From an uncultured Lachnospiraceae bacterium (lineage in GTDB: Bacteria; Bacillota; Clostridia; Lachnospirales; Lachnospiraceae): a stretch of 64,000 nucleotides of DNA. Every line of letters begins with the position of its first letter. Position 1 is the stretch's first letter. The stretch is taken from positions 1 through 64,000 of the forward strand of contig CADAOZ010000008.1 in NCBI GenBank assembly GCA_902789735.1, in the 5' to 3' direction. The notes under the pieces were generated by a model that did no database searches, was not told where the DNA came from, and saw only the letters and a list, made by a program, of their open reading frames with translations. Shown piece after piece: positions 1-64,000 of this stretch. The position numbers and the translations under genes are program-made.

Positions 1-14
1 TTCTTTCCATCCAT

Positions 15-83
15 GAACAAAACCCTCAAAGCCATTATTTACAAGGCTTCAAGGGCTTTTCGACGACCATCCAGGTTTTGTTC
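15..83. repeat. 10-bp inverted repeat at window edge
   Basis: GAACAAAACC at 15-24 is the exact reverse complement of GGTTTTGTTC at 74-83. The direct repeat CCATCCA occurs at 7-13 and 67-73, exactly 60 bases apart. The stretch is AT-richer than the genes that follow. It could be a recombination or regulatory site, but nothing beside it in the window identifies an enzyme that would use it. Confidence 0.4.
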
Positions 84-116
84 GCGAAAAAAAAGTTTTC
101 GAATCCTTGATGCCAT
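39..116 (-). CDS. possible 25-residue small ORF
   Basis: An ATG at 114-116 follows AGGAGG with a 5-base spacer and opens a frame of 25 codons rich in Arg and Lys, ending at TAA 39-41. Only the strong ribosome binding site argues for it. The frame overlaps the inverted repeat at 15-83, so the apparent coding signal may be accidental. No family is recognised. Confidence 0.2.
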   Translation of the reverse strand: MASRIRKLFFREQNLDGRRKALEAL

Positions 117-141
117 TGGCTCCTCCTTCCCGGGCATAAAG

Positions 142-171
142 AAAGCACCAGCCGAGTGCGGCTGATGCTTT
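142..171 (-). terminator. terminator after the lipoprotein gene
   Basis: A 13-bp stem (142-154 with 159-171, one G-U pair) closes a four-base loop. Read on the minus strand it is followed by CTTTATG, only moderately U-rich. It lies about 70 bases downstream of the lipoprotein stop codon, the expected place for its terminator. Confidence 0.6.
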
Positions 172-242
172 AAAAACTCAGTATTCTATTCGAAAAAAAT
201 ATTACGTATGGAAGTTTCAAATATTTTCATAGAAAGATGCTG

Positions 243-1157
243 TTATTCCATCTCCAGATAAGTGTATTCTATGATTTCTTCAGATTCACTTCCATCATTG
301 TTTTTGAAATAAGAATGCACAACTAAAGGATTATTGTTCTCATCAATTTCTTCATATTCCAAGCGGAACTCATACCACGATCCACCATAATCTTTGGTAA
401 ATGATTGCTTCTGTGCTACCAGATTTTCTCCTTCATACTCGTATTCTGTTTTACTAACAAAACTTTCTTCAGCTTCCGTTTTGGGATGCTCGTTATCATA
501 TTGTATCAATAATGTCGGATGCTGCTTTTTGCCATCAGAAACAAATCCTTCTTCATATTCATCAATGACGTCATTATCATATGTTATGACTTCATAATGA
601 TCATCCTTATAGGAGTATTCCTTGACCCTTCCAGTGGGGTTCTTTTCTCCGTCTAATATGGTACTCTTAAGAACGCGGTTCTCTTCGTCCAGTTCGTTTT
701 CATAATACTCTTCGGTTACCATGTCATTGTATATATATTTATAATAAACCGTGTTATCATATTCATCATACGCATACTCTGCTTCTGCAATACTTGTACC
801 ATCAGAAGACGTCATATTCATCGATACACAATTTCCTCTTTCATCATATTCATAATCTTCTTGAGAAGAAAGCGTTTTCTCCTCGTCTTCCGTCAGCGAA
901 TAATGTGCCCTTGTCTTTACAAGATATTTTTTTCCCTCGGCCGTAGTTTGCGCCGATTCTGTTACGGACTTTTCCGTGGCGCCTTCCTGTGTTTCCGCTG
1001 TCTTTTCTTCCGGAACATCCTTTTCTTCAGCGGTCTCGGTCTCATCTGCTGCTTCTGCAGTAGCTGCTGCGCTTGTGTTTCCGGATCCCCCGCATCCCGC
1101 CAAAAGCAGGAATGCCATTGACGTCGCCAGCATCATACTGACCATTCTCTTTTCCAT
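243..1157 (-). CDS. putative secreted lipoprotein, Tyr/Asp/Glu-rich repeats
   Basis: This 304-residue protein begins with a lipoprotein signal peptide: MEKRM, a hydrophobic stretch and the lipobox LLAGC, so it should be acylated and anchored outside the membrane. I chose the ATG at 1157 because AGGAGGG lies six bases before it; an upstream ATG at 1190 has no such site. A Thr/Glu/Ala-rich linker follows, then a mature domain of repeated beta-hairpin-like segments around Tyr-x-Tyr-Asp (for example YEYDERGN), reminiscent of RHS/YD-repeat strands but without a clean repeat register. No enzymatic motif is visible. The gene is AT-richer than the rest of the window and stands alone, which suggests lineage-specific acquisition. 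Function unknown. Confidence 0.8.
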   Translation of the reverse strand: MEKRMVSMMLATSMAFLLLAGCGGSGNTSAAATAEAADETETAEEKDVPEEKTAETQEGATEKSVTESAQTTAEGKKYLVKTRAHYSLTEDEEKTLSSQEDYEYDERGNCVSMNMTSSDGTSIAEAEYAYDEYDNTVYYKYIYNDMVTEEYYENELDEENRVLKSTILDGEKNPTGRVKEYSYKDDHYEVITYDNDVIDEYEEGFVSDGKKQHPTLLIQYDNEHPKTEAEESFVSKTEYEYEGENLVAQKQSFTKDYGGSWYEFRLEYEEIDENNNPLVVHSYFKNNDGSESEEIIEYTYLEME

Positions 1158-1204
1158 AGCTGCCCTCCTAATTTTGTTTAAAATGCACAAAAATGGCTAT
1201 AAAT

Positions 1205-1231
1205 ATTATATATATGTATATATTAGTACAA
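1205..1231 (-). promoter_or_regulatory. candidate promoter of the lipoprotein gene
   Basis: Read on the minus strand, TTGTAC (1226-1231) precedes an AT-rich run containing TATAAT (1205-1210) at 15 bases, or TAATAT at 17. It is about 50 bases upstream of the chosen start codon. Confidence 0.45.
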
Positions 1232-1472
1232 GAAAAATTTTGCGATTCTCCTATCAAAATCCAAACTTTAGAGCTATAGAATATATATCAGTGTTTTCTT
1301 TTATAACTTTATTTGGCGGGTTTAAAGCTCACAACACGGTCTTGCCAAAGTGAAGATAGTGTGTCAGAATTTATCGAAATCCTTCTGCGTCGCGGCCCGG
1401 ACATCATCGACAGTCATATACTTTCCCCAACTGTCATTCCCCTTCTCCGTCCAGAAGAGCATTCTGTCAATC
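1232..1472. other. intergenic stretch with possible coding remnant
   Basis: No complete gene is seen. On the minus strand a 36-residue frame (1474-1364) beginning MIDRMLFWTEKGNDSWGKY reads like genuine protein sequence but is cut off without a start context. It overlaps the opposite-strand zinc-ribbon frame by two bases. It may be a fragment of a lost gene. Confidence 0.3.
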
Positions 1473-1802
1473 ATGGACAAGAGTATTGTTCTGACAGAAC
1501 ATGAAAAGAAAAGGGCAATGCTGGAAGAACGAACATGTATGACAACAGGAGATGTCAAGAACAATCCAGAAGATTTAAGGTGCCCGAACTGTGGATGCAA
1601 ATACATCGTGTTTTATAAATTCTTTTCTTATCTTCGTAAAGCCTCAAATCGTACTCCTGCAAAAGGCCAACACCTATCAGCGGTAAGCGATGAGTCTGGC
1701 GCAGAATATAATTACTGCTTGGGGTGCGGAAAAAGATTTAATGATCATGGGGATGACATGGAAGTAGAGAGAGATTACCCCCCTACACTTCAGGTCACCT
1801 AA
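1473..1802 (+). CDS. small zinc-ribbon-like protein, hypothetical
   Basis: The 109-residue frame contains two Cys pairs, CPNCGCKY near residue 39 and CLGCGKRF near residue 83, spaced as in a treble-clef or zinc-ribbon fold. Base composition is AT-richer than neighbouring housekeeping genes and AT-ending codons are common, consistent with acquired DNA. The start ATG at 1473 has no good ribosome binding site; the frame is open further upstream to 1350, but that extension does not look like protein. It is one of the few plus-strand genes and lies beside the repeat-rich stretch at 1821-1900. It could be a small regulator or a mobile-element leftover. No family is assigned. Confidence 0.4.
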   Translation: MDKSIVLTEHEKKRAMLEERTCMTTGDVKNNPEDLRCPNCGCKYIVFYKFFSYLRKASNRTPAKGQHLSAVSDESGAEYNYCLGCGKRFNDHGDDMEVERDYPPTLQVT

Positions 1803-1820
1803 AGTCACGATAGGGCACTG

Positions 1821-1858
1821 GTAGTAAAACGCCCCGATTTCTACTACGATTTTACTAC
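1821..1858. repeat. 9-bp inverted repeat GTAGTAAAA/TTTTACTAC
   Basis: A perfect inverted repeat (1821-1829 and 1850-1858) flanks 20 bases. The geometry resembles a recombinase core or dimeric operator more than a terminator, since no U-tract follows. Confidence 0.45.
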
Positions 1859-1870
1859 GAATGACGTCCT

Positions 1871-1900
1871 CAATTTGCCTCATTTTGCCACCATTTGCCA
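1871..1900. repeat. three tandem 10-bp repeats with TTTGCC core
   Basis: Three exactly adjacent blocks, CAATTTGCCT, CATTTTGCCA and CCATTTGCCA, share the core WTTTGCC and repeat every 10 bp, about one helical turn. A fourth degenerate block follows. They lie between the zinc-ribbon frame and the ilvC terminator. Confidence 0.5.
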
Positions 1901-1923
1901 TTTTGGCTTATAATTTAAATACT

Positions 1924-1965
1924 ATTAAAAAGAGCTCCGGTTCGCGTGATGAACCGGAGCTCTTT
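1924..1965 (-). terminator. terminator of the ilv operon
   Basis: A perfect 15-bp stem (1929-1943 with 1951-1965) closes a seven-base loop. On the minus strand it runs directly into TTTTTAATAG. It is 80 bases past the ilvC stop and fits a strong intrinsic terminator. Confidence 0.85.
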
Positions 1966-2045
1966 CTGCTATCTGTGATGGGACGGCCGTTTACGGCCGT
2001 CTTTTCCTGCTGCTTCTTCCGAAAAGCAGGCGCCTTTCAGACCGA

Positions 2046-3299
<1,254 letters not shown>

Positions 3300-3854
3300 T
3301 CAGTCCTCGGGCTCGCCGTCCGCGTAACGGTAGGTCTGTCCGTCCGGGTTGATCATAATAATATTCTTGGTACCGCGGCCCAGGCCTGCGACACCGGTCC
3401 TGGCCAGCTCAAGGATCTCATAGCCGCTGAGCAGCCGCAGGAGGGCGTCGATCTTGCCGGAGTTGCCGGTCGCTTCGATCAGCAGGCTCTCTTCCGATAC
3501 GTCGATGACATTGCCGCGGAAGATGTTGGCCAGCGTGATGACATTGTCCCGCTGGGAAACATCGGCCTTGACCTTGATCATGGCCAGTTCCCTGTAGACA
3601 CTCTCTTCGGGCTTCAGCTCGTGGATGTCACGGACATCGACCAGCTTGGCCACCTGTTTCTCGATCTGTTCCAGGATATCATCATCTCCGGAAGTCACGA
3701 CTGTGATCCTGGTGATCCTGGGATCCGCCGTAACGCCCGCGCTGATGCTTTCAATATTATAACCTCTTCTGGAGAACAGGCCGGCTACACGGCTCAGAAC
3801 ACCGGTGGTGTTGTCTACCAGAAGCTGAAATACTTTCTTCTTCTGCATTTCCAT
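3300..3854 (-). CDS. ilvH: acetolactate synthase regulatory subunit
   Basis: This 184-residue protein has an N-terminal ACT domain with the signature NTTGVLSRVAGLFSRRGYNI, in which small-subunit homologues bind valine at dimer interfaces, and a C-terminal ALS-small-subunit domain (SGKIDALLRLL, then GVAGLGRG). Full family length is about 160-180 residues. Such subunits activate IlvB and confer feedback inhibition. The start at 3854 has a modest AAGGGG site; a second ATG six bases downstream is possible. It is the second of two regulatory-subunit genes between ilvB and ilvC, closer to the canonical IlvH sequence than its neighbour at 4041-4520. Confidence 0.92.
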   Translation of the reverse strand: MEMQKKKVFQLLVDNTTGVLSRVAGLFSRRGYNIESISAGVTADPRITRITVVTSGDDDILEQIEKQVAKLVDVRDIHELKPEESVYRELAMIKVKADVSQRDNVITLANIFRGNVIDVSEESLLIEATGNSGKIDALLRLLSGYEILELARTGVAGLGRGTKNIIMINPDGQTYRYADGEPED

Positions 3855-4040
3855 AGTCCCCTTTTTCTTTGCTCTGTCCGGCCTGCGGGGTCCGCCGTCA
3901 AGGCTGCCTCCCACCGTGTCCGGAAGAAAAGCCGGCAGTTAAGCAAACTGGCTCACTTGCACAAACTTTCTATATTATAGCGCCCGCTACTGTATAAGTC
4001 AAACATCATATAGGGCCGCCATGGGCCCCGCCGGGGCTCT

Positions 4041-4520
4041 TCACTCGCTGCATTTGGTCATGGCCACCGCGCCGGACCGGGCGATTTCCACGATACTGAC
4101 CACTTTGAGGGTATTGATAAAGATCTGGACCCTCTCAGGCGTATCGCACATCTGGATGGTCATCAGATTGCCGGACATATCCACGATCCTGGCCCCCATG
4201 ATGTCGCAGTTTTCCATGATGTCCCTGCGGTTGGTCCGGTTGTATTTGATCTTGACCAGCAGCAGCTCCCGGTTGATGGATTCGGTCTCATTAAAGGTCT
4301 TGACCTTAATTACATCCAGCTTTTTGTTGAGCTGCTTCTCGATCTGCTCCAGGGTCCGCTGATCGCCGCTGCTGACAATGATCATGTTGGAAACAGACTT
4401 GTCATCTGTCTCGCCGACAACGATGGATTCGATATTAAAGCAGCGTCTCCAGAAAAGTCCAGCCACTTTGCAAAGGACACCCGACCTGTTCTCTACTAAG
4501 ATTGAATAAATACGTCTCAT
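4041..4520 (-). CDS. ilvN: acetolactate synthase small subunit paralogue
   Basis: A 159-residue ACT-domain protein beginning MRRIYSILVENRSGVLCKVA, clearly related to the small subunit at 3300-3854 but divergent. FNIESI, the LEQIEKQLNK helix and the terminal ARSGAVAM match the IlvN/IlvH family. Residues around the ACT glycine loop differ (SGVLCKVAGLFWRR here, TGVLSRVAGLFSRR in the other). It lies 85 bases downstream of ilvB, so it is the first regulatory subunit translated after the catalytic one. The two paralogues may form mixed complexes or tune feedback to different amino acids; that is inference. The gene symbol is by family and could equally be ilvH-like. Confidence 0.88.
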   Translation of the reverse strand: MRRIYSILVENRSGVLCKVAGLFWRRCFNIESIVVGETDDKSVSNMIIVSSGDQRTLEQIEKQLNKKLDVIKVKTFNETESINRELLLVKIKYNRTNRRDIMENCDIMGARIVDMSGNLMTIQMCDTPERVQIFINTLKVVSIVEIARSGAVAMTKCSE

Positions 4521-4605
4521 ATTCTTTTCCCGCCGTAAAAACTAAACATACCGCCCTGCTGCCGTCTGCTCCGCGGAACCTGCTTCATGCTCCGTGGAGC
4601 CTGCC

Positions 4606-6273
4606 TCAGCAGAGATCATCCGGATCTACAAAGACTTCCAGGATCGAAGTGCCTTCCTCATCCAGGAAGGCCCGGATCGTCTCTTCCATCCCTTCATTGC
4701 TGTCCAGGCGCATGTATCCTACATGATAAGCCTGCGCCAGTTTGTCCAGATCGGGCGTGGTGCTCATATCGGTCACCGCGTGCCTGTCATGATAGGCGAA
4801 ATGCTGGTGCTGCCGGACCATGCCCAGCACATAGTTGCGGATGACCACAATCTTGACAGGGACCTCGTACTGATCCATGGTGGAAAGTTCCATCATGGTC
4901 ATCTGGAAAGCGCCGTCGCCGCAGACCGCGACGACCTGCCTGTCCGGCGCGCCCAGCCTGGCGCCCATGGCCGCGGGAACGGAATAGCCCATGGTCCCCA
5001 TGCCGCCGCTGGTCATGAACCTGCCTTTGCGGATCACTGCGTTGGCACAGGACCAGATCTGGTTCTGGCCTACATCGGCGATGTAGATGGCGTCTTCCTC
5101 CATGGCCAGGGACAGGCTGCGGATAAAGAGCCTGGGATCCACATAATCCCGGGAAGCCCTGACCTTGCGGTCCGCGATGCCCTGGGCCAGCCGCTTTTCA
5201 GATTCGGCCTTCACTTCGGCCCGGTATTTATCCAGCCATGCAAGCCATTCGGAATAGTCTACCTTGAGCTCCTTGGCATTGAACTCATCAAAAACATGTC
5301 TGATATCGCCGACCAGGGGAATGGTGGGACCGGCGTTCTTGCCGATTTCGGCGGGGTCTACATCGATATGGATCAGGACCTTGTTCTCCGTGATCAGATC
5401 GGGCTGGCTGATGGACCGGTCCGCCACGCGGGCGCCGACCATCAGGATCACATCCGCCTCATTCATGGCCCGGTTGCCGCACTTCTGGCCGTTATTGCCG
5501 ACCATGCCGTAGAAAAGGGGATGCTCGCTGGGCAGGCTCCCCAGTCCCATCATGGTAGAGACGCAGGGGATTCCGTGCTTTTCGGCAAAAGCCCTTACCT
5601 GCGCTTCGGCACCGGACAGATGGACGCCGCCGCCCGTGCAGATGATCGGGCGTTTTGCTCTGGAAAGCTCCCGGATGACACGCTTGATCTGAACCGGGTG
5701 TCCCTCCACAGTAGGCTTGTAAGTCCTTAAGTTGACACTGACCGGGTAGGCAAAACCTGCCACGCGGTCCATCAGGACATCGTGGGGGATGTCGATCAGG
5801 ACAGGCCCCTTACGGCCGGTATTGGCGATATGGAAGGCCTCCTTGACGACTCTGGGAATGTCGGAAGCCCTGCGGACGATATAACTGAATTTGACAAAGG
5901 ATTCGCAGGCGCCGGAAATATCCGCCTCCTGGAACACGTCGCTTCCCATCAGTCTGCTGTCGACCTGCCCGGTAATGCACACCATGGGAATGCTGTCGGC
6001 AAAAGCGGTGGCGATGCCTGTGATCAGGTTGGTCGCGCCGGGGCCGCTGGTTACAGCTGCCACGCCGGGCTTGCCGCTGGCCCTGGTATAGCCGCTGGCC
6101 GCATGGCCCGCGCACTGTTCATGACGGACCAGAACCGTATGGATCTTACTGTCCAGCATGGAGTTGAAGAAAGGAGCGATGGCAACGCCCGGATAGCCGA
6201 ACACATATTCCACGTTCTCTTCTTCCAGACTTCTGACGAGCGCGTCCGCGCCGGTAACAACTTTTCTCAACAT
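4606..6273 (-). CDS. ilvB: acetolactate synthase catalytic subunit
   Basis: Thiamine-diphosphate enzyme that condenses two pyruvates, or pyruvate with 2-oxobutyrate, as the first committed step to branched-chain amino acids. The 555-residue chain has the N-terminal PYR domain with VFGYPGVAIAPFF and the catalytic glutamate in RHEQCAGHAASGY, a central domain, and the C-terminal ThDP/Mg2+ motif beginning GDGAFQM. I chose the ATG at 6273, seven bases after AAAAGGAC, because the protein then begins just before the conserved TGADALVRSLEEENV. It starts the ilv operon, with a leader of paired CGGGAAC/GTTCCCG elements between it and tyrS. Confidence 0.95.
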   Translation of the reverse strand: MLRKVVTGADALVRSLEEENVEYVFGYPGVAIAPFFNSMLDSKIHTVLVRHEQCAGHAASGYTRASGKPGVAAVTSGPGATNLITGIATAFADSIPMVCITGQVDSRLMGSDVFQEADISGACESFVKFSYIVRRASDIPRVVKEAFHIANTGRKGPVLIDIPHDVLMDRVAGFAYPVSVNLRTYKPTVEGHPVQIKRVIRELSRAKRPIICTGGGVHLSGAEAQVRAFAEKHGIPCVSTMMGLGSLPSEHPLFYGMVGNNGQKCGNRAMNEADVILMVGARVADRSISQPDLITENKVLIHIDVDPAEIGKNAGPTIPLVGDIRHVFDEFNAKELKVDYSEWLAWLDKYRAEVKAESEKRLAQGIADRKVRASRDYVDPRLFIRSLSLAMEEDAIYIADVGQNQIWSCANAVIRKGRFMTSGGMGTMGYSVPAAMGARLGAPDRQVVAVCGDGAFQMTMMELSTMDQYEVPVKIVVIRNYVLGMVRQHQHFAYHDRHAVTDMSTTPDLDKLAQAYHVGYMRLDSNEGMEETIRAFLDEEGTSILEVFVDPDDLC

Positions 6274-6321
6274 AATTTTGTCCTTTTCGTCTGCTGACTG
6301 CTTCGTTTCCTGAAACCCGAA

Positions 6322-6404
6322 TACGGGAACAGCCTTCCTGTCTGAAGCTCTGTTCCCGTAGGGATCCGCCGGGAACACGAAGGGCTTTTCCTTCCCGTTC
6401 CCGG
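6322..6404 (-). promoter_or_regulatory. ilvB leader with two alternative hairpins
   Basis: On the minus strand the leader has one hairpin at 6404-6369 (CCGGGAAC paired with GTTCCCGG, plus an inner GAAGG/CCTTC stem) and a second at 6360-6322 (an 11-bp stem ending ACGGGAACAG/CTGTTCCCGT). Because CGGGAAC and GTTCCCG each occur twice, the outer copies could also pair across both hairpins. No T-box sequence, branched-chain leader peptide or U-run is seen, so this is a structural observation rather than a demonstrated attenuator. Confidence 0.4.
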
Positions 6405-6457
6405 ATCATGCACTCTGATACACGAAGGCCGCGGCCTGTGACAGGCCGGTCCCGTTC

Positions 6458-7690
6458 TTATGCTTTGTAAATGACCTTTTTGAAGCTCTTCTTGCCGCGC
6501 TTGACCAGCTTCCCGTCCTTCAGATCCTCTTTGGAATAGGTCGTGCCGATATCCGTGACCTTCTGTCCGTCGACGCTGACGCCGCCCTGCTGGACCGCCC
6601 GTCTGGCTTCGGATCTGGAAGGGGTCAGGCCGCTCTTTACCAGGATGGCCAGAATGTCCATGGTCCCATCTTCTGAGAAGAATTCTTCTTTCATCTCGGT
6701 CTCGGGTACATTGTCCATGGAAGCCGCGCCGCCGGAAAACAGGGCCGTCGCGCCGGCCTTGGCCTTTTTGGCCTCATCTTCGCCATGGACCAGGGTGGTC
6801 AGTTCATCTGCCAGGATGATCTTGGCTTCGTTGAGCTGGCTGCCTTCCCATTTATCCATCTCATCGATCTGCTCAAGAGGAAGGAAAGTCAGCATCCGCA
6901 GGCACTTGAGGACATCCGCGTCGCCCACGTTCCGCCAGTACTGGTAGAAATCGTAGGGGCTGGTCTTGTCGGGATCCAGCCAGACAGCGCCTTTGGCGGT
7001 CTTGCCCATCTTCTTGCCCTCGGAATTGAGCAGCAGGGTGATGGTCATGGCGTGGGCGTCCTTGCCCAGCTTTTTGCGGATCAGCTCGGTGCCGGCCAGC
7101 ATGTTGCTCCACTGGTCATCGCCTCCGAACTGCATGTTGACGCCGTAACGCTGGTAGAGCTCCAGGAAATCGTAGGCCTGCATGATCATGTAGTTGAACT
7201 CCAGAAAGCTGAGTCCGTTCTCCATCCTCTGCTCGTAGCATCTGGCACGCAGCATGTTGTTGACGGAGAAATGGGCGCCGATGTCCCGGATAAATTCGAT
7301 ATAGTTGAGGTCGCGGAGCCAGTCCGCGTTATTGACCATCATGGCCTTGCCTTCACCGAACTCGATGAAGCGGCTCATCTGTTTTTTGAAGCATTCACAG
7401 TTATGGTCGATCTTTTCGACTGTCATCATGGTACGCAGGTCCGTACGGCCGGAGGGGTCGCCGATCATACCTGTTCCGCCGCCGACCAGAGCGACCGGCT
7501 GGTTGCCCGCCATCTGCAGGCGCTTCATCAGCAGGAGGGCCATAAAATGGCCTACATGCAGGGAATCCGCCGTAGGGTCAAAGCCGATATAAAATTTGGC
7601 CCTGCCGTTGTTGACCAGCTCCCTGACCTGGTCTTCGCTCGTGATCTGTGCCAGCAGGCCCCTTGCCTGCAGTTCTTCATAGATTTTCAT
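6458..7690 (-). CDS. tyrS: tyrosyl-tRNA synthetase
   Basis: Charges tRNA-Tyr with tyrosine in the cytosol. The 410-residue class I enzyme has the HIGH-type motif HVGH at residues 45-48, the ATP-loop motif KMGKT (a KMSKS variant) near residue 230, the tyrosine-binding YDF/QFGGDDQW segments, and a C-terminal S4 RNA-binding domain (SRSEARRAVQQGGVSVDG). It lies 35 bases downstream of gpsA, with no room for its own T-box leader, so it is probably cotranscribed with der-plsY-gpsA. That is a little unusual, since tyrS in Firmicutes is often under a separate T-box. Confidence 0.97.
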   Translation of the reverse strand: MKIYEELQARGLLAQITSEDQVRELVNNGRAKFYIGFDPTADSLHVGHFMALLLMKRLQMAGNQPVALVGGGTGMIGDPSGRTDLRTMMTVEKIDHNCECFKKQMSRFIEFGEGKAMMVNNADWLRDLNYIEFIRDIGAHFSVNNMLRARCYEQRMENGLSFLEFNYMIMQAYDFLELYQRYGVNMQFGGDDQWSNMLAGTELIRKKLGKDAHAMTITLLLNSEGKKMGKTAKGAVWLDPDKTSPYDFYQYWRNVGDADVLKCLRMLTFLPLEQIDEMDKWEGSQLNEAKIILADELTTLVHGEDEAKKAKAGATALFSGGAASMDNVPETEMKEEFFSEDGTMDILAILVKSGLTPSRSEARRAVQQGGVSVDGQKVTDIGTTYSKEDLKDGKLVKRGKKSFKKVIYKA

Positions 7691-7725
7691 GTGCTGTCAA
7701 ATCTCTCTTTCTGTCTGTATTTGGA

Positions 7726-8739
7726 TCAGTCATTCCACATCTGACCGTTGATCTCATTCTTTTTATCCCGCTGCATCAGGGCGCTGACCTCTTCCGCGGG
7801 AGATTTTCCGTTAAAGAGGACCTGATTGGCCGCGTCGATGATGGGCGCTTCCACGCCGTACTTCCTGGCCAGCTGCAGGCCGGCTCTGGCGCTGTAGACG
7901 CCCTCTACGACCTGTTTGACCTCATCCATGGCTTCTTCCGGCGTTTTGCCCTGGCCGATCAGGATACCGGCCCGGCGGTTGCGGGAGTGCATGGAGGCAC
8001 AGGTGACGATCAGGTCGCCGATCCCGGTCAGTCCGGAGAAGGTCTCCGCCCTGCCGCCGGCTGCGATTCCAATCCTGCTGATCTCGGCAATGCCTCTGGT
8101 GATCAGAAGGGCCTTGGTATTGTCTCCATAGCCCAGTCCGTCCGCGACGCCCGCCGCCAGCGCGACTACGTTCTTGAGAGCCGCGCCCAGTTCCATGCCC
8201 CGCATATCGGGGCTGGTATAGACGCGCAGGGATTTATCCATGAACAGGCTCTGGACATATTCCGCGGCGGTCCTGGTCCTGGCGCCCGCTACAATGGCGG
8301 TCGGCAGTCCCTTGCCGACTTCCTCCGCGTGGGTGGGACCGCAGAGCACAGCGACCTCCGCCTGGGGGATCTCCTGACGGATGATCTCGCTCAGGGTCAT
8401 CAGACTGTCCTCTTCAATGCCCTTGGCCACAGAGACGATCAGCTGACCGAATCTGCAGTAGGGGGCCATACGCTTTGCCGTGCTTCTGGTAAAGGGAGAC
8501 GGTACCGCCAGTACGACCGCGTCTTTATCGGACATGGCCTCATGCAGATCTGTGGTAGCCTCCACCGCGTCCGGAAGAATGACTCCGGGCAGCTTGACCT
8601 TCTGCTCGTGGTCTTCGTTCAGCATGCGGACTTCGTCCTCCGCGATGGACCACACCTTTACCTCATGCCCGTTCTGCGCCAGGCGCCATGTCAGGGCCGT
8701 ACCCCAGCTTCCCGCGCCAATGACTCCGATTTTTGCCAT
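7726..8739 (-). CDS. gpsA: glycerol-3-phosphate dehydrogenase [NAD(P)+]
   Basis: Reduces dihydroxyacetone phosphate to sn-glycerol-3-phosphate, the backbone for phospholipids and teichoic acids. It has 337 residues, normal length. The Rossmann motif GAGSWGTAL opens the protein, AVPSPFTR and SVAKGIEE mark the family, and the C-terminal substrate domain contains LKNVVALAAG with the catalytic lysine and GLTGIGDLIVTC. It sits between plsY and tyrS, 74 bases after plsY, whose product uses glycerol-3-phosphate as acyl acceptor, so coexpression is logical. Confidence 0.97.
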   Translation of the reverse strand: MAKIGVIGAGSWGTALTWRLAQNGHEVKVWSIAEDEVRMLNEDHEQKVKLPGVILPDAVEATTDLHEAMSDKDAVVLAVPSPFTRSTAKRMAPYCRFGQLIVSVAKGIEEDSLMTLSEIIRQEIPQAEVAVLCGPTHAEEVGKGLPTAIVAGARTRTAAEYVQSLFMDKSLRVYTSPDMRGMELGAALKNVVALAAGVADGLGYGDNTKALLITRGIAEISRIGIAAGGRAETFSGLTGIGDLIVTCASMHSRNRRAGILIGQGKTPEEAMDEVKQVVEGVYSARAGLQLARKYGVEAPIIDAANQVLFNGKSPAEEVSALMQRDKKNEINGQMWND

Positions 8740-8813
8740 AATGCTTTCCTTCTTTCTGTGATCCGCAGCCGCCGCCTTCTGATCTGTAATGGCATAACGG
8801 GCTGAAGATATTA

Positions 8814-9467
8814 TTATTTCTTCTTGAACAGGTAGGTCTTGCTCTCCTTGCCGGAAAGGAGCCTGCCGATGTTGGCCCGGTGCTTCCAGAATACCAGGAT
8901 GGTAAAGAGGGCCTGAATGATATAGATTTCATTCAATACAGGCTGGGGCGCTCCGAACACGCCCATCTGGCCCAGGATGATCATCATGATAAAGCTGCCC
9001 GAATATACGCACAGGGAACCCAATGATACATAATGGGTCAGCAGGTAGGGCACAAAGAAGAAGATCAGGGCTGTCGGGAACAAAGCCCAGTGATAGGCAC
9101 AGATAAAACCGGCCATGCAGGCAACGCCCTTGCCGCCCCTGAATCCCATATAGAAGGGATAATCATGTCCAAGTACGCAGCCCGCGAAGGCATAGGACTT
9201 GAACAGATAGGCCATCTCCGGGTTGGACCTGCCGAACAGATACCAGGCAGCCATGACCGCGAAAATGCACTTGAAGGCATCCATGAAGAAGACCAGGATA
9301 CCTGCCTTTGTACCCAGCACACGAATGGTGTTGGTGGTCCCGGCGTTCCCGCTTCCGTAATCACGGATATCGATCCCCCTGGTCTTGCCAAGCAGATATG
9401 CGCTCTGGATCGAACCGAAAGCATAGCCGATTAAAACACTCAAAATCCTCATTACGATCGTATTCAT
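8814..9467 (-). CDS. plsY: glycerol-3-phosphate acyltransferase PlsY
   Basis: Integral membrane enzyme that transfers the acyl group from acyl phosphate, made by PlsX, to glycerol-3-phosphate. The 217-residue chain has several hydrophobic segments and the three family signatures: GSGNAGTTN, the GHDYPFYMGFRGGKGVA block and a late NEIYIIQ-type helix. The ATG at 9467 follows AAGGAG with good spacing; the open frame upstream overlaps der and lacks family similarity. Its partner plsX lies far away in this window (47659-48711), and its substrate producer gpsA is next door. Confidence 0.95.
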   Translation of the reverse strand: MNTIVMRILSVLIGYAFGSIQSAYLLGKTRGIDIRDYGSGNAGTTNTIRVLGTKAGILVFFMDAFKCIFAVMAAWYLFGRSNPEMAYLFKSYAFAGCVLGHDYPFYMGFRGGKGVACMAGFICAYHWALFPTALIFFFVPYLLTHYVSLGSLCVYSGSFIMMIILGQMGVFGAPQPVLNEIYIIQALFTILVFWKHRANIGRLLSGKESKTYLFKKK

Positions 9468-9516
9468 CACTGCTCCTTTCTGCCGCAGCCCGCCTCCGGG
9501 AGGGCAGAGCAAATTT

Positions 9517-10854
9517 TTATTTATCGTTTGTCCTCTCTCGGATGATGAATTTAAGAGGTGTTCCTTTAAAGCCGAACGCTTCCCGCAGACGGTTTTCAAT
9601 ATATCTCTGATAGGAAAAATGCATCAGATATTTATAATTGACAAACAGGACAAAGGTGGGTGGTTTGACGGCCACCTGGGTCGCGTACATGATCCGGAGC
9701 ATCCTGCCCTTGTCCGAGGGCGGCTGCTGCATGATGGCGGCCTCGGTAATGATCTCATTGAGGACGCCGGTCTGGATCCGCAGATTCATATTGGCGTAGA
9801 CCATGTCGATCTCATCATAGAGCTTGATCAGGCGCTGGCCTGTCTCAGCGGAAATGAACATGATCTCCGCGTAGGACAGGAAGGAAAGGACGGAACGGAT
9901 CTTGTCCGTGAACTTCTTGACGGTCTTGTTGTCCTTCTCGATCAGGTCCCACTTGTTGACGGCTACTATGACAGCCTTGCCGCGTTCATGGGCGATGCCG
10001 GCGATCTTGGCGTCCTGTTCCGTGATGCCCTCCTGGGCGTCAATGACCAGCACAGTGATGTCGGCCCGTTCGACGGCGCCTACGGTCCGCACGATCATAT
10101 AGCGTTCCAGATTCTCTTTGATCTTGTTCTTGCGGCGGATACCGGCTGTATCGATAAAGATGTAATCTTTGCCGTCATGGCGGACTTTGGTATCGATGGC
10201 ATCCCTGGTGGTGCCGGCGATGGACGAGACGATGAGCCGGTTCTCGCCGATCAGGCGGTTGATGATTGAAGACTTGCCCACATTGGGTTTGCCGACGATG
10301 GCCACCCGGATCGCGTCGTCCTCTTCTTCCTCCGTTTCCACAGCCTGAAAATAGCTGCAGACCTGGTCCAGCATGTCGCCGAGACCGGTACGGTTGGCAG
10401 AAGAGATCGCGTAGGGATCCCCGATGCCCAGGTTGTAGAACTCGTAGACATCCGCCATATCCCGGCTGGGCTTGTCAACCTTGTTGACCGCCAGGACGAC
10501 CGGCTTATGGGACCGACGCAGTATATCCGCCACCTGCCCGTCCGCGTCGGTCATGCCCTGCCGTACGTCCACCATAAAGATGATGACGTCCGCCATTTCA
10601 ATGGCCAGCTCGGCCTGTTCCCGCATCTGGGACAGGATGATGTCTTTGGAATCCGGTTCTATACCGCCTGTATCGATCAGCGTGAACTCATAGTTGAGCC
10701 AGCTGCAGTCCGCGTAGATCCTGTCCCGGGTCACGCCGGGCGTATCCTCCACGATCGATATCATCTGTCCGGCCATTACGTTAAAGAAGGTGGATTTGCC
10801 CACATTGGGGCGGCCGACCACCGCAACGATAGGTCTGACTTTTCTTTTACTCAT
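9517..10854 (-). CDS. der: ribosome-associated double GTPase Der
   Basis: Essential GTPase for 50S ribosomal subunit maturation. The 445-residue protein has two tandem G domains, with P-loops GRPNVGKST (about residue 14) and GKPNVGKSS (about residue 187), G3 motifs DTGG and DTAG, G4 motifs NKVD and NKWD, and a C-terminal KH-like domain ending in basic residues. The ATG follows AAGGAG. It is the first gene of the der-plsY-gpsA-tyrS run and has a well-formed promoter at 10912-10940. Confidence 0.97.
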   Translation of the reverse strand: MSKRKVRPIVAVVGRPNVGKSTFFNVMAGQMISIVEDTPGVTRDRIYADCSWLNYEFTLIDTGGIEPDSKDIILSQMREQAELAIEMADVIIFMVDVRQGMTDADGQVADILRRSHKPVVLAVNKVDKPSRDMADVYEFYNLGIGDPYAISSANRTGLGDMLDQVCSYFQAVETEEEEDDAIRVAIVGKPNVGKSSIINRLIGENRLIVSSIAGTTRDAIDTKVRHDGKDYIFIDTAGIRRKNKIKENLERYMIVRTVGAVERADITVLVIDAQEGITEQDAKIAGIAHERGKAVIVAVNKWDLIEKDNKTVKKFTDKIRSVLSFLSYAEIMFISAETGQRLIKLYDEIDMVYANMNLRIQTGVLNEIITEAAIMQQPPSDKGRMLRIMYATQVAVKPPTFVLFVNYKYLMHFSYQRYIENRLREAFGFKGTPLKFIIRERTNDK

Positions 10855-10911
10855 ATTTAAACTCCTTAACGGATGACTTTATACCCCTGTACAGTCTCCG
10901 TGCATCTTACT

Positions 10912-10940
10912 ATTTTAACCAAATCTGTTCCTTCTGTAAA
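10912..10940 (-). promoter_or_regulatory. promoter of the der operon
   Basis: On the minus strand TTTACA (10940-10935) is separated by exactly 17 bases from TAAAAT (10917-10912), about 58 bases upstream of the der start codon. This is a good sigma-A type promoter. Phased T-tracts lie just upstream of its -35 element. Confidence 0.65.
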
Positions 10941-10956
10941 GGAAAAGTGTTCCGGC

Positions 10957-10989
10957 AAAAATGACCCAAAAATGACCCAAAAATGACGC
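10957..10989. repeat. three tandem 11-bp repeats with phased A5 tracts
   Basis: AAAAATGACCC occurs at 10957-10967 and 10968-10978, and AAAAATGACGC at 10979-10989. The spacing of 11 bp places three A5 tracts on one face of the helix, which is known to bend DNA. The block ends 17 bases upstream of the der -35 element. The rest of the gap to prs (10990-11138) holds no gene that I can see. Confidence 0.7.
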
Positions 10990-11138
10990 GCCGGATATCC
11001 ATATACCGGTAAAGAAATTGAGGCCGGCAGCCGTTAGCAGGTACGGATCCGCGGGGATCCATGGGCTCAAAGGCCTTTTTTTGGCATTGTCGCCGGAAAA
11101 AGGCCCGATCTTCGCGCCGATATCGTGACACATTTTCC

Positions 11139-11180
11139 TTGCGAAATGATTTTGAAATCGCTATCATGAAAGCATACTGT
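11139..11180 (+). promoter_or_regulatory. candidate promoters of prs
   Basis: Two overlapping arrangements are visible: TTGCGA (11139-11144), 17 bases, TATCAT (11162-11167); and TTGAAA (11152-11157), 17 bases, TACTGT (11175-11180). Either would start transcription 50-65 bases before the prs start codon. I cannot tell which is used. Confidence 0.55.
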
Positions 11181-11234
11181 AATAACAGCCGGTCCCGCTG
11201 CGGCAGGGACGGCATCCCCAGTAAAGGAGTAAAC

Positions 11235-12467
11235 ATGCCTTCAGATCTTGAATTACACCAGCAGCTTGACCGCAGCCTTCCTGTTGCTCCAGTCGGGCTT
11301 ATTGTGCTGCCTTCCGCCGAGAAGCTCGGCCGCAAGGTGAATGATTTTATCCGCACTTTCCGTGGAAAAGGCGTTACCATGTCTCATAACCACTCGCTGA
11401 TGGAAGGCTATTATCAGGAGGATTACCGGATTCCCATCAATCTGGACCGGTTCGAGACCGGTGAAGGCCGGGCGGTCATCGAATCTTCTGTCCGCGGCAA
11501 GGATATCTATATCCTGGTGGATATCACAAACTATTCGATTACATATACGATGAATGGCTTCATCAACCATATGTCGCCCGATGATCACTTCATGGATCTG
11601 AAACGGGTGATTTCCGCCATCCGAAGCGCTGCCAAACGGATCACCGTGATCATGCCCTTCCTGTATGAAGGCCGTCAGCACCATAAGAGCGGACGTGAAT
11701 CCATGGACGCCGCCCTGATGCTCAAGGAGCTCTTCGATCTGGGCATTAACAATTTCATTACATTTGACGCCCATGACCCCAGGATCCAGAGCGTGGTCCC
11801 GATCTGTGACTTTACCAATTACGCCACGCCTTATCAGTTCCTGCATGCCCTGCTGGATTCCTTTGACGATCTGATCATCGACCGGGAGCATGTCGTGGTC
11901 ATCAGCCCTGATGAAGGCGCCCTCAACAGAACCGTCTATTTCGCCGATGTAATCGGAGCGGATACCGGTATGTTCTATAAGCGCAGGGACTATTCCAAGA
12001 TCGTCAACGGCAAGAACCCCATTGTGGCCCATCAGTTCCTGGGTACCGACCTTAAGGGCAAGGACGCCATCATCATTGACGATATGATCTCTTCAGGCGG
12101 CTCCATGCTGGATACTTCCCGGCAGATCAAGGAAGAGATGCACGCCAACCGCGTCTTTGTATGCACCACTTTCGGCCTGTTCACAGATGGACTGGATATT
12201 TTCGATGAGGCCTATGAAAAGGGCTGGTTCGACAAGATCGTCACGACCAACCTGACCTATCAGCCGGAGGAACTCTTTGACAAGCCCTATCACGCCAGTG
12301 CCGATATGAGCAAATATATGGCCACCATCATTGACTTCATGAACCATGACCTGTCCCTGACCAATATGTCCACCTCCACAGAGAAGATCCATGAGATCCT
12401 GGAGAAGGTCAACCGTAAGGAACAGACAGAATATGAACAGAGACGGCTCAATGAGACTGAATTCTGA
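11235..12467 (+). CDS. prs: ribose-phosphate pyrophosphokinase
   Basis: Makes phosphoribosyl pyrophosphate from ribose-5-phosphate and ATP for nucleotide, His and Trp synthesis. The 410-residue chain is longer than the usual 310-320, with extra N- and C-terminal sequence as in a clostridial subgroup. Recognisable elements are MPFLYEGRQHHKSGRES in place of the canonical YxRQD region, TFDAHDPRIQ for the catalytic histidine loop, and the PRPP loop IIIDDMISSGGSMLDT (about residue 277). The ATG at 11235 follows AAAGGAG with six bases. It is transcribed alone, divergent from der, and ends in a clear terminator. Confidence 0.92.
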   Translation: MPSDLELHQQLDRSLPVAPVGLIVLPSAEKLGRKVNDFIRTFRGKGVTMSHNHSLMEGYYQEDYRIPINLDRFETGEGRAVIESSVRGKDIYILVDITNYSITYTMNGFINHMSPDDHFMDLKRVISAIRSAAKRITVIMPFLYEGRQHHKSGRESMDAALMLKELFDLGINNFITFDAHDPRIQSVVPICDFTNYATPYQFLHALLDSFDDLIIDREHVVVISPDEGALNRTVYFADVIGADTGMFYKRRDYSKIVNGKNPIVAHQFLGTDLKGKDAIIIDDMISSGGSMLDTSRQIKEEMHANRVFVCTTFGLFTDGLDIFDEAYEKGWFDKIVTTNLTYQPEELFDKPYHASADMSKYMATIIDFMNHDLSLTNMSTSTEKIHEILEKVNRKEQTEYEQRRLNETEF

Positions 12468-12486
12468 TCCCTGGACATTCAAAGCA

Positions 12487-12520
12487 AAGGGGCTGCGCAC
12501 AACGCGCAGCCCCTTCTTTC
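12487..12520 (+). terminator. terminator of prs
   Basis: A perfect 12-bp GC-rich stem (12487-12498 with 12504-12515) with a five-base loop is followed by CTTTC. It lies 20 bases past the prs stop. Confidence 0.8.
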
Positions 12521-12577
12521 GTAATATGTTTTCATAATATGCTTTCATAATATATGCTCTTTTAATATGCTTTTTGG

Positions 12578-12647
12578 ATATGTCTGCCGGCAAAAGTGAA
12601 ATCCAGCAGACATATTTCTATTTTCTTTGGTTTGTCTGCCGACAAAA
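12578..12647. repeat. three copies of TGTCTGCCGRC-type repeat
   Basis: TGTCTGCCGGCAAAA (12581-12595) recurs as TGTCTGCCGACAAAA (12633-12647). An inverted copy (12603-12615) pairs with 12578-12590 in a 13-bp stem with one mismatch. The block lies between the convergent ends of prs and the kinase gene and may serve as the kinase terminator. AT-rich short repeats of TAATATGCTTTCA type precede it at 12521-12570. Confidence 0.45.
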
Positions 12648-12669
12648 AAAGTGGTACGTAAATGCCCGC

Positions 12670-14403
12670 TCATTCTGGCGGGACTGCTTCTACGGTCCAT
12701 TCCGCAAAAGAAGGATCCCTGAACTCTTCATAGGTCCGGACACGGATCCCGCATCCATCGGCGGTTCCGTCCGGATGCAGACTGTAGCCCAGCACTCCGC
12801 CGTCCGAAGCCTGGAGCAGAAAGCGGTCCTGTCTGGCCCGGATGACCCGGAAGAGCTGATCGGGGCTGTCGGATTCCTGACGGACCAGGACCTGACCGGT
12901 ATCCCGGTTGTATTCCAGACATTTCGTATCTTCTCCATCTGCCTGCCTCCAGACCGGATAGATCCTATAGCCTGTTTCCGCGTCCGTCTGCAGCACAAAG
13001 CGGAATTGCTGGGTCTCATCCCATACTCTGGTCCAGACAATCAGTTCCGGCTCGTCCAGGGCAGGGTCCTGGGAAACGGACACCATCACAGTACTGTCGT
13101 TGGCCGAAGCCAGCGTCACGATACCTGCCAGATCTCCTACCGGCATGCCTTCCCGGACAGTCTGTCCGAAAACAGGCCCGCTTTCCGCCGCGGGTTCCTT
13201 TTCCACTGCAGGCTCTCTTTCATCCGTGGGCTTTTCCGTGTCAGACAAGCCCGCGGATAAAATGCCGGAATCCGCCGCTTCCGGCGTTTCCGCCTTCGGC
13301 CGCATCTGCCGGAAATCAGGCTCAGGCAGCAGCCCGGCCCGGATTCCGGCCGCTGCCAGCAGCATGACCAGGAGGAAGGCGGCAGCCGGCAGCAGAAAGC
13401 CGGGCCTGCCGCTTTCATATTTTTCCAGTTCCCCCAGAAAGGCTTCCATGGTCTGGAAGCGGTCAGCCTGGCGCAGGGACATGGCCCTGCCGATGGCCCG
13501 CTCCGCTCCTTTGGGGATCCGGCAGCCCCATTCCCGGAGCGGCCGCAGGGACTGTCCCATCTGGCGTTCGGGCGCGGCCGCGGGACGGTGCCCGGTCAGG
13601 CAGTAATATACCACGGCTGCCGCCGCGTAGACATCTGTGGAGGGGCGGATACTTCCGCCGCGGCTGTACTGCTCGGGCGCCGCAAAGCCCTGTTTATAGC
13701 TGACAGGATCCCCGGCGGGATCCGGATCAGGCCCGCAGGCAACCCCGAAGTCCAGCAGCCGGACCCGCCCCTCCTGTGTGATCATGATATTTTCAGGACT
13801 GATGTCTTTATGGACCACATTAAAGGAATGGATCTTCATGACGGCGCGGCAGAAAGGACGGACACAGGCCATCATCTGCCGGTAGTCCATCCGGCCTTCC
13901 CGTCCGATCTTATCCCGCAGGGTCATCCCTTCGATGTATTCCATCACAATATAGGCAGTTCCGTTCTCCTCAAAGTAATCCCGGACTGTTACGATCCCTT
14001 CAGCGTCTTTTTCATCCAGCATGGCAAGGATCCTGGCCTCCCGCAGAAAACGGCCGCGGCAGGAGGCGAACAGGCTCTCTTTCCCACCGGCTGCCAGCAC
14101 TCGGCCGCTTTCCCTGTCCCGCAGAGACACAGCCTTCAGGAAAAGCTCTTTCACCGCCACCCGAATCTGCAGCTGCAGGTCCAGTCCCAGATAAGTAATT
14201 CCGAAACCGCCCCGGCCCAGGATCCGTCCGGTCAGATATCTGCCGGCCAGAAGAGTGCCCGGCGCCAGGCTGTCTCCCTCCGGTCCCCATAGCGCAGGAT
14301 CATAACCGCAGAATTCACAGGGTCCGGCCGGATCGGACCGTTCTTTCATACAGCCCGGACATATTTTTTGATAATCCATTTCTTTCCGCTTCTCTTCTGC
14401 CAT
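12670..14403 (-). CDS. membrane Ser/Thr kinase with zinc ribbon and beta-trefoil
   Basis: The 577-residue protein has four visible parts. A zinc ribbon (C15, C18, C29, C32) precedes a Hanks-type kinase domain with glycine loop GRGGFGITYLG, VAVK lysine at 85, catalytic HKDISPEN near 197 and DFG near 217. One hydrophobic transmembrane segment lies near 331-353. After an acidic Glu/Pro linker, an extracellular C-terminal region resembles ricin-type beta-trefoil repeats (QQFRFVLQ, DQLFRVIRA). HKD in place of HRD is common in this clostridial subgroup. The beta-trefoil could sense a carbohydrate and relay to the cytosolic kinase; that is inference from its place at the end of a glycopolymer cluster. 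I chose ATG 14403, 32 bases after the glycosyltransferase stop; an upstream ATG at 14553 would overlap it. Confidence 0.85.
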   Translation of the reverse strand: MAEEKRKEMDYQKICPGCMKERSDPAGPCEFCGYDPALWGPEGDSLAPGTLLAGRYLTGRILGRGGFGITYLGLDLQLQIRVAVKELFLKAVSLRDRESGRVLAAGGKESLFASCRGRFLREARILAMLDEKDAEGIVTVRDYFEENGTAYIVMEYIEGMTLRDKIGREGRMDYRQMMACVRPFCRAVMKIHSFNVVHKDISPENIMITQEGRVRLLDFGVACGPDPDPAGDPVSYKQGFAAPEQYSRGGSIRPSTDVYAAAAVVYYCLTGHRPAAAPERQMGQSLRPLREWGCRIPKGAERAIGRAMSLRQADRFQTMEAFLGELEKYESGRPGFLLPAAAFLLVMLLAAAGIRAGLLPEPDFRQMRPKAETPEAADSGILSAGLSDTEKPTDEREPAVEKEPAAESGPVFGQTVREGMPVGDLAGIVTLASANDSTVMVSVSQDPALDEPELIVWTRVWDETQQFRFVLQTDAETGYRIYPVWRQADGEDTKCLEYNRDTGQVLVRQESDSPDQLFRVIRARQDRFLLQASDGGVLGYSLHPDGTADGCGIRVRTYEEFRDPSFAEWTVEAVPPE

Positions 14404-14435
14404 ATGCGAATCACGCCTTTTTTCTTCCGGTCTTT

Positions 14436-17400
14436 TCACCGGCGCCAGCCGGTCAACAGGCAGCGGATCCTCCCCAGGCAGCTTTTGACCTTTCGTTTCC
14501 ATTTTTCCAACTGCCAGCCGATCCGCAGACCACTCCTGACTATTTGTTTCCATTGATCCAGCCGGGTCCCGGATTCCGGTACGGAAATCCCGGAGGCAGC
14601 CTCAGGGGCAGGACTATGCCCATCCGGCCCGGCCATCTCCCGGTCCGCTTCCCGCTCCTGCCGTTCCGACAGAACCTCCATATTGATCCGGCCGCAGCCC
14701 CCGTATACCATGTCCTCAAATTCTGAGACAGCGAACAGCCTGCGGTCCGCGTCCGTCATATGCCGCAGCCATCCTTCAAAAGGCAGGGAACAGAGCAGGC
14801 CGGAGCACTGCATCAGGTCTTCATAATCTCCGAACAGGTTCCTGTACTCCCGGACAAAGCGGATGGCTTCCCGCTGTATGACCCCGCGGACCAGTATATC
14901 TGCGCTGTCCGGCTGCCGCTCCTCCAGGACCGGTCCCCGGCTGTCATAGCCCGTGCAGGAGCCTTCGGGACCGGAGAACAGAAACTCCCGCAGCATCCCC
15001 GTAACAGAGGGAGAAAAAGGATAGAGGCACAGACTCTGAAAACCACCTGCCTGTTTATAAAGACCGGCCCTGGCCGGGTCTTCATGTACGTAGAGGGCGT
15101 CCACCCTGCACCCTGCAGCCGCGCAGACCGCCTCCTGGATCCTGCCGCTGTAGCCCATGTCAAAGGCCGCCTGGCCGGGGCTGATCCGGGAGAAATACCG
15201 CCGGATCCTGGCCCGGGCCTCTTCATGCCGTTCCCCGTCATAAGCCTCTTCCAGGAAATCCCCGACAAATCTTTCAAAATCCTCCCGGTCCGCGAACCTG
15301 CCCCCGGGACTGCGTCCCAGCCTCTGCAGAAACACCTGCCTGTCGAAATCCTCCCGGGTACAAAAGGCATACAGATCCAGAATGGATGCAGGACTGTGAT
15401 GCTCCGGAACGGAAGGCGGATGGAACAAGGCGGTCCGGTCCCTGAGCAGGAAGGGCAGCATGGCTCTTCTGGAACAGTACAGATATCCCGTTTCGAAAGG
15501 GATTTCCCTTCCGGAGCCGGCTTCCTCTATCCTGTCGGTTTCTTCCTTCCTGTCAGCTTCCTCTGTCATGATCCTGAAAGGCAGCCAGCCGTCCCTGGCC
15601 AGGAACCAGAGCTTCCCATACCGGCGGTCACGGCAGGTCTCCCGGATCCAGGCGGTCAGACCGGCCATATGCATGCCCAGCAGGTAATGCCCGATCAGGC
15701 CCGGATCCGCATTGAAATCCGACGCGGGATCGAAGGCCCTGTAGGGATTGTCAAAATAACGTTCGGCCGCCATGGCCTGCATGCAGCGGAAGGCCAGGTT
15801 CCCCTCCGTCTTCCTTCTGTCGATCAGGCTGCCCGCACAGGCCTTCCAGATGGAAGCGCAGCGGCCGGTCCCGTAGTCCCGGATCCGGCCGGCAAAGCTC
15901 TCCCGGGCGGCCGGCAGAAAAACGGACCGGATCCCGGCCCGGCCGGCGCCTTCTATATCCGCCTTCCAGCTGTCCCCGATATGGAGCAGATCATCGGGAC
16001 CGGCCCCCAGATCCTCCAGGACCAGGCGGAAGAGACCGCCTGTGTCCTTGCGCTTCCGGTATTGACCGGAAACATAAAGGCCCCGGTATCCCGTATAACC
16101 GCAGGACGTCAGAATCCTGCTGATTGTTTCCGGGCTGAGGTACATGTCCGTGATCAGGACGATCTGTTTCCCGGCGGCCGCTGCCAGTTCAAAGAGCTGG
16201 CGGCCGCTCTCCCGAGCCCGGACATACCGTTCCTCCAGCCGGATCTCTTCTTTCATCAGGCACGTCGCCGTCCCGGCCGGGACCTTGTATCGGCGGGACA
16301 GGAAATCATAGATCTCTTCCAGACGGATGTCCTCCTGACCGGGATGGCGCTTTCCCTGCATCTTCCTGGCCATCCGCTCGCCTCCGGCCCGCAGGGCGGA
16401 AAACTCCAGGGGGCAGCCGGTCAGTTTCCGGTAATATGGATCCAAAAGGCGGAACAGGTCGGAAGGTTCCCGGAAAGGCCTTCGGACCAGGGTGTCAAAG
16501 CAGTCAAAGCTGATCCAGCTGCAGCTGCTGTCCAGGATCTGATCCTTGATATATTCCAGTCCGCCCCTCCAGGGACAGGTAATCGATTCCGGAAAATGGT
16601 CCTCCGGACGGCTTTGTTCCCGGGTCCCGCTCAGGTCCCTCAGGAGGACTTCCGCCTCCTCCAGATGCCGTCCCCGGAAAGCACTGCGGGCCAGACTTCT
16701 CCAGAGCCTGGCATACCGGTCCCGGCCCGCCTGCACGGCTCCCAGGCAGGCTGCATCCGCGCCCCGTTTCCGCAGAAAAGCTTCCGCCAGGTCAAAAGCC
16801 CGGCGGATATCGTTGACTTTGGTCCGGAAAGCTTTTCCGGAGATCCTGCCGTTATCGGTCGCGGCACCGCGGCTGCGGCAGTAAAAATAAGCATCATCCG
16901 GGACACTGGCAGCGGACTGCGCGCTGTAAAAAAGCATGGTGGAAAAGGCTATGTCTTCCGTCATGGTGAGAGGCCCTTCCGCCTTCTCCGCGTCCTCCAG
17001 GATTCCCTGCCAGAGGGATCTCCGATAGAGCTTGTTCCAGACGGTATGACAGCTGTAACAGACAAAGGCCTGGCCGAAGAAAAAGTCACGGACCTCCCGT
17101 TCCTGCAGAAAGGGGATCCGTGTATAGCTGTCATGCAGGGTATAGATATAACGGCTGCCTTCATCCTCGATCACAGTCCTGCCGATCATAATGTCCGCTC
17201 CTGTCCGGCAGGCCCCGCGGTAAAGAGAGCCGAAATAGTCGGAAGAGACATGGTCATCACTGTCCACAAATCCGATATAGTCTCCCCGGGCCGCCCGGAC
17301 ACCTGTGATCCTGGCCTGCAGCAGTCCCCGGTTGACCGGGTGTTCCAGATAGCGAATCCTGCCGCCCCGAGCGCATTTCTTCACGGCCCGCCGGATGACA

Positions 17401-17684
17401 GGAAGAGGATCTCCCTCCGACCCATCGTTAACTATAATGATCTCCATGTGGGAGAACAGGCTCTGCCGCAGCAGGCTGTCCAGGCACCGTTCCAGGTATG
17501 GTTCTGTATTATAGACCGGGACGATCACTGATATGGCAGGCTTCTCTTCCGCACCACCGTCTGCCCGGAACCCTGCTGCTATATAATCTGCCTGACGCTC
17601 TGCTTTTGTATGGTCTGCCTGACGCTCTTCTGCTGTATGTTTCCTTCCTCTGATTTCAGCTTCTGTCATTTCCTGTTCCGCCAT
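14436..17684 (-). CDS. GT2 glycosyltransferase-HAD hydrolase fusion, large surface-polymer enzyme
   Basis: This 1082-residue protein joins several domains. Residues about 50-260 form a family 2 glycosyltransferase (ISVIVPVYNTEPYLERCLDS, IIIVNDGS, FVDSDD as the DxD). Residues about 390-620 form a HAD-like domain (SFDCFDTLVRRP with nucleophile Asp, HIGDSWKADIEGA). The remainder has FLARDGW near 690 and FDMGYSGRIQEAV further on, as in HAD-linked proteins of polysaccharide clusters. It probably adds a sugar to a surface polymer and may remove a phosphate; the substrate is unknown. The FLARDGW-type domain recurs at the N-terminus of the fused permease at 20330-22405. The start has only a distant AAGGA and is uncertain. 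Confidence 0.85.
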   Translation of the reverse strand: MAEQEMTEAEIRGRKHTAEERQADHTKAERQADYIAAGFRADGGAEEKPAISVIVPVYNTEPYLERCLDSLLRQSLFSHMEIIIVNDGSEGDPLPVIRRAVKKCARGGRIRYLEHPVNRGLLQARITGVRAARGDYIGFVDSDDHVSSDYFGSLYRGACRTGADIMIGRTVIEDEGSRYIYTLHDSYTRIPFLQEREVRDFFFGQAFVCYSCHTVWNKLYRRSLWQGILEDAEKAEGPLTMTEDIAFSTMLFYSAQSAASVPDDAYFYCRSRGAATDNGRISGKAFRTKVNDIRRAFDLAEAFLRKRGADAACLGAVQAGRDRYARLWRSLARSAFRGRHLEEAEVLLRDLSGTREQSRPEDHFPESITCPWRGGLEYIKDQILDSSCSWISFDCFDTLVRRPFREPSDLFRLLDPYYRKLTGCPLEFSALRAGGERMARKMQGKRHPGQEDIRLEEIYDFLSRRYKVPAGTATCLMKEEIRLEERYVRARESGRQLFELAAAAGKQIVLITDMYLSPETISRILTSCGYTGYRGLYVSGQYRKRKDTGGLFRLVLEDLGAGPDDLLHIGDSWKADIEGAGRAGIRSVFLPAARESFAGRIRDYGTGRCASIWKACAGSLIDRRKTEGNLAFRCMQAMAAERYFDNPYRAFDPASDFNADPGLIGHYLLGMHMAGLTAWIRETCRDRRYGKLWFLARDGWLPFRIMTEEADRKEETDRIEEAGSGREIPFETGYLYCSRRAMLPFLLRDRTALFHPPSVPEHHSPASILDLYAFCTREDFDRQVFLQRLGRSPGGRFADREDFERFVGDFLEEAYDGERHEEARARIRRYFSRISPGQAAFDMGYSGRIQEAVCAAAGCRVDALYVHEDPARAGLYKQAGGFQSLCLYPFSPSVTGMLREFLFSGPEGSCTGYDSRGPVLEERQPDSADILVRGVIQREAIRFVREYRNLFGDYEDLMQCSGLLCSLPFEGWLRHMTDADRRLFAVSEFEDMVYGGCGRINMEVLSERQEREADREMAGPDGHSPAPEAASGISVPESGTRLDQWKQIVRSGLRIGWQLEKWKRKVKSCLGRIRCLLTGWRR

Positions 17685-17792
17685 TTATTCATCTGAGTTC
17701 CTTGCACGTACCTTTTCATTACAGTTCTTTCCTTTCCAAGTGTGTCTGGACCGCAGATGTCTGATTCCGGCCCGCTTCAGGCCCTTCTTCTA

Positions 17793-17882
17793 TTCCAGCT
17801 TTCATGGTACCGACACTCCTGTCATGGACTTATCCTGTTCCGGCTTCCATGATACAGGTATCTCTATCATGGTCTTCTCCTT
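17793..17882. repeat. imperfect 45-bp tandem repeat
   Basis: Segments 17793-17837 and 17838-17882 match imperfectly at a 45-base period (TTCCAGCTTTCATGG against TTCCGGCTTCCATGA, then TCATGGACTTATCC against TCATGGTCTTCTCC). A more diverged third copy extends into the methyltransferase 3' end. The period is a multiple of three, suggesting former coding sequence for a C-terminal tail. Confidence 0.45.
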
Positions 17883-18832
17883 CTCCAACCTCCGTGAAAC
17901 GGCCGCCCCTGTTCTGTATCCCGAACACCTGCTGCCTGCTGTTCCAGCTGCCCGATCCAGGCGTCCTTCCGGGAAACAGTCTCACGATACTTGCCAATCT
18001 CCCCTTCCAGGGCCCGGACCGAATCCTCCAGGAACTGTTTCTGCCGGCGCAGGCTGCGGATCTCAAAATGCTGTCTGCGCAGGCGGTCCTTACAGATGGT
18101 ATCCTGCAGGTTGGCATACTGCTGATAAAGGCCGGGCGGTATGCTGTCCCTGACGTATGTATACAGTTCCCGGTCTGTGAACAGGATCCCCAGGCCGCAG
18201 CTGAAAGGAAATTCCAGCGTCAGGGGGCAGTCCCTCTTCAGCTCCCGCCAGAAACGGCTGCTGCCGGTCTCCCGGCCCAGCAGCAGGTCCCGGCCCACAT
18301 CATGGAAAAAGACCGCTCCCCGGGGACTGATCTTATCCTTCCAGATCCTGTAATCATGGCTGACATCTTCGTAACGGTGGCTGCCGTCAATATGCAGCAA
18401 ATCTACGGACCCGTCCGGGAACAGGGCCGCCGCCTCATCAAAGGACATGCACAGGCTGCGGGCACGGACCTCCGGATAACAGATCCGGCGCACCGCCTCA
18501 TAGGCTTCCCGGACCGGTTCCCTGTAATCCTCCCGGGTGAAAGCATCTCCCTGCCAGGTATCCACTGCCGTAAAAGCCGTATCCAGCATGCCGTCCAGAA
18601 TGGCCTGCTGGAAGGCAAAGGCGGAGCAGCCGTAAAAGCTGCCCAGCTCCGCGATCACGGCTGGACGGACATTGCGGACATAGTCGTAGGCAAAACGGCG
18701 GTGGCCAGACCAGGGAGAGAACTCCAGCAGGTCCGGATTGACCGCGTCGCAGAGAAAGACCGGATCATGGCAGATCCAGACGTTCGGACAGATCCCGCTT
18801 ATTTGTGTTTTTCTGTCCCTTTCCCGGTCCAA
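17867..18832 (-). CDS. class I methyltransferase-like protein with coiled-coil tail
   Basis: About 321 residues. The N-terminal half has a Rossmann-type methyltransferase pattern: VIAELGSFYGCSAFAFQQAI as motif I, AVDTWQGD, and the later LLHIDGSHRYEDVSHDYRIW with GAVFFHDV, typical of the methyltransferase group often found in surface-polysaccharide clusters. From about residue 245 the chain is charged and predicted coiled coil (LRRQKQFLEDSVRALEGEIGKYRE). The start is a TTG: GGAGG lies nine bases before the TTG at 18832, and a TTG at 18838 is closer. Either overlaps the end of the ABC ATPase gene by about 70 bases, so translation is probably coupled. By analogy with WbdD-type terminators it may cap the polymer before export; that is inference. 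Confidence 0.75.
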   Translation of the reverse strand: MDRERDRKTQISGICPNVWICHDPVFLCDAVNPDLLEFSPWSGHRRFAYDYVRNVRPAVIAELGSFYGCSAFAFQQAILDGMLDTAFTAVDTWQGDAFTREDYREPVREAYEAVRRICYPEVRARSLCMSFDEAAALFPDGSVDLLHIDGSHRYEDVSHDYRIWKDKISPRGAVFFHDVGRDLLLGRETGSSRFWRELKRDCPLTLEFPFSCGLGILFTDRELYTYVRDSIPPGLYQQYANLQDTICKDRLRRQHFEIRSLRRQKQFLEDSVRALEGEIGKYRETVSRKDAWIGQLEQQAAGVRDTEQGRPFHGGWRRRRP

Positions 18833-20210
18833 TCGCAAAGTCCTCCATTTCCCGGTTAAAGACGCCGTAGATCAGCCTGCCCCCGGAAGAAGCGGTCAGG
18901 TGGATGGCGTTATTGACCCAGCACTGCTCGGTCTGCCGCAGGACCTCATAGCCCTCTCCCACGCCCAGGGTAATGAAATAGTCTCCTTCCCGGATCGTGG
19001 GCCACCGGAAGGAAAAGGAAATCCTGGACAGGCCGGCCGGCAGGTCTGTGGGATTGCTGCCGGATGTCAGGGAGGTCTGGCCGAAGACTTCATTGCCGTA
19101 ACGGTCCCGGACCTGGTAGCCCACGATCAGGGCGTCCGTTGGCCGCGCAGACCGCAGGTCCATCATGACCCGGATCCGGCTGCCAGGTCCGCAGTATTCG
19201 GCAAAGGGTCCCGCTTCCGTACTGTAATAAAAAGCTTCGATCCTAATGTCCATCTTTCCGCTCAGGGAAGCCGGATCGGGCCTGCGGAAAAGACCGTCCG
19301 CGGGAAGCCCTTCCCGCAGTATCCTCGTTTCCTGCCGGCCGTCCCGATTGACCGCGTGCCGGATCTCCCCGTTCTGATCCGTGGAACCGTCCATACTGCC
19401 CTGGCAGATCCTGTAATATTCCTGCACCGCCTGCAGGGGCGGCCCGTCATAGACCAGGACGCCCCGGTTCAGGACCAGGACCCGGCCGCAGAAGCGGGTC
19501 ACGGCGTTCAGGTCATGGGAGACAAGCAGGACTGTGGCCCGGCCGGCGATCTCCCGGATTCTGGCATAGCATTTCTGCTGGAAGAAAACATCCCCTACAC
19601 TCAGGGCCTCGTCGATCAGCAGGATCTGCGGCTGCATGACCACAGCCAGGGAAAATGCCAGGCGGACGAACATGCCGGAGGAGTAGGAACGGACCGGCTG
19701 GCCGATGAAATCCCCGATGCCGGCAAAGTCCAGAATCTCCTGAAGATAGCGCCCGGTCTCCTGCCGGGTCATCCCCATCAGGAGTCCTGTCAGATAGATA
19801 TTTTCCATGCCCGTATACTCGGGATTGAAACCGGCGCCCAGTTCCAGCAGGGCGGATACCCGGCCCCTTACCCGGACCTGTCCTGCCGTCGGCGGTATGA
19901 TCCCGGCCAGTATTTTCAGCAGAGTGGACTTGCCGGATCCGTTCCGGCCGATGACGCCCACACATTCTCCCGGCGCGATGGAAAAGGATACACCTTTCAG
20001 GGCTTCAAAAGGCGTATGGTATGCGCGTCCCCGGAGGGAAAAAGCCTCCCGGATCTTATCTGCCCTGCTCCCGTACAGGGGATAGATCTTCCGGAGGTCC
20101 CGGACTTCTATACTCTTTTCCGTATGCCGCGTCCGGCTGTTTTCCGGATCTGTCTGATCCTGTATAGTCTTTTCCTGTATAGTCTTTTCCTGCATAATCT
20201 TTTCCTGCAT
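18765..20210 (-). CDS. Wzt-like polysaccharide ABC exporter ATPase
   Basis: ATP-binding subunit of an ABC-2 exporter for an undecaprenyl-linked cell-surface polymer. The 481-residue chain has Walker A GRNGSGKST near residue 88, signature SYSSGM, Walker B ILLIDEAL and the H-loop SHD. A C-terminal domain (about 320-460) contains a beta-sandwich like the Wzt C-terminal domain, which in known systems recognises the polymer terminus. The N-terminus is four near-identical five-residue repeats encoded by a 15-bp tandem repeat, two of which begin with ATG, so the true start may be 20210 or 20195. It lies between the permease and methyltransferase genes. Confidence 0.9.
   Translation of the reverse strand: MQEKIMQEKTIQEKTIQDQTDPENSRTRHTEKSIEVRDLRKIYPLYGSRADKIREAFSLRGRAYHTPFEALKGVSFSIAPGECVGVIGRNGSGKSTLLKILAGIIPPTAGQVRVRGRVSALLELGAGFNPEYTGMENIYLTGLLMGMTRQETGRYLQEILDFAGIGDFIGQPVRSYSSGMFVRLAFSLAVVMQPQILLIDEALSVGDVFFQQKCYARIREIAGRATVLLVSHDLNAVTRFCGRVLVLNRGVLVYDGPPLQAVQEYYRICQGSMDGSTDQNGEIRHAVNRDGRQETRILREGLPADGLFRRPDPASLSGKMDIRIEAFYYSTEAGPFAEYCGPGSRIRVMMDLRSARPTDALIVGYQVRDRYGNEVFGQTSLTSGSNPTDLPAGLSRISFSFRWPTIREGDYFITLGVGEGYEVLRQTEQCWVNNAIHLTASSGGRLIYGVFNREMEDFAIGPGKGQKNTNKRDLSERLDLP
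20151..20210 (-). repeat. 15-bp tandem repeat at the Wzt start
   Basis: Four adjacent 15-base units of the form ATRCAGGAAAAGAYT encode MQEKI, MQEKT, IQEKT and IQDQT. Each unit carries AGGAAAAG, a Shine-Dalgarno-like sequence, before the next unit's first codon. The copy number could vary by slippage without breaking the frame. Confidence 0.75.
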
Positions 20211-20329
20211 TCCGCTGCCGCTTAGCTCCTTTTCCGCAGATTATGTAAGGCCGGTCCTGCCCTTTTCTGGCAGACATACCGGCATCTCCATGGCTGACCG
20301 CCCTTCCTGTTACAGGCTCCCGGGCAGGT

Positions 20330-22405
20330 TCACAGTTCGTCCGCCAGATAAGGCATGAGCCTGTCACAGATCAGCCGCCCGGCCAGGCAGAGCAGGGCTG
20401 TGCCGGCCCAGAAGCCCAGGGCCTCCCGGGGCGACTCCAGGAAAGAAGTCCCCTCCAGCAGGGCCTGCCGGCAGCCCTGCACAATATAGCGGACAGGATT
20501 CAGACGGAGGATCAGACGTACATGTACGTCGGTCAGGGTATTTTCATTCCATAGTATGGGGGTGATCCAGAAACCGATCTGGACCAGGATACTGACGGCC
20601 GCGGCGGTGTCCCGGAAAAAGACATGGAAGACAGACAGGATCCGTACGAAGGCCCAGCCAAGGACCGCGGTACAGACACTGTAATATAGAAGGCCGCACC
20701 AGGCGGCCGAAAAGGGACAGCGGCAGATCCATGCCATGAAGATCAGAAAAAACAGAAAGAAGAGATGGACCAGACAGGCGGACAGGGTTCTGACCAGGGG
20801 CAGCAGACGGATCCGGAAGGGAATCTGCTTGACCAGGCAGACGCAGTCTGTATATACCGGGGTCCCGGTGGTCAGAATATCGGTCAGAAATATCCATTGG
20901 ACATAGCCTGCCGTGAACCAGAGGATATAGGGCGCTCCTCCGACATCCGGATTGCGGAAGCCCCGTTGGAAGACATACCAGAAGACCAGAATTGTGATCA
21001 GAGGCAGGAGAAAAGCCCAGAGCAGGCCCAGGAAAGATCCGGAAAAGCGGGACCGGATATCATTGCGGGCCAGTCCTGCCAGGAGACAGGCCGTCCCGGC
21101 TGCCGACCTGCACCGTTCTCCCGCCGTTTCCGCCCATTCAGCCGCTGCCAGGAGAAGTGTACAGGGAGCGGGAAAGCCCAAAAGGGAACGCAGAAAGCCG
21201 GCCTTCCACCGGCTGGCGCGGAAATCCCGGACCAGGGCCCGGGGATGGAACAGACCATGCAGACGCCCGGCCGGGCGGGCCAGGGGAGCGCAGCTGCCGT
21301 TGTCCAGAAAGAGACAGCTGCCGAAGGCCCGGACCATGCGGCCGGAAGGATACATGGCCGCACGGATCAGGGCCCTGCCGGACAGGGCGTCCGGAGGCGG
21401 CGTACTTCTGCCGGTCCCGTAGTCACGGATCTGCTCCAGGGCAGCTGCCTGGGCGTCTGCCGCCGGGCCTCTGCCTTTCCCGCCTCCGAACGGATACCTG
21501 CGGGGTACCGCGCCCCCTCTGCCGTCCGGTATGTAATCACGGACGGATCCTGTCTGTTCAGCCAGCAGGGTCTCCAGAAGACCTACATACAGACGCTGGG
21601 GCTCACGGAACACAGGAGATCTGCCGCTCTCCCGGCGGCTGTCGAACAAATAGCCTGCCGCGGACAAGCCTGCCGGTCCCAAAACCGTATCTGCTCTGGA
21701 TGACAGGCCCAGGTAACAGCCGTCCGGCGGGGAAAGACCGGGGATATCCTCCAGCAGTTCCCACAGGTCCCGCTGCAGGGTGCCGCCCCAGCCAATGTCC
21801 GCGACCGCCCAGGAACCACGGAAGTTGAACTGCTCCAGATAGGCACGCAGGGATTGCCTCTCCTGCAGAGCCGCCCGGCGGATCCTGTCCGCCAGTTCTT
21901 CGTAGAGGTCGCGGAAGCGGGGATCTTTATAGAGACGGTCCCGGGAGATCTGTTCCTCCGCCCCGATTCCGTACCGGTCCGCCAGAGGACCGTATGCCGC
22001 AGGATCCATCCCCAGGCCATCCAGAAAACAGGCAAGTGTTACTGAAGCCGGAAACCCGGCCCGGCTGACCGCTTCCTCATAGGACATGGGCCGGCTGTAT
22101 AGAGGAACCCGCAGGCTCCTGCGGGAGACCTGCAGATAAAAGGCCGGAGGATCCTCCGGGCCTGCCAGCAGCCTGTAAGCCTGCAGCAGCAGCCAGCCGT
22201 CCCGGCCCAGAAAAAACACTTTCTCTGTCCTGTCCGACCGTACTCTGTCCAGGAGCCATAAGGTAAAGCCGCAGACCGCCGGCCCCAGTACCTCCCGGCC
22301 GAACCGGGCTGCGAATGCCTTTTCCTGCTGATTCATATCTGTACGGTCTATCGTCCGCCGCCTTTCTCCGTTTTCCGTGCTTTTCCAGCTTATCCGCATC
22401 CCCAT
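20330..22405 (-). CDS. Wzm-like ABC permease fused to a FLxRDGW domain
   Basis: The 691-residue protein has an N-terminal soluble region (about 30-380) with FFLGRDGWLLL at residues 64-74 and ADIGWGGTLQRDL further on. Both match motifs in the C-terminal part of the glycosyltransferase-HAD fusion at 14436-17684. From about residue 420 it is an ABC-2 type permease with about six membrane segments (FLGLLWAFLLPLITILVFWYV, then GFWITPILWNENTL, then LNPVRYIVQGCRQALLEG), as in Wzm/TagG polysaccharide exporters. Usual permeases are about 260 residues, so the N-terminal half is an addition. The fusion is continuous in one frame. It may tether polymer modification to export. The start at 22405 has AAGGAG 11 bases upstream; ATG 22336 is an alternative. 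Confidence 0.85.
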   Translation of the reverse strand: MGMRISWKSTENGERRRTIDRTDMNQQEKAFAARFGREVLGPAVCGFTLWLLDRVRSDRTEKVFFLGRDGWLLLQAYRLLAGPEDPPAFYLQVSRRSLRVPLYSRPMSYEEAVSRAGFPASVTLACFLDGLGMDPAAYGPLADRYGIGAEEQISRDRLYKDPRFRDLYEELADRIRRAALQERQSLRAYLEQFNFRGSWAVADIGWGGTLQRDLWELLEDIPGLSPPDGCYLGLSSRADTVLGPAGLSAAGYLFDSRRESGRSPVFREPQRLYVGLLETLLAEQTGSVRDYIPDGRGGAVPRRYPFGGGKGRGPAADAQAAALEQIRDYGTGRSTPPPDALSGRALIRAAMYPSGRMVRAFGSCLFLDNGSCAPLARPAGRLHGLFHPRALVRDFRASRWKAGFLRSLLGFPAPCTLLLAAAEWAETAGERCRSAAGTACLLAGLARNDIRSRFSGSFLGLLWAFLLPLITILVFWYVFQRGFRNPDVGGAPYILWFTAGYVQWIFLTDILTTGTPVYTDCVCLVKQIPFRIRLLPLVRTLSACLVHLFFLFFLIFMAWICRCPFSAAWCGLLYYSVCTAVLGWAFVRILSVFHVFFRDTAAAVSILVQIGFWITPILWNENTLTDVHVRLILRLNPVRYIVQGCRQALLEGTSFLESPREALGFWAGTALLCLAGRLICDRLMPYLADEL

Positions 22406-22424
22406 CCCTACTGCGTCTCCTTTT

Positions 22425-22820
22425 TTATAACCCTTCTGAAGACCCGGCCGGAATATACGGGAATGCGTCCCGGATCCAGCGGATCCCTATACCGTCCGGT
22501 CTGTCCGGCAGCAGGAAGGCAGCGACCACGTCATAGCGGATCTGCTGCCCGGCAGGAATCCCGTAACGGATCCTGTAAAAATCCGAGACGCGGCAGATCC
22601 TCCTCTGCTTGGCAGGGGTGACGGCCGCTTCCGGCGGGCCGCAGGCCCTTCCTGTCCGGTATTTGACCTCAAAGAAGACCAGGCAGTCTCCGTCATACCC
22701 GACCAGGTCGATCTCACCGCTGTGGGAACGGAAATTCCGATGCAGGATCCGGACGCCCTGTGTTTCCAGCCAGGCGGCGGCCCCTGCCTCCATACGCCTG
22801 CCCTCATTGACTTTGTCCAT
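22425..22820 (-). CDS. yraN: YraN family (UPF0102) endonuclease-like protein
   Basis: A 131-residue protein with the restriction-endonuclease-like core of the YraN family: the conserved RNFRSHSGEIDLVGYDGDCLVFFEVKYR carries the PD-(D/E)xK residues E, D and E-x-K (shown here in shortened form: GEIDLVG and FFEVKYR). The cellular role is not firmly established. ATG 22820 is chosen because GGAGG lies eight bases before it; the ATG at 22838 lies upstream of that site. In related genomes yraN usually follows rnhB; here rnhB is about 10 kb away, separated by the arabinose locus. It is 19 bases upstream of the fused permease gene and may now be cotranscribed with the export cluster. Confidence 0.9.
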   Translation of the reverse strand: MDKVNEGRRMEAGAAAWLETQGVRILHRNFRSHSGEIDLVGYDGDCLVFFEVKYRTGRACGPPEAAVTPAKQRRICRVSDFYRIRYGIPAGQQIRYDVVAAFLLPDRPDGIGIRWIRDAFPYIPAGSSEGL

Positions 22821-22938
22821 TGCAGGTGCCTCCTTCATACTCCAATTATGATATACCCTGCTCTTTATGATATACCCTGCTCTGCCAAAAAGAGCCGGCG
22901 GATGCCGGTTCTTACGTCAAAAAGAGGCCCGAAACAAC

Positions 22939-22986
22939 GAAGACCGGCCTTTCGGAGCATTCGTATACTCCGAAAGGCCGGTCTTC
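22939..22986 (-). terminator. terminator of the arabinose kinase gene
   Basis: A perfect 19-bp stem (22939-22957 with 22968-22986) closes a ten-base loop. On the minus strand it is followed by GTTGTTT. It lies between the kinase stop and yraN, separating the arabinose locus from the export cluster. Confidence 0.75.
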
Positions 22987-23050
22987 TATGAACAAAATCC
23001 GCTATGATCTTCCTTCCGCAGGAGCGGAATTCCGATACGTTTCCCTTGTC

Positions 23051-24664
23051 TTATTTCAGATGATCGACAGCGGCTCTCTCAATCTTGAGGCCCTCGATAT
23101 ATCTTTCCATATATTTGTCGAAACCGGCTACGTCAGCGGGATCGGGAGCAATGGTCTCACCGGTATCCGCGGAAGCGTCGTCCGTATGGAACACTTCTTT
23201 GTTCAGCCACTCATCCAGGGCCAGGCCGCCGTTTCTGACGACATAGGCTGCCAGCAGGGCTACGCCCCAGGCGCCGCCTTCACCTGCTGTGGACATGACG
23301 GTAACGGGGCAGTCAAGGGCTGCCGCCAGGATGCTCTGGCCGACGCCTTTGGTCTTGAACAGACCGCCGTGGCCGTACATCTTGTCGATCCTGACGCCTT
23401 CACCCTTGAGCAGCAAATCCATGCCGTATTTCAGTACACTAAGGGAGGCATACAGATGTACACGCATGAAGTTTGCCAGATTGAAACGGCTCTCCGCAGT
23501 CCTGACGAAGAGAGGTCTGCCCTCTTCCATCTTTGTGACCGCTTCACCGGACAGATAGTTGTAGTCCAGCAGGCCGCCGCAGTCTTTTTCACCTTTCATG
23601 GCCTTGTTGTAAAGGACAGAGAAAAGTCTGCCCTTGTCCGCTTCAAAGCCCATGGCCGCGCAGAATTCATCAAAGATATTGACCCATGCGTTCAGGTCGG
23701 ATGTGCAGGTATTGCAGTGCGCCATGGCGACCAGGTCGCCGGCCGGCGTCGTCACAAGGTCGATTTCCGGATAGACTTTGGACAGGTCCTTCTCCAGGAC
23801 GACCATACCGAATACGGAAGTACCGGCGGAAACATTGCCGGTTCTGACGCCTACGGAGTTAGTCGCGACCATACCTGTGCCGGCGTCGCCTTCGGGAGGG
23901 CAGAGGGGGATACCGGCCTGCAGATTTCCGGCAGGATCCAGGAGTTTCGCGCCTGCTTCCGTCAGCTTTCCGGCGTCCGCGCCGGCCGGGATGGAAGCGG
24001 GGAAAATCTCACGGATCTTCAGGGAGACGCCTTTGGAGGCGATCTTTTCCTCGAAGAGGCCGATCATCCGCTCGTCATAGTCTTTGGTCTTCATATCAAC
24101 GGGGAACATACCGGAGGCATCGCCGACGCCGATGACCTTCTGCCCTGTCAGCTGCCAGTGTACATAGGCTGCCAGGGTCGCCACGAAGTCGATGTCCTTT
24201 ACGTGGGGTTCCTCGTTCAGAATGGCCTGGTACAGGTGGGCAATGCTCCAGCGCTGGGGAATATTGTAATTGAAAAGCTCTGTCAGCTCTTCCGCCGCCT
24301 GTCCGGTAATGGTATTTCTCCAGGTACGGAAAGGTACCAGGAGTTCGTTCTTCTCATTGAAAGCCAGATAGCCGTGCATCATGGCGCTGATGCCGATGGC
24401 CGCGAAGGATGTCGGAACAAGACCGTATTTGTTCTGTACATCTTTGACAAGGTCTGCGTAGCAGTCCTGCAGGCCGGTCCAGATGTCTTCCAGTGTGTAG
24501 GTCCAGATGCCGTGATCCAGACGGTTCTCCCATTCATGCGCGCCTTCCGCGATGGGAGCGTTTGCTTCATCGATCAGGACTGCCTTGATCCTGGTGGAAC
24601 CGAACTCGATTCCCAGGACTGCTTTGCCGTCCGCGATCAGTTTCTTTGTCATTTCTGTACCCAT
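23051..24664 (-). CDS. FGGY-family sugar kinase, probable L-ribulokinase
   Basis: A 537-residue FGGY kinase: N-terminal phosphate-binding [22 protein letters not shown], then C-terminal [13 protein letters not shown] and [15 protein letters not shown]. Its place beside araA and araR makes L-ribulose the likely substrate, giving L-ribulose-5-phosphate. It does not show the familiar sequence of Bacillus or E. coli AraB and could be a xylulokinase-like enzyme recruited as ribulokinase, so I leave the symbol blank. ATG 24664 follows AGGGGG with seven bases; downstream ATG 24652 is possible. It follows araR by 63 bases and ends before a strong terminator. Confidence 0.85.
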
Positions 24665-24727
24665 AATCAACCCCCTTGCCGCCGGCCTGCCCTGTCAGGC
24701 TTCCGGCAGTCTGGTGCTTTACCAAAT

Positions 24728-25810
24728 TTAATTCAGTGTCCGGACCGACTCCCTGTAGAACGGCATGCTGGTGAACATGTAATTGCCGTCATAGGCAGGG
24801 TCCTCTATCATTTTCAAAAGATTTTCCGCTGCTTTGATCCCCAGTTTCTCTTTGGGGTGAAAACAGGATGTAAAAGGAACGGGACAAATGTCCGCCAGGT
24901 TGGAATTGTCGATACTGACGACCGACAGATCCTCCGGGATTCCGATGCCTCTTTTCTGGGCCAGCTGGATCAGCTTGAAAGCAACTTCGTCGTTATAGCA
25001 CATAACGCCTGTATGTCCTTTCATCCGCTCGAACAGGTAATCAGAAATCCGTTCCAGATTCCGCAATCCGATATTGTCCAGCCAGAAGAACCCCTGGTCT
25101 TCCGGCCGCAGGCCCGCTGCATCCACAGCTTCCACGAAGCCCTTGTAGCGCAGCTTTCCCTGTATGTCTTCCAGATGCAGAATCGCGAACAGGCTGGTAT
25201 GACCGGCCCGGATCAGGACCTCGGCCGCCTGCCTGCCTGTCTGCACGTCATCGATTCTGACGCAGGGCAGCTTCAGTTCCTCATAGGACGCGTTGAAGAA
25301 AAGGATCGGGATCCTGTTCTCCAGCAGGCGCCGGTACAAATCCAGGTTGGGATTGGGAAGGGCGCTTTTGGACGGTTCTATGATCAGTCCGTCTATATTG
25401 CCCTTTTCCAGAAGATTGGTCAGGATCAGCCTTTCGCGGCTGATCAGATCATCCGTAAAAGAAAGCTGGGTGGAATAGCCCGCTTCCGCCAGGACGCTTT
25501 CGATCCCCCGGATGGTAGGCGGGAAAATGTAGCTGTCCACATAGGTGCTGACGACCGCTATATTCTTATATTTGGGCGTTCTCTGCAGGCTGATGCTGCC
25601 GCCCACATATGTCCCGCTGCCGCGGACCCTGGTCAGCAGGCCTTCCTTCTCCAGTTCTCCTGTGGCGTGACGGATCGTCTGCCTGCTCAGTCCGAACTGT
25701 TCACAGAGCTCTTTCTCGGAAGGCAGCCTGTCTCCCCTGCGCAGCTCGCCTGACGCGACCGCCTGTCTGATCCAGTCTATGACTGCCCTGTATCCTGTAG
25801 CTTCTGCCAT
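24728..25810 (-). CDS. araR: arabinose operon repressor AraR, GntR/LacI hybrid
   Basis: The 360-residue regulator has an N-terminal GntR winged helix (residues about 1-70: RLPSEKELCEQFGLSRQTIR and a wing ending RVRGSGTYV) and a C-terminal LacI/periplasmic-binding-type sensor domain (from IAVVSTYVDSYIFPPTIRG to SVVSIDNSNLADI). This architecture is characteristic of AraR, which releases DNA on binding L-arabinose. ATG 25810 is preceded by GAGGGAG. Sequences with the GTACA half-site of AraR boxes occur upstream of its own gene (25879-25885) and of the transporter operon (32351-32376), suggesting autoregulation and control of uptake. Confidence 0.9.
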   Translation of the reverse strand: MAEATGYRAVIDWIRQAVASGELRRGDRLPSEKELCEQFGLSRQTIRHATGELEKEGLLTRVRGSGTYVGGSISLQRTPKYKNIAVVSTYVDSYIFPPTIRGIESVLAEAGYSTQLSFTDDLISRERLILTNLLEKGNIDGLIIEPSKSALPNPNLDLYRRLLENRIPILFFNASYEELKLPCVRIDDVQTGRQAAEVLIRAGHTSLFAILHLEDIQGKLRYKGFVEAVDAAGLRPEDQGFFWLDNIGLRNLERISDYLFERMKGHTGVMCYNDEVAFKLIQLAQKRGIGIPEDLSVVSIDNSNLADICPVPFTSCFHPKEKLGIKAAENLLKMIEDPAYDGNYMFTSMPFYRESVRTLN

Positions 25811-25878
25811 ATGCTCCCTCTTTCCGGCCCCCGGCCGGTCCCCCATATTTCACGGAGAACCGGCCGGACCTTCGACCT

Positions 25879-25946
25879 GTACATTATCAACCTTACCCGA
25901 TTTTAGTATAACATTATTATACAAATCCGGTAGATGTAAATGTAAA
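25879..25946 (-). promoter_or_regulatory. araR promoter with AraR-type half-sites
   Basis: On the minus strand TATAAT (25921-25916) is preceded by TTTACA at 13 bases (25940-25935) or 19 bases (25946-25941), neither spacing being ideal. ATTTGTAT overlaps the -10 region and TGTACA lies at 25884-25879, matching the half-site repeated upstream of the transporter operon. The remaining gap up to araA holds nothing else that I see. Confidence 0.4.
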
Positions 25947-26038
25947 TGCTGTCTAAACCTTAAGATGTTAGTAAAGATGGAACTGGCGATGCCTGCCGCA
26001 GTCTTCCGGGCCGTAAAGATTCTTTACTGCTTCTTTAC

Positions 26039-27478
26039 TTACCGCATGAAGAACTTCTGCAGATCCGCTTCTGTCGTATCATCACCAATGACGATCAGCT
26101 CTGTGCCGGTCAGTCTCGCGAACATGGCGATATCGCTGCGGGTAAGGGCTGTGGATACAACAGAGTGGTGGGCGCCGCCGGCATAGCACCATGCCGCGGT
26201 ACCGATCTCGAAGTTGGGTTTATGTCTGTACATGATACGGGCTACAGGCAGCTTGGGCATGGGCTTGGGCTGTTTGACCAGCTCGATGTCCGCGCAGATA
26301 ATGCGGAAATGATCGCCCAGATCGATCAGAGTGACCTGGATGCCGTCGCCTGTGACGCCGTCAAATACCAGTCTGGCAGGATCAGCCTTGCCGCCGATGC
26401 CAAGGTGGTGGACCTGAATCTCAGGCTTGTTGGCCGCGAAGGAAGCGGGCACTTCCAGCATATGGGAAGCCAGCTCCAGCTCCTCGCCGGGGGTCAGATC
26501 ATAGGTGTAATCCTCGATAAAGCCGGTGGCACCGTCTCTGCCCTCTGCCATCTTCATCAGGACAGCGGAGAAAGCGGAGATCTTGTAATCGCCTTCGGGA
26601 CCGAAGCCTACGCCCTTGGCCATCAGGTTCTGGACCGCCAGACCGGGCAGCTGCTTCATGCCGTGCAGATCCTGGAAGTTGTCGGTAAAGGAAGTGACCT
26701 TGTTCTTTGCCATGAACTTCTCAAGGGCGATCTCGTATCTGGCCTGCTCACGGACAGAATCAATATTGTCGGTAGCCATGGTGTACTTGCTCTCGTACTC
26801 AGCCATCTTTGCGTCGACTTCCGCATCTGTCGCGGCGTCTGCCAGAACAGCGATGTCGCCGATGCCCCAGTACTTGATCTCCCAGCCGTACTTGATCTCG
26901 CATTCCAGACGGTTGCCGTCGGTAACCGCGACATCACGCATGTTGTTGCCGAAGGTGGCAACGCGGGTGTTTTTGGAAACGCCGATGGCCTTGGCGACCT
27001 GGGCGAACTGACGGATCTTCTCGACTACTTTGTCATGCTTATAATAGCCTGCCACGACCTCGTGAGGGATGCCCAGCTTGGCAAGGATGAAGCCGTACTC
27101 ACGGTCACCGTGGGCTGCCTGGTTGAGGTTCATGAAGTCCATGTCGATCTCATCATAGGGAAGCTTCTCATTTGCCTGTGTGTGCAGGTGCAGGAGGGGC
27201 TTTCTCAGCTCCTGCAGGCCCTTGATCCACATCTTGGCAGGGGAGAAGGTATGCATCCATGTGATGACGCCTACGCAGTCATCATCGTTGCCGACGATCC
27301 GCATATCCTTGACGCAGATTTCAGATGTCTCAACAGTGGGAAGGAGTTCGATCTTAATGGTATCGCCGATCTTCTCATTCAGGAAATCGACCATTTCTTT
27401 GCAGTCTGCGGCGACCTGTTCCAGACACTCTTTTCCGTAAAGATCCTGACTGCCGGGAATAAAGTATAATTTTTCCAT
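26039..27478 (-). CDS. araA: L-arabinose isomerase
   Basis: Converts L-arabinose to L-ribulose in the cytosol, Mn2+ dependent. The 479-residue length is close to that of characterised enzymes (about 490-500). Family landmarks are the opening FIPGSQDLYG, WMHTFSPAKMWI, the HTQAN segment, a metal-binding glutamate in EGDYKISAF, and the late histidines of HHLGIGGK and GGAHHS. It follows the last transporter permease by 91 bases, so arabinose uptake and first metabolism are one transcript. No araD (ribulose-5-phosphate 4-epimerase) is in the window. Confidence 0.96.
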   Translation of the reverse strand: MEKLYFIPGSQDLYGKECLEQVAADCKEMVDFLNEKIGDTIKIELLPTVETSEICVKDMRIVGNDDDCVGVITWMHTFSPAKMWIKGLQELRKPLLHLHTQANEKLPYDEIDMDFMNLNQAAHGDREYGFILAKLGIPHEVVAGYYKHDKVVEKIRQFAQVAKAIGVSKNTRVATFGNNMRDVAVTDGNRLECEIKYGWEIKYWGIGDIAVLADAATDAEVDAKMAEYESKYTMATDNIDSVREQARYEIALEKFMAKNKVTSFTDNFQDLHGMKQLPGLAVQNLMAKGVGFGPEGDYKISAFSAVLMKMAEGRDGATGFIEDYTYDLTPGEELELASHMLEVPASFAANKPEIQVHHLGIGGKADPARLVFDGVTGDGIQVTLIDLGDHFRIICADIELVKQPKPMPKLPVARIMYRHKPNFEIGTAAWCYAGGAHHSVVSTALTRSDIAMFARLTGTELIVIGDDTTEADLQKFFMR

Positions 27479-27503
27479 GATAAATCCCTTTCATTTTTGA
27501 GGC

Positions 27504-27559
27504 GGCAGTGGGGGGACCGGAACCCGGCAGGGGTGATCTGCCTGCTCCGGTTCACTGCC
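27504..27559 (-). other. intercistronic stem before araA
   Basis: GGCAGTG (27504-27510) pairs with CACTGCC (27553-27559), and inner CCGGAAC and GGTTC-type segments could extend the stem. No U-tract follows, so it may influence mRNA processing between the transporter genes and araA rather than terminate. Confidence 0.3.
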
Positions 27560-27569
27560 TTTGACAAAC

Positions 27570-28541
27570 TTACTTGATAACTTTCAGTGACTGGCGGTCT
27601 GCGAAGATCGCTACGAATACCAGGAATACAACACCCTGGATCAGCTGCTGGATCTGTACTGACATACCCATCATCTGCAGTCCGTTCTGTAATACTACGT
27701 AAAGCATCGAACCGACAATGATATTGGAGAAGCGGACCTTGGCACCGCCCGAGATGGGCATGCCGCCCAGTACCAGAGCGATCAGGATCTGGGTCTCCAG
27801 CTGGTTGCCGGCGTTTGCGGTAGCGGAGCCGTTCTTGGCGACGTTCAGGAAAGCTGCCAGGCCAGTGATGGCGCCGGAGAGGACGTAGATCAGGAATTTC
27901 ATTCTGTCGGTACGGATACCCGCGAACATGGCTGCCTTTTCACCGGCGCCGATGGCCTTCAGATACATACCGAATTTTGTAAAGCGGAAGATCACAAAAC
28001 CGATGACCAGAACGATCAATGTAAGCGTCAGCTTGAAGGGCATGTTGTCAAAGTCATAGACCTTCATGCTGGCCGCGACAGGGGCATCAGAAGCAAGATA
28101 CTTGATGACGCCTCGGAACAGGAACATGGAGCAGATCGTAACGATGAAGGATTTGATCTTCCTGTTCACATAGAAGAATCCGTTGAAAGCGCCGATGACT
28201 GCGCCTGTCAGGATACCGCCCAGGATGGCCAGGACGATATTGTACTTGGACAGCATACATACGGCAATGGAAGCCATACCCATGATGGAGCCCTGGGAAA
28301 AGTCCAGGCCGCCCATTGTCATGATGAAGAACACGCCCATCGCGCTGATCACGGTTACATATACCTGGGAAAGAAGCAGGTTCTTACTTTTGACCATGCC
28401 GCCGCCTGTCAGAATGTTGAACAGGAGGAAGATACCGACCAGTCCCACGACCGGAAGGATGCTTCTGATCATGTTCATTCTGGAAGCCTTTGCCAGCTGC
28501 GCTTCTTTTGATTCATTTTTTACTGCTGTATTCTCTGCCAT
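27570..28541 (-). CDS. sugar ABC transporter permease, second of two
   Basis: A 323-residue membrane protein of the RbsC/AraH permease family, with eight or more hydrophobic segments and the family loop around GGLDFSQGSIMGMAS and ALVLGGMPISGG, where the ATPase couples. ATG 28541 follows AAGGAGG. Its gene sits 10 bases after the ATPase gene, and a different permease precedes the ATPase, so the transporter probably uses a permease heterodimer. Substrate is inferred to be arabinose from araA downstream. Confidence 0.92.
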   Translation of the reverse strand: MAENTAVKNESKEAQLAKASRMNMIRSILPVVGLVGIFLLFNILTGGGMVKSKNLLLSQVYVTVISAMGVFFIMTMGGLDFSQGSIMGMASIAVCMLSKYNIVLAILGGILTGAVIGAFNGFFYVNRKIKSFIVTICSMFLFRGVIKYLASDAPVAASMKVYDFDNMPFKLTLTLIVLVIGFVIFRFTKFGMYLKAIGAGEKAAMFAGIRTDRMKFLIYVLSGAITGLAAFLNVAKNGSATANAGNQLETQILIALVLGGMPISGGAKVRFSNIIVGSMLYVVLQNGLQMMGMSVQIQQLIQGVVFLVFVAIFADRQSLKVIK

Positions 28542-28551
28542 GGCTTCCTCC

Positions 28552-30051
28552 TTATACCATCTTGGAAATGAGCAGGTTCTCATTCAGTTCAGGACTGCGG
28601 TCCAGCTCACCGTTGAGCTCGCCGTCCTTCATGATGAGGATCCTGTCGCACATACCGATCAGTTCCATCAGCTCTTCGGAAATCATGATGATCGATTTGC
28701 CGTTCTTGCGCATCTGGTCCATCAGCTGGTAAATGTCCTGCTTGACCTTGATATCGATGCCTCGTGTAGGGGAATCCAGTACGACGATATCGGAGTCCTT
28801 GCCGATCCATCTGGCCAGAACGACCTTCTGCTTGTTGCCGCCCGACAGGTCGGAAACGAACTGGTCTGTGTTGACCATCTTGACGGACATCTCGACCGCG
28901 AATTTGTTGGCGAACTCTTTCAGCTTCTTATCGCTGAGCAGGTGGGCGCTGTTGGCCAGGTCATCCAGGGAAGGAAGGACGATGTTGTCGCCGATGCTCT
29001 GGTTCATGACGATGGACTCATTGTCACGGTCCTTGGAGGTATAGGCGATGCTGTGCTTAATGGCTGTAGGGATATCGTTGATCTGGGTTCCGTCTGCCAG
29101 GGTAACGCTGCCTTCTCTGTCATAGGAGGCACCGAAGATGGCCTTGCCGATCTCATGCATGCCGGACTCGGACAGTCCGCCGAAGCCCAGGATCTCACCC
29201 TTGTGCAGATCGAAATTCACGTTTTTGATCAGGCCGGGCACGGTCACGTTCTTAACGGAGAGGACGACTTCATCCGAAATCTTCTCGCCGTAATCGGCAC
29301 GGTAGTAAGCGCCGGAGACCTCACGGCCGACCATCAGTTTCTTGAGTCCGTCCTCATCCACGTCCGCGCTCTTGATGGTGTCGATATAGACGCCGTCACG
29401 AAGGATGGTGATGGTATCGGACTTGTCCAGGATTTCCGGCAGATCGTGGGAAATAAAGATAACGGTATTGCCCTCCGCCCGGATCCTGTTCATATGCTTG
29501 TATAATTCTTCACGGCCTTCCTGGGAAAGGGCGGTCGTGGTTTCGTCGATGACAACAATCTTGGGATTGAAATAGGTAGCCTTGACGATCTCTACCAGTT
29601 TCCTGTCCTCAAAGTTATAGTTTTCGATGGGATCGGAAGCTTTGATCTTATCGAAACCGTACTGGTGCAGCAGCTCTGTGGCTCTGCGGTTCATGGCATT
29701 GGTATTTTTAATGCCGAATTTGACGAACATATCCTCATGGCCCAGGAAAATGTTCTCCGCTACGGTCAGGCCGTCCAGGGTTCCCAGCTCCTGTACGATG
29801 ATGGAAACGCCTTCCTTGTTGGCTTCGACCTGGTTCCTGGGGTGAATCTCTTTGCCATCCAGGATAAATGTACCGCTGTCAATGCTGTAAATGCCTGTCA
29901 GCATGTTGGTCAGTGTGGACTTACCAGAACCGTTCTCTCCGATCAGGGCGTGTACTTCTCCTTTGTTAATGTTGAAGGAGACATTCTGAACCGCCTTGGT
30001 GATACCGAAGGTCTTGCATAAGTTCTGGACCTGTAATCTTACTTCACTCAT
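28552..30051 (-). CDS. sugar ABC transporter ATPase, AraG/MglA type
   Basis: A 499-residue protein with two nucleotide-binding domains, as usual for monosaccharide importers. The first has Walker A GENGSGKST and the region around DETTTAL; the second has LSGGNKQKVVLARWI with Walker B-like VVLDSPTRGID. The second Walker A is replaced by GGLSESGMHE, which is normal in this family, where one site is degenerate. ATG 30051 follows AGGAG. It overlaps nothing and lies 10 bases from each permease gene, indicating a tight operon. Confidence 0.95.
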   Translation of the reverse strand: MSEVRLQVQNLCKTFGITKAVQNVSFNINKGEVHALIGENGSGKSTLTNMLTGIYSIDSGTFILDGKEIHPRNQVEANKEGVSIIVQELGTLDGLTVAENIFLGHEDMFVKFGIKNTNAMNRRATELLHQYGFDKIKASDPIENYNFEDRKLVEIVKATYFNPKIVVIDETTTALSQEGREELYKHMNRIRAEGNTVIFISHDLPEILDKSDTITILRDGVYIDTIKSADVDEDGLKKLMVGREVSGAYYRADYGEKISDEVVLSVKNVTVPGLIKNVNFDLHKGEILGFGGLSESGMHEIGKAIFGASYDREGSVTLADGTQINDIPTAIKHSIAYTSKDRDNESIVMNQSIGDNIVLPSLDDLANSAHLLSDKKLKEFANKFAVEMSVKMVNTDQFVSDLSGGNKQKVVLARWIGKDSDIVVLDSPTRGIDIKVKQDIYQLMDQMRKNGKSIIMISEELMELIGMCDRILIMKDGELNGELDRSPELNENLLISKMV

Positions 30052-30061
30052 ATCTCGCTCC

Positions 30062-31024
30062 TTACTTAACAATTTCACCCTTCGCTACCCTGGTCGTCAG
30101 TGTGATGATGATCAGCAGCGCAAGGCCGGTGATGACGTCCTGAATGGCGGTCGGCGCACCCAGCGCGATGAATCCGTAGAAAATGATGTTGATCACGAAC
30201 TCGCCGATGATGATGGCCTGCAGCGGAATGCCGTATTTCTTGAAGGCCATGCCGAAGAAGCAGCCCATGGTAGGTACAAAGTTACGGCTCATGGAAGCCA
30301 TGCCGGTCACCGCGACCATGGAGGATCCGTAGCTGATGGTCAGGACCGCCATGATGCCCAGGAAGGCACCGCTGATAACGAAGGCCAGTACTTTGTATTT
30401 ATTAACATTAATACCCATGTTCTTGGCAACGAACTCGTTGCTGCCGATGGCGTAGGTATAAGTTCCGATTTTGGTATAGTTGAGGATCAGATAGGCTATG
30501 ATGAATGCCACGACTGCCAGGATCAGGTTGCCGGGCATCTTACCGAAAGCCATCATGTTGGTGGGAAGTGTTTCCTTACCGGAAATGATATTGGCTACGG
30601 CCTCATAGATCAGCGCCAGACCGGTGGTTACGATCATGGAAGGGATCCGAAGGGTTACGTAGAAAGTACCGTTCAACAGTCCCACGAGGGCGCCGGTGGC
30701 GGCGCAGCCCAGGATCAGGCCGGGATATCCAAGGCCGAACTGGGTGGCCAGTTTACAGCCGATGATGGCGGAAAGAACGATGTTTGCGCCGATGGAGAAA
30801 TCGAACATTCCCATGACCATGACAAAGTAAAATCCTACCGCGCCAACTGCTGCGATCAGGCTGGCCTCAAGGTAGCTGAGCATATTAGAGGGTGATCCGA
30901 AATTAGAAGGTGTTGCAATCTTGAACACCAGCCAGGAAAGGACGACCAGAAGCGCCAGGATGATATACCCCTTGACAGTTCCGGAAAGCTTTTTTCCTGC
31001 AGAAGCTGTATTAGATGATCCCAT
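30062..31024 (-). CDS. sugar ABC transporter permease, first of two
   Basis: A 320-residue integral membrane protein of the RbsC/AraH type, with hydrophobic helices throughout and the family segments MGMFDFSIGANIVLSAI and the coupling loop near ASMSRNFVPTMGC. The ATG follows AAAGGAG. It comes after the binding-protein gene, from which it is separated by a stable hairpin (31048-31075), an arrangement that usually allows more binding protein than permease to be made. Confidence 0.92.
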   Translation of the reverse strand: MGSSNTASAGKKLSGTVKGYIILALLVVLSWLVFKIATPSNFGSPSNMLSYLEASLIAAVGAVGFYFVMVMGMFDFSIGANIVLSAIIGCKLATQFGLGYPGLILGCAATGALVGLLNGTFYVTLRIPSMIVTTGLALIYEAVANIISGKETLPTNMMAFGKMPGNLILAVVAFIIAYLILNYTKIGTYTYAIGSNEFVAKNMGINVNKYKVLAFVISGAFLGIMAVLTISYGSSMVAVTGMASMSRNFVPTMGCFFGMAFKKYGIPLQAIIIGEFVINIIFYGFIALGAPTAIQDVITGLALLIIITLTTRVAKGEIVK

Positions 31025-31047
31025 TGACTTTCTCCTTTGCTAAATTT

Positions 31048-31075
31048 CGGCCGGTATCGCAAGCGATACCGGCCG
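31048..31075 (-). other. intercistronic hairpin after the binding-protein gene
   Basis: A perfect 12-bp GC-rich stem (31048-31059 with 31064-31075) with a CAAG loop. On the minus strand it is followed by AAATTTAGC, not a U-run. It probably protects the upstream binding-protein message or acts as a leaky terminator. Confidence 0.6.
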
Positions 31076-31135
31076 GAATCACTTATGCGTATGCATTTGT
31101 GATCATGATTGCTTATTTACAGTCTGCTGCTTGGT

Positions 31136-32323
31136 TTACTGTCCTGCACGTGCAGCGGCATCCTCGATGGAAAGCTTCTGAGCGGCTGCCTTGAGGTCAT
31201 CAATGTTCATGGCTGCCATCTCGACCAGTTCTTCATCGGTGTAAGGAAGCTGATCTACGAAGTACTTCTGATAGTCAGCATAGTCTTCTGCGGATGCAAC
31301 ATACAGATAAGGGAATTCAACGTTCTCGAACTTGCCGCCGAGGTCTGTGTAGGTGTCGCTGCCCTTGATGGCGTTGTAGACCATCATGAATGCGAACAGA
31401 GGATCGCAGTAGTGGCCGCCGGACTCACCTGCTACGGGGTCGTTCTCGTCTGCCAGTCTGTCGCCCAGGTCGGGAAGGAAGTCGGTGGAAACGATGTCGA
31501 TGTCAGCGCCCTTGCCTGCTTTGGTAACAGCTGCGATCGCGCCCTGAAGAGGGTCACCGCCGCCGCCTGCGGGGATGATTGCGTCGAGGTTGGCATCTGC
31601 AGCCATCAGAGCGTCAGCAGCCTTCGCGCCGCCTTCTGCGGTTGTGCCTGCGTACTGGGGCTCGGAAAGAGTAACCTGGTCGTCTGCGTGTGCAGCGTTC
31701 CACTCTTCTACGCCGGCCTTGTAGCCTTCCCATCTGCCAAGCCATGTAGCATCACCCTGCTCCCAGCCGATCAGACCGATGTTTCTGTCGCCCTTGTCGA
31801 TCAGCATCTGAACAAGCTGTTTGCCGTTCTCGGGCTCATTCTCATGAACGGCACCGATGTAGTAAGGAGAATCAACGGCTGCCTGATAGATCTCAGGGCT
31901 GTTCTCTTCGCTGATGATACGGAAGAACTGTGCCAGATATACGCCGTTGTCGTTACAGGTCTTGATGGCGGATGCCATTTCGGTATCGGAGGAGTTGCAG
32001 ATGATAATACCCTGGCAGCCTGCGGAAGCCAGTGTCTCAACAGAAGCGGTAACCTTCTCGGATACGTGACCCTGGTCTACGTACTGGATCTCTACGCCAA
32101 GAGCATCGGCGGCTTCGTCCAGGATCAGTTTGCACTGGGAACCGAGAACGTCTGTGGAAGACCAGATGGAAACGCCGATCTTGATCTTGCCGTCAGCAGC
32201 GGGAGCTGCCGCTTCGCCTGTGCCGGCGTTGGCAGCGGGAGCTGCGGAGGATCCGCCGCAGCCGATCAGTGTGCCGGCCGCAAGGGTGGTGGTTAATAAT
32301 AAGCTGAGTAATTTCTTTTTCAT
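31136..32323 (-). CDS. sugar-binding lipoprotein, probable arabinose
   Basis: The 395-residue protein has a lipoprotein signal (MKKKLLSLLLTTTLAAGTLI, then Cys in the lipobox) and an Ala/Gly linker, then a type I periplasmic-binding fold starting KIKIGVSIWSSTDVLGSQ with a hinge near IPAGGGGDPLQGAI. As a Gram-positive binding protein it is membrane-anchored and delivers sugar to the permeases. ATG 32323 follows GGGAGG. It is the first gene of the transporter-araA operon, downstream of a TTGACA promoter and a TGTACA operator. L-Arabinose as ligand is inferred from context. Confidence 0.92.
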   Translation of the reverse strand: MKKKLLSLLLTTTLAAGTLIGCGGSSAAPAANAGTGEAAAPAADGKIKIGVSIWSSTDVLGSQCKLILDEAADALGVEIQYVDQGHVSEKVTASVETLASAGCQGIIICNSSDTEMASAIKTCNDNGVYLAQFFRIISEENSPEIYQAAVDSPYYIGAVHENEPENGKQLVQMLIDKGDRNIGLIGWEQGDATWLGRWEGYKAGVEEWNAAHADDQVTLSEPQYAGTTAEGGAKAADALMAADANLDAIIPAGGGGDPLQGAIAAVTKAGKGADIDIVSTDFLPDLGDRLADENDPVAGESGGHYCDPLFAFMMVYNAIKGSDTYTDLGGKFENVEFPYLYVASAEDYADYQKYFVDQLPYTDEELVEMAAMNIDDLKAAAQKLSIEDAAARAGQ

Positions 32324-32350
32324 GTTGCCTCCCTTATTAAAACAAACATG

Positions 32351-32376
32351 GTGTACAACTTGTATCATTTGTACAC
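32351..32376. promoter_or_regulatory. candidate AraR operator
   Basis: GTGTACAA (32351-32358) and TTGTACAC (32369-32376) form a perfect 8-bp inverted repeat with ten bases between. ATTTGTAC and GTACAA resemble half-sites of the known Bacillus AraR box. It lies just downstream of the -10 element, the expected position for repression of the transporter-araA operon. Confidence 0.6.
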
Positions 32377-32389
32377 ATTTCTTAGTACG

Positions 32390-32423
32390 ATTATAATTTA
32401 CAACTTACGATTCCGTTTGTCAA
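32390..32423 (-). promoter_or_regulatory. promoter of the arabinose transporter operon
   Basis: On the minus strand a consensus TTGACA (32423-32418) is 17 bases from TAAATT (32400-32395), with TATAAT overlapping five bases further on (32395-32390). The start codon is about 70 bases downstream and the inverted TGTACA operator lies between. Confidence 0.6.
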
Positions 32424-32487
32424 TATGCCCTATTAAATTCGGCATTTTGTCCACTGCTTAGGGTATTTTTTTGTAGGTTATGTGATA

Positions 32488-32500
32488 CGTAAACGTTTAG
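32488..32500. promoter_or_regulatory. cre-like site
   Basis: CGTAAACGTTTAG has the palindromic core GTAAACGTTTA characteristic of CcpA/LacI-family operators. It lies about 65 bases upstream of the -35 element of the sugar operon. Catabolite control is an inference from the motif. Confidence 0.4.
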
Positions 32501-32587
32501 ATGTTTCATATATGTATATGTACATTTTTGAATCAGCCTGTTTTCGAAGCAAATATATACACATTTCCGATAGAATGATAAAAAAAT

Positions 32588-32628
32588 AACGTCCAAGTCC
32601 CACCGCTGACCGGTGGGACTTGGACGTT
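32588..32628. terminator. bidirectional terminator after rnhB
   Basis: A perfect 18-bp stem (32588-32605 with 32611-32628) and five-base loop is flanked by T-runs on both strands: ATTTTTTTATC on the minus strand and TTTTTC on the plus strand. It should stop rnhB transcription before the arabinose promoter. Confidence 0.85.
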
Positions 32629-32640
32629 TTTCAGGAATCC

Positions 32641-32720
32641 TCTGTACAAATTTCCATCAGCCTGTACAACTTCGCGTCAACGTGTACAGATTCGTGTCAT
32701 TGTGTACAGATTTGTACTAA
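32641..32720. repeat. four-copy 20-bp array with TGTACA core
   Basis: Blocks starting at 32641, 32661, 32681 and 32701 are each exactly 20 bases and share NNTGTACA followed by R/C-A-TT or CTTC and a TCA/TAA end. Twenty bases is close to two helical turns, so the cores face the same side of DNA. They lie between the rnhB stop and its terminator, about 220 bases upstream of the sugar operon promoter. The last block also reads ATTTGTAC in the other direction. Confidence 0.7.
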
Positions 32721-32731
32721 TGTATATATCT

Positions 32732-33469
32732 TTACGATTCCGGCCGCCTGCCGCGGCCGCCGGACAGGATCATCGGAAAGATCCCTTCCGGATCTTCCGC
32801 CGGGCCGATTGCGGAAAGATCCGCGTAGTTTCCGATAAAGCTGCGCCTGTGGGCAGGGCAGGGCCCCAGTTCCCGCAGGGCCTGTGTATGCTGCTTTGTC
32901 CCGTAACCCTTATGTCCTGCAAAGCCGTATCCGGGATAGACGCTGTCCAGCTGTTCCATGTATCTGTCCCTGGTGACCTTGGCCAAGATACTGGCCGCCG
33001 CAATGGACAGACATTTGGCGTCCCCTTTGATAATGGGTACCTGGGGGATCTCCAGGCCGGGGATGGTCACCGCGTCATTGAGCAGGACTGACGGGACCGG
33101 CTGTAAAGCCTGTACGGCCAGCCGCATGGCTTCATAGTCCGCCTGCAGGATATTGATCCGGTCGATCCGGTCCGGTCCGATCATGACCACGGCCCAGGCC
33201 AGGGCCTCCTCCCGGATCTGGTCATAAAGCATGTCCCTTTTTTTGGGACTGAGCTTTTTGGAATCGTTGAGCCAGAGGATCTCATGGTCTGCCGGCAGGA
33301 TCACCGCACCAGCCGCCACAGGTCCGGCCAGCGGGCCTCTGCCCGCTTCATCAATACCGCAGATCAGGCCGTCTTTCCCGTACTGCCCGGCCGCTTCCTG
33401 TTCAAAGGCCCGCATGCCGGCTGCGCGCAGCTTTTCCTGTTCCAGTTTCGCTTTCTGTTTCTCTGTCAT
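32732..33469 (-). CDS. rnhB: ribonuclease HII
   Basis: Cuts RNA in RNA-DNA hybrids and at single ribonucleotides in DNA. The 245-residue protein has the type 2 RNase H acidic residues in GIDEAGRGPLAGPV (Asp, Glu), the DSKKLSPKKR motif and later SIAAASILAKVTRDRYM with the RGPLAGPV-linked third acidic group, and ends in GYGFAGHKGYGTKQH. It has a longer charged N-terminus than E. coli RnhB, normal for Firmicutes. It belongs to the lepB-rbgA-rnhB run; the usual next gene, yraN, is displaced to 22425. Confidence 0.95.
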   Translation of the reverse strand: MTEKQKAKLEQEKLRAAGMRAFEQEAAGQYGKDGLICGIDEAGRGPLAGPVAAGAVILPADHEILWLNDSKKLSPKKRDMLYDQIREEALAWAVVMIGPDRIDRINILQADYEAMRLAVQALQPVPSVLLNDAVTIPGLEIPQVPIIKGDAKCLSIAAASILAKVTRDRYMEQLDSVYPGYGFAGHKGYGTKQHTQALRELGPCPAHRRSFIGNYADLSAIGPAEDPEGIFPMILSGGRGRRPES

Positions 33470-33501
33470 AGTCTTCCTCTTTACAGGCCGCCTGTCCGCC
33501 T

Positions 33502-34023
33502 CTATTGGACGGGCCCGATGGCGTACAGGGGGTAGATCCGGAAGATGACCCTGCCTATGATGTCCTCCCGCCGGATGTTGCCCACATCGGAGTAGCGGCT
33601 GTCCTTGCTGATATTGCGGTTGTCTCCCAGGACAAAGTACTCGTCCTCTCCCAGGGTGATCTCCTCTTCCGCCAGGCCCGCGTATTCGATGGGCTCCAGA
33701 CCGTAATGCTCCTCCAGGAGCTCCCCGTTGATATAAATGTTCCCGTCCGTGTCGATCCGGACCGTCTCGCCCGGCAGGCCGACGATCCTTTTAATATAGT
33801 AGGCACCTTCTTCATATTCATAAGGAAAGAAGATGATCTCAAACCGCTCCGGATCCCGGAAGCGGTAGCTGGCCTTGTCCGAGACCAGCTGGTCCCCGTC
33901 CGCCAGGGCAGGCAGCATGGAGTTGCCCTCTACAATGGTACGCTGCCCTATATAGCGGATAAAAAAGACCGAAAACAAAATAACGGCAAGAAAATAGGCT
34001 GTATATCCCAGTACTTTTTTCAA
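33502..34023 (-). CDS. lepB: signal peptidase I
   Basis: Membrane serine protease that removes signal peptides from exported proteins. The 173-residue chain has one N-terminal transmembrane segment (LGYTAYFLAVILFSVFF), the catalytic serine in GNSMLPAL, the catalytic lysine in YYIKRIVGLPGE, and the late LGDNRNISKDSR motif. The start is a TTG at 34023, chosen because GGAGG lies eight bases before it and because translation from there gives LKKVLGY, as expected; no ATG is suitably placed. It lies 34 bases after rbgA and 32 before rnhB. Confidence 0.94.
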   Translation of the reverse strand: MKKVLGYTAYFLAVILFSVFFIRYIGQRTIVEGNSMLPALADGDQLVSDKASYRFRDPERFEIIFFPYEYEEGAYYIKRIVGLPGETVRIDTDGNIYINGELLEEHYGLEPIEYAGLAEEEITLGEDEYFVLGDNRNISKDSRYSDVGNIRREDIIGRVIFRIYPLYAIGPVQ

Positions 34024-34057
34024 TGGTCCTGCCTCCTTGCAGATACGGGCGGATCTT

Positions 34058-34930
34058 TCAGGACTCTTCGGCGGGTACGTTCTCCAGAGAGATCCGGCCG
34101 GTCCGTCCGTTCTTATAGTCATCCAGCAGCATTTTGGAGGTCCGCTGGTAATCCGGCTCTCCTCCTTTGACCAGGAGGTTCCTGCTGACGGCAATGGCCT
34201 CCAGGAGCTGTACCATGGTCAGATCTTCCGGAAAGGTCTCTCCCTCCCGGGCGTACTTGCCCTGGACCACGCCGGGGTATTCCTTCTGCAGGTAATCCAG
34301 CAGCCAGAGGGAAAGCTCATTGATATCCAGAAGCTCCTCCCGGATGGCGCTGACCAGGGCCAGACGGATCCCCACCTGCTGATCCTCGAATTTGGGCCAG
34401 AGGATGCCGGGCGTATCCAGCAGGTCCAGGTTCTTATTAAGACGGATCCACTGTTTTCCCTTGGTAACGCCGGGCTTGTTGCCGGTTTTGGCGCTGGCCC
34501 TGCCCGCGAAAGAATTGATGAAAGTGGATTTGCCCACATTGGGGATGCCCACGACCATGGCCCGAAGAGGACGGCCCACGATGCCCCTCTTTCTGTCCCG
34601 CTCTATTTTGGCCTGACAGGCCTTCTGGACGCTGGCCCGGATCTGTTCGTTGGCCTTGCGGGTCCTGGCATCCAGGGCGACGACCTGGAAACCCTTTCCT
34701 TCATAATATTTGCAGAAAGCTTTGGTCTTTTCGGGATCGGCCAGGTCCGCCTTGCTCATGAGCATGATCCTGGACTTGCCCGCGGCCAGTCCGTCTATGT
34801 CCGGATTGCGGCTGCTCAGGGGAATCCTGGCATCCACGATCTCAATGATCAGGTCCACCAGTTTGATGTTCTCCTGCATCATCCTTTTTGCTTTTGTCAT
34901 ATGTCCGGGATACCACTGATAATCCGCCAT
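34058..34930 (-). CDS. rbgA: ribosome biogenesis GTPase RbgA (YlqF)
   Basis: Circularly permuted GTPase required for late 50S subunit assembly in Bacillus. The 290-residue protein shows the permuted order: G4 motif SKADLAD (about 59) comes before the P-loop GIPNVGKST (about 129) and DTPG. The opening QWYPGHMTKAKR is diagnostic, and the C-terminal region has the ANTAR-like helical domain. It is preceded by AGGAGG and follows rplS by 131 bases, in the standard rplS-lepB-rbgA-rnhB neighbourhood. Confidence 0.96.
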   Translation of the reverse strand: MADYQWYPGHMTKAKRMMQENIKLVDLIIEIVDARIPLSSRNPDIDGLAAGKSRIMLMSKADLADPEKTKAFCKYYEGKGFQVVALDARTRKANEQIRASVQKACQAKIERDRKRGIVGRPLRAMVVGIPNVGKSTFINSFAGRASAKTGNKPGVTKGKQWIRLNKNLDLLDTPGILWPKFEDQQVGIRLALVSAIREELLDINELSLWLLDYLQKEYPGVVQGKYAREGETFPEDLTMVQLLEAIAVSRNLLVKGGEPDYQRTSKMLLDDYKNGRTGRISLENVPAEES

Positions 34931-35024
34931 GTATACCTCCTGTCAGAATGTGGTATTACTGTATCTTCCAAAGCTGCAGCTGATTACTCTTTTATAATCC
35001 TGTTCATAATAATACATTATCAAA

Positions 35025-35050
35025 AGAGCCGCACTTTTCAGTACGGCTCT
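35025..35050 (-). terminator. terminator after rplS
   Basis: A 10-bp stem with one G-U pair (35025-35034 with 35041-35050) and six-base loop, on the minus strand followed by TTTGATAATG. It lies just past the rplS stop codon. Confidence 0.75.
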
Positions 35051-35061
35051 GCTTAATCTGA

Positions 35062-35415
35062 TTATCTGTTGTTCTTGGCTTTGACTCTTGCCTTCTTGCC
35101 GCTGAGCTGACGCAGATAGAAGAGTTTTTTCCTTCTGACCTTACCTTCTCTTACGACGGTAACGCCTTCTACGTTAGGGGAGTGCAGGGGCCATGTCTTC
35201 TCGACGCCGATACCGGAGGATTCTTTACGAACGGTAAAGGTAGTCCTTGCGCCGCCGCCCTGGATCTTGAGGACTGTGCCTTCGAAGATCTGTACTCTTT
35301 CGCGGTTGCCTTCCTTGATCCTGTTCGCGACACGTACTGTGTCACCAACGTGGAACTGGGGTACTTCAGATTTCAGCTGCTCTTTCTCGAGCTCTTTGAT
35401 GATTTCCTGGTTCAT
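35062..35415 (-). CDS. rplS: 50S ribosomal protein L19
   Basis: Bridges the 30S and 50S subunits. 117 residues, normal length. Family segments include the SH3-like core [20 protein letters not shown], the conserved [13 protein letters not shown] and a basic tail [23 protein letters not shown] site precedes the ATG. It follows trmD by 176 bases, a gap with its own promoter and a structured leader. Confidence 0.98.
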
Positions 35416-35591
35416 TTTGTTCTCCTTATTCTACGGATGTTCTTGCCTCTATATTGGTAAGTCCTGTGACTTAAAGGGGATTCTCATTACAATCCCGGCA
35501 GGCGTCTGTCCGGCCTGCGGCGGCAGTGGACCATCTCTAAAATATTGTAACGCAACATTGATAATTTATCACAAACCGTGTACCAATGCAA
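35416..35591 (-). promoter_or_regulatory. rplS leader, possible L19 leader element
   Basis: On the minus strand TTGCAT, 17 bases and TAAATT form a plausible promoter just after the trmD stop, followed by a leader of more than 100 bases. The leader includes a hairpin GCAGGC/GCCTGC (35498-35503 with 35513-35518). Firmicutes commonly carry an autoregulatory L19 leader at this position; I cannot confirm the consensus by eye. Confidence 0.4.
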
Positions 35592-36350
35592 CTATAAATT
35601 TTCCTGGTCCCCGGTTTTTTTTCTTCGTTTCTTTTTGGGCTTTCCGTAATCCGGGTGGGCTTCCATAAAGGCCTGATAGAGGTCCGGCCGTCTTTCCCGG
35701 GTCCGCTGTACCGACTGGTCCAGACGCCAGGCGTCCACTTTAGCGTGGTCGCCGGACAAAAGGATCTCCGGTACCTTTTTCCCCCGCCATTCCTCCGGTC
35801 TGGAATACTGGGGATATTCCAGCAGGCCGTTCATGAAGGAATCGGTCTCGGCCGAATCATGGTTATTGAGGACGCCGGGAATCATGCGGGAAACCGCGTC
35901 GATCAGGACCATGGCCGGCAGCTCGCCGCCGGTCAGGACATAATCACCGATGGATATGTTGTCCGTAACGATCTCCTCCAGGACTCTTTCGTCAATGCCT
36001 TCGTAGTGGCCGCAGAGGATGATCAGGTCCTCCTCCTGCGCCAGCTCCCGGGCAATAGACTGGTTGAAAACAGCCCCCTGGGGCGTCATATAGACGACCC
36101 GTGCCTTCCGGTCTCCGATCCTGTCCTGGACTGCCTGCCAGGCGTCATAGACCGGCTGGGCCTGCATCAGCATGCCGGCGCCTCCGCCGTAGGTATAATC
36201 ATCGACCTTCTTATGTTTGCTGGCGGTATAGTCACGGATATTGACCGCTTCCAGGGACAGCAGCCCCCGGTCCATGGCCCGGCCCAGGATACTGGTGGCA
36301 ATGCCCTGTTCAATCATTTCCGGAAACAATGTCAGTACATGAAACCGCAT
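35592..36350 (-). CDS. trmD: tRNA (guanine-N1)-methyltransferase
   Basis: Methylates G37 of tRNAs with SAM, preventing frameshifting. 252 residues, the usual length. It opens MRFHVLTLFPEMIEQG, carries YGGGAGMLMQ, and has the trefoil-knot SAM site in LCGHYEGIDERV and SIGDYVLTGGELPA. The C-terminus ends in a Lys/Arg-rich tail. It is 11 bases downstream of rimM, in the classic rimM-trmD pair. Confidence 0.97.
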   Translation of the reverse strand: MRFHVLTLFPEMIEQGIATSILGRAMDRGLLSLEAVNIRDYTASKHKKVDDYTYGGGAGMLMQAQPVYDAWQAVQDRIGDRKARVVYMTPQGAVFNQSIARELAQEEDLIILCGHYEGIDERVLEEIVTDNISIGDYVLTGGELPAMVLIDAVSRMIPGVLNNHDSAETDSFMNGLLEYPQYSRPEEWRGKKVPEILLSGDHAKVDAWRLDQSVQRTRERRPDLYQAFMEAHPDYGKPKKKRRKKTGDQENL

Positions 36351-36361
36351 ACCGTCCTCCG

Positions 36362-36880
36362 TTACAGGTCCAGAAGTCCCGGCATCAGCCAGACCTTCAC
36401 GTACCCTTCCTCCAGGTTGACTTCTTTGATACAGTCTTCGATCACGGGGATCAGCAGATCCTTCTGTCCCTGACCCGGCCGCTGCACGCAGTAAACATCA
36501 TTGGCGCCGGTGAAAAGGACGTCCCGGATCTTACCCAGCTCGGTCCCCTCTTCCGTCACGACCCTGAGTCCCAGCAGATCGGGCACATAGTATTCCCCTT
36601 CCTCCAGGGGCAGGGCATCCTCCCTGCTGACCAGCAGGTCCGCGCCCCGCATGCGCTCCACGTCCTCGATCCGGTCCAGCCCCTCGAATCCGATGATCAC
36701 GAATTTCTTGAAAAAACTGACCTTGCGGACTCTGAGCCTTCTGCGCTCTCTGCCTGTATCCAGGATCACTTCCTTCACATCCCGGAAACGGGCGGGATCA
36801 TCTGTGGTCGGAAAGACCTTCACGTCTCCCCGGAGCCCGTGCGTACTGCTTATGACGCCGATTCGAAATTCTTCTGTCAT
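36362..36880 (-). CDS. rimM: 16S rRNA processing protein RimM
   Basis: Assembly factor for the 30S head domain. 172 residues with the N-terminal RimM barrel (FRIGVISSTHGLRGDVKVFPTTD) and C-terminal PRC barrel (YYVPDLLGLRVVTEEGTELGKI, then VEDCIKEV and the LL near the end). AGGAAG precedes the ATG. It is separated from khpA by a terminator and an AT-only palindrome, so rimM-trmD probably has its own promoter. Confidence 0.96.
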   Translation of the reverse strand: MTEEFRIGVISSTHGLRGDVKVFPTTDDPARFRDVKEVILDTGRERRRLRVRKVSFFKKFVIIGFEGLDRIEDVERMRGADLLVSREDALPLEEGEYYVPDLLGLRVVTEEGTELGKIRDVLFTGANDVYCVQRPGQGQKDLLIPVIEDCIKEVNLEEGYVKVWLMPGLLDL

Positions 36881-36950
36881 TTCTTCCTCCCACGGCCCGG
36901 AAGCCGGATCTGTCCGGAACCGCGGGGCCGCTGCCTGGTGGTCTTTTACA

Positions 36951-36986
36951 AATTTTAATTTAAATATAGATATTTAAATTAAAATT
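36951..36986. repeat. 17-bp all-A/T palindrome
   Basis: AATTTTAATTTAAATAT (36951-36967) and its exact reverse complement (36970-36986) are separated by two bases. The 36-base element contains only one G, in a GC-rich region. It lies between the khpA terminator and the rimM start, where it could hold the rimM promoter, an operator or a cruciform. Confidence 0.85.
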
Positions 36987-36991
36987 AAGCA

Positions 36992-37013
36992 GGCGGCAGT
37001 TTCCGCTGCCGCC
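36992..37013 (-). terminator. terminator of rpsP-khpA
   Basis: GGCGGCAG pairs with CTGCCGCC around a six-base loop, eight bases past the khpA stop. On the minus strand it is followed by TGCTTAATTTTAATTTAAA, where the palindrome supplies a loose U-rich tract. Confidence 0.7.
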
Positions 37014-37020
37014 CTGACTT

Positions 37021-37251
37021 TTAATTCTGAATGTCCACATCCACTCTGTATTCTTCTCTGGAAGAAGCTGCTTTTACGACAGAACGTATTGCTTTGGCAA
37101 TCCTGCCCTGTCTGCCGATTACTTTTCCCATATCAGAAGGTGCGACGTGAAGCTGGATCCTGATATCTTTACCATCCTGCTTTTCGGTCACAACGACCTC
37201 TTCGGGATGGTCTACCAGTGCTTTCGCGATAACTTCTACAATTTCTTTCAT
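37021..37251 (-). CDS. khpA: KH-domain RNA-binding protein
   Basis: A 76-residue protein of the YlqC/KhpA family, consisting of a single KH domain with the GxxG loop in VIGRQGRIAKAIR. KhpA binds RNA, often with KhpB, and in streptococci and clostridia affects cell division and small-RNA function. It lies 39 bases after rpsP, its usual neighbour. Confidence 0.93.
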   Translation of the reverse strand: MKEIVEVIAKALVDHPEEVVVTEKQDGKDIRIQLHVAPSDMGKVIGRQGRIAKAIRSVVKAASSREEYRVDVDIQN

Positions 37252-37290
37252 TCTGATTTCCTTCCGATCATAAGGTCAGGAAAAGCTTTC

Positions 37291-37530
37291 TTATTTAATC
37301 CCTGCCTGCTTGAAAAGTTTTTTGACAGCGGTAGTGGGCTGTGCGCCGTTTGCAAGCCATTTCTTTGCAGCCTCGACATCAACCTTGACTGTGCTGGGAT
37401 CTGTGTTGGGATCATAGGTGCCGATGGTATCGATGGCACGGCCGCTCCTGGGGGTCAGGGCGTCTGCTACGACAATTCTGTAAAAAGGTACCTTCTTCTC
37501 GCCGATTCTTGTAAGTCTGATCTTAACCAT
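37291..37530 (-). CDS. rpsP: 30S ribosomal protein S16
   Basis: 79 residues, normal for the family, beginning [23 protein letters not shown], here shortened to the hallmark RLTRIG and PFYRIVVAD motifs, and YDPNTDP. AGGAGG lies before the ATG. It is the first gene of rpsP-khpA. The 190 bases between it and ffh are AT-rich and contain no further gene that I can see. Confidence 0.98.
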
Positions 37531-37720
37531 TTCTTCCTCCTTGCTATTTCTATGGTCTTTTTTCTAATTTATATCAGAACGGGACGCTGTGTCCGGGATC
37601 TGTCGCTTCTTGATATTATTGATTTATACTGCTTTATATTACTGATTTTTGTATAACGCTGATTTTATGTATGACAAAATTTTGCTTCTGTCATATTCCG
37701 TTATCCGGACGGACCCGGAA

Positions 37721-39109
37721 TCAGAAGGGGAAGCCGCCCCTTTTGCCGCCCATCAAGCCGCCCAGACCGCCCATGCCGCCGAATCCGCCGCCGCGGCGCC
37801 GGCCTTTGGGCATCTGTTTCATCATTTTCTGCATCTGTGTGAACTGCTTGATAAAGCGGTTGACCTCCGCCACGCTGTTGCCTGAGCCTTTGGCAATCCT
37901 GTATTTCCTCTGGGGCGTCAGGAGCCTGGGGTTGGCCCGCTCGTCCGGGGTCATGCTCAGGATGATGGCTTCTGTTCGCTTGAGCTGCTTTTCGTCGATG
38001 GCGTTCTCCAGGTCATTCCGGTTGATGCCCATGCCGGGCAGCATGCCCAGGATGCTGGACAATCCGCCCATCTTACGCATCTGCTTCATGCTCTCCAGGT
38101 AGTCGTTGAAATCGAACCTGCCCTTTTTGAGCCTGGCGGCCATGTCCCTGCTGTTTTCCTCATCCTGCTTGTCCAGGGAAGCCTGGGCCTTGTCGATCAG
38201 GGTCAGGACATCTCCCATGCCCAGGATCCGGCTGGCCATACGGTCGGGATAGAACTGCTCCAGATCCTCCAGCTTCTCACCCATACCTACATAGAGGATA
38301 GGCTTGCCGGTAACAGCCTTGATGGAAAGGGCCGCGCCGCCGCGGGTATCGCCGTCCATCTTGGAAAGGATGACGCCGTCAATACCGACCTTCTCATCGA
38401 AAGTCTTCGCGACATTGACTGCCTCCTGACCGGTCATGGCGTCGACCACCAGCAGGGTCTCATGCACAGTCACGGCCTCTTTGATATCGGCCAGCTCCTG
38501 CATCATGCCTTCATCGATCTGCAGACGGCCCGCCGTATCCAGCAGGACCACGTTCTCGCCGTTGGCCGCCGCGTGGCGCATGGCTTCCTTCGCTATGTCT
38601 GCGGGTTTGTGCCGGTCTCCCATGGTGAAGACCTCAACGCCCACCTTGTCGCCGTTGACCTGCAGCTGTTTGATCGCAGCCGGTCTGTAAACGTCCAGCG
38701 CGACCAGCAGGGGCTTTCTGCCCCTTGATTTCATCTTGCCGGCGATCTTGGCGGCCGTTGTCGTTTTACCGGCACCCTGGAGGCCGGCCATCATGATGAC
38801 GGTGGTCTGTCCGCCGGGCAGAAGGGTGATCTCCGTGGTCTCGGAGCCCATCAGCCGGGTCAGTTCCTCATTGACGATCTTAATGACCATCTGGGCCGGA
38901 TTCAGTCCGTGCATGACGTCTTCGCCGATGGCCCGTTCCTCAATGGATTTGGTGAACTGGCGGACCACCTTGAAATTGACGTCCGCTTCCAGCAGGGCCA
39001 TCTTGACCTCACGCAGCGCTGCCTTGACGTCCGCTTCTGTCAGACGTCCCTTGCCGCGCAGGTTCCTGAATATGTTATTCAGCTTATCTGTTAAACTGTC
39101 AAATGCCAT
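37721..39109 (-). CDS. ffh: signal recognition particle protein Ffh
   Basis: GTPase subunit of the signal recognition particle, binding signal sequences and SRP RNA. 462 residues with the NG domain (P-loop GLQGAGKTTTAAK, DTAGRL, then TKMD-type SKMDGD) and a C-terminal methionine-rich M domain (MKQMRKMGGLSSILGMLPGMG, with a Gly/Arg/Met tail). The start codon immediately follows the ylxM stop, so the two are translationally coupled. Confidence 0.98.
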   Translation of the reverse strand: MAFDSLTDKLNNIFRNLRGKGRLTEADVKAALREVKMALLEADVNFKVVRQFTKSIEERAIGEDVMHGLNPAQMVIKIVNEELTRLMGSETTEITLLPGGQTTVIMMAGLQGAGKTTTAAKIAGKMKSRGRKPLLVALDVYRPAAIKQLQVNGDKVGVEVFTMGDRHKPADIAKEAMRHAAANGENVVLLDTAGRLQIDEGMMQELADIKEAVTVHETLLVVDAMTGQEAVNVAKTFDEKVGIDGVILSKMDGDTRGGAALSIKAVTGKPILYVGMGEKLEDLEQFYPDRMASRILGMGDVLTLIDKAQASLDKQDEENSRDMAARLKKGRFDFNDYLESMKQMRKMGGLSSILGMLPGMGINRNDLENAIDEKQLKRTEAIILSMTPDERANPRLLTPQRKYRIAKGSGNSVAEVNRFIKQFTQMQKMMKQMPKGRRRGGGFGGMGGLGGLMGGKRGGFPF

Positions 39110-39451
39110 TTATTCCAGATCCTTTTTGATTTGTTCTGCCGCCTGCAGGACCAGCTGACGGAAATCTTTCCCATCCTCCATAGAGGAAGCGGCTCCGATC
39201 AGCCTGTCCGCGCTCCGGCGGATCTTGTCAAAACGTCCGATCATGCCCAGATGTTCCTCATACCGCTGCATGATCCGGGTGGTACGCCGGATCAGGTCAT
39301 GTACTGCCTGTTTGCTGATTCCTTCTGTCTCCGCGATCTCATTCAGTGAAAGGTCCTCGTAGACCGCCAGCCTGTAGATTTTCTGCTGGTGGGGGGTCAG
39401 CAGCTGCCCGTAAAAATCAAAGAGCAGTCCCTGTTCAACAATATTTTCCAT
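39110..39451 (-). CDS. ylxM: YlxM-family SRP-associated helix-turn-helix protein
   Basis: A 113-residue sigma-70-region-4-like helix-turn-helix protein (LTPHQQKIYRLAVYEDLSL, then EISKQAVHDLIRRTT). YlxM is nearly always next to ffh; in streptococci it binds SRP and stimulates its GTPase. ATG 39451 is used because GGGAG lies six bases before it. It joins ffh with no gap. Confidence 0.92.
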   Translation of the reverse strand: MENIVEQGLLFDFYGQLLTPHQQKIYRLAVYEDLSLNEIAETEGISKQAVHDLIRRTTRIMQRYEEHLGMIGRFDKIRRSADRLIGAASSMEDGKDFRQLVLQAAEQIKKDLE

Positions 39452-39628
39452 TGCGGCTCCCATCTGCCGGCCCTGTTCCCTGCCATAAGGCGAACCGTTC
39501 CATATCGGAAGGCATAAAAAGAACAGGCCGGAATAACCTGACCTGTCCTATTCTATATGCTGGCTTCCGGGATGTCAAGTATTTTTTCTTGACCAGGGTG
39601 TAGACCGGAAGTCTGACGCCGCGTTCCA

Positions 39629-40630
39629 TCAGGAGGCGTCCCTGATCCGCATGGACAGGAAGACCCGGCCCTCGATCCCGTTGATCTGGCTGCCCCTGCC
39701 GTAATCCCAATAGACGAATTCATAAGGATAATAGGGGACATTACCATAATCCGAGATCCATTTTTCATAGTTCTTGAGCCTGCCCAGATCCAGCAGGCCG
39801 CACAGATTGAGCAGGTCTCCCGCCACGACCGGCGTGTAACCGGCATTATCCAGGGCCCTGCAGAAGGCGACGACGCCGGAGGTGACCCGCTCCGTCTGTT
39901 CCTCCGAAGCCCTGCCGAAATCCTCTGCCACGAGCACAGCGACGGTTCCCCTGAAATCAGGGGCCTTTTCCTGCAGTTTCTGGATCACCTCCCGGCCCTG
40001 CTCCTTACCGGATTCCTTGTCATGGATCTTGACAGTGATCCGGACGCCGGCATCCAGCCCCGCTTCGGAAGCGCCGGTCAGATTTTCGACCCAGCGGCTG
40101 TCCTCGATCAGATATTTTTCCGAATTATACCGGCCCATACTGATAAAAGCGTAATCAATGGACTGGTCAGAGACTGTTTCCCAGTCAATGGTCCCGTTGG
40201 CCTCTGTCACGGTCAGGCCGTTCTCGGAGTATCTTCCTTTGGTATCACTGTAGGCCTGTCTGCCCTCCTCGTCCCGGTAGAAACCGTCTTCCTGCAGATT
40301 GTGGCGGGGTACATTGTCCAGAATCTGATAGAAGTTATAGGAGTCATTCTGGGCGACGACCAGATAATCCCGGTACTGGCTGCGGATGGCTTCCAGCGGG
40401 TCGCCGGTCTGCTCCAGATCGTTCTTGAGACTGTCCAGCACCTGGGCCTTTGCCTCTTCACCGGCCTCTTCCACATCCCTGCGGGTATAAGTATCCGGCA
40501 TGAAGATCATGATCAGGAGCCCGCACAGGGAGACCAGGGAGATCACACTCATCAATATGATATTGAACAGATAGATGCCTCTCAGTTTCACTCTGCTCTT
40601 TTTATCCGCTCTTGTATCTTTCAAAATCAC
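39629..40630 (-). CDS. membrane-anchored GH25-like protein, catalytic Asp lost
   Basis: The 333-residue protein has one N-terminal transmembrane helix (YLFNIILMSVISLVSLCGLLI) and an extracellular domain that aligns by eye with GH25 muramidases: NGTIDWETVSDQSIDYAFISMG matches their first strand, and WDYGRGSQINGIEGRVFLSM their terminal WQY-GxDxN-like block. The usual Asp of GIDVS is replaced (GLTVT, residues 138-142), and the LDxE catalytic pair reads LVAE (233-236), so only the Glu remains. Hydrolase activity is doubtful; a peptidoglycan-binding role is possible. It is 35 bases downstream of ilvA and may share its transcript. It ends 177 bases before ylxM. Confidence 0.7.
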   Translation of the reverse strand: MILKDTRADKKSRVKLRGIYLFNIILMSVISLVSLCGLLIMIFMPDTYTRRDVEEAGEEAKAQVLDSLKNDLEQTGDPLEAIRSQYRDYLVVAQNDSYNFYQILDNVPRHNLQEDGFYRDEEGRQAYSDTKGRYSENGLTVTEANGTIDWETVSDQSIDYAFISMGRYNSEKYLIEDSRWVENLTGASEAGLDAGVRITVKIHDKESGKEQGREVIQKLQEKAPDFRGTVAVLVAEDFGRASEEQTERVTSGVVAFCRALDNAGYTPVVAGDLLNLCGLLDLGRLKNYEKWISDYGNVPYYPYEFVYWDYGRGSQINGIEGRVFLSMRIRDAS

Positions 40631-40665
40631 ACCTCCGCTGCTGACGGGCGGCGCCCCGGATCCGG

Positions 40666-41886
40666 TCAGATATTGGTGCTGACCAGCCTGGGGCCATAGC
40701 CCTCCTCTTTGAGCCGGCTGATGATCTGGTTTTTGTGGTCGGTGCCAAAGGCTTCAATGGTGATCCGCAGCTCCACGGCGGAATTGCGGTTGATGGACAC
40801 GAACTGGTTGTGCTCCAGTTTGATGACATTGCCCTTCATATCCGCCAGGACTCCGGATACTCTGTGCAGTTCGCCCGGCTTATCCGGAAGAAGGACCGAT
40901 ACAGTAAAGATACGGTCCCGGAAGATCAGGCCCTGCTGGACCACGGAAGACATGGTAATGATATCCATGTTGCCGCCGGACAGGACAGAAACGACCTTTT
41001 TGCCCCTGCAGTCGATGTGGCCAAGGGCCGCCACGGTCAGCAGGCCGGAGTTCTCAACGACCATCTTGTGGTTTTCCACCATGTCCAGAAAAGCTGTGAC
41101 CAGCTCCTCATCGGGCACCGTGATGACTTCGTCCAGGTTCTGCTGCAGCCAGGGGAAGATCCGGACGCCGGGGGTCTTGACCGCGGTACCGTCCGCAATG
41201 GTATTGACATCGGGCAGGGTCACGACTTTGCCTTCCCGCAGGGAGGCTTTCAGACAGGCCGCCCCGGCGGGCTCCACGCCGATCACCTTCACATTGGGTT
41301 TTAAATATTTGGCAAGGGTGGCGACGCCGGTGGCCAGGCCGCCCCCTCCTACGGGGACCAGGATCATGTCTACCAGGGGCAGGTCCTTGATGATCTCCAT
41401 GGCAATGGTGCCCTGGCCTGTCGCCACATCGGGATCGTCAAAAGGATGAATGAACGTATAGCCGTTCTCCTCGGCCAGCCGGTATGCATGATCGCAGGCT
41501 TCATCGTAGACATCCCCGAACAGGACGACCTCGGCCCCCAGGGCCCTGGTCCGGTTGATCTTGATCAGGGGGGTGCCGGTGGGCATGACGATGACCGCCC
41601 TGGCCCCGAATTCCCTGGCCGCGTAGGCCACGCCCTGGGCATGGTTGCCGGCAGAGGCGGTGATCAGGCCCCTGTCCCTTTCCTCCGGGCTGAGGGTGCT
41701 GATTTTGTAGTAGGCGCCCCGGACCTTGTAAGCGCCGGTACGCTGCATGTTTTCGGGCTTCAGATAGACTTTGCCCCCTGTCTTCTCTGTCAGGTAATCG
41801 GAATAGATCAGGCTGGTATCCAGGGTTACTTTTCTGACGGTCTCATAAGCCTGTTCAAATCTGTCCAATGATAATGCTTCACTCAT
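40666..41886 (-). CDS. ilvA: threonine ammonia-lyase
   Basis: PLP enzyme that deaminates threonine to 2-oxobutyrate, the precursor the ilv operon uses for isoleucine. 406 residues: the catalytic lysine is K54 in RTGAYKVRGA, the phosphate-binding glycine loop is VGGGGLATG, and one ACT domain occupies about 330-405 (TVSVLLPDKPGELHRVSGVL). The single ACT domain is like the TdcB/clostridial type rather than the long two-ACT IlvA, so a catabolic role is possible. It lies between ftsY and the GH25-like gene. Confidence 0.94.
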   Translation of the reverse strand: MSEALSLDRFEQAYETVRKVTLDTSLIYSDYLTEKTGGKVYLKPENMQRTGAYKVRGAYYKISTLSPEERDRGLITASAGNHAQGVAYAAREFGARAVIVMPTGTPLIKINRTRALGAEVVLFGDVYDEACDHAYRLAEENGYTFIHPFDDPDVATGQGTIAMEIIKDLPLVDMILVPVGGGGLATGVATLAKYLKPNVKVIGVEPAGAACLKASLREGKVVTLPDVNTIADGTAVKTPGVRIFPWLQQNLDEVITVPDEELVTAFLDMVENHKMVVENSGLLTVAALGHIDCRGKKVVSVLSGGNMDIITMSSVVQQGLIFRDRIFTVSVLLPDKPGELHRVSGVLADMKGNVIKLEHNQFVSINRNSAVELRITIEAFGTDHKNQIISRLKEEGYGPRLVSTNI

Positions 41887-41956
41887 CTGTATTTCCTCAC
41901 TGTTGTAATATACCGGGACCGGCTGTGTGCCTGCCGCTTCCTTTCACAGAAAACGA

Positions 41957-42883
41957 TCAGTAGAAAAGGGCGTCCACGAACTCGTCGGGATTGAATTTCT
42001 GCAGGTCTTCCAGTTTCTCGCCGACACCGATGAATTTGACGGGAATGCCCAGTTCATTCTGGACCGCGATGGCAATGCCGCCTTTGGCGGTGCCGTCCAT
42101 TTTGGTCAGAATAATGCCGGTCAGGTTGGTGACAGAGGCGAATTCCCGGGCCTGGGAAATGGCGTTCTGACCGGTGGTGCCGTCCAGAACGACCCAGTTC
42201 TCCCGGATGCATCCGGGATATTCCCGGCTGATGACCCGGTCGATTTTGGCCAGCTCGTTCATCAGGTTCTTTTTATTATGGAGCCTGCCTGCCGTATCGC
42301 AGAAGAGCAGGTCGGTCTTTCTGGCTTTGGCAGCGTTGACCGCGTCATAGACCACGCTGGCGGGGTCGGACCCTTCATGGCCGCTGATGATGTCCACATC
42401 CGCCCTTCTGGCCCATTCGGCCAGCTGTTCATTGGCGGCCGCCCGGAAGGTATCAGCGGAAGCGATCAGGACCTTTTTGCCCTGGTTCTTATAATTAGCG
42501 GCCAGTTTGCCGATGGAAGTGGTCTTGCCGACGCCGTTGACGCCGATGACCAGTATGACGGCCGGGCCTTTCTCAAAGTCGTAGGCGTCTTTTCCCTGCT
42601 TCATCTGATTCCGGATGGCCAGAAGCAGCTCCTGCCGGCAGTCGGCCGCCCAGCGGATCTTCTCCTCTTTGACCTGCTGGCGCAGATGGTCCAGCAGCTC
42701 TTCTGTGGTCTTTACGCCGATGTCGCCCATGATCATGGTCTCCTCCAGTTCCTCCAGGAACTCGTCGGTCACCTTGTCATAGGAGGCGAAGACCATATCC
42801 ATGTTGTCGGTGATATTGGCACGGGTCTTGGCCAGCCCTTCTTTCAGTCTGGCAAAAAAGCCTTTCTTTTCTTCCTTGGCCAT
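41957..42883 (-). CDS. ftsY: SRP receptor FtsY
   Basis: Membrane-associated GTPase that docks SRP with its ribosome cargo. 308 residues with a short, amphipathic N-terminus instead of the long acidic A domain of E. coli, typical of Gram-positives. NG-domain landmarks are GVNGVGKTTSIGKLA, DTFRAAA, DTAGRLHNKKNLM, TKMDGTAKGG and GVGEKLEDLQ. It lies 20 bases after smc in the conserved rnc-smc-ftsY order. Confidence 0.97.
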   Translation of the reverse strand: MAKEEKKGFFARLKEGLAKTRANITDNMDMVFASYDKVTDEFLEELEETMIMGDIGVKTTEELLDHLRQQVKEEKIRWAADCRQELLLAIRNQMKQGKDAYDFEKGPAVILVIGVNGVGKTTSIGKLAANYKNQGKKVLIASADTFRAAANEQLAEWARRADVDIISGHEGSDPASVVYDAVNAAKARKTDLLFCDTAGRLHNKKNLMNELAKIDRVISREYPGCIRENWVVLDGTTGQNAISQAREFASVTNLTGIILTKMDGTAKGGIAIAVQNELGIPVKFIGVGEKLEDLQKFNPDEFVDALFY

Positions 42884-42903
42884 ATCCTGTATGTCCTCCT
42901 TTA

Positions 42904-45900
42904 TCAGTCGTCAAGGGATGCCTCGACCAGCGAAACGCTGACCAGCGCGGAGACACCCTTTTCCTGCATGGTGATACCGTAGAGGCGGTCCGCCTCTTCC
43001 ATAGTACCCCTTCTGTGTGTGATAACAATGAACTGTGTATGTTCCGTCAGTTTATGCAGATAACCCGAGAAACGGGTCACGTTGCTCTCGTCCAGCGCCG
43101 CCTCGATCTCATCCAGCAGGCAGAAAGGGGAGGGCTTGAGGTTCTGGATGGCGAACAGGAGCGAGATGGCTGTCAGGGCCTTCTCACCGCCGGAAAGCTG
43201 CATCATATTCTGCAGTTTCTTGCCCGGAGGCTGGGCGATGACACGGACGCCCGCTTCCAGGATATCCATATCCTCCATCAGCTCCAGGCGGCCGCTGCCG
43301 CCTCCGAAGAGTTCCTTGAAGACCCGGTCGAATTCCGTCATGATCTTCTGAAATTCCTCTTTGAACTGCCTGCGCATGGCTTCATCCAGCTCTTCAATGA
43401 TCTTTTCCAGTTTGCCGGTGGCGTCGGTCAGATCGTCGTACTGGCGCTTCTGGAAGGTATACCGTTCCATCAGCTCCCTGTATTCTTCAATGGCGTTGAC
43501 ATTGACGCTGCCCAGATCTTTGATCCTGCGTTTGAGCTTGCCGACCTGTGCCCGCATGGCGGTCAGGTCCGTCAGGGAAGGATCGCGCAGGGCGGCCGCC
43601 TCCGACATGGTAAGTCCGTATTCCTCCCACATATAGGAGACCAGGCTGTCGACCTTCTCCCGGATCCTTTCCTCCGCGGAGGTCAGCCGCAGCAGCTCCT
43701 TATCCAGGGAGGCGGTCCTGGCGGCCAGTTTTTCCCGGTCGGAAAAGCATTTCTTCTGACGGACGTCCAGATCCTCTCTCTGTTCCTGCCAGCGGCGCAG
43801 GAGGGCCTTTTCCTTTTCCCTTTCACTGCTGCCCCTGTCCATGCCGGACCGGGTCTCCGCAATGGCTTTTTCCTTCTCCGCGATGCTCTGCCGGGCGGCG
43901 CGGATGCCTTCCTCTGCTTCTGTCATTTCCTCCCGCAGGCCTTCCAGTTCCTCCCGGATCCGGTCTGCGTTCTGACGCTCATAGGCGGCCTGCTGGTCTG
44001 CTTTCTGCAGCTCCAGCTCCCATTTGCTGACAACGGCCTGCTGGTCTGTCTCAGCCTGCTGCAGGGCGTCCAATTCCTCTTCGAGACTGTCGGCATCGCC
44101 GGTCAGGGTCTCCTCCCGGCTGCCGGACTGGCTGATGGCCCTGCCGGCGGCTTTCAGTTCCTCCTCCAGGGCCGCGGTCTGGGCTTCCAGTTCCTGCTGC
44201 TCCTTCAGGATCTCCTCCCGGGAGTCTGCCGATTCCTTCTGTTTTTCCTGTTCCGTAATGATATTCATACGGGCCGTATTCTGGGCCAGCACGCAGCGCT
44301 GCAGTTCCATCCGCAGGGTCTCGGCCCTGGCCCGCAGATCGGTCCGGTCTTTCTTGATCTCTTCGATCCGGTCCTCGATCCGTTCCTGCTCCTCTTCATA
44401 GCGGGCGATCCTGTCCCGGAGCTCCGCCATCTCCCGTCTTCTGCCCAGGAGATTTCCGCCGCTGCGGAAAGAGCCGCCGCTGATGGCGCCGCCGGGCGTG
44501 AACTGTTCCCCCTCCAGGGTGACCATACTGATCCGGCTGCCGTATTTGCGGCGGATGGAGACCGCCCGGTCATAGGTATCGACAATGATGATCCTGCCCA
44601 GCAGATAGGAAGCCACCGGCCGGAATCTCTGCTCTGTCTGCAGCAGGGAGTCCGCCGGCCCGATCACGCCTTCCTCGCCCAGAACCCGGGGATCCCGGAA
44701 GCCCTGTCCTCCCTGTATATCGGAAAGGGGCAGGAAGGTGGCCCGGCCGGCCTTGCGGTCCTTGAGCATGCGGATCATGCGTCCTGCCGTAGCCGAGTTG
44801 TCCGTCACGATATTCTGGATCCTGCCGCCCAGGGCGACCTCGATGGCAGTCTCGTATTTCTGGTCTGTTTTGAAGAGATCGGCAACGACGCCGATCAGGC
44901 CCGGCTCCCGTTTCTTCTCTTCCATGACCCGGCGGACGCTGCCGCCAAAGCCCTCATAGCGTTCCGTCATGTTGATCAGGGCATCCAGCCGGGACTTTTC
45001 CTGATGGTAAGCCAGCTGGACCCGCCGCAGGTCCTGGTCGGCTGCTGTCAGCAGGGGCTTTTTACTGTCGATGGCCTCTGCCGTCTCCTTCTGCTCCTGC
45101 CGCAGGCGGACGATCCTGCCGCTGATCTCCTCGAACTGATCCTGGTATTCCCGGATCTTCTGTTCCTGCTCCTGTTCGCTGTCCTGAATCCGGTCGATCC
45201 GCTGTGCCAGCTCCTCCCGCCGTCTGCGGTTCTCTTCCTGGCGGGCAGCCAGACCTGCCTGGCGGGATTTAAGGGAGCCTCTCTCCTCAATGATATGGAG
45301 CAGTCCGTTCCTGGCCTGTTCCAGACGGTCATTGGCCTGCAGGGCCCTGGCCTGGATATTGCAGAGGCTGTCAAAGGCCTCCCTGCGGGAACGGCGCAGG
45401 CGCTCCAGTTCCTGTCCCATTGCTTCGGTACGGGCCCGGGTGGCGTCATATTCCTGCTGCTGGCGGCCGATCTGGTCCTGCAGACGGGTCCTGCGTCCCT
45501 CATAGTGCTCCATGGTCTGCCGGGCCGAACTGATCTGCTCCTCAAAGAGACTGATGTCCGCTTCCAGCTTGCTGCGGACTATATCCGCGCCGGCGATCCT
45601 GTCCCGGGTCTCCCCGATCCGCCTGTCGGTCTCGGAGATCTCCTCCTGGATCTTCTGATATTCCTCACCGGCCAGGTCGTAACGCTCTCTGGCTTCTTCC
45701 AGATCGTCCCTGGCGATGTCTTCCTTTTCTTCCAGTTCCTCCAGCCTGGCGGTGTTGGCCTGATTGTCCATCAGGAAAACATTGACCTCCAGACCCTTCA
45801 TTTCCTCCCGGGTATCCAGATAGATCTTCGCCTTCTGAGACTGCTTCTCCAGAGGCCCCACCTGGCGCTCCAGTTCGGACAGAATGTCCCCGATCCGGAC

Positions 45901-46464
45901 CAGGTTCTCCTTCTCGCTGTCCAGTTTGCGGACCGCGGCCATCTTGCGCCGTTTGAACTTGACAATGCCGGCGGCTTCATCAAACAGTTCCCGCCGGTCC
46001 TCCGGTTTATTGGACAGAATTCTGTCAATCTGGCCCTGTCCTATGATCGAGTAGCCCTCTTTGCCGATGCCGGTATCATAGAACATCTCATTGATGTCCC
46101 GGAGCCGGCAGGGCAGGCCGTTGATCATATATTCGCTCTCCCCACTGCGGTAGAGGCGCCTGGCCACCGTCACCTCATCATAGGAGACCGGCAGTACGTG
46201 ATCCGAATTGTCCAGCGTAATGGCCACATAGGCAAAGCCCAGCGGCCGCCGCATCTCGGTCCCGGCGAAGATGACGTCCTGCATGGAATGTCCCCGCAGC
46301 TGCTTAATCTTCTGTTCTCCCAGGACCCAGCGGACTGCGTCGGCCACATTGCTCTTGCCGCTGCCGTTGGGGCCGACGATGGCTGTGATCCCGTTATGGA
46401 ATTTGAACTCTATTTTGTTGGCAAAGGATTTAAATCCCTGTATTTCTATACTTTTAAGATACAT
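42904..46464 (-). CDS. smc: chromosome partition protein SMC
   Basis: ATPase that condenses and segregates chromosomes with ScpA and ScpB. 1186 residues, the full length. Walker A GPNGSGKSN lies near residue 32, two long coiled coils flank a hinge (about 515-670, including EVALGGRIQNIV), and the C-terminus has the signature LSGGEKALTAISLLFA and Walker B PFCLLDEIEAALD. Coiled-coil segments are rich in Glu, Gln and Arg. It lies 36 bases after rnc. Confidence 0.98.
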   Translation of the reverse strand: MYLKSIEIQGFKSFANKIEFKFHNGITAIVGPNGSGKSNVADAVRWVLGEQKIKQLRGHSMQDVIFAGTEMRRPLGFAYVAITLDNSDHVLPVSYDEVTVARRLYRSGESEYMINGLPCRLRDINEMFYDTGIGKEGYSIIGQGQIDRILSNKPEDRRELFDEAAGIVKFKRRKMAAVRKLDSEKENLVRIGDILSELERQVGPLEKQSQKAKIYLDTREEMKGLEVNVFLMDNQANTARLEELEEKEDIARDDLEEARERYDLAGEEYQKIQEEISETDRRIGETRDRIAGADIVRSKLEADISLFEEQISSARQTMEHYEGRRTRLQDQIGRQQQEYDATRARTEAMGQELERLRRSRREAFDSLCNIQARALQANDRLEQARNGLLHIIEERGSLKSRQAGLAARQEENRRRREELAQRIDRIQDSEQEQEQKIREYQDQFEEISGRIVRLRQEQKETAEAIDSKKPLLTAADQDLRRVQLAYHQEKSRLDALINMTERYEGFGGSVRRVMEEKKREPGLIGVVADLFKTDQKYETAIEVALGGRIQNIVTDNSATAGRMIRMLKDRKAGRATFLPLSDIQGGQGFRDPRVLGEEGVIGPADSLLQTEQRFRPVASYLLGRIIIVDTYDRAVSIRRKYGSRISMVTLEGEQFTPGGAISGGSFRSGGNLLGRRREMAELRDRIARYEEEQERIEDRIEEIKKDRTDLRARAETLRMELQRCVLAQNTARMNIITEQEKQKESADSREEILKEQQELEAQTAALEEELKAAGRAISQSGSREETLTGDADSLEEELDALQQAETDQQAVVSKWELELQKADQQAAYERQNADRIREELEGLREEMTEAEEGIRAARQSIAEKEKAIAETRSGMDRGSSEREKEKALLRRWQEQREDLDVRQKKCFSDREKLAARTASLDKELLRLTSAEERIREKVDSLVSYMWEEYGLTMSEAAALRDPSLTDLTAMRAQVGKLKRRIKDLGSVNVNAIEEYRELMERYTFQKRQYDDLTDATGKLEKIIEELDEAMRRQFKEEFQKIMTEFDRVFKELFGGGSGRLELMEDMDILEAGVRVIAQPPGKKLQNMMQLSGGEKALTAISLLFAIQNLKPSPFCLLDEIEAALDESNVTRFSGYLHKLTEHTQFIVITHRRGTMEEADRLYGITMQEKGVSALVSVSLVEASLDD

Positions 46465-46500
46465 AAAGTGTCTGTTTTCATCCGGCGCAGGCCGGTCTTC

Positions 46501-47196
46501 TTATTCCTGCCGGTCCCGTATGGCCCTGACGGCTTCAAAGGCTGCCTGCTGCTCCGCGTTCTTTTTGGACTTGCCCCGGCCGGTCCCGGCCATCTGTCCG
46601 TCGATCAGGACCGCCACCGTATAGGTACGGTCATGTCCCGGGCCGCTCTCATCCAGTACCTCATAACGGACCGCCTTCTGTTCCTTCTGGACGATCTCCT
46701 GCAGGATCGATTTGGCGTCATAAAAAAGATGCCTTTCCCCGGCGTCGGCCAGGATATGGGTCATCACGAATTCCCTGACGACCTGCACCGATCCGGAATC
46801 CAGGTACATGGCTCCGATCAGAGCCTCCATTACGTCCGAAACGATGCTGTCCTTTTCCCTGCCGCCGTCTGCTTCCGCACCCCTGCCCAGCCGGATATGC
46901 TGCTCTATGCCCAGTTTTCTGGCGCATTCCGCCAGGGAGGGCTCACAGACCAGCACGGCCCTGCGTTTGGACAGCTCTCCTTCCCGCATGTCGGGATATT
47001 CATGAAATAAAAAAGCGCTGGAAATCATTTCCAGGACCGCGTCTCCCAGAAATTCCAGACGTTCATAATCCTTATATCTGTGTATTTTCTGCTCATTCGC
47101 CCAGGAAGAGTGGGTCAGGGCACAGTTCAGCAGATAGGTGTCCTGAAAATGGTATCCGATCCTCTCCTCAAGCTGCTCCAGAGTAGGCAGTTTCAT
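46501..47196 (-). CDS. rnc: ribonuclease III
   Basis: Double-strand-specific RNase for rRNA processing and antisense RNA decay. 231 residues: the catalytic signature is ERLEFLGDAVLEMI, the second acidic group is in EALIGAMYLDSG, and a dsRNA-binding domain ends the protein (GKSKKNAEQQAAFEAV). ATG 47196 is used because AAAGGA lies upstream; the open extension to 47334 has no family similarity. Confidence 0.97.
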   Translation of the reverse strand: MKLPTLEQLEERIGYHFQDTYLLNCALTHSSWANEQKIHRYKDYERLEFLGDAVLEMISSAFLFHEYPDMREGELSKRRAVLVCEPSLAECARKLGIEQHIRLGRGAEADGGREKDSIVSDVMEALIGAMYLDSGSVQVVREFVMTHILADAGERHLFYDAKSILQEIVQKEQKAVRYEVLDESGPGHDRTYTVAVLIDGQMAGTGRGKSKKNAEQQAAFEAVRAIRDRQE

Positions 47197-47400
47197 AGAA
47201 GTATTCCTTTCATCTGTCCTTTGTATTTCCGGACTGACGTACTGCTGCTTACTCTGCACAGGACAAGATCTTCCCTCGTTCTTATCCTGTGCACAATAAG
47301 CCGGCAGTATGGGCCATTCCCACACTGCCAGCAATCAGCAAATTTTCAGCCCCTGTTCCGGCGCCTGTCAGCGGACGGACTCATGTACGGGCCGCGGGGT

Positions 47401-47643
47401 TCAGGCCCCTTCCACAGCGTTCTTGATCAGTTCAAGCGCCTGTCCCACTGTGGTAACTGTGGCGGCCACGTCCGGATCTACCGTCACATCGAATTCCTCC
47501 TCGATGCCCATGATGATCTGGGCTACATCCAGGGAATCCGCGCCGAGGTCATCGGTAAAAGTAGTGTCCGGAGTGATCTCACTCTCAGAAACGCCGAGAA
47601 CGTCCACAATGATTGCAACTAATTTCTGATATTCCTGATCCAT
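47401..47643 (-). CDS. acpP: acyl carrier protein
   Basis: Carries growing fatty acyl chains on a phosphopantetheine arm. 80 residues, acidic, with the attachment site DSL (serine 37 in LGADSLDVAQIIM). The gap to rnc (47197-47400) holds no gene. It lies 15 bases after plsX, its functional partner, in the conserved plsX-acpP-rnc-smc order. Confidence 0.98.
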   Translation of the reverse strand: MDQEYQKLVAIIVDVLGVSESEITPDTTFTDDLGADSLDVAQIIMGIEEEFDVTVDPDVAATVTTVGQALELIKNAVEGA

Positions 47644-47658
47644 CTTTTCCCCCTCTGC

Positions 47659-48711
47659 TTATTCTGTTCTGGTTTCTGCGTTGTCAGCCGCGGCGGTCTT
47701 TCTGGTCTTCAGACTGACGCCGGTCTGGAACTGCTCCGTCAGTTTCTGCTCTGTAAAGTTGATGCACTGTCCCAGTGCGTTCTGAATTTCGATGGCTTCG
47801 GCATTGCCATGGGTCTTTACGACCAGGCCCCGCAGTCCCAGCATGGGCGCGCCGCCATAGCTGGCTACGTCATAGGTCTTGAGCAGGGATTTTAAAGAGT
47901 CTTTGATCAGCAGTCCTCCAATCTTCGATTTGAAAGAGGACATAATGGCATCTTTGATCCCATGCAGCAGGGTCGAAGCAACGCCTTCGAACATCTTGAG
48001 AATCACATTGCCGACAAAAGCATCACAGACAATGACATCCGCGTAACCGTCTGTTATGTCTCTGGCCTCAATGCTGCCGATAAAGTTAATGTTGTCACAG
48101 GCCTTGAGCAAAGGAAAGGTCTCCTTGACCAGGGCATTTCCCTTTTCCTCCTCGGCGCCCACGTTCACGATGGCCACACGGGGATTGGGATTGCCTGTGA
48201 TATTTTTCATGTAGATGGAACCCATCTGCGCGAACTGGACCAGCTGGGAAGGTCTGGCATCCATGTTGGCGCCGCAGTCGATCAGGAGCGCAGGTCCTTT
48301 CGATGTGGGGATCAGCGGGGCAAGGGGGGATCTTTCAATACCGCGGATCCGGCCTACGATCAGCTGACCGCCTGCCAGGATGGCACCGGTGCTGCCGGCG
48401 GATATAAAAGCGTCGCATTTTCCTTCCTTGACCAGCTGCAGTCCCTTAACAATGGAGGAATCCTTTTTCTTCCTGATCGCGTTGACCGGGGGCTCTGCCA
48501 TCTCGATGATCTCCGCGGCATGTACGATCTTGACTCTTTTGTCAGGATATGTGTATTTGGCCAGTTCTTCCTTTACGATTTCCTCCCGGCCTACCAGCAT
48601 GACCCTGAGCTGTCTGTACGCGTTCAGCGCGTCTACCGTGCCCTTGATGATCTCTCCGGGTGCATTGTCACCGCCCATCGCGTCTACTGCAACATTTACA
48701 TATTCACTCAT
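47659..48711 (-). CDS. plsX: phosphate acyltransferase PlsX
   Basis: Converts acyl-ACP to acyl phosphate for PlsY. 350 residues starting with the family signature VAVDAMGGDNAPGEI, then FISAGSTGAILAGG, IDCGANMDARP and NVGAEEEKGN. It is followed directly by acpP. The gap upstream (48712-48807) has no recognisable operator of the FapR type. Confidence 0.97.
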   Translation of the reverse strand: MSEYVNVAVDAMGGDNAPGEIIKGTVDALNAYRQLRVMLVGREEIVKEELAKYTYPDKRVKIVHAAEIIEMAEPPVNAIRKKKDSSIVKGLQLVKEGKCDAFISAGSTGAILAGGQLIVGRIRGIERSPLAPLIPTSKGPALLIDCGANMDARPSQLVQFAQMGSIYMKNITGNPNPRVAIVNVGAEEEKGNALVKETFPLLKACDNINFIGSIEARDITDGYADVIVCDAFVGNVILKMFEGVASTLLHGIKDAIMSSFKSKIGGLLIKDSLKSLLKTYDVASYGGAPMLGLRGLVVKTHGNAEAIEIQNALGQCINFTEQKLTEQFQTGVSLKTRKTAAADNAETRTE

Positions 48712-48807
48712 CTTCAGCTTCCTTTCGTCATGGCTTTCCTCACGGGAACCTCATGATGAGATTAATATACTAAAATCATAGGGGGATTGCAAGGCAGGCC
48801 AAAAAAA

Positions 48808-48831
48808 TACCGATACCAGCCGGCATCGGTA
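48808..48831 (-). terminator. terminator of rpmF
   Basis: TACCGAT pairs with ATCGGTA around an inner CC/GG extension, and on the minus strand seven T residues follow. It separates rpmF from plsX, which therefore probably has its own promoter. Confidence 0.75.
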
Positions 48832-48865
48832 AATTTCCATCTCAAAATCAGTTTTCAGATTGTGA

Positions 48866-49048
48866 TTAATCCTCAGTCTTGATGATCTCTTTCTTATTGT
48901 AAGAACCGCAGCTCTTGCAAACTCTGTGAGGCATCATCAGAGCGCCGCACTTGCTGCACTTAACGAGAGTCGGAGCAGTCATTTTCCAGTTTGCTCTTCT
49001 CATATCTCTATGACTTCTCGAGGATTTATTCTTAGGGCAGATAGACAT
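48866..49048 (-). CDS. rpmF: 50S ribosomal protein L32, zinc form
   Basis: 60 residues with a basic N-terminus (CPKNKSSRSHRDMRRANWK) and a four-cysteine zinc ribbon (C31, C34, C44, C47), so this is the zinc-containing form. AGGAGG lies before the ATG. In related Firmicutes a yceD (DUF177) gene usually precedes rpmF; here the 280 bases up to ackA hold none. Confidence 0.96.
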   Translation of the reverse strand: MSICPKNKSSRSHRDMRRANWKMTAPTLVKCSKCGALMMPHRVCKSCGSYNKKEIIKTED

Positions 49049-49180
49049 CGTTACACCTCCTTACCTTCAAAGTGGTCGCACAAATTGTATTATATGTACC
49101 ACCGCCTTCTTTGTCAACAAATATTTTCCATGGATTTTTGAACGGATCTTTCCGTCCTGCCAGGTCCGGACAGGCGCAGT

Positions 49181-49228
49181 AAAGCGCGCCGCACCCTCTT
49201 CCGTCAGGGATCGGTCACGGCGCGCTTT
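49181..49228 (-). terminator. hairpin after ackA
   Basis: An 11-bp stem AAAGCGCGCCG/CGGCGCGCTTT with a 26-base loop lies 100 bases past the ackA stop. The U-run on the minus strand is short (CTTTACT), so termination may be weak. It is the only structure I see in the 49049-49328 gap. Confidence 0.5.
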
Positions 49229-49328
49229 TATAATCGGTTTTCCGGGTCTGTCAGTTTCCGGAACGGCGTCCTGTTTTATGCCGGGCCGCCGGAAGATCCG
49301 CGGATCCTCCTGTTCCGGTCAGCAGCCA

Positions 49329-50528
49329 TTATTTGCAGAGCGCGTAGGTCTCTCTGGCAATGGCCAGTTCCTCGTTGGTGGCGATCGCGTAGACCGCTAC
49401 CTTGCTGCTGTCTGTGCTGATCTTGACGACATCACCGCGCTGCGCGTTGGCGGCAGGATCGTACTCGATGCCCAGATAGCCCAGGTAGGAAAGGACTTTC
49501 TCACGCACGAAGGGACTGTTCTCACCGATACCGGCTGTGAAGGCGATGACATCCACGCCGTTCATGGCCGCTGTATAGGCACCGACATATTTGGCTACGC
49601 GGTAAGCGAAAGCGTCCACGGCCAGCTGGGCCTTCTTGTCACCCTTCTTATAGGCAGACTCCAGATCACGGAAATCGGAGCTGAATTCGCCGGAAAGGGC
49701 GAAGACACCGGATTTCTTGTTGAGGACGTTCAGGACCTCAGAGGCGGTCTTGTTCTCTTTGTTGGCGATGAACTCTACGATGGCAGGATCCAGGTCACCG
49801 CTTCTGGTACCCATGATCAGGCCTTCCAGAGGGGTCAGGCCCATGGATGTGTCTACACATTTGCCGTTCATGACTGCGGAAATGGAAGCGCCGTTGCCCA
49901 GATGGCAGACGATGGTCTTCAGATCCGCGTAATCCTTGCCGACGATCTCCGCAGCTTTTTTGGATACGAAGGAGTGGCTGGTGCCGTGGAAGCCGTATCT
50001 GCGGATCTTGTAATCCTCATAATAGCTGAGGGGCAGGGCGTACATATAAGCTTTGGAGGGCATGGTCTGATGGAAAGCGGTATCAAATACGGCTACCATG
50101 GGCGTGCCGGGCATCAGCTTCTGGCAGGCTGCCACGCCGATCAGGTTGGCGGGGTTGTGCAGAGGTGCCAGGTCAGAAACATCTTTGATCGCCTGGATGA
50201 CTTCGTCATTGATCACGACCGAAGAAGTGAAGGCTTCGCCGCCATGGACGATACGATGGCCGACAGCGCCGATCTCGTCCAGGGACTTGATCACGCCGGT
50301 CCTGTCATTCATCAGGGCGTCGATGACCAGGCTGATGGCTACGTTATGATCCGGAATAGCGGGATTGGACGTCTCCTTGCCCGTGCCGTCTTTGACATTT
50401 TCATAAGTGATGGAACCGTCGATGCCGATCCTCTCGCAGAGGCCCTTGGCCAGGAGTTCTTCGGTGACCGCGTCGATCACCTGGAATTTCAGAGAAGAGC
50501 TGCCGCAGTTGATAACGAGAATTTTCAT
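49329..50528 (-). CDS. ackA: acetate kinase
   Basis: Makes ATP and acetate from acetyl phosphate and ADP, an energy-yielding end of fermentation. 399 residues, usual length. It opens with the ASKHA phosphate-binding NCGSSSLKFQ, has VVHGGE, the HLGNGASI motif, then FTAGIGENS. It is 56 bases downstream of pta, its pathway partner. Confidence 0.97.
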   Translation of the reverse strand: MKILVINCGSSSLKFQVIDAVTEELLAKGLCERIGIDGSITYENVKDGTGKETSNPAIPDHNVAISLVIDALMNDRTGVIKSLDEIGAVGHRIVHGGEAFTSSVVINDEVIQAIKDVSDLAPLHNPANLIGVAACQKLMPGTPMVAVFDTAFHQTMPSKAYMYALPLSYYEDYKIRRYGFHGTSHSFVSKKAAEIVGKDYADLKTIVCHLGNGASISAVMNGKCVDTSMGLTPLEGLIMGTRSGDLDPAIVEFIANKENKTASEVLNVLNKKSGVFALSGEFSSDFRDLESAYKKGDKKAQLAVDAFAYRVAKYVGAYTAAMNGVDVIAFTAGIGENSPFVREKVLSYLGYLGIEYDPAANAQRGDVVKISTDSSKVAVYAIATNEELAIARETYALCK

Positions 50529-50584
50529 GTATTATTTCCTCCCAATACGTAAATACCATGCTGTCTGTCTGCAGTGAACCGGAA

Positions 50585-51586
50585 TCAGGCCATCTGGGCC
50601 TGTACGGCAGTAATGGCTACGACACCGACGATATCCTCCCAGGAACAGCCCCTGGACAGATCGTTGACGGGCTTGGCGATACCCTGCAGCATGGGGCCGT
50701 AAGCGTCGGCCTTGCCGAGACGCTGGACCAGCTTGTATCCGATGTTGCCGGCGTCCAGGTTGGGGAAGATCAGGACATTGGCCTTGCCGGCGACAGGACT
50801 GCCTTTCGCCTTGGATTTGGCAACAGCGGGCACCATGGCCGCGTCTGCCTGCAGTTCGCCGTCGACCTTGAGATCAGGATATTCTCTCTTGGCGATCTGG
50901 GTCGCTTCCACGACCTTGTCGACCAGAGCGTGCTTGGCGCTGCCCTTTGTGGAATGGGAAAGCATGGCAACATAGGGATCACCGCCGACCATGGCATGGA
51001 AGCTCTTGGCGCTGGAATCCGCGATGGCTGCCAGTTCTTCCGCGTTGGGATCCTGGTTCAGGCCGCAGTCCGCGAATACAAAGACGCCGTCTTTGCCGTA
51101 TCTGCAGTCCGGAACGTCCATGACAAAGAAACCGGAAACGATCTTGCTGCCGGGAGCTGTCTTCAGGATCTGCAGGGCGGGGCGAAGTGTATCGGATGTC
51201 GCGTGGCAGGCGCCTGCAACAACGCCGTCCGCGTCACCGCACTTGAGCATCATGACTGCATAGGTAATATAGTCACTGAGCAGGATCTCTCTGGCCTTCT
51301 CGGGCGTCATTCCCTTTTTGGCCCTGAGTTCGGTAAACACTTCCACATAATGTTCAAACTTGTCAGAAGTTGTGGGATCCTCAACTTTCAGACCTGTCAG
51401 ATCGATCTCCAGCCAGCCGGCACCGTCCATGATCTTCTCTTCATTACCGACCATGACCAGATCCGCAAGTCCTTCCTCCAGGATGTGCGCTGCCGCGATC
51501 AGTACACGCCTGTCTTTTGATTCAGGCAGAACGATAATCTTCTTGTCTTCTTTTGCTTTTGCCTTAATACCATCAATAAATGCCAT
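50585..51586 (-). CDS. pta: phosphate acetyltransferase
   Basis: Exchanges CoA for phosphate on acetyl-CoA to give acetyl phosphate for AckA. 333 residues, the short single-domain type. Family landmarks are IIVLPESKDRRVL, VVAGACHATSDTLRP, DCGLNQDPNAEELA, MLSHSTKGSA and FPNLDAGNIGYKLVQR. ATG 51586 follows AGGGAG. A consensus-like promoter lies at 51689-51717. Confidence 0.97.
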   Translation of the reverse strand: MAFIDGIKAKAKEDKKIIVLPESKDRRVLIAAAHILEEGLADLVMVGNEEKIMDGAGWLEIDLTGLKVEDPTTSDKFEHYVEVFTELRAKKGMTPEKAREILLSDYITYAVMMLKCGDADGVVAGACHATSDTLRPALQILKTAPGSKIVSGFFVMDVPDCRYGKDGVFVFADCGLNQDPNAEELAAIADSSAKSFHAMVGGDPYVAMLSHSTKGSAKHALVDKVVEATQIAKREYPDLKVDGELQADAAMVPAVAKSKAKGSPVAGKANVLIFPNLDAGNIGYKLVQRLGKADAYGPMLQGIAKPVNDLSRGCSWEDIVGVVAITAVQAQMA

Positions 51587-51688
51587 CTGAGAACTCCCTT
51601 CTGATGTAAATTCGGAATTCATTTCCCCCGGAAGCGGCCCGGATTCTCCGTGTCCCGCCGGCGGAATGTATTAAATTATATCATATTT

Positions 51689-51717
51689 ATTATACAGCCC
51701 GGAAAAATTGCATACAA
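51689..51717 (-). promoter_or_regulatory. promoter of pta-ackA
   Basis: On the minus strand TTGTAT (51717-51712), 17 bases and TATAAT (51694-51689). A second TATAAT-like sequence lies further downstream. The start codon is about 100 bases away. The rest of the 51587-51941 gap holds the small inverted repeat ATTGAG/CTCAAT (51785-51802) and AT-rich sequence, but no gene. Confidence 0.65.
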
Positions 51718-51941
51718 GGGATGAATGACAGGAAAACGCATTAATTTCAATACATTCATGACGTTTTCTGAACAGATTCCGGCAATTGAGAATATACTCA
51801 ATCCTGACAATTCATTAACATTTCTGACAAATATATGTCATGCCGGATCCGCGGCCTCCGGGACCGTTTTTGCTGACCTGTAAACGGATCCGGAAACTGT
51901 GCTATACTTTGGTATGATGAAAACAAATCATGGAGATGATC

Positions 51942-53180
51942 ATGAAAATTACCGGCGTCATTATGGAATGCAATCCCTTTCATGAGGGACACAGATATTT
52001 TCTGGAACAGGCAAGGGCGGTCACCGGCTGTGACCGGCTGATCGCCGTCATGAGCGGCGATTATGTCCAGCGCGGGGAACCGGCCGTCCTTCCCAAAGAG
52101 GTCCGGGCCGGGGCCCTGCTGGAACACGGCGCAGACCTGGTCCTGGAGCTGCCCCTGTATTACGCCTGCGGCGGAGCGGAATATTTCGCCCGGGGCGCCG
52201 TGACCCTGCTGGACCGGCTGGGAGCCGTTACGGATCTGTGCTTCGGATCCGAATGCGGCAGTACGGAAGAAATTCTGCAGGCGGCCCGGACTTTGTATGA
52301 CTGTGAACAGGATCCGGTCTGGCCGGACCTGCTGCTGCGGTATCAGCGCCGGGGCATGTCCTTTCCCGCTGCCCGGGAAGCGGCCATCCGCCAGCTGACC
52401 GGCCGGAACCCGGTCCTGCGTACATCGAACGATCTGCTGGCCGCTGAATACATCCGGACCCTGCTGGCTGCCGGCAGTTCCATGACTCCCCACGCCATCC
52501 CCCGGACGGATGCCCGCAGCGCCACGGACCTGCGGCAAATGCTGCTGGCAGTCCGGCCCGATCCGGATGATCTGCAGAAAGGACTTCCGGATCCCCCTCT
52601 GCCATCGCCGGAAGAACTCCCTGCTGTCACCCGCAGGCTGCTGGAGACAGAACCCCGGCCGGTCCCCCTGGGACCGGATCACTTCTCCCAGGCCCTGTTC
52701 CGGGCCCTGCTGGGCGCGGCCGGATCGCTGATCGATTACGTGGATGTGACGCCCGATCTGGCAGACAGAATAGAGGGACTCCTGCCGTCTTTTGCCGGTT
52801 ATTCCGCCTTTACCGACCTGGTCAGGACCCGCAATCTGACCCGGACCCGGGTCTCCCGCTGCCTGCTCCATATCCTGCTGGAAATCCACAAAGACCGCCT
52901 GCAGGCCTATGCCGGAGCCGGGACCGTGGGCTACGCCAGAGTCCTGGGCTTTTGCCGGACGGCCGGTCCCCTTCTGAAGCATCTGGGAGAGACCGCTTCC
53001 CTGCCCCTGCTGACCCGGCCTGCCAGAGACCGCAGGCACCTTTCTCCCCTCTGGCAGCAGATGCTGGAGGAAGAGGTCAGGGCCGCCCTGCTCTATGATA
53101 TGACCGCCGCCCTTTCCGCCGGCAGGACCGGCAATGCCCCTCTGCCGGTAGAATATGAAAAGCCCCTGCTCATCCTGTAA
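51942..53180 (+). CDS. tmcAL: tRNA(Met) cytidine acetate ligase (TmcAL, YlbM family)
   Basis: In Bacillus this nucleotidyltransferase-like enzyme activates acetate with ATP and acetylates C34 of elongator tRNA-Met. The 412-residue protein opens with the family signature MKITGVIMECNPFHEGH containing the HxGH site, then MSGDYVQRGEPAV and RTSNDLLAAEYI. ATG 51942 is preceded by GGAG; an in-frame ATG 12 bases upstream is less likely. It is a lone plus-strand gene and ends in a stem-loop shared with the convergent gene. The neighbouring acetate genes ackA-pta may be coincidental. Confidence 0.93.
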   Translation: MKITGVIMECNPFHEGHRYFLEQARAVTGCDRLIAVMSGDYVQRGEPAVLPKEVRAGALLEHGADLVLELPLYYACGGAEYFARGAVTLLDRLGAVTDLCFGSECGSTEEILQAARTLYDCEQDPVWPDLLLRYQRRGMSFPAAREAAIRQLTGRNPVLRTSNDLLAAEYIRTLLAAGSSMTPHAIPRTDARSATDLRQMLLAVRPDPDDLQKGLPDPPLPSPEELPAVTRRLLETEPRPVPLGPDHFSQALFRALLGAAGSLIDYVDVTPDLADRIEGLLPSFAGYSAFTDLVRTRNLTRTRVSRCLLHILLEIHKDRLQAYAGAGTVGYARVLGFCRTAGPLLKHLGETASLPLLTRPARDRRHLSPLWQQMLEEEVRAALLYDMTAALSAGRTGNAPLPVEYEKPLLIL

Positions 53181-53203
53181 GCAGATATTTCCGCGCATAG
53201 GAA

Positions 53204-53254
53204 AACCGGGACTGTCCGGATCTGATCACGATCCGGGCTGTCCCGGTTATTTTA
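53204..53254. terminator. terminator between tmcAL and the ARH-SseB-macro gene
   Basis: A 19-base arm (53204-53222) pairs with 53230-53248 except for a three-base internal mismatch; the loop is TGATCAC. On the plus strand ATTTTATG follows. It lies between two convergent genes and probably serves tmcAL. Confidence 0.7.
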
Positions 53255-53282
53255 TGCCCCGGCTGCCTCCGGGAAGCTGCCG

Positions 53283-55175
53283 TCAGTTTTTCTTTTTGGG
53301 AATGAATTTCTGATAGATATCAAAGGTCTCCTGGTCATAAGCACACATGATGACTGTCATGCCATAGCTCTGGTTCTCCCGGATCCACTGGGCGCAGGCG
53401 CCGAAAGCGATCTTGGCGGCCTCCTCTTTGGGATAACCGAAAATACCGGTGGAGATGGCCGGGAATACAACGGATTTGAGCTTGTTGTCCCTGGCCAGGT
53501 TCAGGCTGTTCCTGTAGGCTTCCGCCAGCAGGGTCCTGTCCTCATCTGTTCCGTGATACACCGGGCCGACCGCGTGGATGACCTTTTTGTGGGGCAGGTT
53601 GTAGGCGTCTGTAATGACTGCCTCACCGGTCCTGCAGCCGCCCAGCTTCGCGCAGGCTTCGGCCAGTTCCGGACCGGCCGCCGCGTGGATGGCGCCGCAG
53701 ACGCCGCCGCCGGGACGCAGGGACTCATTGGCGGCGTTGACGATCGCATCCGCCTTGAACTGTGTAATATCACCCTTGGCAAAAACGATCCGGCCGGCGC
53801 CCGCCTGTTTCTTTTTGACTTCTTCATTGGCCTTCAGGATCGCTTCGATGGCTCCCAGAGGCAGGAACATGCTCTGGTCCTGCAGATTCAGGACAATGCC
53901 GGAGATGGACGCCGCGATCCTGTCCGGGGAATCCTTCTGTTCCAGCATGCGCTTGAACAGGTTCTCCATGGGGAAGGTCAGAACGGAGATCTTGCGGGCC
54001 CCGGTCTTCTTCAGCTGGGCTTCGCTGGTATAGGCCGGCTGCCAGAGCTTGCCGTCCTTTGTCCGGATGGCCTGCATATTCATTTTGTTTCCGCCGACCC
54101 GCATGTTTTTGCCGGGGTTGACCGCCACGGGTACCAGGAGCCTGCCGCCCTGGTTCATACGGATCCGGATGGCCTCCATGACTTTATAAGCGTTCTCTTT
54201 GGAATTTTCCTTTTTCCACAGGCCGATGGCTTCCTCTATGGGCTCGTTGCCGACAGCCTTGAGCTGGTCAGGGGCCGGACGGCCGGGCTTCGCCGCGGTC
54301 TTCGCGGCAGGTTTGAACATATTGTCCCAGGCGGCCTTTCTGGCGGGATCCGCTTCTCTGTCCTTTTTGTCCTGTTCAATGACTTCATCAAAACGGACCA
54401 GAACGGCCAGCAGGTCGGAGGAAAGCGCCGCCCTGGCGGACCGTTTCAGTTCTTCCGGCACACCGTAGAAGGCTTCCGCCATGGATCCGGCAATGGCGGT
54501 CAGGGTATCGGAATCGCCCCCCAGAGAGACCGCCGTACGGATCACATCCTCAAAGTCCTTTCCTTCCAGAAAAGCCGTCATGGCTTCCGGCACCGTCTCC
54601 TGGCAGGATTCCACATGGTGATAGTCCGGCCGGATCTGGTCACAGGTCCTGGACAGGTTGTAACCGTAGTGCTTTACGACGTAATCTTTGATCTGGTCCT
54701 TGGTCTGCCCGTGCAGGGCCATGAAGATGGCGGCAGCGGTGGCCTCCGCCCCTTTGATGCCTTCCGGATGATTATGGGTGACTTCGGCTGTCAGCCTGGC
54801 CACATGGAGCATTCTCTCAAAATCCTCCTGATAGAGCCACGGCACTGCGGAAACACGCATGGCAGATCCGTTCCCGTAACTGTTATAGGGCTTGGGATCC
54901 TTCTGGTTGAGCCAGACACTGAAATTGATGCCGTAGCCGGCCAGCGGATAGGCCTGTCCGTACTTCTGCATGGATGAGACCAGCGCTTCTTTGATCTCCT
55001 CATCCGAAGCGTCCCGGCTTACATCCATCAGGGCCTCGCCGACGGCCAGGGTCATGATGGAATCGTCTGTGAATTCAGACCTGTCCGAAAACAGTTCAAA
55101 TTCCTTGGTCTTGATATTATGTGAATCGAATTCATAAGGGCTGCCGATAATATCGCCCAATATTGCTCCGTACAT
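53283..55175 (-). CDS. ADP-ribosylglycohydrolase-SseB-macro fusion
   Basis: The 630-residue protein has three domains. Residues 1-265 are an ADP-ribosylglycohydrolase (GAILGDIIGSPYEF, metal-site FTDDSIMT, terminal SLGGDSDTLTAIAGSMAEA), with the acidic metal ligands intact. After a Lys/Ala/Pro linker, about 305-455 resemble the SseB N-terminal domain (AYKVMEAIRI, RTKDGKLWQPAYTSEAQL, GIVLNLQDQSMFLPLGAIEAI). About 460-630 form a macro domain with intact NAANESLRPGGGVCGAIHAA and PAISTGIFGYP. Both outer domains belong to families that remove ADP-ribose from protein or nucleic acid. AGGAGGG lies before the ATG, and the gene follows the phosphatase stop after two bases. The targets are unknown. Confidence 0.85.
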   Translation of the reverse strand: MYGAILGDIIGSPYEFDSHNIKTKEFELFSDRSEFTDDSIMTLAVGEALMDVSRDASDEEIKEALVSSMQKYGQAYPLAGYGINFSVWLNQKDPKPYNSYGNGSAMRVSAVPWLYQEDFERMLHVARLTAEVTHNHPEGIKGAEATAAAIFMALHGQTKDQIKDYVVKHYGYNLSRTCDQIRPDYHHVESCQETVPEAMTAFLEGKDFEDVIRTAVSLGGDSDTLTAIAGSMAEAFYGVPEELKRSARAALSSDLLAVLVRFDEVIEQDKKDREADPARKAAWDNMFKPAAKTAAKPGRPAPDQLKAVGNEPIEEAIGLWKKENSKENAYKVMEAIRIRMNQGGRLLVPVAVNPGKNMRVGGNKMNMQAIRTKDGKLWQPAYTSEAQLKKTGARKISVLTFPMENLFKRMLEQKDSPDRIAASISGIVLNLQDQSMFLPLGAIEAILKANEEVKKKQAGAGRIVFAKGDITQFKADAIVNAANESLRPGGGVCGAIHAAAGPELAEACAKLGGCRTGEAVITDAYNLPHKKVIHAVGPVYHGTDEDRTLLAEAYRNSLNLARDNKLKSVVFPAISTGIFGYPKEEAAKIAFGACAQWIRENQSYGMTVIMCAYDQETFDIYQKFIPKKKN

Positions 55176-55177
55176 TA

Positions 55178-56005
55178 CTATCCCTCCTGTAATACAAATT
55201 GTTCGACAGCATCCGCTACCCCGTCATGTTCATTGTCGCCGGTCACATGGTCGGCGATCTCCAGGATATGCGGCGCCGCGTTCCCCATGGCAACGGAAAG
55301 CCCGGACCGCTCCAGAAGGCTGCGGTCATTGTCTCCGTCTCCCATGGCCATCACATCTTCTGCCGCGATGCCCAGTATGGCTGCCAGCCGCATCAGGGCG
55401 TCCCCCTTTTCCGCGGCCTCATGGGTGATCTCCAGGTCTGTCGGCCAGGGATGGATCACCCGGATCCCGCTGACGGCTTCCAGTCTCGCGCAGGTCAGAT
55501 TCCTGCCGGCCGGATTGGAAAACATCAGGGAAATATTCTCGATCCTACCGTTGAAATGACTGAGGAATTCCTCCAGGCTGTGCATGGACCTGCGGCTGCG
55601 CCGCAGATAATCCATGACCGGCGTGCCTGCAAAGCGCTCCTCCAGTCTGCGGGAGGTGTCCGGCGTATGGTATCCGTAACCGCCGGCAAATATCTCTGCG
55701 ATCGGATCAAGGTCTTCCGCGGCCGCCAGGACCTCCATGGCCTTCCGGGGCTCCATGCCGGTTTCCCGGAGGATGGCCTTCCTGCTCAGATCATAAATAC
55801 AGGCTCCGTTGGAGGTCACCGCGTAACGGATTCCCCGGATCCCGTCCAGTTCCGCCGGCAGGCCCGCCAGGGGACGGCCGGTCACGGGAACGATCCCGAC
55901 GCCTCTCTCCGCGGCCCGGTTCAGGGCTGCGGCAGTCCGTTCCGTTATTTTTTTCTCTCTGGTCAGCAGGGTCCCGTCCAGATCCAGTCCTATCAGTCGA
56001 ATCAA
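55178..56005 (-). CDS. Cof-type HAD-superfamily phosphatase
   Basis: A 275-residue HAD hydrolase of the Cof/type IIB group: DLDGTLLT carries the nucleophile and acid Asp, VTGRP motif II, the lysine in EKGDAL, and MGDGDNDRSLL motif IV. Such enzymes dephosphorylate sugar phosphates, flavins or nucleotides; the substrate cannot be read from sequence. The start is TTG 56005, six bases after GGAGG, giving LIRLIGLDLDG; earlier in-frame starts lack a site. It is directly coupled to the ADP-ribosylglycohydrolase fusion gene, which suggests a shared pathway, possibly handling a released sugar phosphate. Confidence 0.88.
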   Translation of the reverse strand: MIRLIGLDLDGTLLTREKKITERTAAALNRAAERGVGIVPVTGRPLAGLPAELDGIRGIRYAVTSNGACIYDLSRKAILRETGMEPRKAMEVLAAAEDLDPIAEIFAGGYGYHTPDTSRRLEERFAGTPVMDYLRRSRRSMHSLEEFLSHFNGRIENISLMFSNPAGRNLTCARLEAVSGIRVIHPWPTDLEITHEAAEKGDALMRLAAILGIAAEDVMAMGDGDNDRSLLERSGLSVAMGNAAPHILEIADHVTGDNEHDGVADAVEQFVLQEG

Positions 56006-56121
56006 TCCACACCTCCGATGCCGCTGATCCACAACCATGAATTGCATTGTGATGCGCACTGACTTCGTATTATATCATCTTTTCGGGCCTTTTCCTATAT
56101 AGCATTTTTCCGCAAACATGT

Positions 56122-56127
56122 TACAAT
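56122..56127 (+). promoter_or_regulatory. possible -10 element of the FtsK-like gene
   Basis: TACAAT preceded by TGT lies 108 bases before the start codon. No good -35 is seen at the right distance. The long GC-rich leader up to 56235 has no Shine-Dalgarno sequence; AGTCTGAT is repeated just before the ATG. Confidence 0.3.
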
Positions 56128-56235
56128 GTAGCGTACAGAAACGGCGCGGCCCGGCCGTGTCCGCCTGCTCGTACCGCCTGTCCTGCCGCTGTAAGGACCG
56201 GCCGAAGTATAAGTCTGATCGTGAAAGTCTGATAT

Positions 56236-57396
56236 ATGTCTGATTTTATTTTACCCGATATCGGAGATACGCTCCGATACCATACAAAATGGAACAGCCG
56301 GAAACTGCAGCCCTATGAAGAGGAGCTTTTTGATCTGTGGAATGAGCGGAATATCCGCTGTACCATTGAATTCGCAGTCCAGGGTCCTGTCCTGACCCGC
56401 TTCTCCATCACGCCCGAGAGCAAGACCAGCAGCCGCAAGATCATGGAACTGACGGATTATTACCGCAGCATCTTCCACAGGAGGGATATCATCCTTTATG
56501 AACACGGCGACAACATCTACCTGGATGTCCTGTGGCCCCAGGATCCTGTCTGGCTGGGCGATCTTCTGAACAGCCCCCAGTATATGGAATCCAGAGGTCT
56601 GCCGGCCGCAGCCGGCATGTCCATCGGCCACCGCTGTGTCTTTACGGAACTGACGGACGCTCCCGCCGTCCTGGCCGCGGGCGTCAAAGGCTCCGGGCTG
56701 ACGCCTTACCTGCACGGGGTCGTCATGAGCATGCTGCTCAACCGTACGCCGGATGATGTGGAACTCTTCCTGATCAGCGGCGGTCCGACGGATTTCGGTC
56801 TCTATGAAACGCTGCCCTACTGCCATGTCGTATCAGATCCCCGGGGCTCCCGCAGGATGCTCCTGGACATAGCAGGAGAGGTCGCCCACCGGGGCCACTT
56901 CCTTTACGAGAACCGCTGCCGGTCCATTTATGATTACAGGGGGGCCATGAACCATATCATTCTGGTCATCGGTGAAGCCGGCGGTCTGGTATCAGAGAGC
57001 CGCGAGGGTACTCTGACCGCCCTGCAGAGAATCGCCAATATAGGACCCGCCTGCGGCGTCCACCTGGTCATGGGGACTGCCCGCCCCGGCGTCCTGCGCT
57101 CCATTATGCGCTATTTTCCTGTCCGTCTCTGTTTCCGGACGGCTACCATAAATGATTCCCTGACCATGATGGAGACCAGGGGAGCGGAGAAACTGCCCGG
57201 CAAAGGGGAGTTCTTCTACATCGACGGTACCGGGGCAGATCCCTTTCTGCTGCAGTCAGCCCAGGTCAGCAGCCGGGAGATCCGCAGGGCCGTCAATATC
57301 CTGGCCTCCAATTTCAGTGAGGAAGAGATCCCCGAAACCAGTTCCGGCGGAGAAATGTCCTTCTGGGAGAAGCTCTTCTCCAAAGACATAGAATGA
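56236..57396 (+). CDS. degenerate FtsK/SpoIIIE-like protein, predicted inactive ATPase
   Basis: The 386-residue protein follows the order of an FtsK motor. Residues about 30-110 match the alpha domain (FAVQGPVLTRFSITPESKTSSRKI), then a RecA-like beta domain. The Walker A region reads GVKGSGLTPY where active FtsK has GTTGSGKSV, so the lysine is leucine. Walker B reads IILVIGEAGGLV instead of VVVIDELADLM, so the Asp is Gly. The DPK motif after the second strand is SGG. Structural features such as MLLNRTPDDVEL and GAEKLPGKGEFFY remain. There are no membrane segments and no gamma domain. It is probably a structural or regulatory relic. No ribosome binding site precedes the ATG, so expression is uncertain. 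It is on the plus strand, opposite its neighbours. Confidence 0.8.
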   Translation: MSDFILPDIGDTLRYHTKWNSRKLQPYEEELFDLWNERNIRCTIEFAVQGPVLTRFSITPESKTSSRKIMELTDYYRSIFHRRDIILYEHGDNIYLDVLWPQDPVWLGDLLNSPQYMESRGLPAAAGMSIGHRCVFTELTDAPAVLAAGVKGSGLTPYLHGVVMSMLLNRTPDDVELFLISGGPTDFGLYETLPYCHVVSDPRGSRRMLLDIAGEVAHRGHFLYENRCRSIYDYRGAMNHIILVIGEAGGLVSESREGTLTALQRIANIGPACGVHLVMGTARPGVLRSIMRYFPVRLCFRTATINDSLTMMETRGAEKLPGKGEFFYIDGTGADPFLLQSAQVSSREIRRAVNILASNFSEEEIPETSSGGEMSFWEKLFSKDIE

Positions 57397-57433
57397 GACT
57401 GCAGGCCGTACCGGAACGCCCGCAGACAAACAG

Positions 57434-57491
57434 ACAGCCCGCAGGAAGGAATCGCCGGTTCCCGGCATTCCCTTCCTGCGGGCTGTTTTTC
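57434..57491 (+). terminator. terminator of the FtsK-like gene
   Basis: A perfect 16-bp stem (57434-57449 with 57471-57486) has an inner GCCGG/CCGGC stem in its loop and is followed by TTTTTCTG. It lies 38 bases past the stop. Confidence 0.85.
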
Positions 57492-57651
57492 TGACTCCGG
57501 TCATGATGGATCTGTCCTCCCGAAAGCGGTCTCCCGGATCTGTTCCTGCCGGACGGTTTCCGGCATATGTTCCGCAGCCTGTTTTCCGGCAGGCAGTTCC
57601 CGCGGAAGCTGCCCGCCGTTCATGGGCCGGCGGATACGCAGGGTTTACCTG

Positions 57652-58110
57652 CTACATATCCGCCAGAACATCTTCCGCTGTGGCGTAGCCCAGCATGACC
57701 GATACCAGGGCGTCCCCGTAGATCCCGATCACATAAGCCGGCAGGGTGATCATATGATCGATGACATCATAGGAAGGCAGCTGTCCGTGACAGTCGACGC
57801 CGTAACGGAAGCGCACTTCTCCTGTATCCATATCCAGCACAAAGCCTCCGAAATTCAGGACATTGTCCAGACGCATCAGCAGGGACGCTGTCTGTTCCAT
57901 AGCCTCCGGAACAGCAGCGACCGGCAGCGATGTGCTGCTCATGATGGCTTTTTCCGTACAGAGGATCTTTGTCTCGATCCGGCGCAGTTTTCCTTCGACC
58001 GGTACTGACAGCCGGAAAATGCCTGCCGTTTCGTCAAAGGTATGAGGGGTCCCGTTCATGCCAAAATATCGTTCCAGAGCCCCTGCAAGTTCAGTGGAAT
58101 ATTCTGCCAT
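57652..58110 (-). CDS. small YbjN-like protein, function unknown
   Basis: A 152-residue acidic protein with no membrane segment. The alternating strands (FRLSVPVEGKLRRIETKILC, then GGFVLDMDTGEVRFRYGVDC) and the terminal helical region resemble the YbjN/secretion-chaperone-like fold, but the match is weak and I do not name it. AAGGAG lies before the ATG. It is 74 bases downstream of the AAA gene and is likely cotranscribed with it, so it may be a partner or chaperone for it. Nothing else is known from sequence. Confidence 0.6.
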   Translation of the reverse strand: MAEYSTELAGALERYFGMNGTPHTFDETAGIFRLSVPVEGKLRRIETKILCTEKAIMSSTSLPVAAVPEAMEQTASLLMRLDNVLNFGGFVLDMDTGEVRFRYGVDCHGQLPSYDVIDHMITLPAYVIGIYGDALVSVMLGYATAEDVLADM

Positions 58111-58184
58111 AACTCCTTCTCCTTTTCTTCTTGTTCGGGCCGGTCCCTGTCAGGCCCGGCTTTGTCCGCGGATCCGGAACTGTT

Positions 58185-60212
58185 TCAGATGCCGAATCCG
58201 TATTTTGATCCTGTACGATCCTTGCGGTTCAGCGTGACTGAACCCGATCTGGCCGCGTAAAGGAAATCCGATCTTTCCAGGGTCGGCGGTTCCTTGACAT
58301 CCTGTCCGTTCATCTGCATACGGAGAATGGCCCGGCTACGGGTCCGCTCCAGCAGGTTCTGTACGAATCTGGCGTTGGAGAATTTGCGGTCCCGGAGAAT
58401 CGATTCATCCAGGCCGGAGAAATACTCCCGCACCGCCTCTTTCATACCTTTGCCTGTCCGCATTCCCTGTTTATCCGCGATGGTCAGCAGGATCTCTCCC
58501 ATGTTTTCTCTGGAGAAATCCGTAAATGTGATCTCGTAGGGCATCAGCTGTTTCAGATCGGGATACAGTTCCCGCAGCCTGGCGATGTCTTTGGCGGAAC
58601 CTGCCAGTATGACCGTCATATCCTGCCGGTGGTCGTCCATCAGCGTCAGCAGGACGCTCATGGCCTGGCCGGCGTAATCCGTATCTCCCTCCAGGCCGTT
58701 ACGGTCGGGCCTGGGCTTTTCCCCGCCGGCCCGGGTCTCCGGGAAGAAATCCTCCAGTTCATCCACCAGAAGAACATTGCCCACCGCATTGCGGCACAGG
58801 TTCATGGTGTTGGGCACGGTACGTCCCAGATGGGGAATCACGAAATCCCGGCTCCTGTGCTCAAAGAGCAGGCCGTCGCTGAGCAGGCCTTTCTCCCGCA
58901 GCATGACGGCTGCCAGACGGGCTGCCGTACTCCTGCCGGTCCCCACATCACCGGTAAAACATATGTGCATGGGGGCAGCAGTATTTCCTTTCTTTGTCCG
59001 CTTTTTGGCGATATCTTCCACCGCCTCCCGCAGCTGGCTGACGGGTTCCTCAAAGCCGGTCAGGCCGGCAATGATCTGGTCCGCGTCCTTGTCCCAGCTG
59101 CGGCTGCGGACCAGCCCTTCCAGATGTACCGGTGAGATCACTTCCGATTCTTCCCCGGTCCTGGCTTCATAACACATCTTCATATAGACGATCTCGTCCA
59201 GGATCTTGTCAGCTGTCAGGATCCCGCTGAAATGGCCGTCAGCCTTTTCCTCGGTGATCCGCTGGCGGAACATCCTGCCGGCGTCTTCATCCAGGCGGTA
59301 GCCCATATCTGCCAGTTCGTCCTCCACCATCTCCTGCAGCTGACAGACATTATGGGGCACGAAAGTCAGCGTCCGGATGTGCATGATATCACAGAGGACT
59401 GTTTCGATCATCTCCAGGGTGATCCGGGTCAGATAGGGGACCCGGAAGACATAGATCACGTTCTCCGTGTTGTCCTGCAGACTTTCCAGAAAATCCCTGA
59501 ATTCCGGCGCATCGATCCTGTCGATCCATTCGGAAATATCCAGAGAGACAATGATATTGCTGGCCAGGGCCAGGGCGGACGAAAAGGCCTCCAGGACATC
59601 TTCCGTCTGATTCTGTCCCAGAATGTTCTGGGCGGCGCCGGGGCCCATGGACTGCTGCATGGCCGCCGAAAGAGGCACCTTCCGCTCCACGACCCTGACA
59701 GCTTCAAAAAGCCCTTCTTCTTTCAGGAACCTGGAGAACAGGTTCAGGGAAAGAGACAGCACTTCACTGGACTCACAGGAGATCAGATAGCTCCTGCTGA
59801 TAAAGACCTGGCTGGCCTGGCGCCGCAGCAGACGGGGCGCCACCCCATGGATCTCCTCGCAAAGGCTGATAAATTCCTCCGCGCCGTGGATCTTACGGAT
59901 CTCATCCATGACCGTAGCCGCCTGCTCATCCTCCCGGTCGGGCGCGTCCGGAATCGGGGAAAAGTCCATCATTTTGGCCGCCGCTTCCGGACTGATCTCA
60001 TATTCTCTGACCAGGGCCTGGACCGCCTTCTCTCCCGCCTGCTCCAGCAGCTCCTCCTTTTCCAGACGGATCACCAGGGAAAAAGCCTCCTTGCCCAGAA
60101 TGCTGACGCCCTCCAGGGCTGACAGGGTCTCCTCCAGCAGTTCAGACGGTACTTTACGCGCGTAGAACTGTTTCTTCACAAATTCTTCATTCAGTTTGAT
60201 CAGTATATTCAT
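58185..60212 (-). CDS. two-module AAA protein, CbbX/SpoVK type, Walker A Lys to Arg
   Basis: A 675-residue protein. The C-terminal half is a CbbX/SpoVK-type AAA domain: Walker A GDVGTGRSTAARL near residue 423, Walker B VLLVDELEDFF near 484, sensor 1 VILAGSAKDI, and the family element FSNARFVQNLLERT. The Walker A lysine is arginine, which normally impairs ATP hydrolysis. The N-terminal half (about 100-330) looks like a second AAA fold with a Walker B-like NIIVSLDIS but no P-loop. Close relatives act as remodelling chaperones. ATG 60212 follows GGGGGA. It probably forms a unit with the YbjN-like gene. Whether it is an active ATPase is open. Confidence 0.8.
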   Translation of the reverse strand: MNILIKLNEEFVKKQFYARKVPSELLEETLSALEGVSILGKEAFSLVIRLEKEELLEQAGEKAVQALVREYEISPEAAAKMMDFSPIPDAPDREDEQAATVMDEIRKIHGAEEFISLCEEIHGVAPRLLRRQASQVFISRSYLISCESSEVLSLSLNLFSRFLKEEGLFEAVRVVERKVPLSAAMQQSMGPGAAQNILGQNQTEDVLEAFSSALALASNIIVSLDISEWIDRIDAPEFRDFLESLQDNTENVIYVFRVPYLTRITLEMIETVLCDIMHIRTLTFVPHNVCQLQEMVEDELADMGYRLDEDAGRMFRQRITEEKADGHFSGILTADKILDEIVYMKMCYEARTGEESEVISPVHLEGLVRSRSWDKDADQIIAGLTGFEEPVSQLREAVEDIAKKRTKKGNTAAPMHICFTGDVGTGRSTAARLAAVMLREKGLLSDGLLFEHRSRDFVIPHLGRTVPNTMNLCRNAVGNVLLVDELEDFFPETRAGGEKPRPDRNGLEGDTDYAGQAMSVLLTLMDDHRQDMTVILAGSAKDIARLRELYPDLKQLMPYEITFTDFSRENMGEILLTIADKQGMRTGKGMKEAVREYFSGLDESILRDRKFSNARFVQNLLERTRSRAILRMQMNGQDVKEPPTLERSDFLYAARSGSVTLNRKDRTGSKYGFGI

Positions 60213-60321
60213 GTCATTTCCCCCGGATGCCGAAATCATTTTTCATACCGGCCGGTCCCCGGCCGGACGCTCTTCACAGAGGCCCCAAAGGTCTCTGCAG
60301 GCGCATATACTGTTTTATTTC

Positions 60322-60348
60322 ATTATAACAGAAAAAGCATACTGTCGA
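60322..60348 (-). promoter_or_regulatory. candidate promoter of the AAA gene
   Basis: On the minus strand TCGACA (60348-60343), 15 bases and TATAAT (60327-60322), about 110 bases upstream of the start. The -10 is consensus; the spacing is short. Confidence 0.45.
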
Positions 60349-60442
60349 TATACTGTGTTCCCCTGCGGGATTTCCGGCCGGTCAGAACCGCAGGGCATCG
60401 GCCAATATGACCATACTGCGTATATGCTCATGTTCCGGAAGG

Positions 60443-60525
60443 GATCCTGGAAAGTATTCCGGAAGGTATTCTGGAAGGCATCCTGAAAGGCATCCTGAAA
60501 GGCATCCCGGAAGGTATCCTGACAG
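60443..60525. repeat. 12-bp minisatellite, about seven copies
   Basis: Adjacent units of the form GYATYCYGRAAG run from 60443 to 60525: GTATTCCGGAAG, GTATTCTGGAAG, GCATCCTGAAAG twice, GCATCCCGGAAG and GTATCCTGACAG, with a degenerate 11-base unit at the start. The period keeps reading frame, giving DAFQ-like four-residue repeats on the minus strand, but no gene with a start context spans it. It lies between the AAA promoter and the terminator of the next gene. The 60213-60637 gap holds no other gene. Confidence 0.75.
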
Positions 60526-60549
60526 GCATGTCCCGGAAGACCGGCAAAA

Positions 60550-60580
60550 AAAATCACCTGCCGGGCAGACAGGTGATTTT
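60550..60580 (-). terminator. terminator of the macro-SseB-NADAR gene
   Basis: An 11-bp stem (60550-60560 with 60570-60580) with a nine-base loop; on the minus strand it runs into eight T residues. Strong intrinsic terminator, 58 bases past the stop. Confidence 0.85.
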
Positions 60581-60637
60581 TATATGGAAATATCTGTTTT
60601 TCCTTTATGCAGGGTCCTGTATACAGAGACGGCCCTT

Positions 60638-62380
60638 TTAATCCAGACTGCCGTTCTCTTCCGCCAGGGTGGCGCGGACCTCCATCAGGGCTTTGCCCAG
60701 GAGGTTCTGTCCTCTCCAGCGGCTGCTGTCGCGGGCCGAGGGATCGGAAGCGGACAGGCCGATGCCCCAGATCCTGTCAAAAGGACTTGCCTCCGCCAGG
60801 ACGCTGCCGCCGGTCTCCAGGAGTTTTTCCAGGAGTACGGGATTCTGGCGGAATTTGGCCAGATTGCCGTTATAGACGATCTCTTCCCTGCACGCGATCC
60901 AGACATCGTTATTGAAAGGCCGGATGTTCCTGCCCAGTTCTTTGATCTTCTGGGGATCCGCCGCCGCCATGATCTGGTGGTAAGCGATGATATCATGGAA
61001 GACCAGCGCCTTCTTGGCCATCATATACTGTTCCATGCAATTGTATTCCACGCCTTCTACCGTGAACATGCAGGAATACCACTGGCTCAGGAAATTGTAG
61101 CGTTCGTTCTTGCCGTCCTTCCAGAAGAATACCATCGGGCCGGAAGGCATGGTGCCGCCCGCATTATAGGCATCTCTGGCTTTCTTTTTGCCGGCTTTGG
61201 CTGTTCTGGACCGGTCGGCTTCTTTTTCCGGGGCGGCAGGACGGACAGGCTCCTCTGCCTGTACGGGAACAGCAGGCTCCTCTTCCGATGCCGGCTCAGC
61301 GGCCGCAGGCTCTTCCGCAGCTGCCTTATCCCTGTTATCCGCCGGCGCTTCCGCTTCCGCCGGATGCTCCAGCCTGGAGGGGATCCTGGGGATCAGGTCC
61401 GCCAGTTCGAAAGGCAGCATGAGTACGTCTGTAAAAGCATCCAGGACCAGTCCGGAAGTTCCCTGAGATTCATGGGCCAGACGGATGCAGCGGAGCATGG
61501 GCAGGCGCACGCCGGTGGAAGATTCATCATAGTCCTCCGGGATCTGCGCTTCCTGAGAGAAGACAGGGAAATACAGATTCCTGTCAGGTCCCTGCAGGAT
61601 ATCGGGCGCCACCACGCCTTCCGCGTCGCTGCTGACAGGTACGACCACTTCGGAATCCCGCAGGCAGGAAAGGAGGGCGTAAAGATTCTCCTCAGAATCA
61701 TCCTCCAGATAGGCCTTTTTCAGATCCAGAAGCACACTGCCGTCTTCCAGGACCGAGGGATCAATGGTCGGGGGCTCCTCCGGCGGAGCGGCAGGCGCCG
61801 CGGGGCTGCCGTCCTCCTCCTGACCGGGGATCAGCTCCAGAGCGCCCTGGACCTGGGTGGAGGAAATATAGGCTTTGGCCGTGACCTCACCGATATAACG
61901 GACTTCTTCATCAAATACCGCGAACAGGACCGTCATGTCATAATCCGGTACAGAGTGCAGGAAGTCTACAACGGCCTGGACTGCCACATGCCAGGCTTCT
62001 TCCACGGGGTACCCGAAATTGCCGGTAGACAGCAGGGGAAAGCCGATCGAATGGCAGTCCAGCTGCATGGCCAGCCGCATGGATTTCTGATAAGCAGAGT
62101 ACAGGAGTCTGGGTTCACCATGATTGCCCCCTCTCCAGATCGGACCGACCGCATGGATGATATAACCCGCGTCCAGCCCGTAGCCGGATGTCACGACAGC
62201 GGAGCCGGTATCACAGTGGCCGATCTTCTTACAGGCATCCCGCAGGAACAGCCTGCCCGCTTTTGTATATATTTCGCTGCAGACACGTCCGCCTTCCATC
62301 AGGGACTCATTGGCCTCATTGACCAGAGCCTCTACCGGCAGATCTGTAATCCCGCATTTTAAAACCTGAATTGCACTCAT
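60638..62380 (-). CDS. macro-SseB-NADAR fusion
   Basis: The 580-residue protein has a macro domain (1-170) whose usual NAAN reads NEAN and whose catalytic GGGVxGAIH loop reads GGRVCSEIY, so it may only bind ADP-ribose. An SseB-like domain follows (about 210-345; NLYALLSCLRDSEVVVPV, then TSGLVLDAFTDVLMLPFEL), then an Ala/Glu/Pro-rich linker. Residues about 415-575 form a NADAR/YbiA domain with FTVEGVEYNCMEQYMMAKKA, FDRIWGIGLS and GQNLLGKALMEVR. NADAR enzymes remove ADP-ribose from guanine or cleave riboflavin intermediates. ATG 62380 follows GGAGGA; the frame upstream lacks a site. It mirrors the domain set of the fusion at 53283-55175. Confidence 0.85.
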   Translation of the reverse strand: MSAIQVLKCGITDLPVEALVNEANESLMEGGRVCSEIYTKAGRLFLRDACKKIGHCDTGSAVVTSGYGLDAGYIIHAVGPIWRGGNHGEPRLLYSAYQKSMRLAMQLDCHSIGFPLLSTGNFGYPVEEAWHVAVQAVVDFLHSVPDYDMTVLFAVFDEEVRYIGEVTAKAYISSTQVQGALELIPGQEEDGSPAAPAAPPEEPPTIDPSVLEDGSVLLDLKKAYLEDDSEENLYALLSCLRDSEVVVPVSSDAEGVVAPDILQGPDRNLYFPVFSQEAQIPEDYDESSTGVRLPMLRCIRLAHESQGTSGLVLDAFTDVLMLPFELADLIPRIPSRLEHPAEAEAPADNRDKAAAEEPAAAEPASEEEPAVPVQAEEPVRPAAPEKEADRSRTAKAGKKKARDAYNAGGTMPSGPMVFFWKDGKNERYNFLSQWYSCMFTVEGVEYNCMEQYMMAKKALVFHDIIAYHQIMAAADPQKIKELGRNIRPFNNDVWIACREEIVYNGNLAKFRQNPVLLEKLLETGGSVLAEASPFDRIWGIGLSASDPSARDSSRWRGQNLLGKALMEVRATLAEENGSLD

Positions 62381-62470
62381 GTATTTTCCTCCAGAAAACG
62401 ATTTGGACCTGACGTCCCTTTCCAAAAACAGCCGGACAGTCCCGGAAAGGGACTGCCGGAGCAAACTATG

Positions 62471-62662
62471 TCAAAAAATCATTTCAGACACAGGCGCAGG
62501 CCTGTCTCTATATAATATCGCCGCGCCCGCCCAAATACAATCTTTGTTTTTGGATTCGTTCAGCCTTATCCTTCTCAGACAGTAAAGCTGCCTGTCTGCT
62601 GGTATTCCTTCCAGGCCTTGCGCAGTTTCATGGAAGCGAAGATGGAAATCGTTGTTTTCCAT
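62471..62662 (-). CDS. small ORF with strong ribosome binding site
   Basis: An ATG at 62662 is preceded by AAAGGAG with a five-base spacer and opens a 63-codon frame starting MENNDFHLRFHETAQGL. A second frame starting at an internal ATG gives MKLRKAWKEYQQTGSFTV, which also looks protein-like, so a frame shift or an overlapping pair cannot be excluded. It lies just upstream of the macro-SseB-NADAR gene and could be a leader or a small partner. No family recognised. Confidence 0.4.
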   Translation of the reverse strand: MENNDFHLRFHETAQGLEGIPADRQLYCLRRIRLNESKNKDCIWAGAAILYRDRPAPVSEMIF

Positions 62663-62753
62663 CGTGTTCTCCTTTCCTCTTCTGGCGGCCAGCCATCCGC
62701 TGACCGCTTCAACTGCTGTTTACAGGCCGCAGCATTGGCCTGCCGCCCTTCCC

Positions 62754-62782
62754 AGTATAGCATATATACCCGGCTGTTATCA
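62754..62782 (-). promoter_or_regulatory. extended -10 promoter before the small ORF
   Basis: On the minus strand TGCTATACT (62762-62754) is an extended -10 element, with TGATAA 17 bases upstream as a weak -35 (62782-62777) that overlaps the helicase stop codon. It would drive the small ORF and the macro-SseB-NADAR gene. Confidence 0.45.
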
Positions 62783-64000
62783 TCGGCGGGATTCGTCAGA
62801 AAGCTGTTGCTTTTGCCATTCTGCCAGCAGAGGGGTCAGCTCCTTTTCCGCCAGGATGATCACCCGGGCGGCGGCACGGGAAATGGCCGTATACAGCCGG
62901 TTGCGGCCGATCCTGTCCCCGCTGTACACGTCCGGATCCGCGTCTGCCAGAATGACCGTGTCAAACTCCAGTCCTTTGGCCAGAGACAGATCCATGGCGA
63001 TGACGCCCCGCTCCGGCAGGGCATCTCCCCGGCGGATGACAGCAGGGGCCCGGTCTCCCAGCCTGGCCGCCAGTCTCTCCAGCCCTGATACAGAAGATGT
63101 CAGGACCGCTGTCAGTCCTTCCTCATTTTCCGCACGGCTGATCCATTCCGCCAGGCGCCCGACCAGCGCTTTCCCGGAAGGCAGCACCTCAATAACAGGC
63201 TCTATACCGGGCCTGCGGACAGAAGAAATCCGGATCCTGTCCCGCTCCGTGAGCAGGGAAGCGAACAGCTCCGTAATTTCGGGCGAAGACCGGTAGGATG
63301 TCATCAGGTCACAGGTCAGGACCCTGCCGTGGTCCCGGCCGAAAATATCGTTCATGGCAGAGAAAGCCGCCCGGTCCGGCATGATGGCCTGGTTCTCATC
63401 TCCCAGCATCATGAAACGGGCTGTCCGGTAATAACGGGACAGGACCATCAGCTGGGCTTCGGTGTAATCCTGGACTTCGTCCACCATGACATAACGGGTA
63501 TATTTGTCTTCCATACCGGTAAGGGCCATTTTCAGATACAGGCTTTCCGCTGCTGTCAGCCGGTCCCGTCCCAGCAGGCGCCGTCCGATGGAGTCTGTCC
63601 GGATCCAGGTGAAGGATCTGATCTTGTTGAAAGGACCGGCAAACTGGTTCTCGATCCGGTTCCTCTCCTTCCGGTCAGGTTCTTTCCCTCTTTTGGAAAG
63701 GCGCCGCCGCAGGGTCTCCTCCAGGGCGTCCTCCGCCAGTGAGAAGAGCCTGGGTCCGGCAGGAAACCGGGTATATTTACTGACTGCCTTCCAGACATCC
63801 GCTGCGGACAGGAAAGTATGTCCGCCGTGGCTGATCCCGGTAACATCCGAAGGCTGCAGGATAAAACCGGCCAGAGAGCCGTCGATCTGCCGCAGGCTGT
63901 CCGCGGATGTAAAAGCCTGCCGTCCCCGTTCAGGACAGCCGGTCTGTTCCATAAATTCAGGCCAGGTCAGTGTGCGGGGATTGGATTCGCCCATATCCGG
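62780..64000 (-). CDS. UvrD/HelD-like superfamily 1 helicase, partial
   Basis: The visible 406 residues are the C-terminal part of a superfamily 1 helicase; the frame remains open at the window edge, so the N-terminal P-loop is outside. Present motifs are II (VMVDEVQDYTEAQ), III (FMMLGDENQAI), IV (LMTSYRSSPEI), V (AKGLEFDTVILADAD) and VI (RLYTAISRA). The EVQDY form and the arrangement suggest HelD, the RNA-polymerase-recycling motor of Gram-positives, rather than UvrD or PcrA; this is a moderate guess. It lies upstream of the NADAR fusion, after a promoter at 62754-62782. Confidence 0.8.
   Translation of the reverse strand, partial: PDMGESNPRTLTWPEFMEQTGCPERGRQAFTSADSLRQIDGSLAGFILQPSDVTGISHGGHTFLSAADVWKAVSKYTRFPAGPRLFSLAEDALEETLRRRLSKRGKEPDRKERNRIENQFAGPFNKIRSFTWIRTDSIGRRLLGRDRLTAAESLYLKMALTGMEDKYTRYVMVDEVQDYTEAQLMVLSRYYRTARFMMLGDENQAIMPDRAAFSAMNDIFGRDHGRVLTCDLMTSYRSSPEITELFASLLTERDRIRISSVRRPGIEPVIEVLPSGKALVGRLAEWISRAENEEGLTAVLTSSVSGLERLAARLGDRAPAVIRRGDALPERGVIAMDLSLAKGLEFDTVILADADPDVYSGDRIGRNRLYTAISRAAARVIILAEKELTPLLAEWQKQQLSDESRR

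Follow-up and report, generated by a model that had tools for sequence, protein, structure and literature searches.

The window analysed here is a stretch of 64,000 nucleotides (contig CADAOZ010000008.1, positions 1 to 64,000, forward strand; assembly GCA_902789735.1) from an uncultured gut bacterium of the Lachnospiraceae. Six genes and one weak terminator-like site are found between positions 53,283 and 62,380, as follows:

53283..55175, minus strand: P1, 630 aa, with ADP-ribosylglycohydrolase (ARG, residues 1-238), SseB (312-442) and Macro (478-589) domains by Pfam
55178..56059, minus strand: HAD, a Cof-type HAD-IIB phosphatase (Pfam Hydrolase_3, 1.3e-46)
56236..57396, plus strand: FtsK/EssC-like protein without the Walker A lysine, 386 aa (Pfam FtsK_SpoIIIE, 1.8e-15)
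57652..58110, minus strand: protein of the YbjN / type III secretion (T3S) chaperone fold, TY-chaperone-like, 152 aa
58185..60239, minus strand: CbbX/EccA/SpoVK-like AAA+ protein with the Walker A K changed to R (Pfam AAA and AAA_lid_6)
60555..60571, minus strand: terminator-like hairpin and T-run in the interval between the P2 and AAA genes (weak)
60638..62380, minus strand: P2, 580 aa, with Macro (20-133), SseB (223-319) and NADAR (418-572) domains by Pfam

The coordinates of P1 and P2 given in a preliminary description were matched exactly; the strand, which had been left unstated, is the minus strand, and the plus-strand translations differ. The three-domain composition proposed there for each protein was also recovered, since all six domains were found by Pfam profile search with whole-protein scores exceeding the gathering scores (P1: ADP_ribosyl_GH 4.9e-37, SseB 5.6e-15, Macro 2.7e-45; P2: Macro 9.4e-33, SseB 7.3e-12, NADAR 3.4e-52). 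The frame of P2 is open as far as a TTG at 62464, and the ATG at 62380 was kept because the proteins of two other species, G332 and G354, align from there. Genome G332 carries these genes too, arranged identically, its P1 and P2 proteins being 96% and 93% identical to those of the window, and the dN/dS values between the two are 0.05 for P1 and 0.09 for P2 (0.04-0.16 over the six genes of the locus; 0.03 and 0.21 for the flanking controls ackA and tmcAL). The same gene order in G332 and the low dN/dS indicate that P1 and P2 are real, constrained genes and not chance frames.

The HAD gene ends 2 bases upstream of the P1 gene, and the two are likely to form one operon, from which the FtsK-like gene is divergent. 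P1 and P2 appear to be separate transcription units, as the opposite-strand FtsK-like gene lies between them and a possible terminator is located 3' of P2. Terminator-like sites in the region numbered 15, compared with 9.0 (sd 3.2) in shuffled sequences, which is weak evidence; a promoter scan of the region gave results no better than shuffles, and an Rfam search of 51-64 kb gave no match.

TDD[ST] and GGDSDT are the names of the di-metal motifs of ARH/DraG hydrolases. In the ARG domain of P1 both motifs (T36 D37 D38 and G219-T224, GGDSDT) are invariant in all 14 aligned rows. P1 shares this domain and its two motifs with the ARH/DraG hydrolases, including Tri1; unlike them, it forms one chain with SseB and Macro domains, a search for a partner transferase (12 neighbouring genes, and DarT in the genome) found none, and its ARG domain scores far under the DraG and Tri1 equivalog cut-offs of NCBIfam. 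MacroD/YmdB hydrolases are among the best solved relatives of the macro domains of P1 and P2, and the Asp and His of the MacroD loop have catalytic roles. The P1 loop reads GGGVCG in the window, with Cys at the position of the catalytic Asp of GGGVDG; across the 14 P1 rows this position is Cys in five and Asp in eight, and the loop is missing in one. In P2 the loop is GGRVCSEIY, to be compared with GGGVDGxIH, so that the His is missing as well as the Asp. Moreover, the P1 relative in G354 has lost both the macro loop and the HNHPE segment of its ARG domain. The change of Asp to Cys in both macro domains and the loss of motifs in G354 mean that full eraser activity of both proteins is not assured. 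As for the P2 NADAR, residues E450, K457 and E567 align with their counterparts in two solved structures, 8bau (the NADAR of P. nicotianae) and 2b3w (YbiA of E. coli), and by its sequence the domain is of the YbiA type; the G332 protein has Q in place of E567.

HAD scores above the NCBIfam cut-off for HAD-SF-IIB and at 136.9 against 137 for the Cof subfamily. The FtsK-like protein matches the PDB profiles of FtsK (4.4e-44), YukB (6e-20) and EccC5 (3e-19). Orthologues at >400 bits numbered 34, of which 33 ORFs were recovered, the missing one (L108) being most likely masked by a false antisense ORF; the Walker A motif GxxxxGK[ST] is present in none of the 33, and on this ground a working translocase was rejected. 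The AAA protein is 684 aa long if it starts at 60239 and 675 aa long if it starts at the ATG at 60212; it matches CbbX (2.8e-29) and EccA1 (2.5e-21), and its altered Walker A, GxxGTGRS, is found in six of six orthologues. Both the AAA and the FtsK-like proteins are far under the T7SS cut-offs of NCBIfam, and no gene for a WXG100 substrate or a T7SS membrane component was noticed beside them. The YbjN/T3S-chaperone fold of the 57652-58110 protein was assigned by fold search, its profile giving no convincing match against PDB sequences.

The preliminary description had seen no ADP-ribosyltransferase (ART), and this was borne out: a Pfam scan of the 12 neighbours, including two with no above-chance match of any kind, showed no such domain, and DarT (PF14487) gave no match in the genome of the window (G000), in G332 or in G354, being present in one of 62 genomes of the genus (G295). 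P2 has in common with DarT1-NADAR (DarTG1) the NADAR E and K residues described in passages of PMC11543638 as important for guanine de-ADP-ribosylation. It differs in its last-strand residue: according to passages of PMC11125620, this is Asp in BC4488-type NADARs and Glu in those of the YbiA type. A DarT-type toxin-antitoxin pair was rejected, as the genome has no DarT match and the residue in P2 (E567) is Glu, not Asp. P2 also resembles viral and bacterial Macro-NADAR fusions, in which both enzymes are in one chain (tandem NADAR-Macro is recorded in viruses in a part of PMC9503650; fusions without SseB occur in this genus at L110, L111 and L112), but differs from them by the SseB between the enzymes and by its linkage to P1.

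In three congeners a single protein (P0003) carries four eraser domains, PARG-ARG-NADAR-Macro, and all four active-site motifs look intact. Exact short patterns, which reach close relatives only, found no relative of P0002 or P0003 in viral contigs, and no place in phage records had 80% coverage of either; these collections therefore give no support for a phage origin of the fusions.

The ARG gene, the HAD phosphatase and the FtsK-like protein form an old syntenic block in this Lachnospiraceae genus. Of 34 loci with the FtsK-like gene, 32 have HAD at no more than 6 kb from it, 30 have ARG and 14 have FtsZ, the absence of FtsZ or ARG at some loci being possibly due to contig ends. Of 17 loci that have a single-SseB ARG-SseB gene, 12 also have a Macro gene in the stretch retrieved. 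The block lies beside tmcAL, ackA and plsX in the core chromosome; in view of this core synteny a prophage or defence island was rejected for P1, and such a location speaks against an island dedicated to defence. P2, in turn, is a rare later add-on to the P1 block: it was found in three of the 62 genus genomes, its own included, and most of those bearing P1 are without it. These genomes are 63 to 99% complete, many being incomplete. No full-length P2 appeared among the matches listed from 396 other family genomes, at most three (one search) or two (another) candidates per genome being scored. A full-length orthologue of the AAA protein was found in six of the 62 genomes, its own included (one match). 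The AAA protein, the YbjN-fold protein and P2 are variably present; P1-HAD-FtsK is syntenic and constrained.

The locus had at first been put forward as a candidate for an undescribed system. However, systems of ARG, a phosphatase and SseB/YbjN-like chaperones, sometimes with Macro or NADAR and without an ART, were already predicted by Iyer et al. 2022 (PMC9503650), and the locus looks like an unusual version of such an ARG-centric clean-up system. In those systems a phosphatase is coupled in a little over 55% and a Nudix or WYL transcription factor, an optional part, occurs in over 42%, and the predicted peptide-binding chaperone is SseB, TY-Chap (YbjN/T3S) or vWA (PMC9503650). The locus has in common with them an ARG domain without an ART or sirtuin among the neighbours scanned, a coupled phosphatase in the adjoining HAD-IIB gene, SseB in both fusions together with a YbjN/T3S-like chaperone, and accessory Macro and NADAR domains. 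It differs in the fusion of its domains into two proteins, in its core chromosomal position, and in two extra proteins, the Walker-less FtsK-like one and the AAA protein whose Walker A is altered. Pfam detected neither Nudix nor WYL in the 12 neighbouring genes scanned. Additionally, other lineages are named there, the present locus being from Bacillota, and a Walker-less FtsK-like partner of an ARG hydrolase is absent from section 3.8 of that paper.

The domains, the metal and NADAR residues, the linkage, the constraint and the folds are demonstrated. From them we infer which reactions are catalysed, that the proteins share a pathway, in what order genes were gained and where the modification comes from, in a reading that we put forward tentatively, at slightly less than even confidence: P1 and HAD would be the long-standing core of a unit that removes ADP-ribose, to which P2 and other genes were added in a few species. 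The ARG domain of P1 would cut ADP-ribose from modified macromolecules, its macro domain would bind ADP-ribose or act on a further linkage, and the HAD enzyme may dephosphorylate the product that is released. SseB and the nearby YbjN-fold protein would hold client proteins. In a few species the unit would have gained the AAA protein together with the YbjN-fold chaperone. Three species would also have gained P2, whose YbiA-type NADAR should be able in principle to take ADP-ribose off guanine and whose macro domain is more likely to bind than to cut. The modification is probably made elsewhere, by incoming phage or competitor toxins, or by an unrecognised enzyme of the cell's own. Passages of PMC11833690 and PMC11125620 describe NADARs as reversing guanine-ADP-ribose on RNA and DNA, and macrodomain and ARH-like enzymes as reversing phosphate-end ADP-ribosylation; E. 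coli YbiA was active in vitro, yet did not rescue cells from DarT1 (a passage of PMC11125620). We count against the removal-unit reading the Cys for Asp in the macro domains of the P1 clade and P2, the Q for E567 in G332, the motif losses in G354, the apparently separate transcription units, the failure of YbiA to rescue cells, and a score of the P2 NADAR above the cut-off of TIGR02464.

It is possible, though unlikely, that the locus is a host counter-phage system of the kind proposed by Iyer et al., induced on infection and undoing the ADP-ribosylation that phage enzymes inflict on host molecules. Its parts list fits section 3.8 of PMC9503650, as set out above. In G354, the P2 genes adjoin two helicases, one a DUF4011/MTES_1575/DUF3320 helicase-nuclease (Hhe; PDC-S37 in PADLOC) and the other of the AbiO/Nhi type. 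The P2 NADAR matches the PADLOC candidate PDC-M42C (1.8e-52), there is a partial SspH match for the FtsK-like protein (2.2e-15), and P2 matches an NCBIfam NADAR anti-phage model, but with 30 of 240 bits, far under its cut-off. Conflict systems are marked by fast evolution and variable accretion (PMC9503650); here the P1-HAD-FtsK block is constrained and syntenic, and the AAA, YbjN-fold and P2 genes vary in presence. Against this explanation stand the low dN/dS, the core-chromosomal position of P1-HAD-FtsK with FtsZ nearby at 14 of 34 loci, the absence of Nudix and WYL from the neighbours scanned, and the lack of PADLOC matches for P1, HAD, the AAA protein and the YbjN-fold protein.

Metabolite clean-up, with the NADAR acting on damaged riboflavin intermediates, the macro domains on O-acetyl-ADP-ribose or related compounds and HAD dephosphorylating small molecules, seems rather unlikely. 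The score in question, for TIGR02464 (riboflavin biosynthesis intermediates N-glycosidase), is 153.3 bits against a cut-off of 73.7; O-acetyl-ADP-ribose deacetylase models pick up both macro domains, at scores under the cut-off, O-acetyl-ADP-ribose is a substrate of some ARG enzymes (a passage of PMC9503650), and the location is a housekeeping one. However, ADP-ribosylated proteins are the main substrates of characterised ARG members according to the same paper, guanine-ADP-ribose is likewise cleaved in vitro by those YbiA-type NADARs that have been assayed (a passage of PMC11125620), and the client-binding SseB and YbjN folds would be left without a clear role.

A wider proposal, which we consider improbable, is that a division-side chromosomal eraser unit (ARG-SseB[-Macro], HAD phosphatase and Walker-less FtsK-like scaffold, often beside FtsZ) has been repeatedly upgraded, by the NADAR of P2 here and elsewhere in the genus as the single PARG+ARG+NADAR+Macro chain, and would serve as a broad-spectrum de-ADP-ribosylation shield for the machinery of both division and envelope against incoming ADP-ribosyltransferases.

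The idea with which the locus was first described, that P1 and P2 are a matched set covering several linkages, with SseB as a common docking domain, now appears quite improbable when read as a joint origin and one complex held by related SseB domains. P2 does lie near P1, at 3.9-5.5 kb, in all three genomes that have it, so that in two further species (G332 and G354) the genes are less than the stipulated 15 kb apart; with SseB and NADAR domains detected by HMM, neither of the findings that were to speak against the proposal was made. SseB is also central in both proteins. However, the two SseB domains fall into different groups of the SseB tree, in which the four P2 rows represent three genomes (G000 twice). 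A grouping of P2 with the six P1 SseB rows of this clade was disfavoured (p-AU 0.0175), this group having been picked after viewing a tree with long branches; the same test on P2 with all ARG-SseB-Macro rows says little, as those rows form no clade even without P2. Two other genes of the genome carry SseB apart from ADP-ribose enzymes, fused to Nitro_FeMo-Co and to Sel1, and SseB as a common docking domain is accordingly not supported, nor is a matched set, P1-HAD-FtsK being an old block and P2 present in so few genomes. Four ARG-SseB-SseB proteins (L082, L133, L135 and L167) have the two groups in tandem, which could mean contact between them. In view of the different SseB groups and of macro domains about 40% alike, P1 and P2 as duplicates of each other were rejected.

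The Tri1 immunity hydrolase protects FtsZ from ADP-ribosylation. By analogy, the dead FtsK-like protein might tether the ARG hydrolase to proteins of division or of the envelope and so guard FtsZ or its partners, in line with the linkage of the Walker-less FtsK to ARG and FtsZ and a weak match of P1 to the Tri1 model (43 bits, cut-off 490), but this is very improbable, given that no FtsZ turned up at 6 kb or less in the window or at 20 of the 34 loci (some stretches stopping at contig ends) and that the 14 FtsZ neighbourhoods are explicable by core synteny alone.

Bacterial ADP-ribose erasers without a writer are a known gap, as regards both what they act on and where the modification originates. 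With an ADP-ribose removal unit as the tentatively preferred reading, the locus offers a compact, testable set: two complementary eraser fusions with their HAD partner, the YbjN-fold chaperone, and the dead FtsK-like protein, whose association with ARG in the genus is a concrete interaction to test. The four-eraser protein of the congeners would be a useful reagent, and would allow a direct test of whether bacteria cover many linkages at once.

The two fusions of the preliminary description, ADP-ribosylglycohydrolase (ARG)-SseB-Macro (P1) and Macro-SseB-NADAR (P2), are real, and all of their domains exceeded the Pfam gathering score. Both lie on the minus strand, in the following arrangement:

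60638-62380, minus strand: P2, Macro-SseB-NADAR, 580 aa
58185-60239, next after P2 down the minus strand: CbbX/EccA-like AAA protein
57652-58110, between the AAA and FtsK-like genes: 152-aa YbjN-fold protein without a Pfam match
56236-57396, plus strand: FtsK-like gene
55178-56059, ending 2 bases before P1: Cof-type HAD phosphatase
53283-55175, minus strand: P1, ARG-SseB-Macro, 630 aa

The P1 side is flanked by tmcAL (HIGH_NTase1) and then by pta, ackA and plsX, whose names were assigned by visual inspection of the translations, and the P2 side by genes for a HelD/UvrD-like helicase, a glycosyltransferase, an Mbeg1-like hydrolase, a GDSL lipase, CinA and a BspA-type LRR protein.

Among the 62 genomes of the genus (own genome, G000, included), P1 was covered full length by one match in 16; in G355 it occupies a single 630-aa frame with two matches, and in G336 and G304 it is interrupted at contig ends. 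Among the matches listed, the complete P2 architecture was found in only three of the 62 (G000, G332 and G354, the last with two matches within one 579-aa frame). P1 and P2 are 3.9-5.5 kb apart in these three genomes, and co-occurrence of the fusions outside the window's own genome was thus confirmed. No other coverage of Macro, SseB and NADAR was present among the matches listed for 295 order and 397 family genomes (own included in both); the longest other P2 match listed spanned 1-241 (G705, with stops). In G456 (family) and G127 (order), the Macro and NADAR matches share a frame, with no space for SseB between them.

The FtsK-like gene has an orthologue (over 400 bits) in 34 of the 62 genus genomes. 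Of 35 loci taken into the synteny count, 34 contained this gene, with a HAD gene within 6 kb in 32 of the 34, an ARG gene in 30 and FtsZ in 14 (13 of these within about 530 bases). One flank of the block is tmcAL-ackA-plsX; the other flank, in G301, comprises FtsZ, a weakly DivIB-like protein, an FtsW/RodA protein, a glycosyl transferase 4 (MraY by position) and a PBP. HAD and FtsK occur without ARG at four loci (G298, G300, G333 and G353), the ARG gene of G353 being on a different contig. In one clade the ARG gene carries SseB and lacks Macro; at a locus of this clade, alpha/beta hydrolase and second HAD genes flank the FtsK-like gene (L223:7555-8337 and L223:5390-6124; Pfam, L223), and genes of similar size are present in most sister loci. 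The AAA orthologue was full length by one match in 6/62 genomes, diverged in G307, where a 710-aa frame was matched in three parts, and a fragment in G308. Set against the rarity of AAA and P2, the presence of the block suggests that P1-HAD-FtsK is the base and that the AAA protein, the YbjN-fold protein and P2 are additions, which argues against the proposed "matched set" of ADP-ribose-removing enzymes (erasers). G354 is exceptional: HAD is missing, P1 is degenerate, and defence-gene-like helicase and helicase-nuclease genes adjoin. Directly upstream of its P2, the most diverged copy, L094:1218-10662 encodes an AbiO/Nhi-type helicase, a HelD-like helicase and a 1955-aa DUF4011/MTES_1575/DUF3320 helicase-nuclease, a defence-like neighbourhood.

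A tree of 69 SseB domains, including four P2 rows from three genomes, does not support SseB as the common dock of both fusions. The P2 domains form a single clade (support 98/94), split from P1-type SseB by a strong branch (100/99). Also on P2's side, at a fork whose order the tree does not settle, are the SseB copies in second position of four ARG-SseB-SseB proteins, the domain from the clostridial locus L168, and the Nitro_FeMo-Co-fused and Sel1-fused domains. A tree constrained to unite P2 with the six P1 SseB rows from the window's clade was worse by 38 log units (p-AU 0.0175, to be read with caution given long branches and a group chosen after the fact). SseB is a general module in the window's genome, as two further fusions there show, one with a Nitro_FeMo-Co domain and one with Sel1 repeats (L003:13569-14435 and L199:7758-9011).

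Relatives were surveyed with our own profiles (80 named loci kept of 491), and Pfam was run on ten of the surveyed and related proteins. A single-SseB ARG-SseB gene was present in 17 of the 80 loci, Blautia and Butyrivibrio included, and at 12 of the 17 the stretch also contains a Macro gene; P1 therefore looks like two commonly paired genes that have fused. Oribacterium also has ARG-SseB-Macro. In several Clostridia (L128, L131, L137, L164 and L168), the Macro gene preceding ARG or ARG-SseB has a conserved C-terminal region of ~150-200 residues, HTH-like by eye, for which a Pfam scan of three copies (L131, L137 and L164) gave no match.

The ARG metal motifs of P1 are invariant in 14/14 aligned rows, and the macro domain of this protein belongs to the MacroD type (MACROD2, 2.5e-61, profile search). 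The Asp of GGGVDG is retained in 8 of these 14 rows and replaced by Cys in the window and four relatives (G332, G351, G350 and G297); the G354 relative has lost the macro loop. The closest PDB relative of the P2 macro domain is D. radiodurans DR_2288, followed by YmdB-type proteins. Since GGRVCSEIY replaces their GGGVDGxIH, the P2 domain is likelier to bind than to cut. Aligned with the solved structures of E. coli YbiA and the P. nicotianae NADAR, the P2 NADAR keeps E450, K457 and E567 (the last is Gln in G332). Under the rule in PMC11125620 it is therefore YbiA-type, not DarT1-type; in a test described in that paper, YbiA failed to rescue cells exposed to DarT1. The same E and K positions are important in E. 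coli C7 NADAR, according to PMC11543638. The P2 NADAR also passed the riboflavin intermediates N-glycosidase model TIGR02464.

Other eraser fusions were observed. A four-eraser protein of 1054-1062 aa in one chain (L193:7268-10429, G321; L194:10159-13344, G307; L195:4919-8080, G328) contains PARG 10-169, ARG 320-648, NADAR 702-854 and Macro 881-993 (Pfam on L193). The L194 and L195 copies align full length with that of L193 (68% and 97% identity), and all three keep GGG..QEE, SDDT/GDSDST, NADAR E/K/E and GGGGVDGAIH. In 397 family genomes, with two candidates scored per genome, the longest among the matches listed were PARG-ARG halves (G358, G372 and G701). The genus has further Macro-NADAR fusions without SseB (L110:4982-6010, L111:9823-11274 and L112:3636-5087), the last two with ~160 residues lacking a Pfam match between the domains.

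Iyer et al. 2022 (section 3.8, PMC9503650) had already predicted ARG-centred host systems that lack an ADP-ribosyltransferase and combine phosphatases with chaperones of the SseB or YbjN-like type and, in some cases, with Macro or NADAR; the role they suggest is reversal of viral ADP-ribosylation. The window matches this parts list and looks like a variant of that predicted kind of system; of the preliminary description, the domains and the P1-P2 linkage are supported, and the common dock and the claim of an undescribed system are not. The window differs in lineage, in its fused domains and core position, in having no Nudix/WYL regulator among 12 neighbours scanned, and in adding a Walker-less FtsK-like protein and an altered AAA protein. 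A limited search of titles and abstract openings found no paper that deals with either fusion, with the link to FtsK or with the four-eraser protein. For activity, pathway and modification source we infer that the locus most likely removes ADP-ribose put on by enzymes encoded elsewhere, in which P1 would be the core of removal and P2 a lineage-specific extension.
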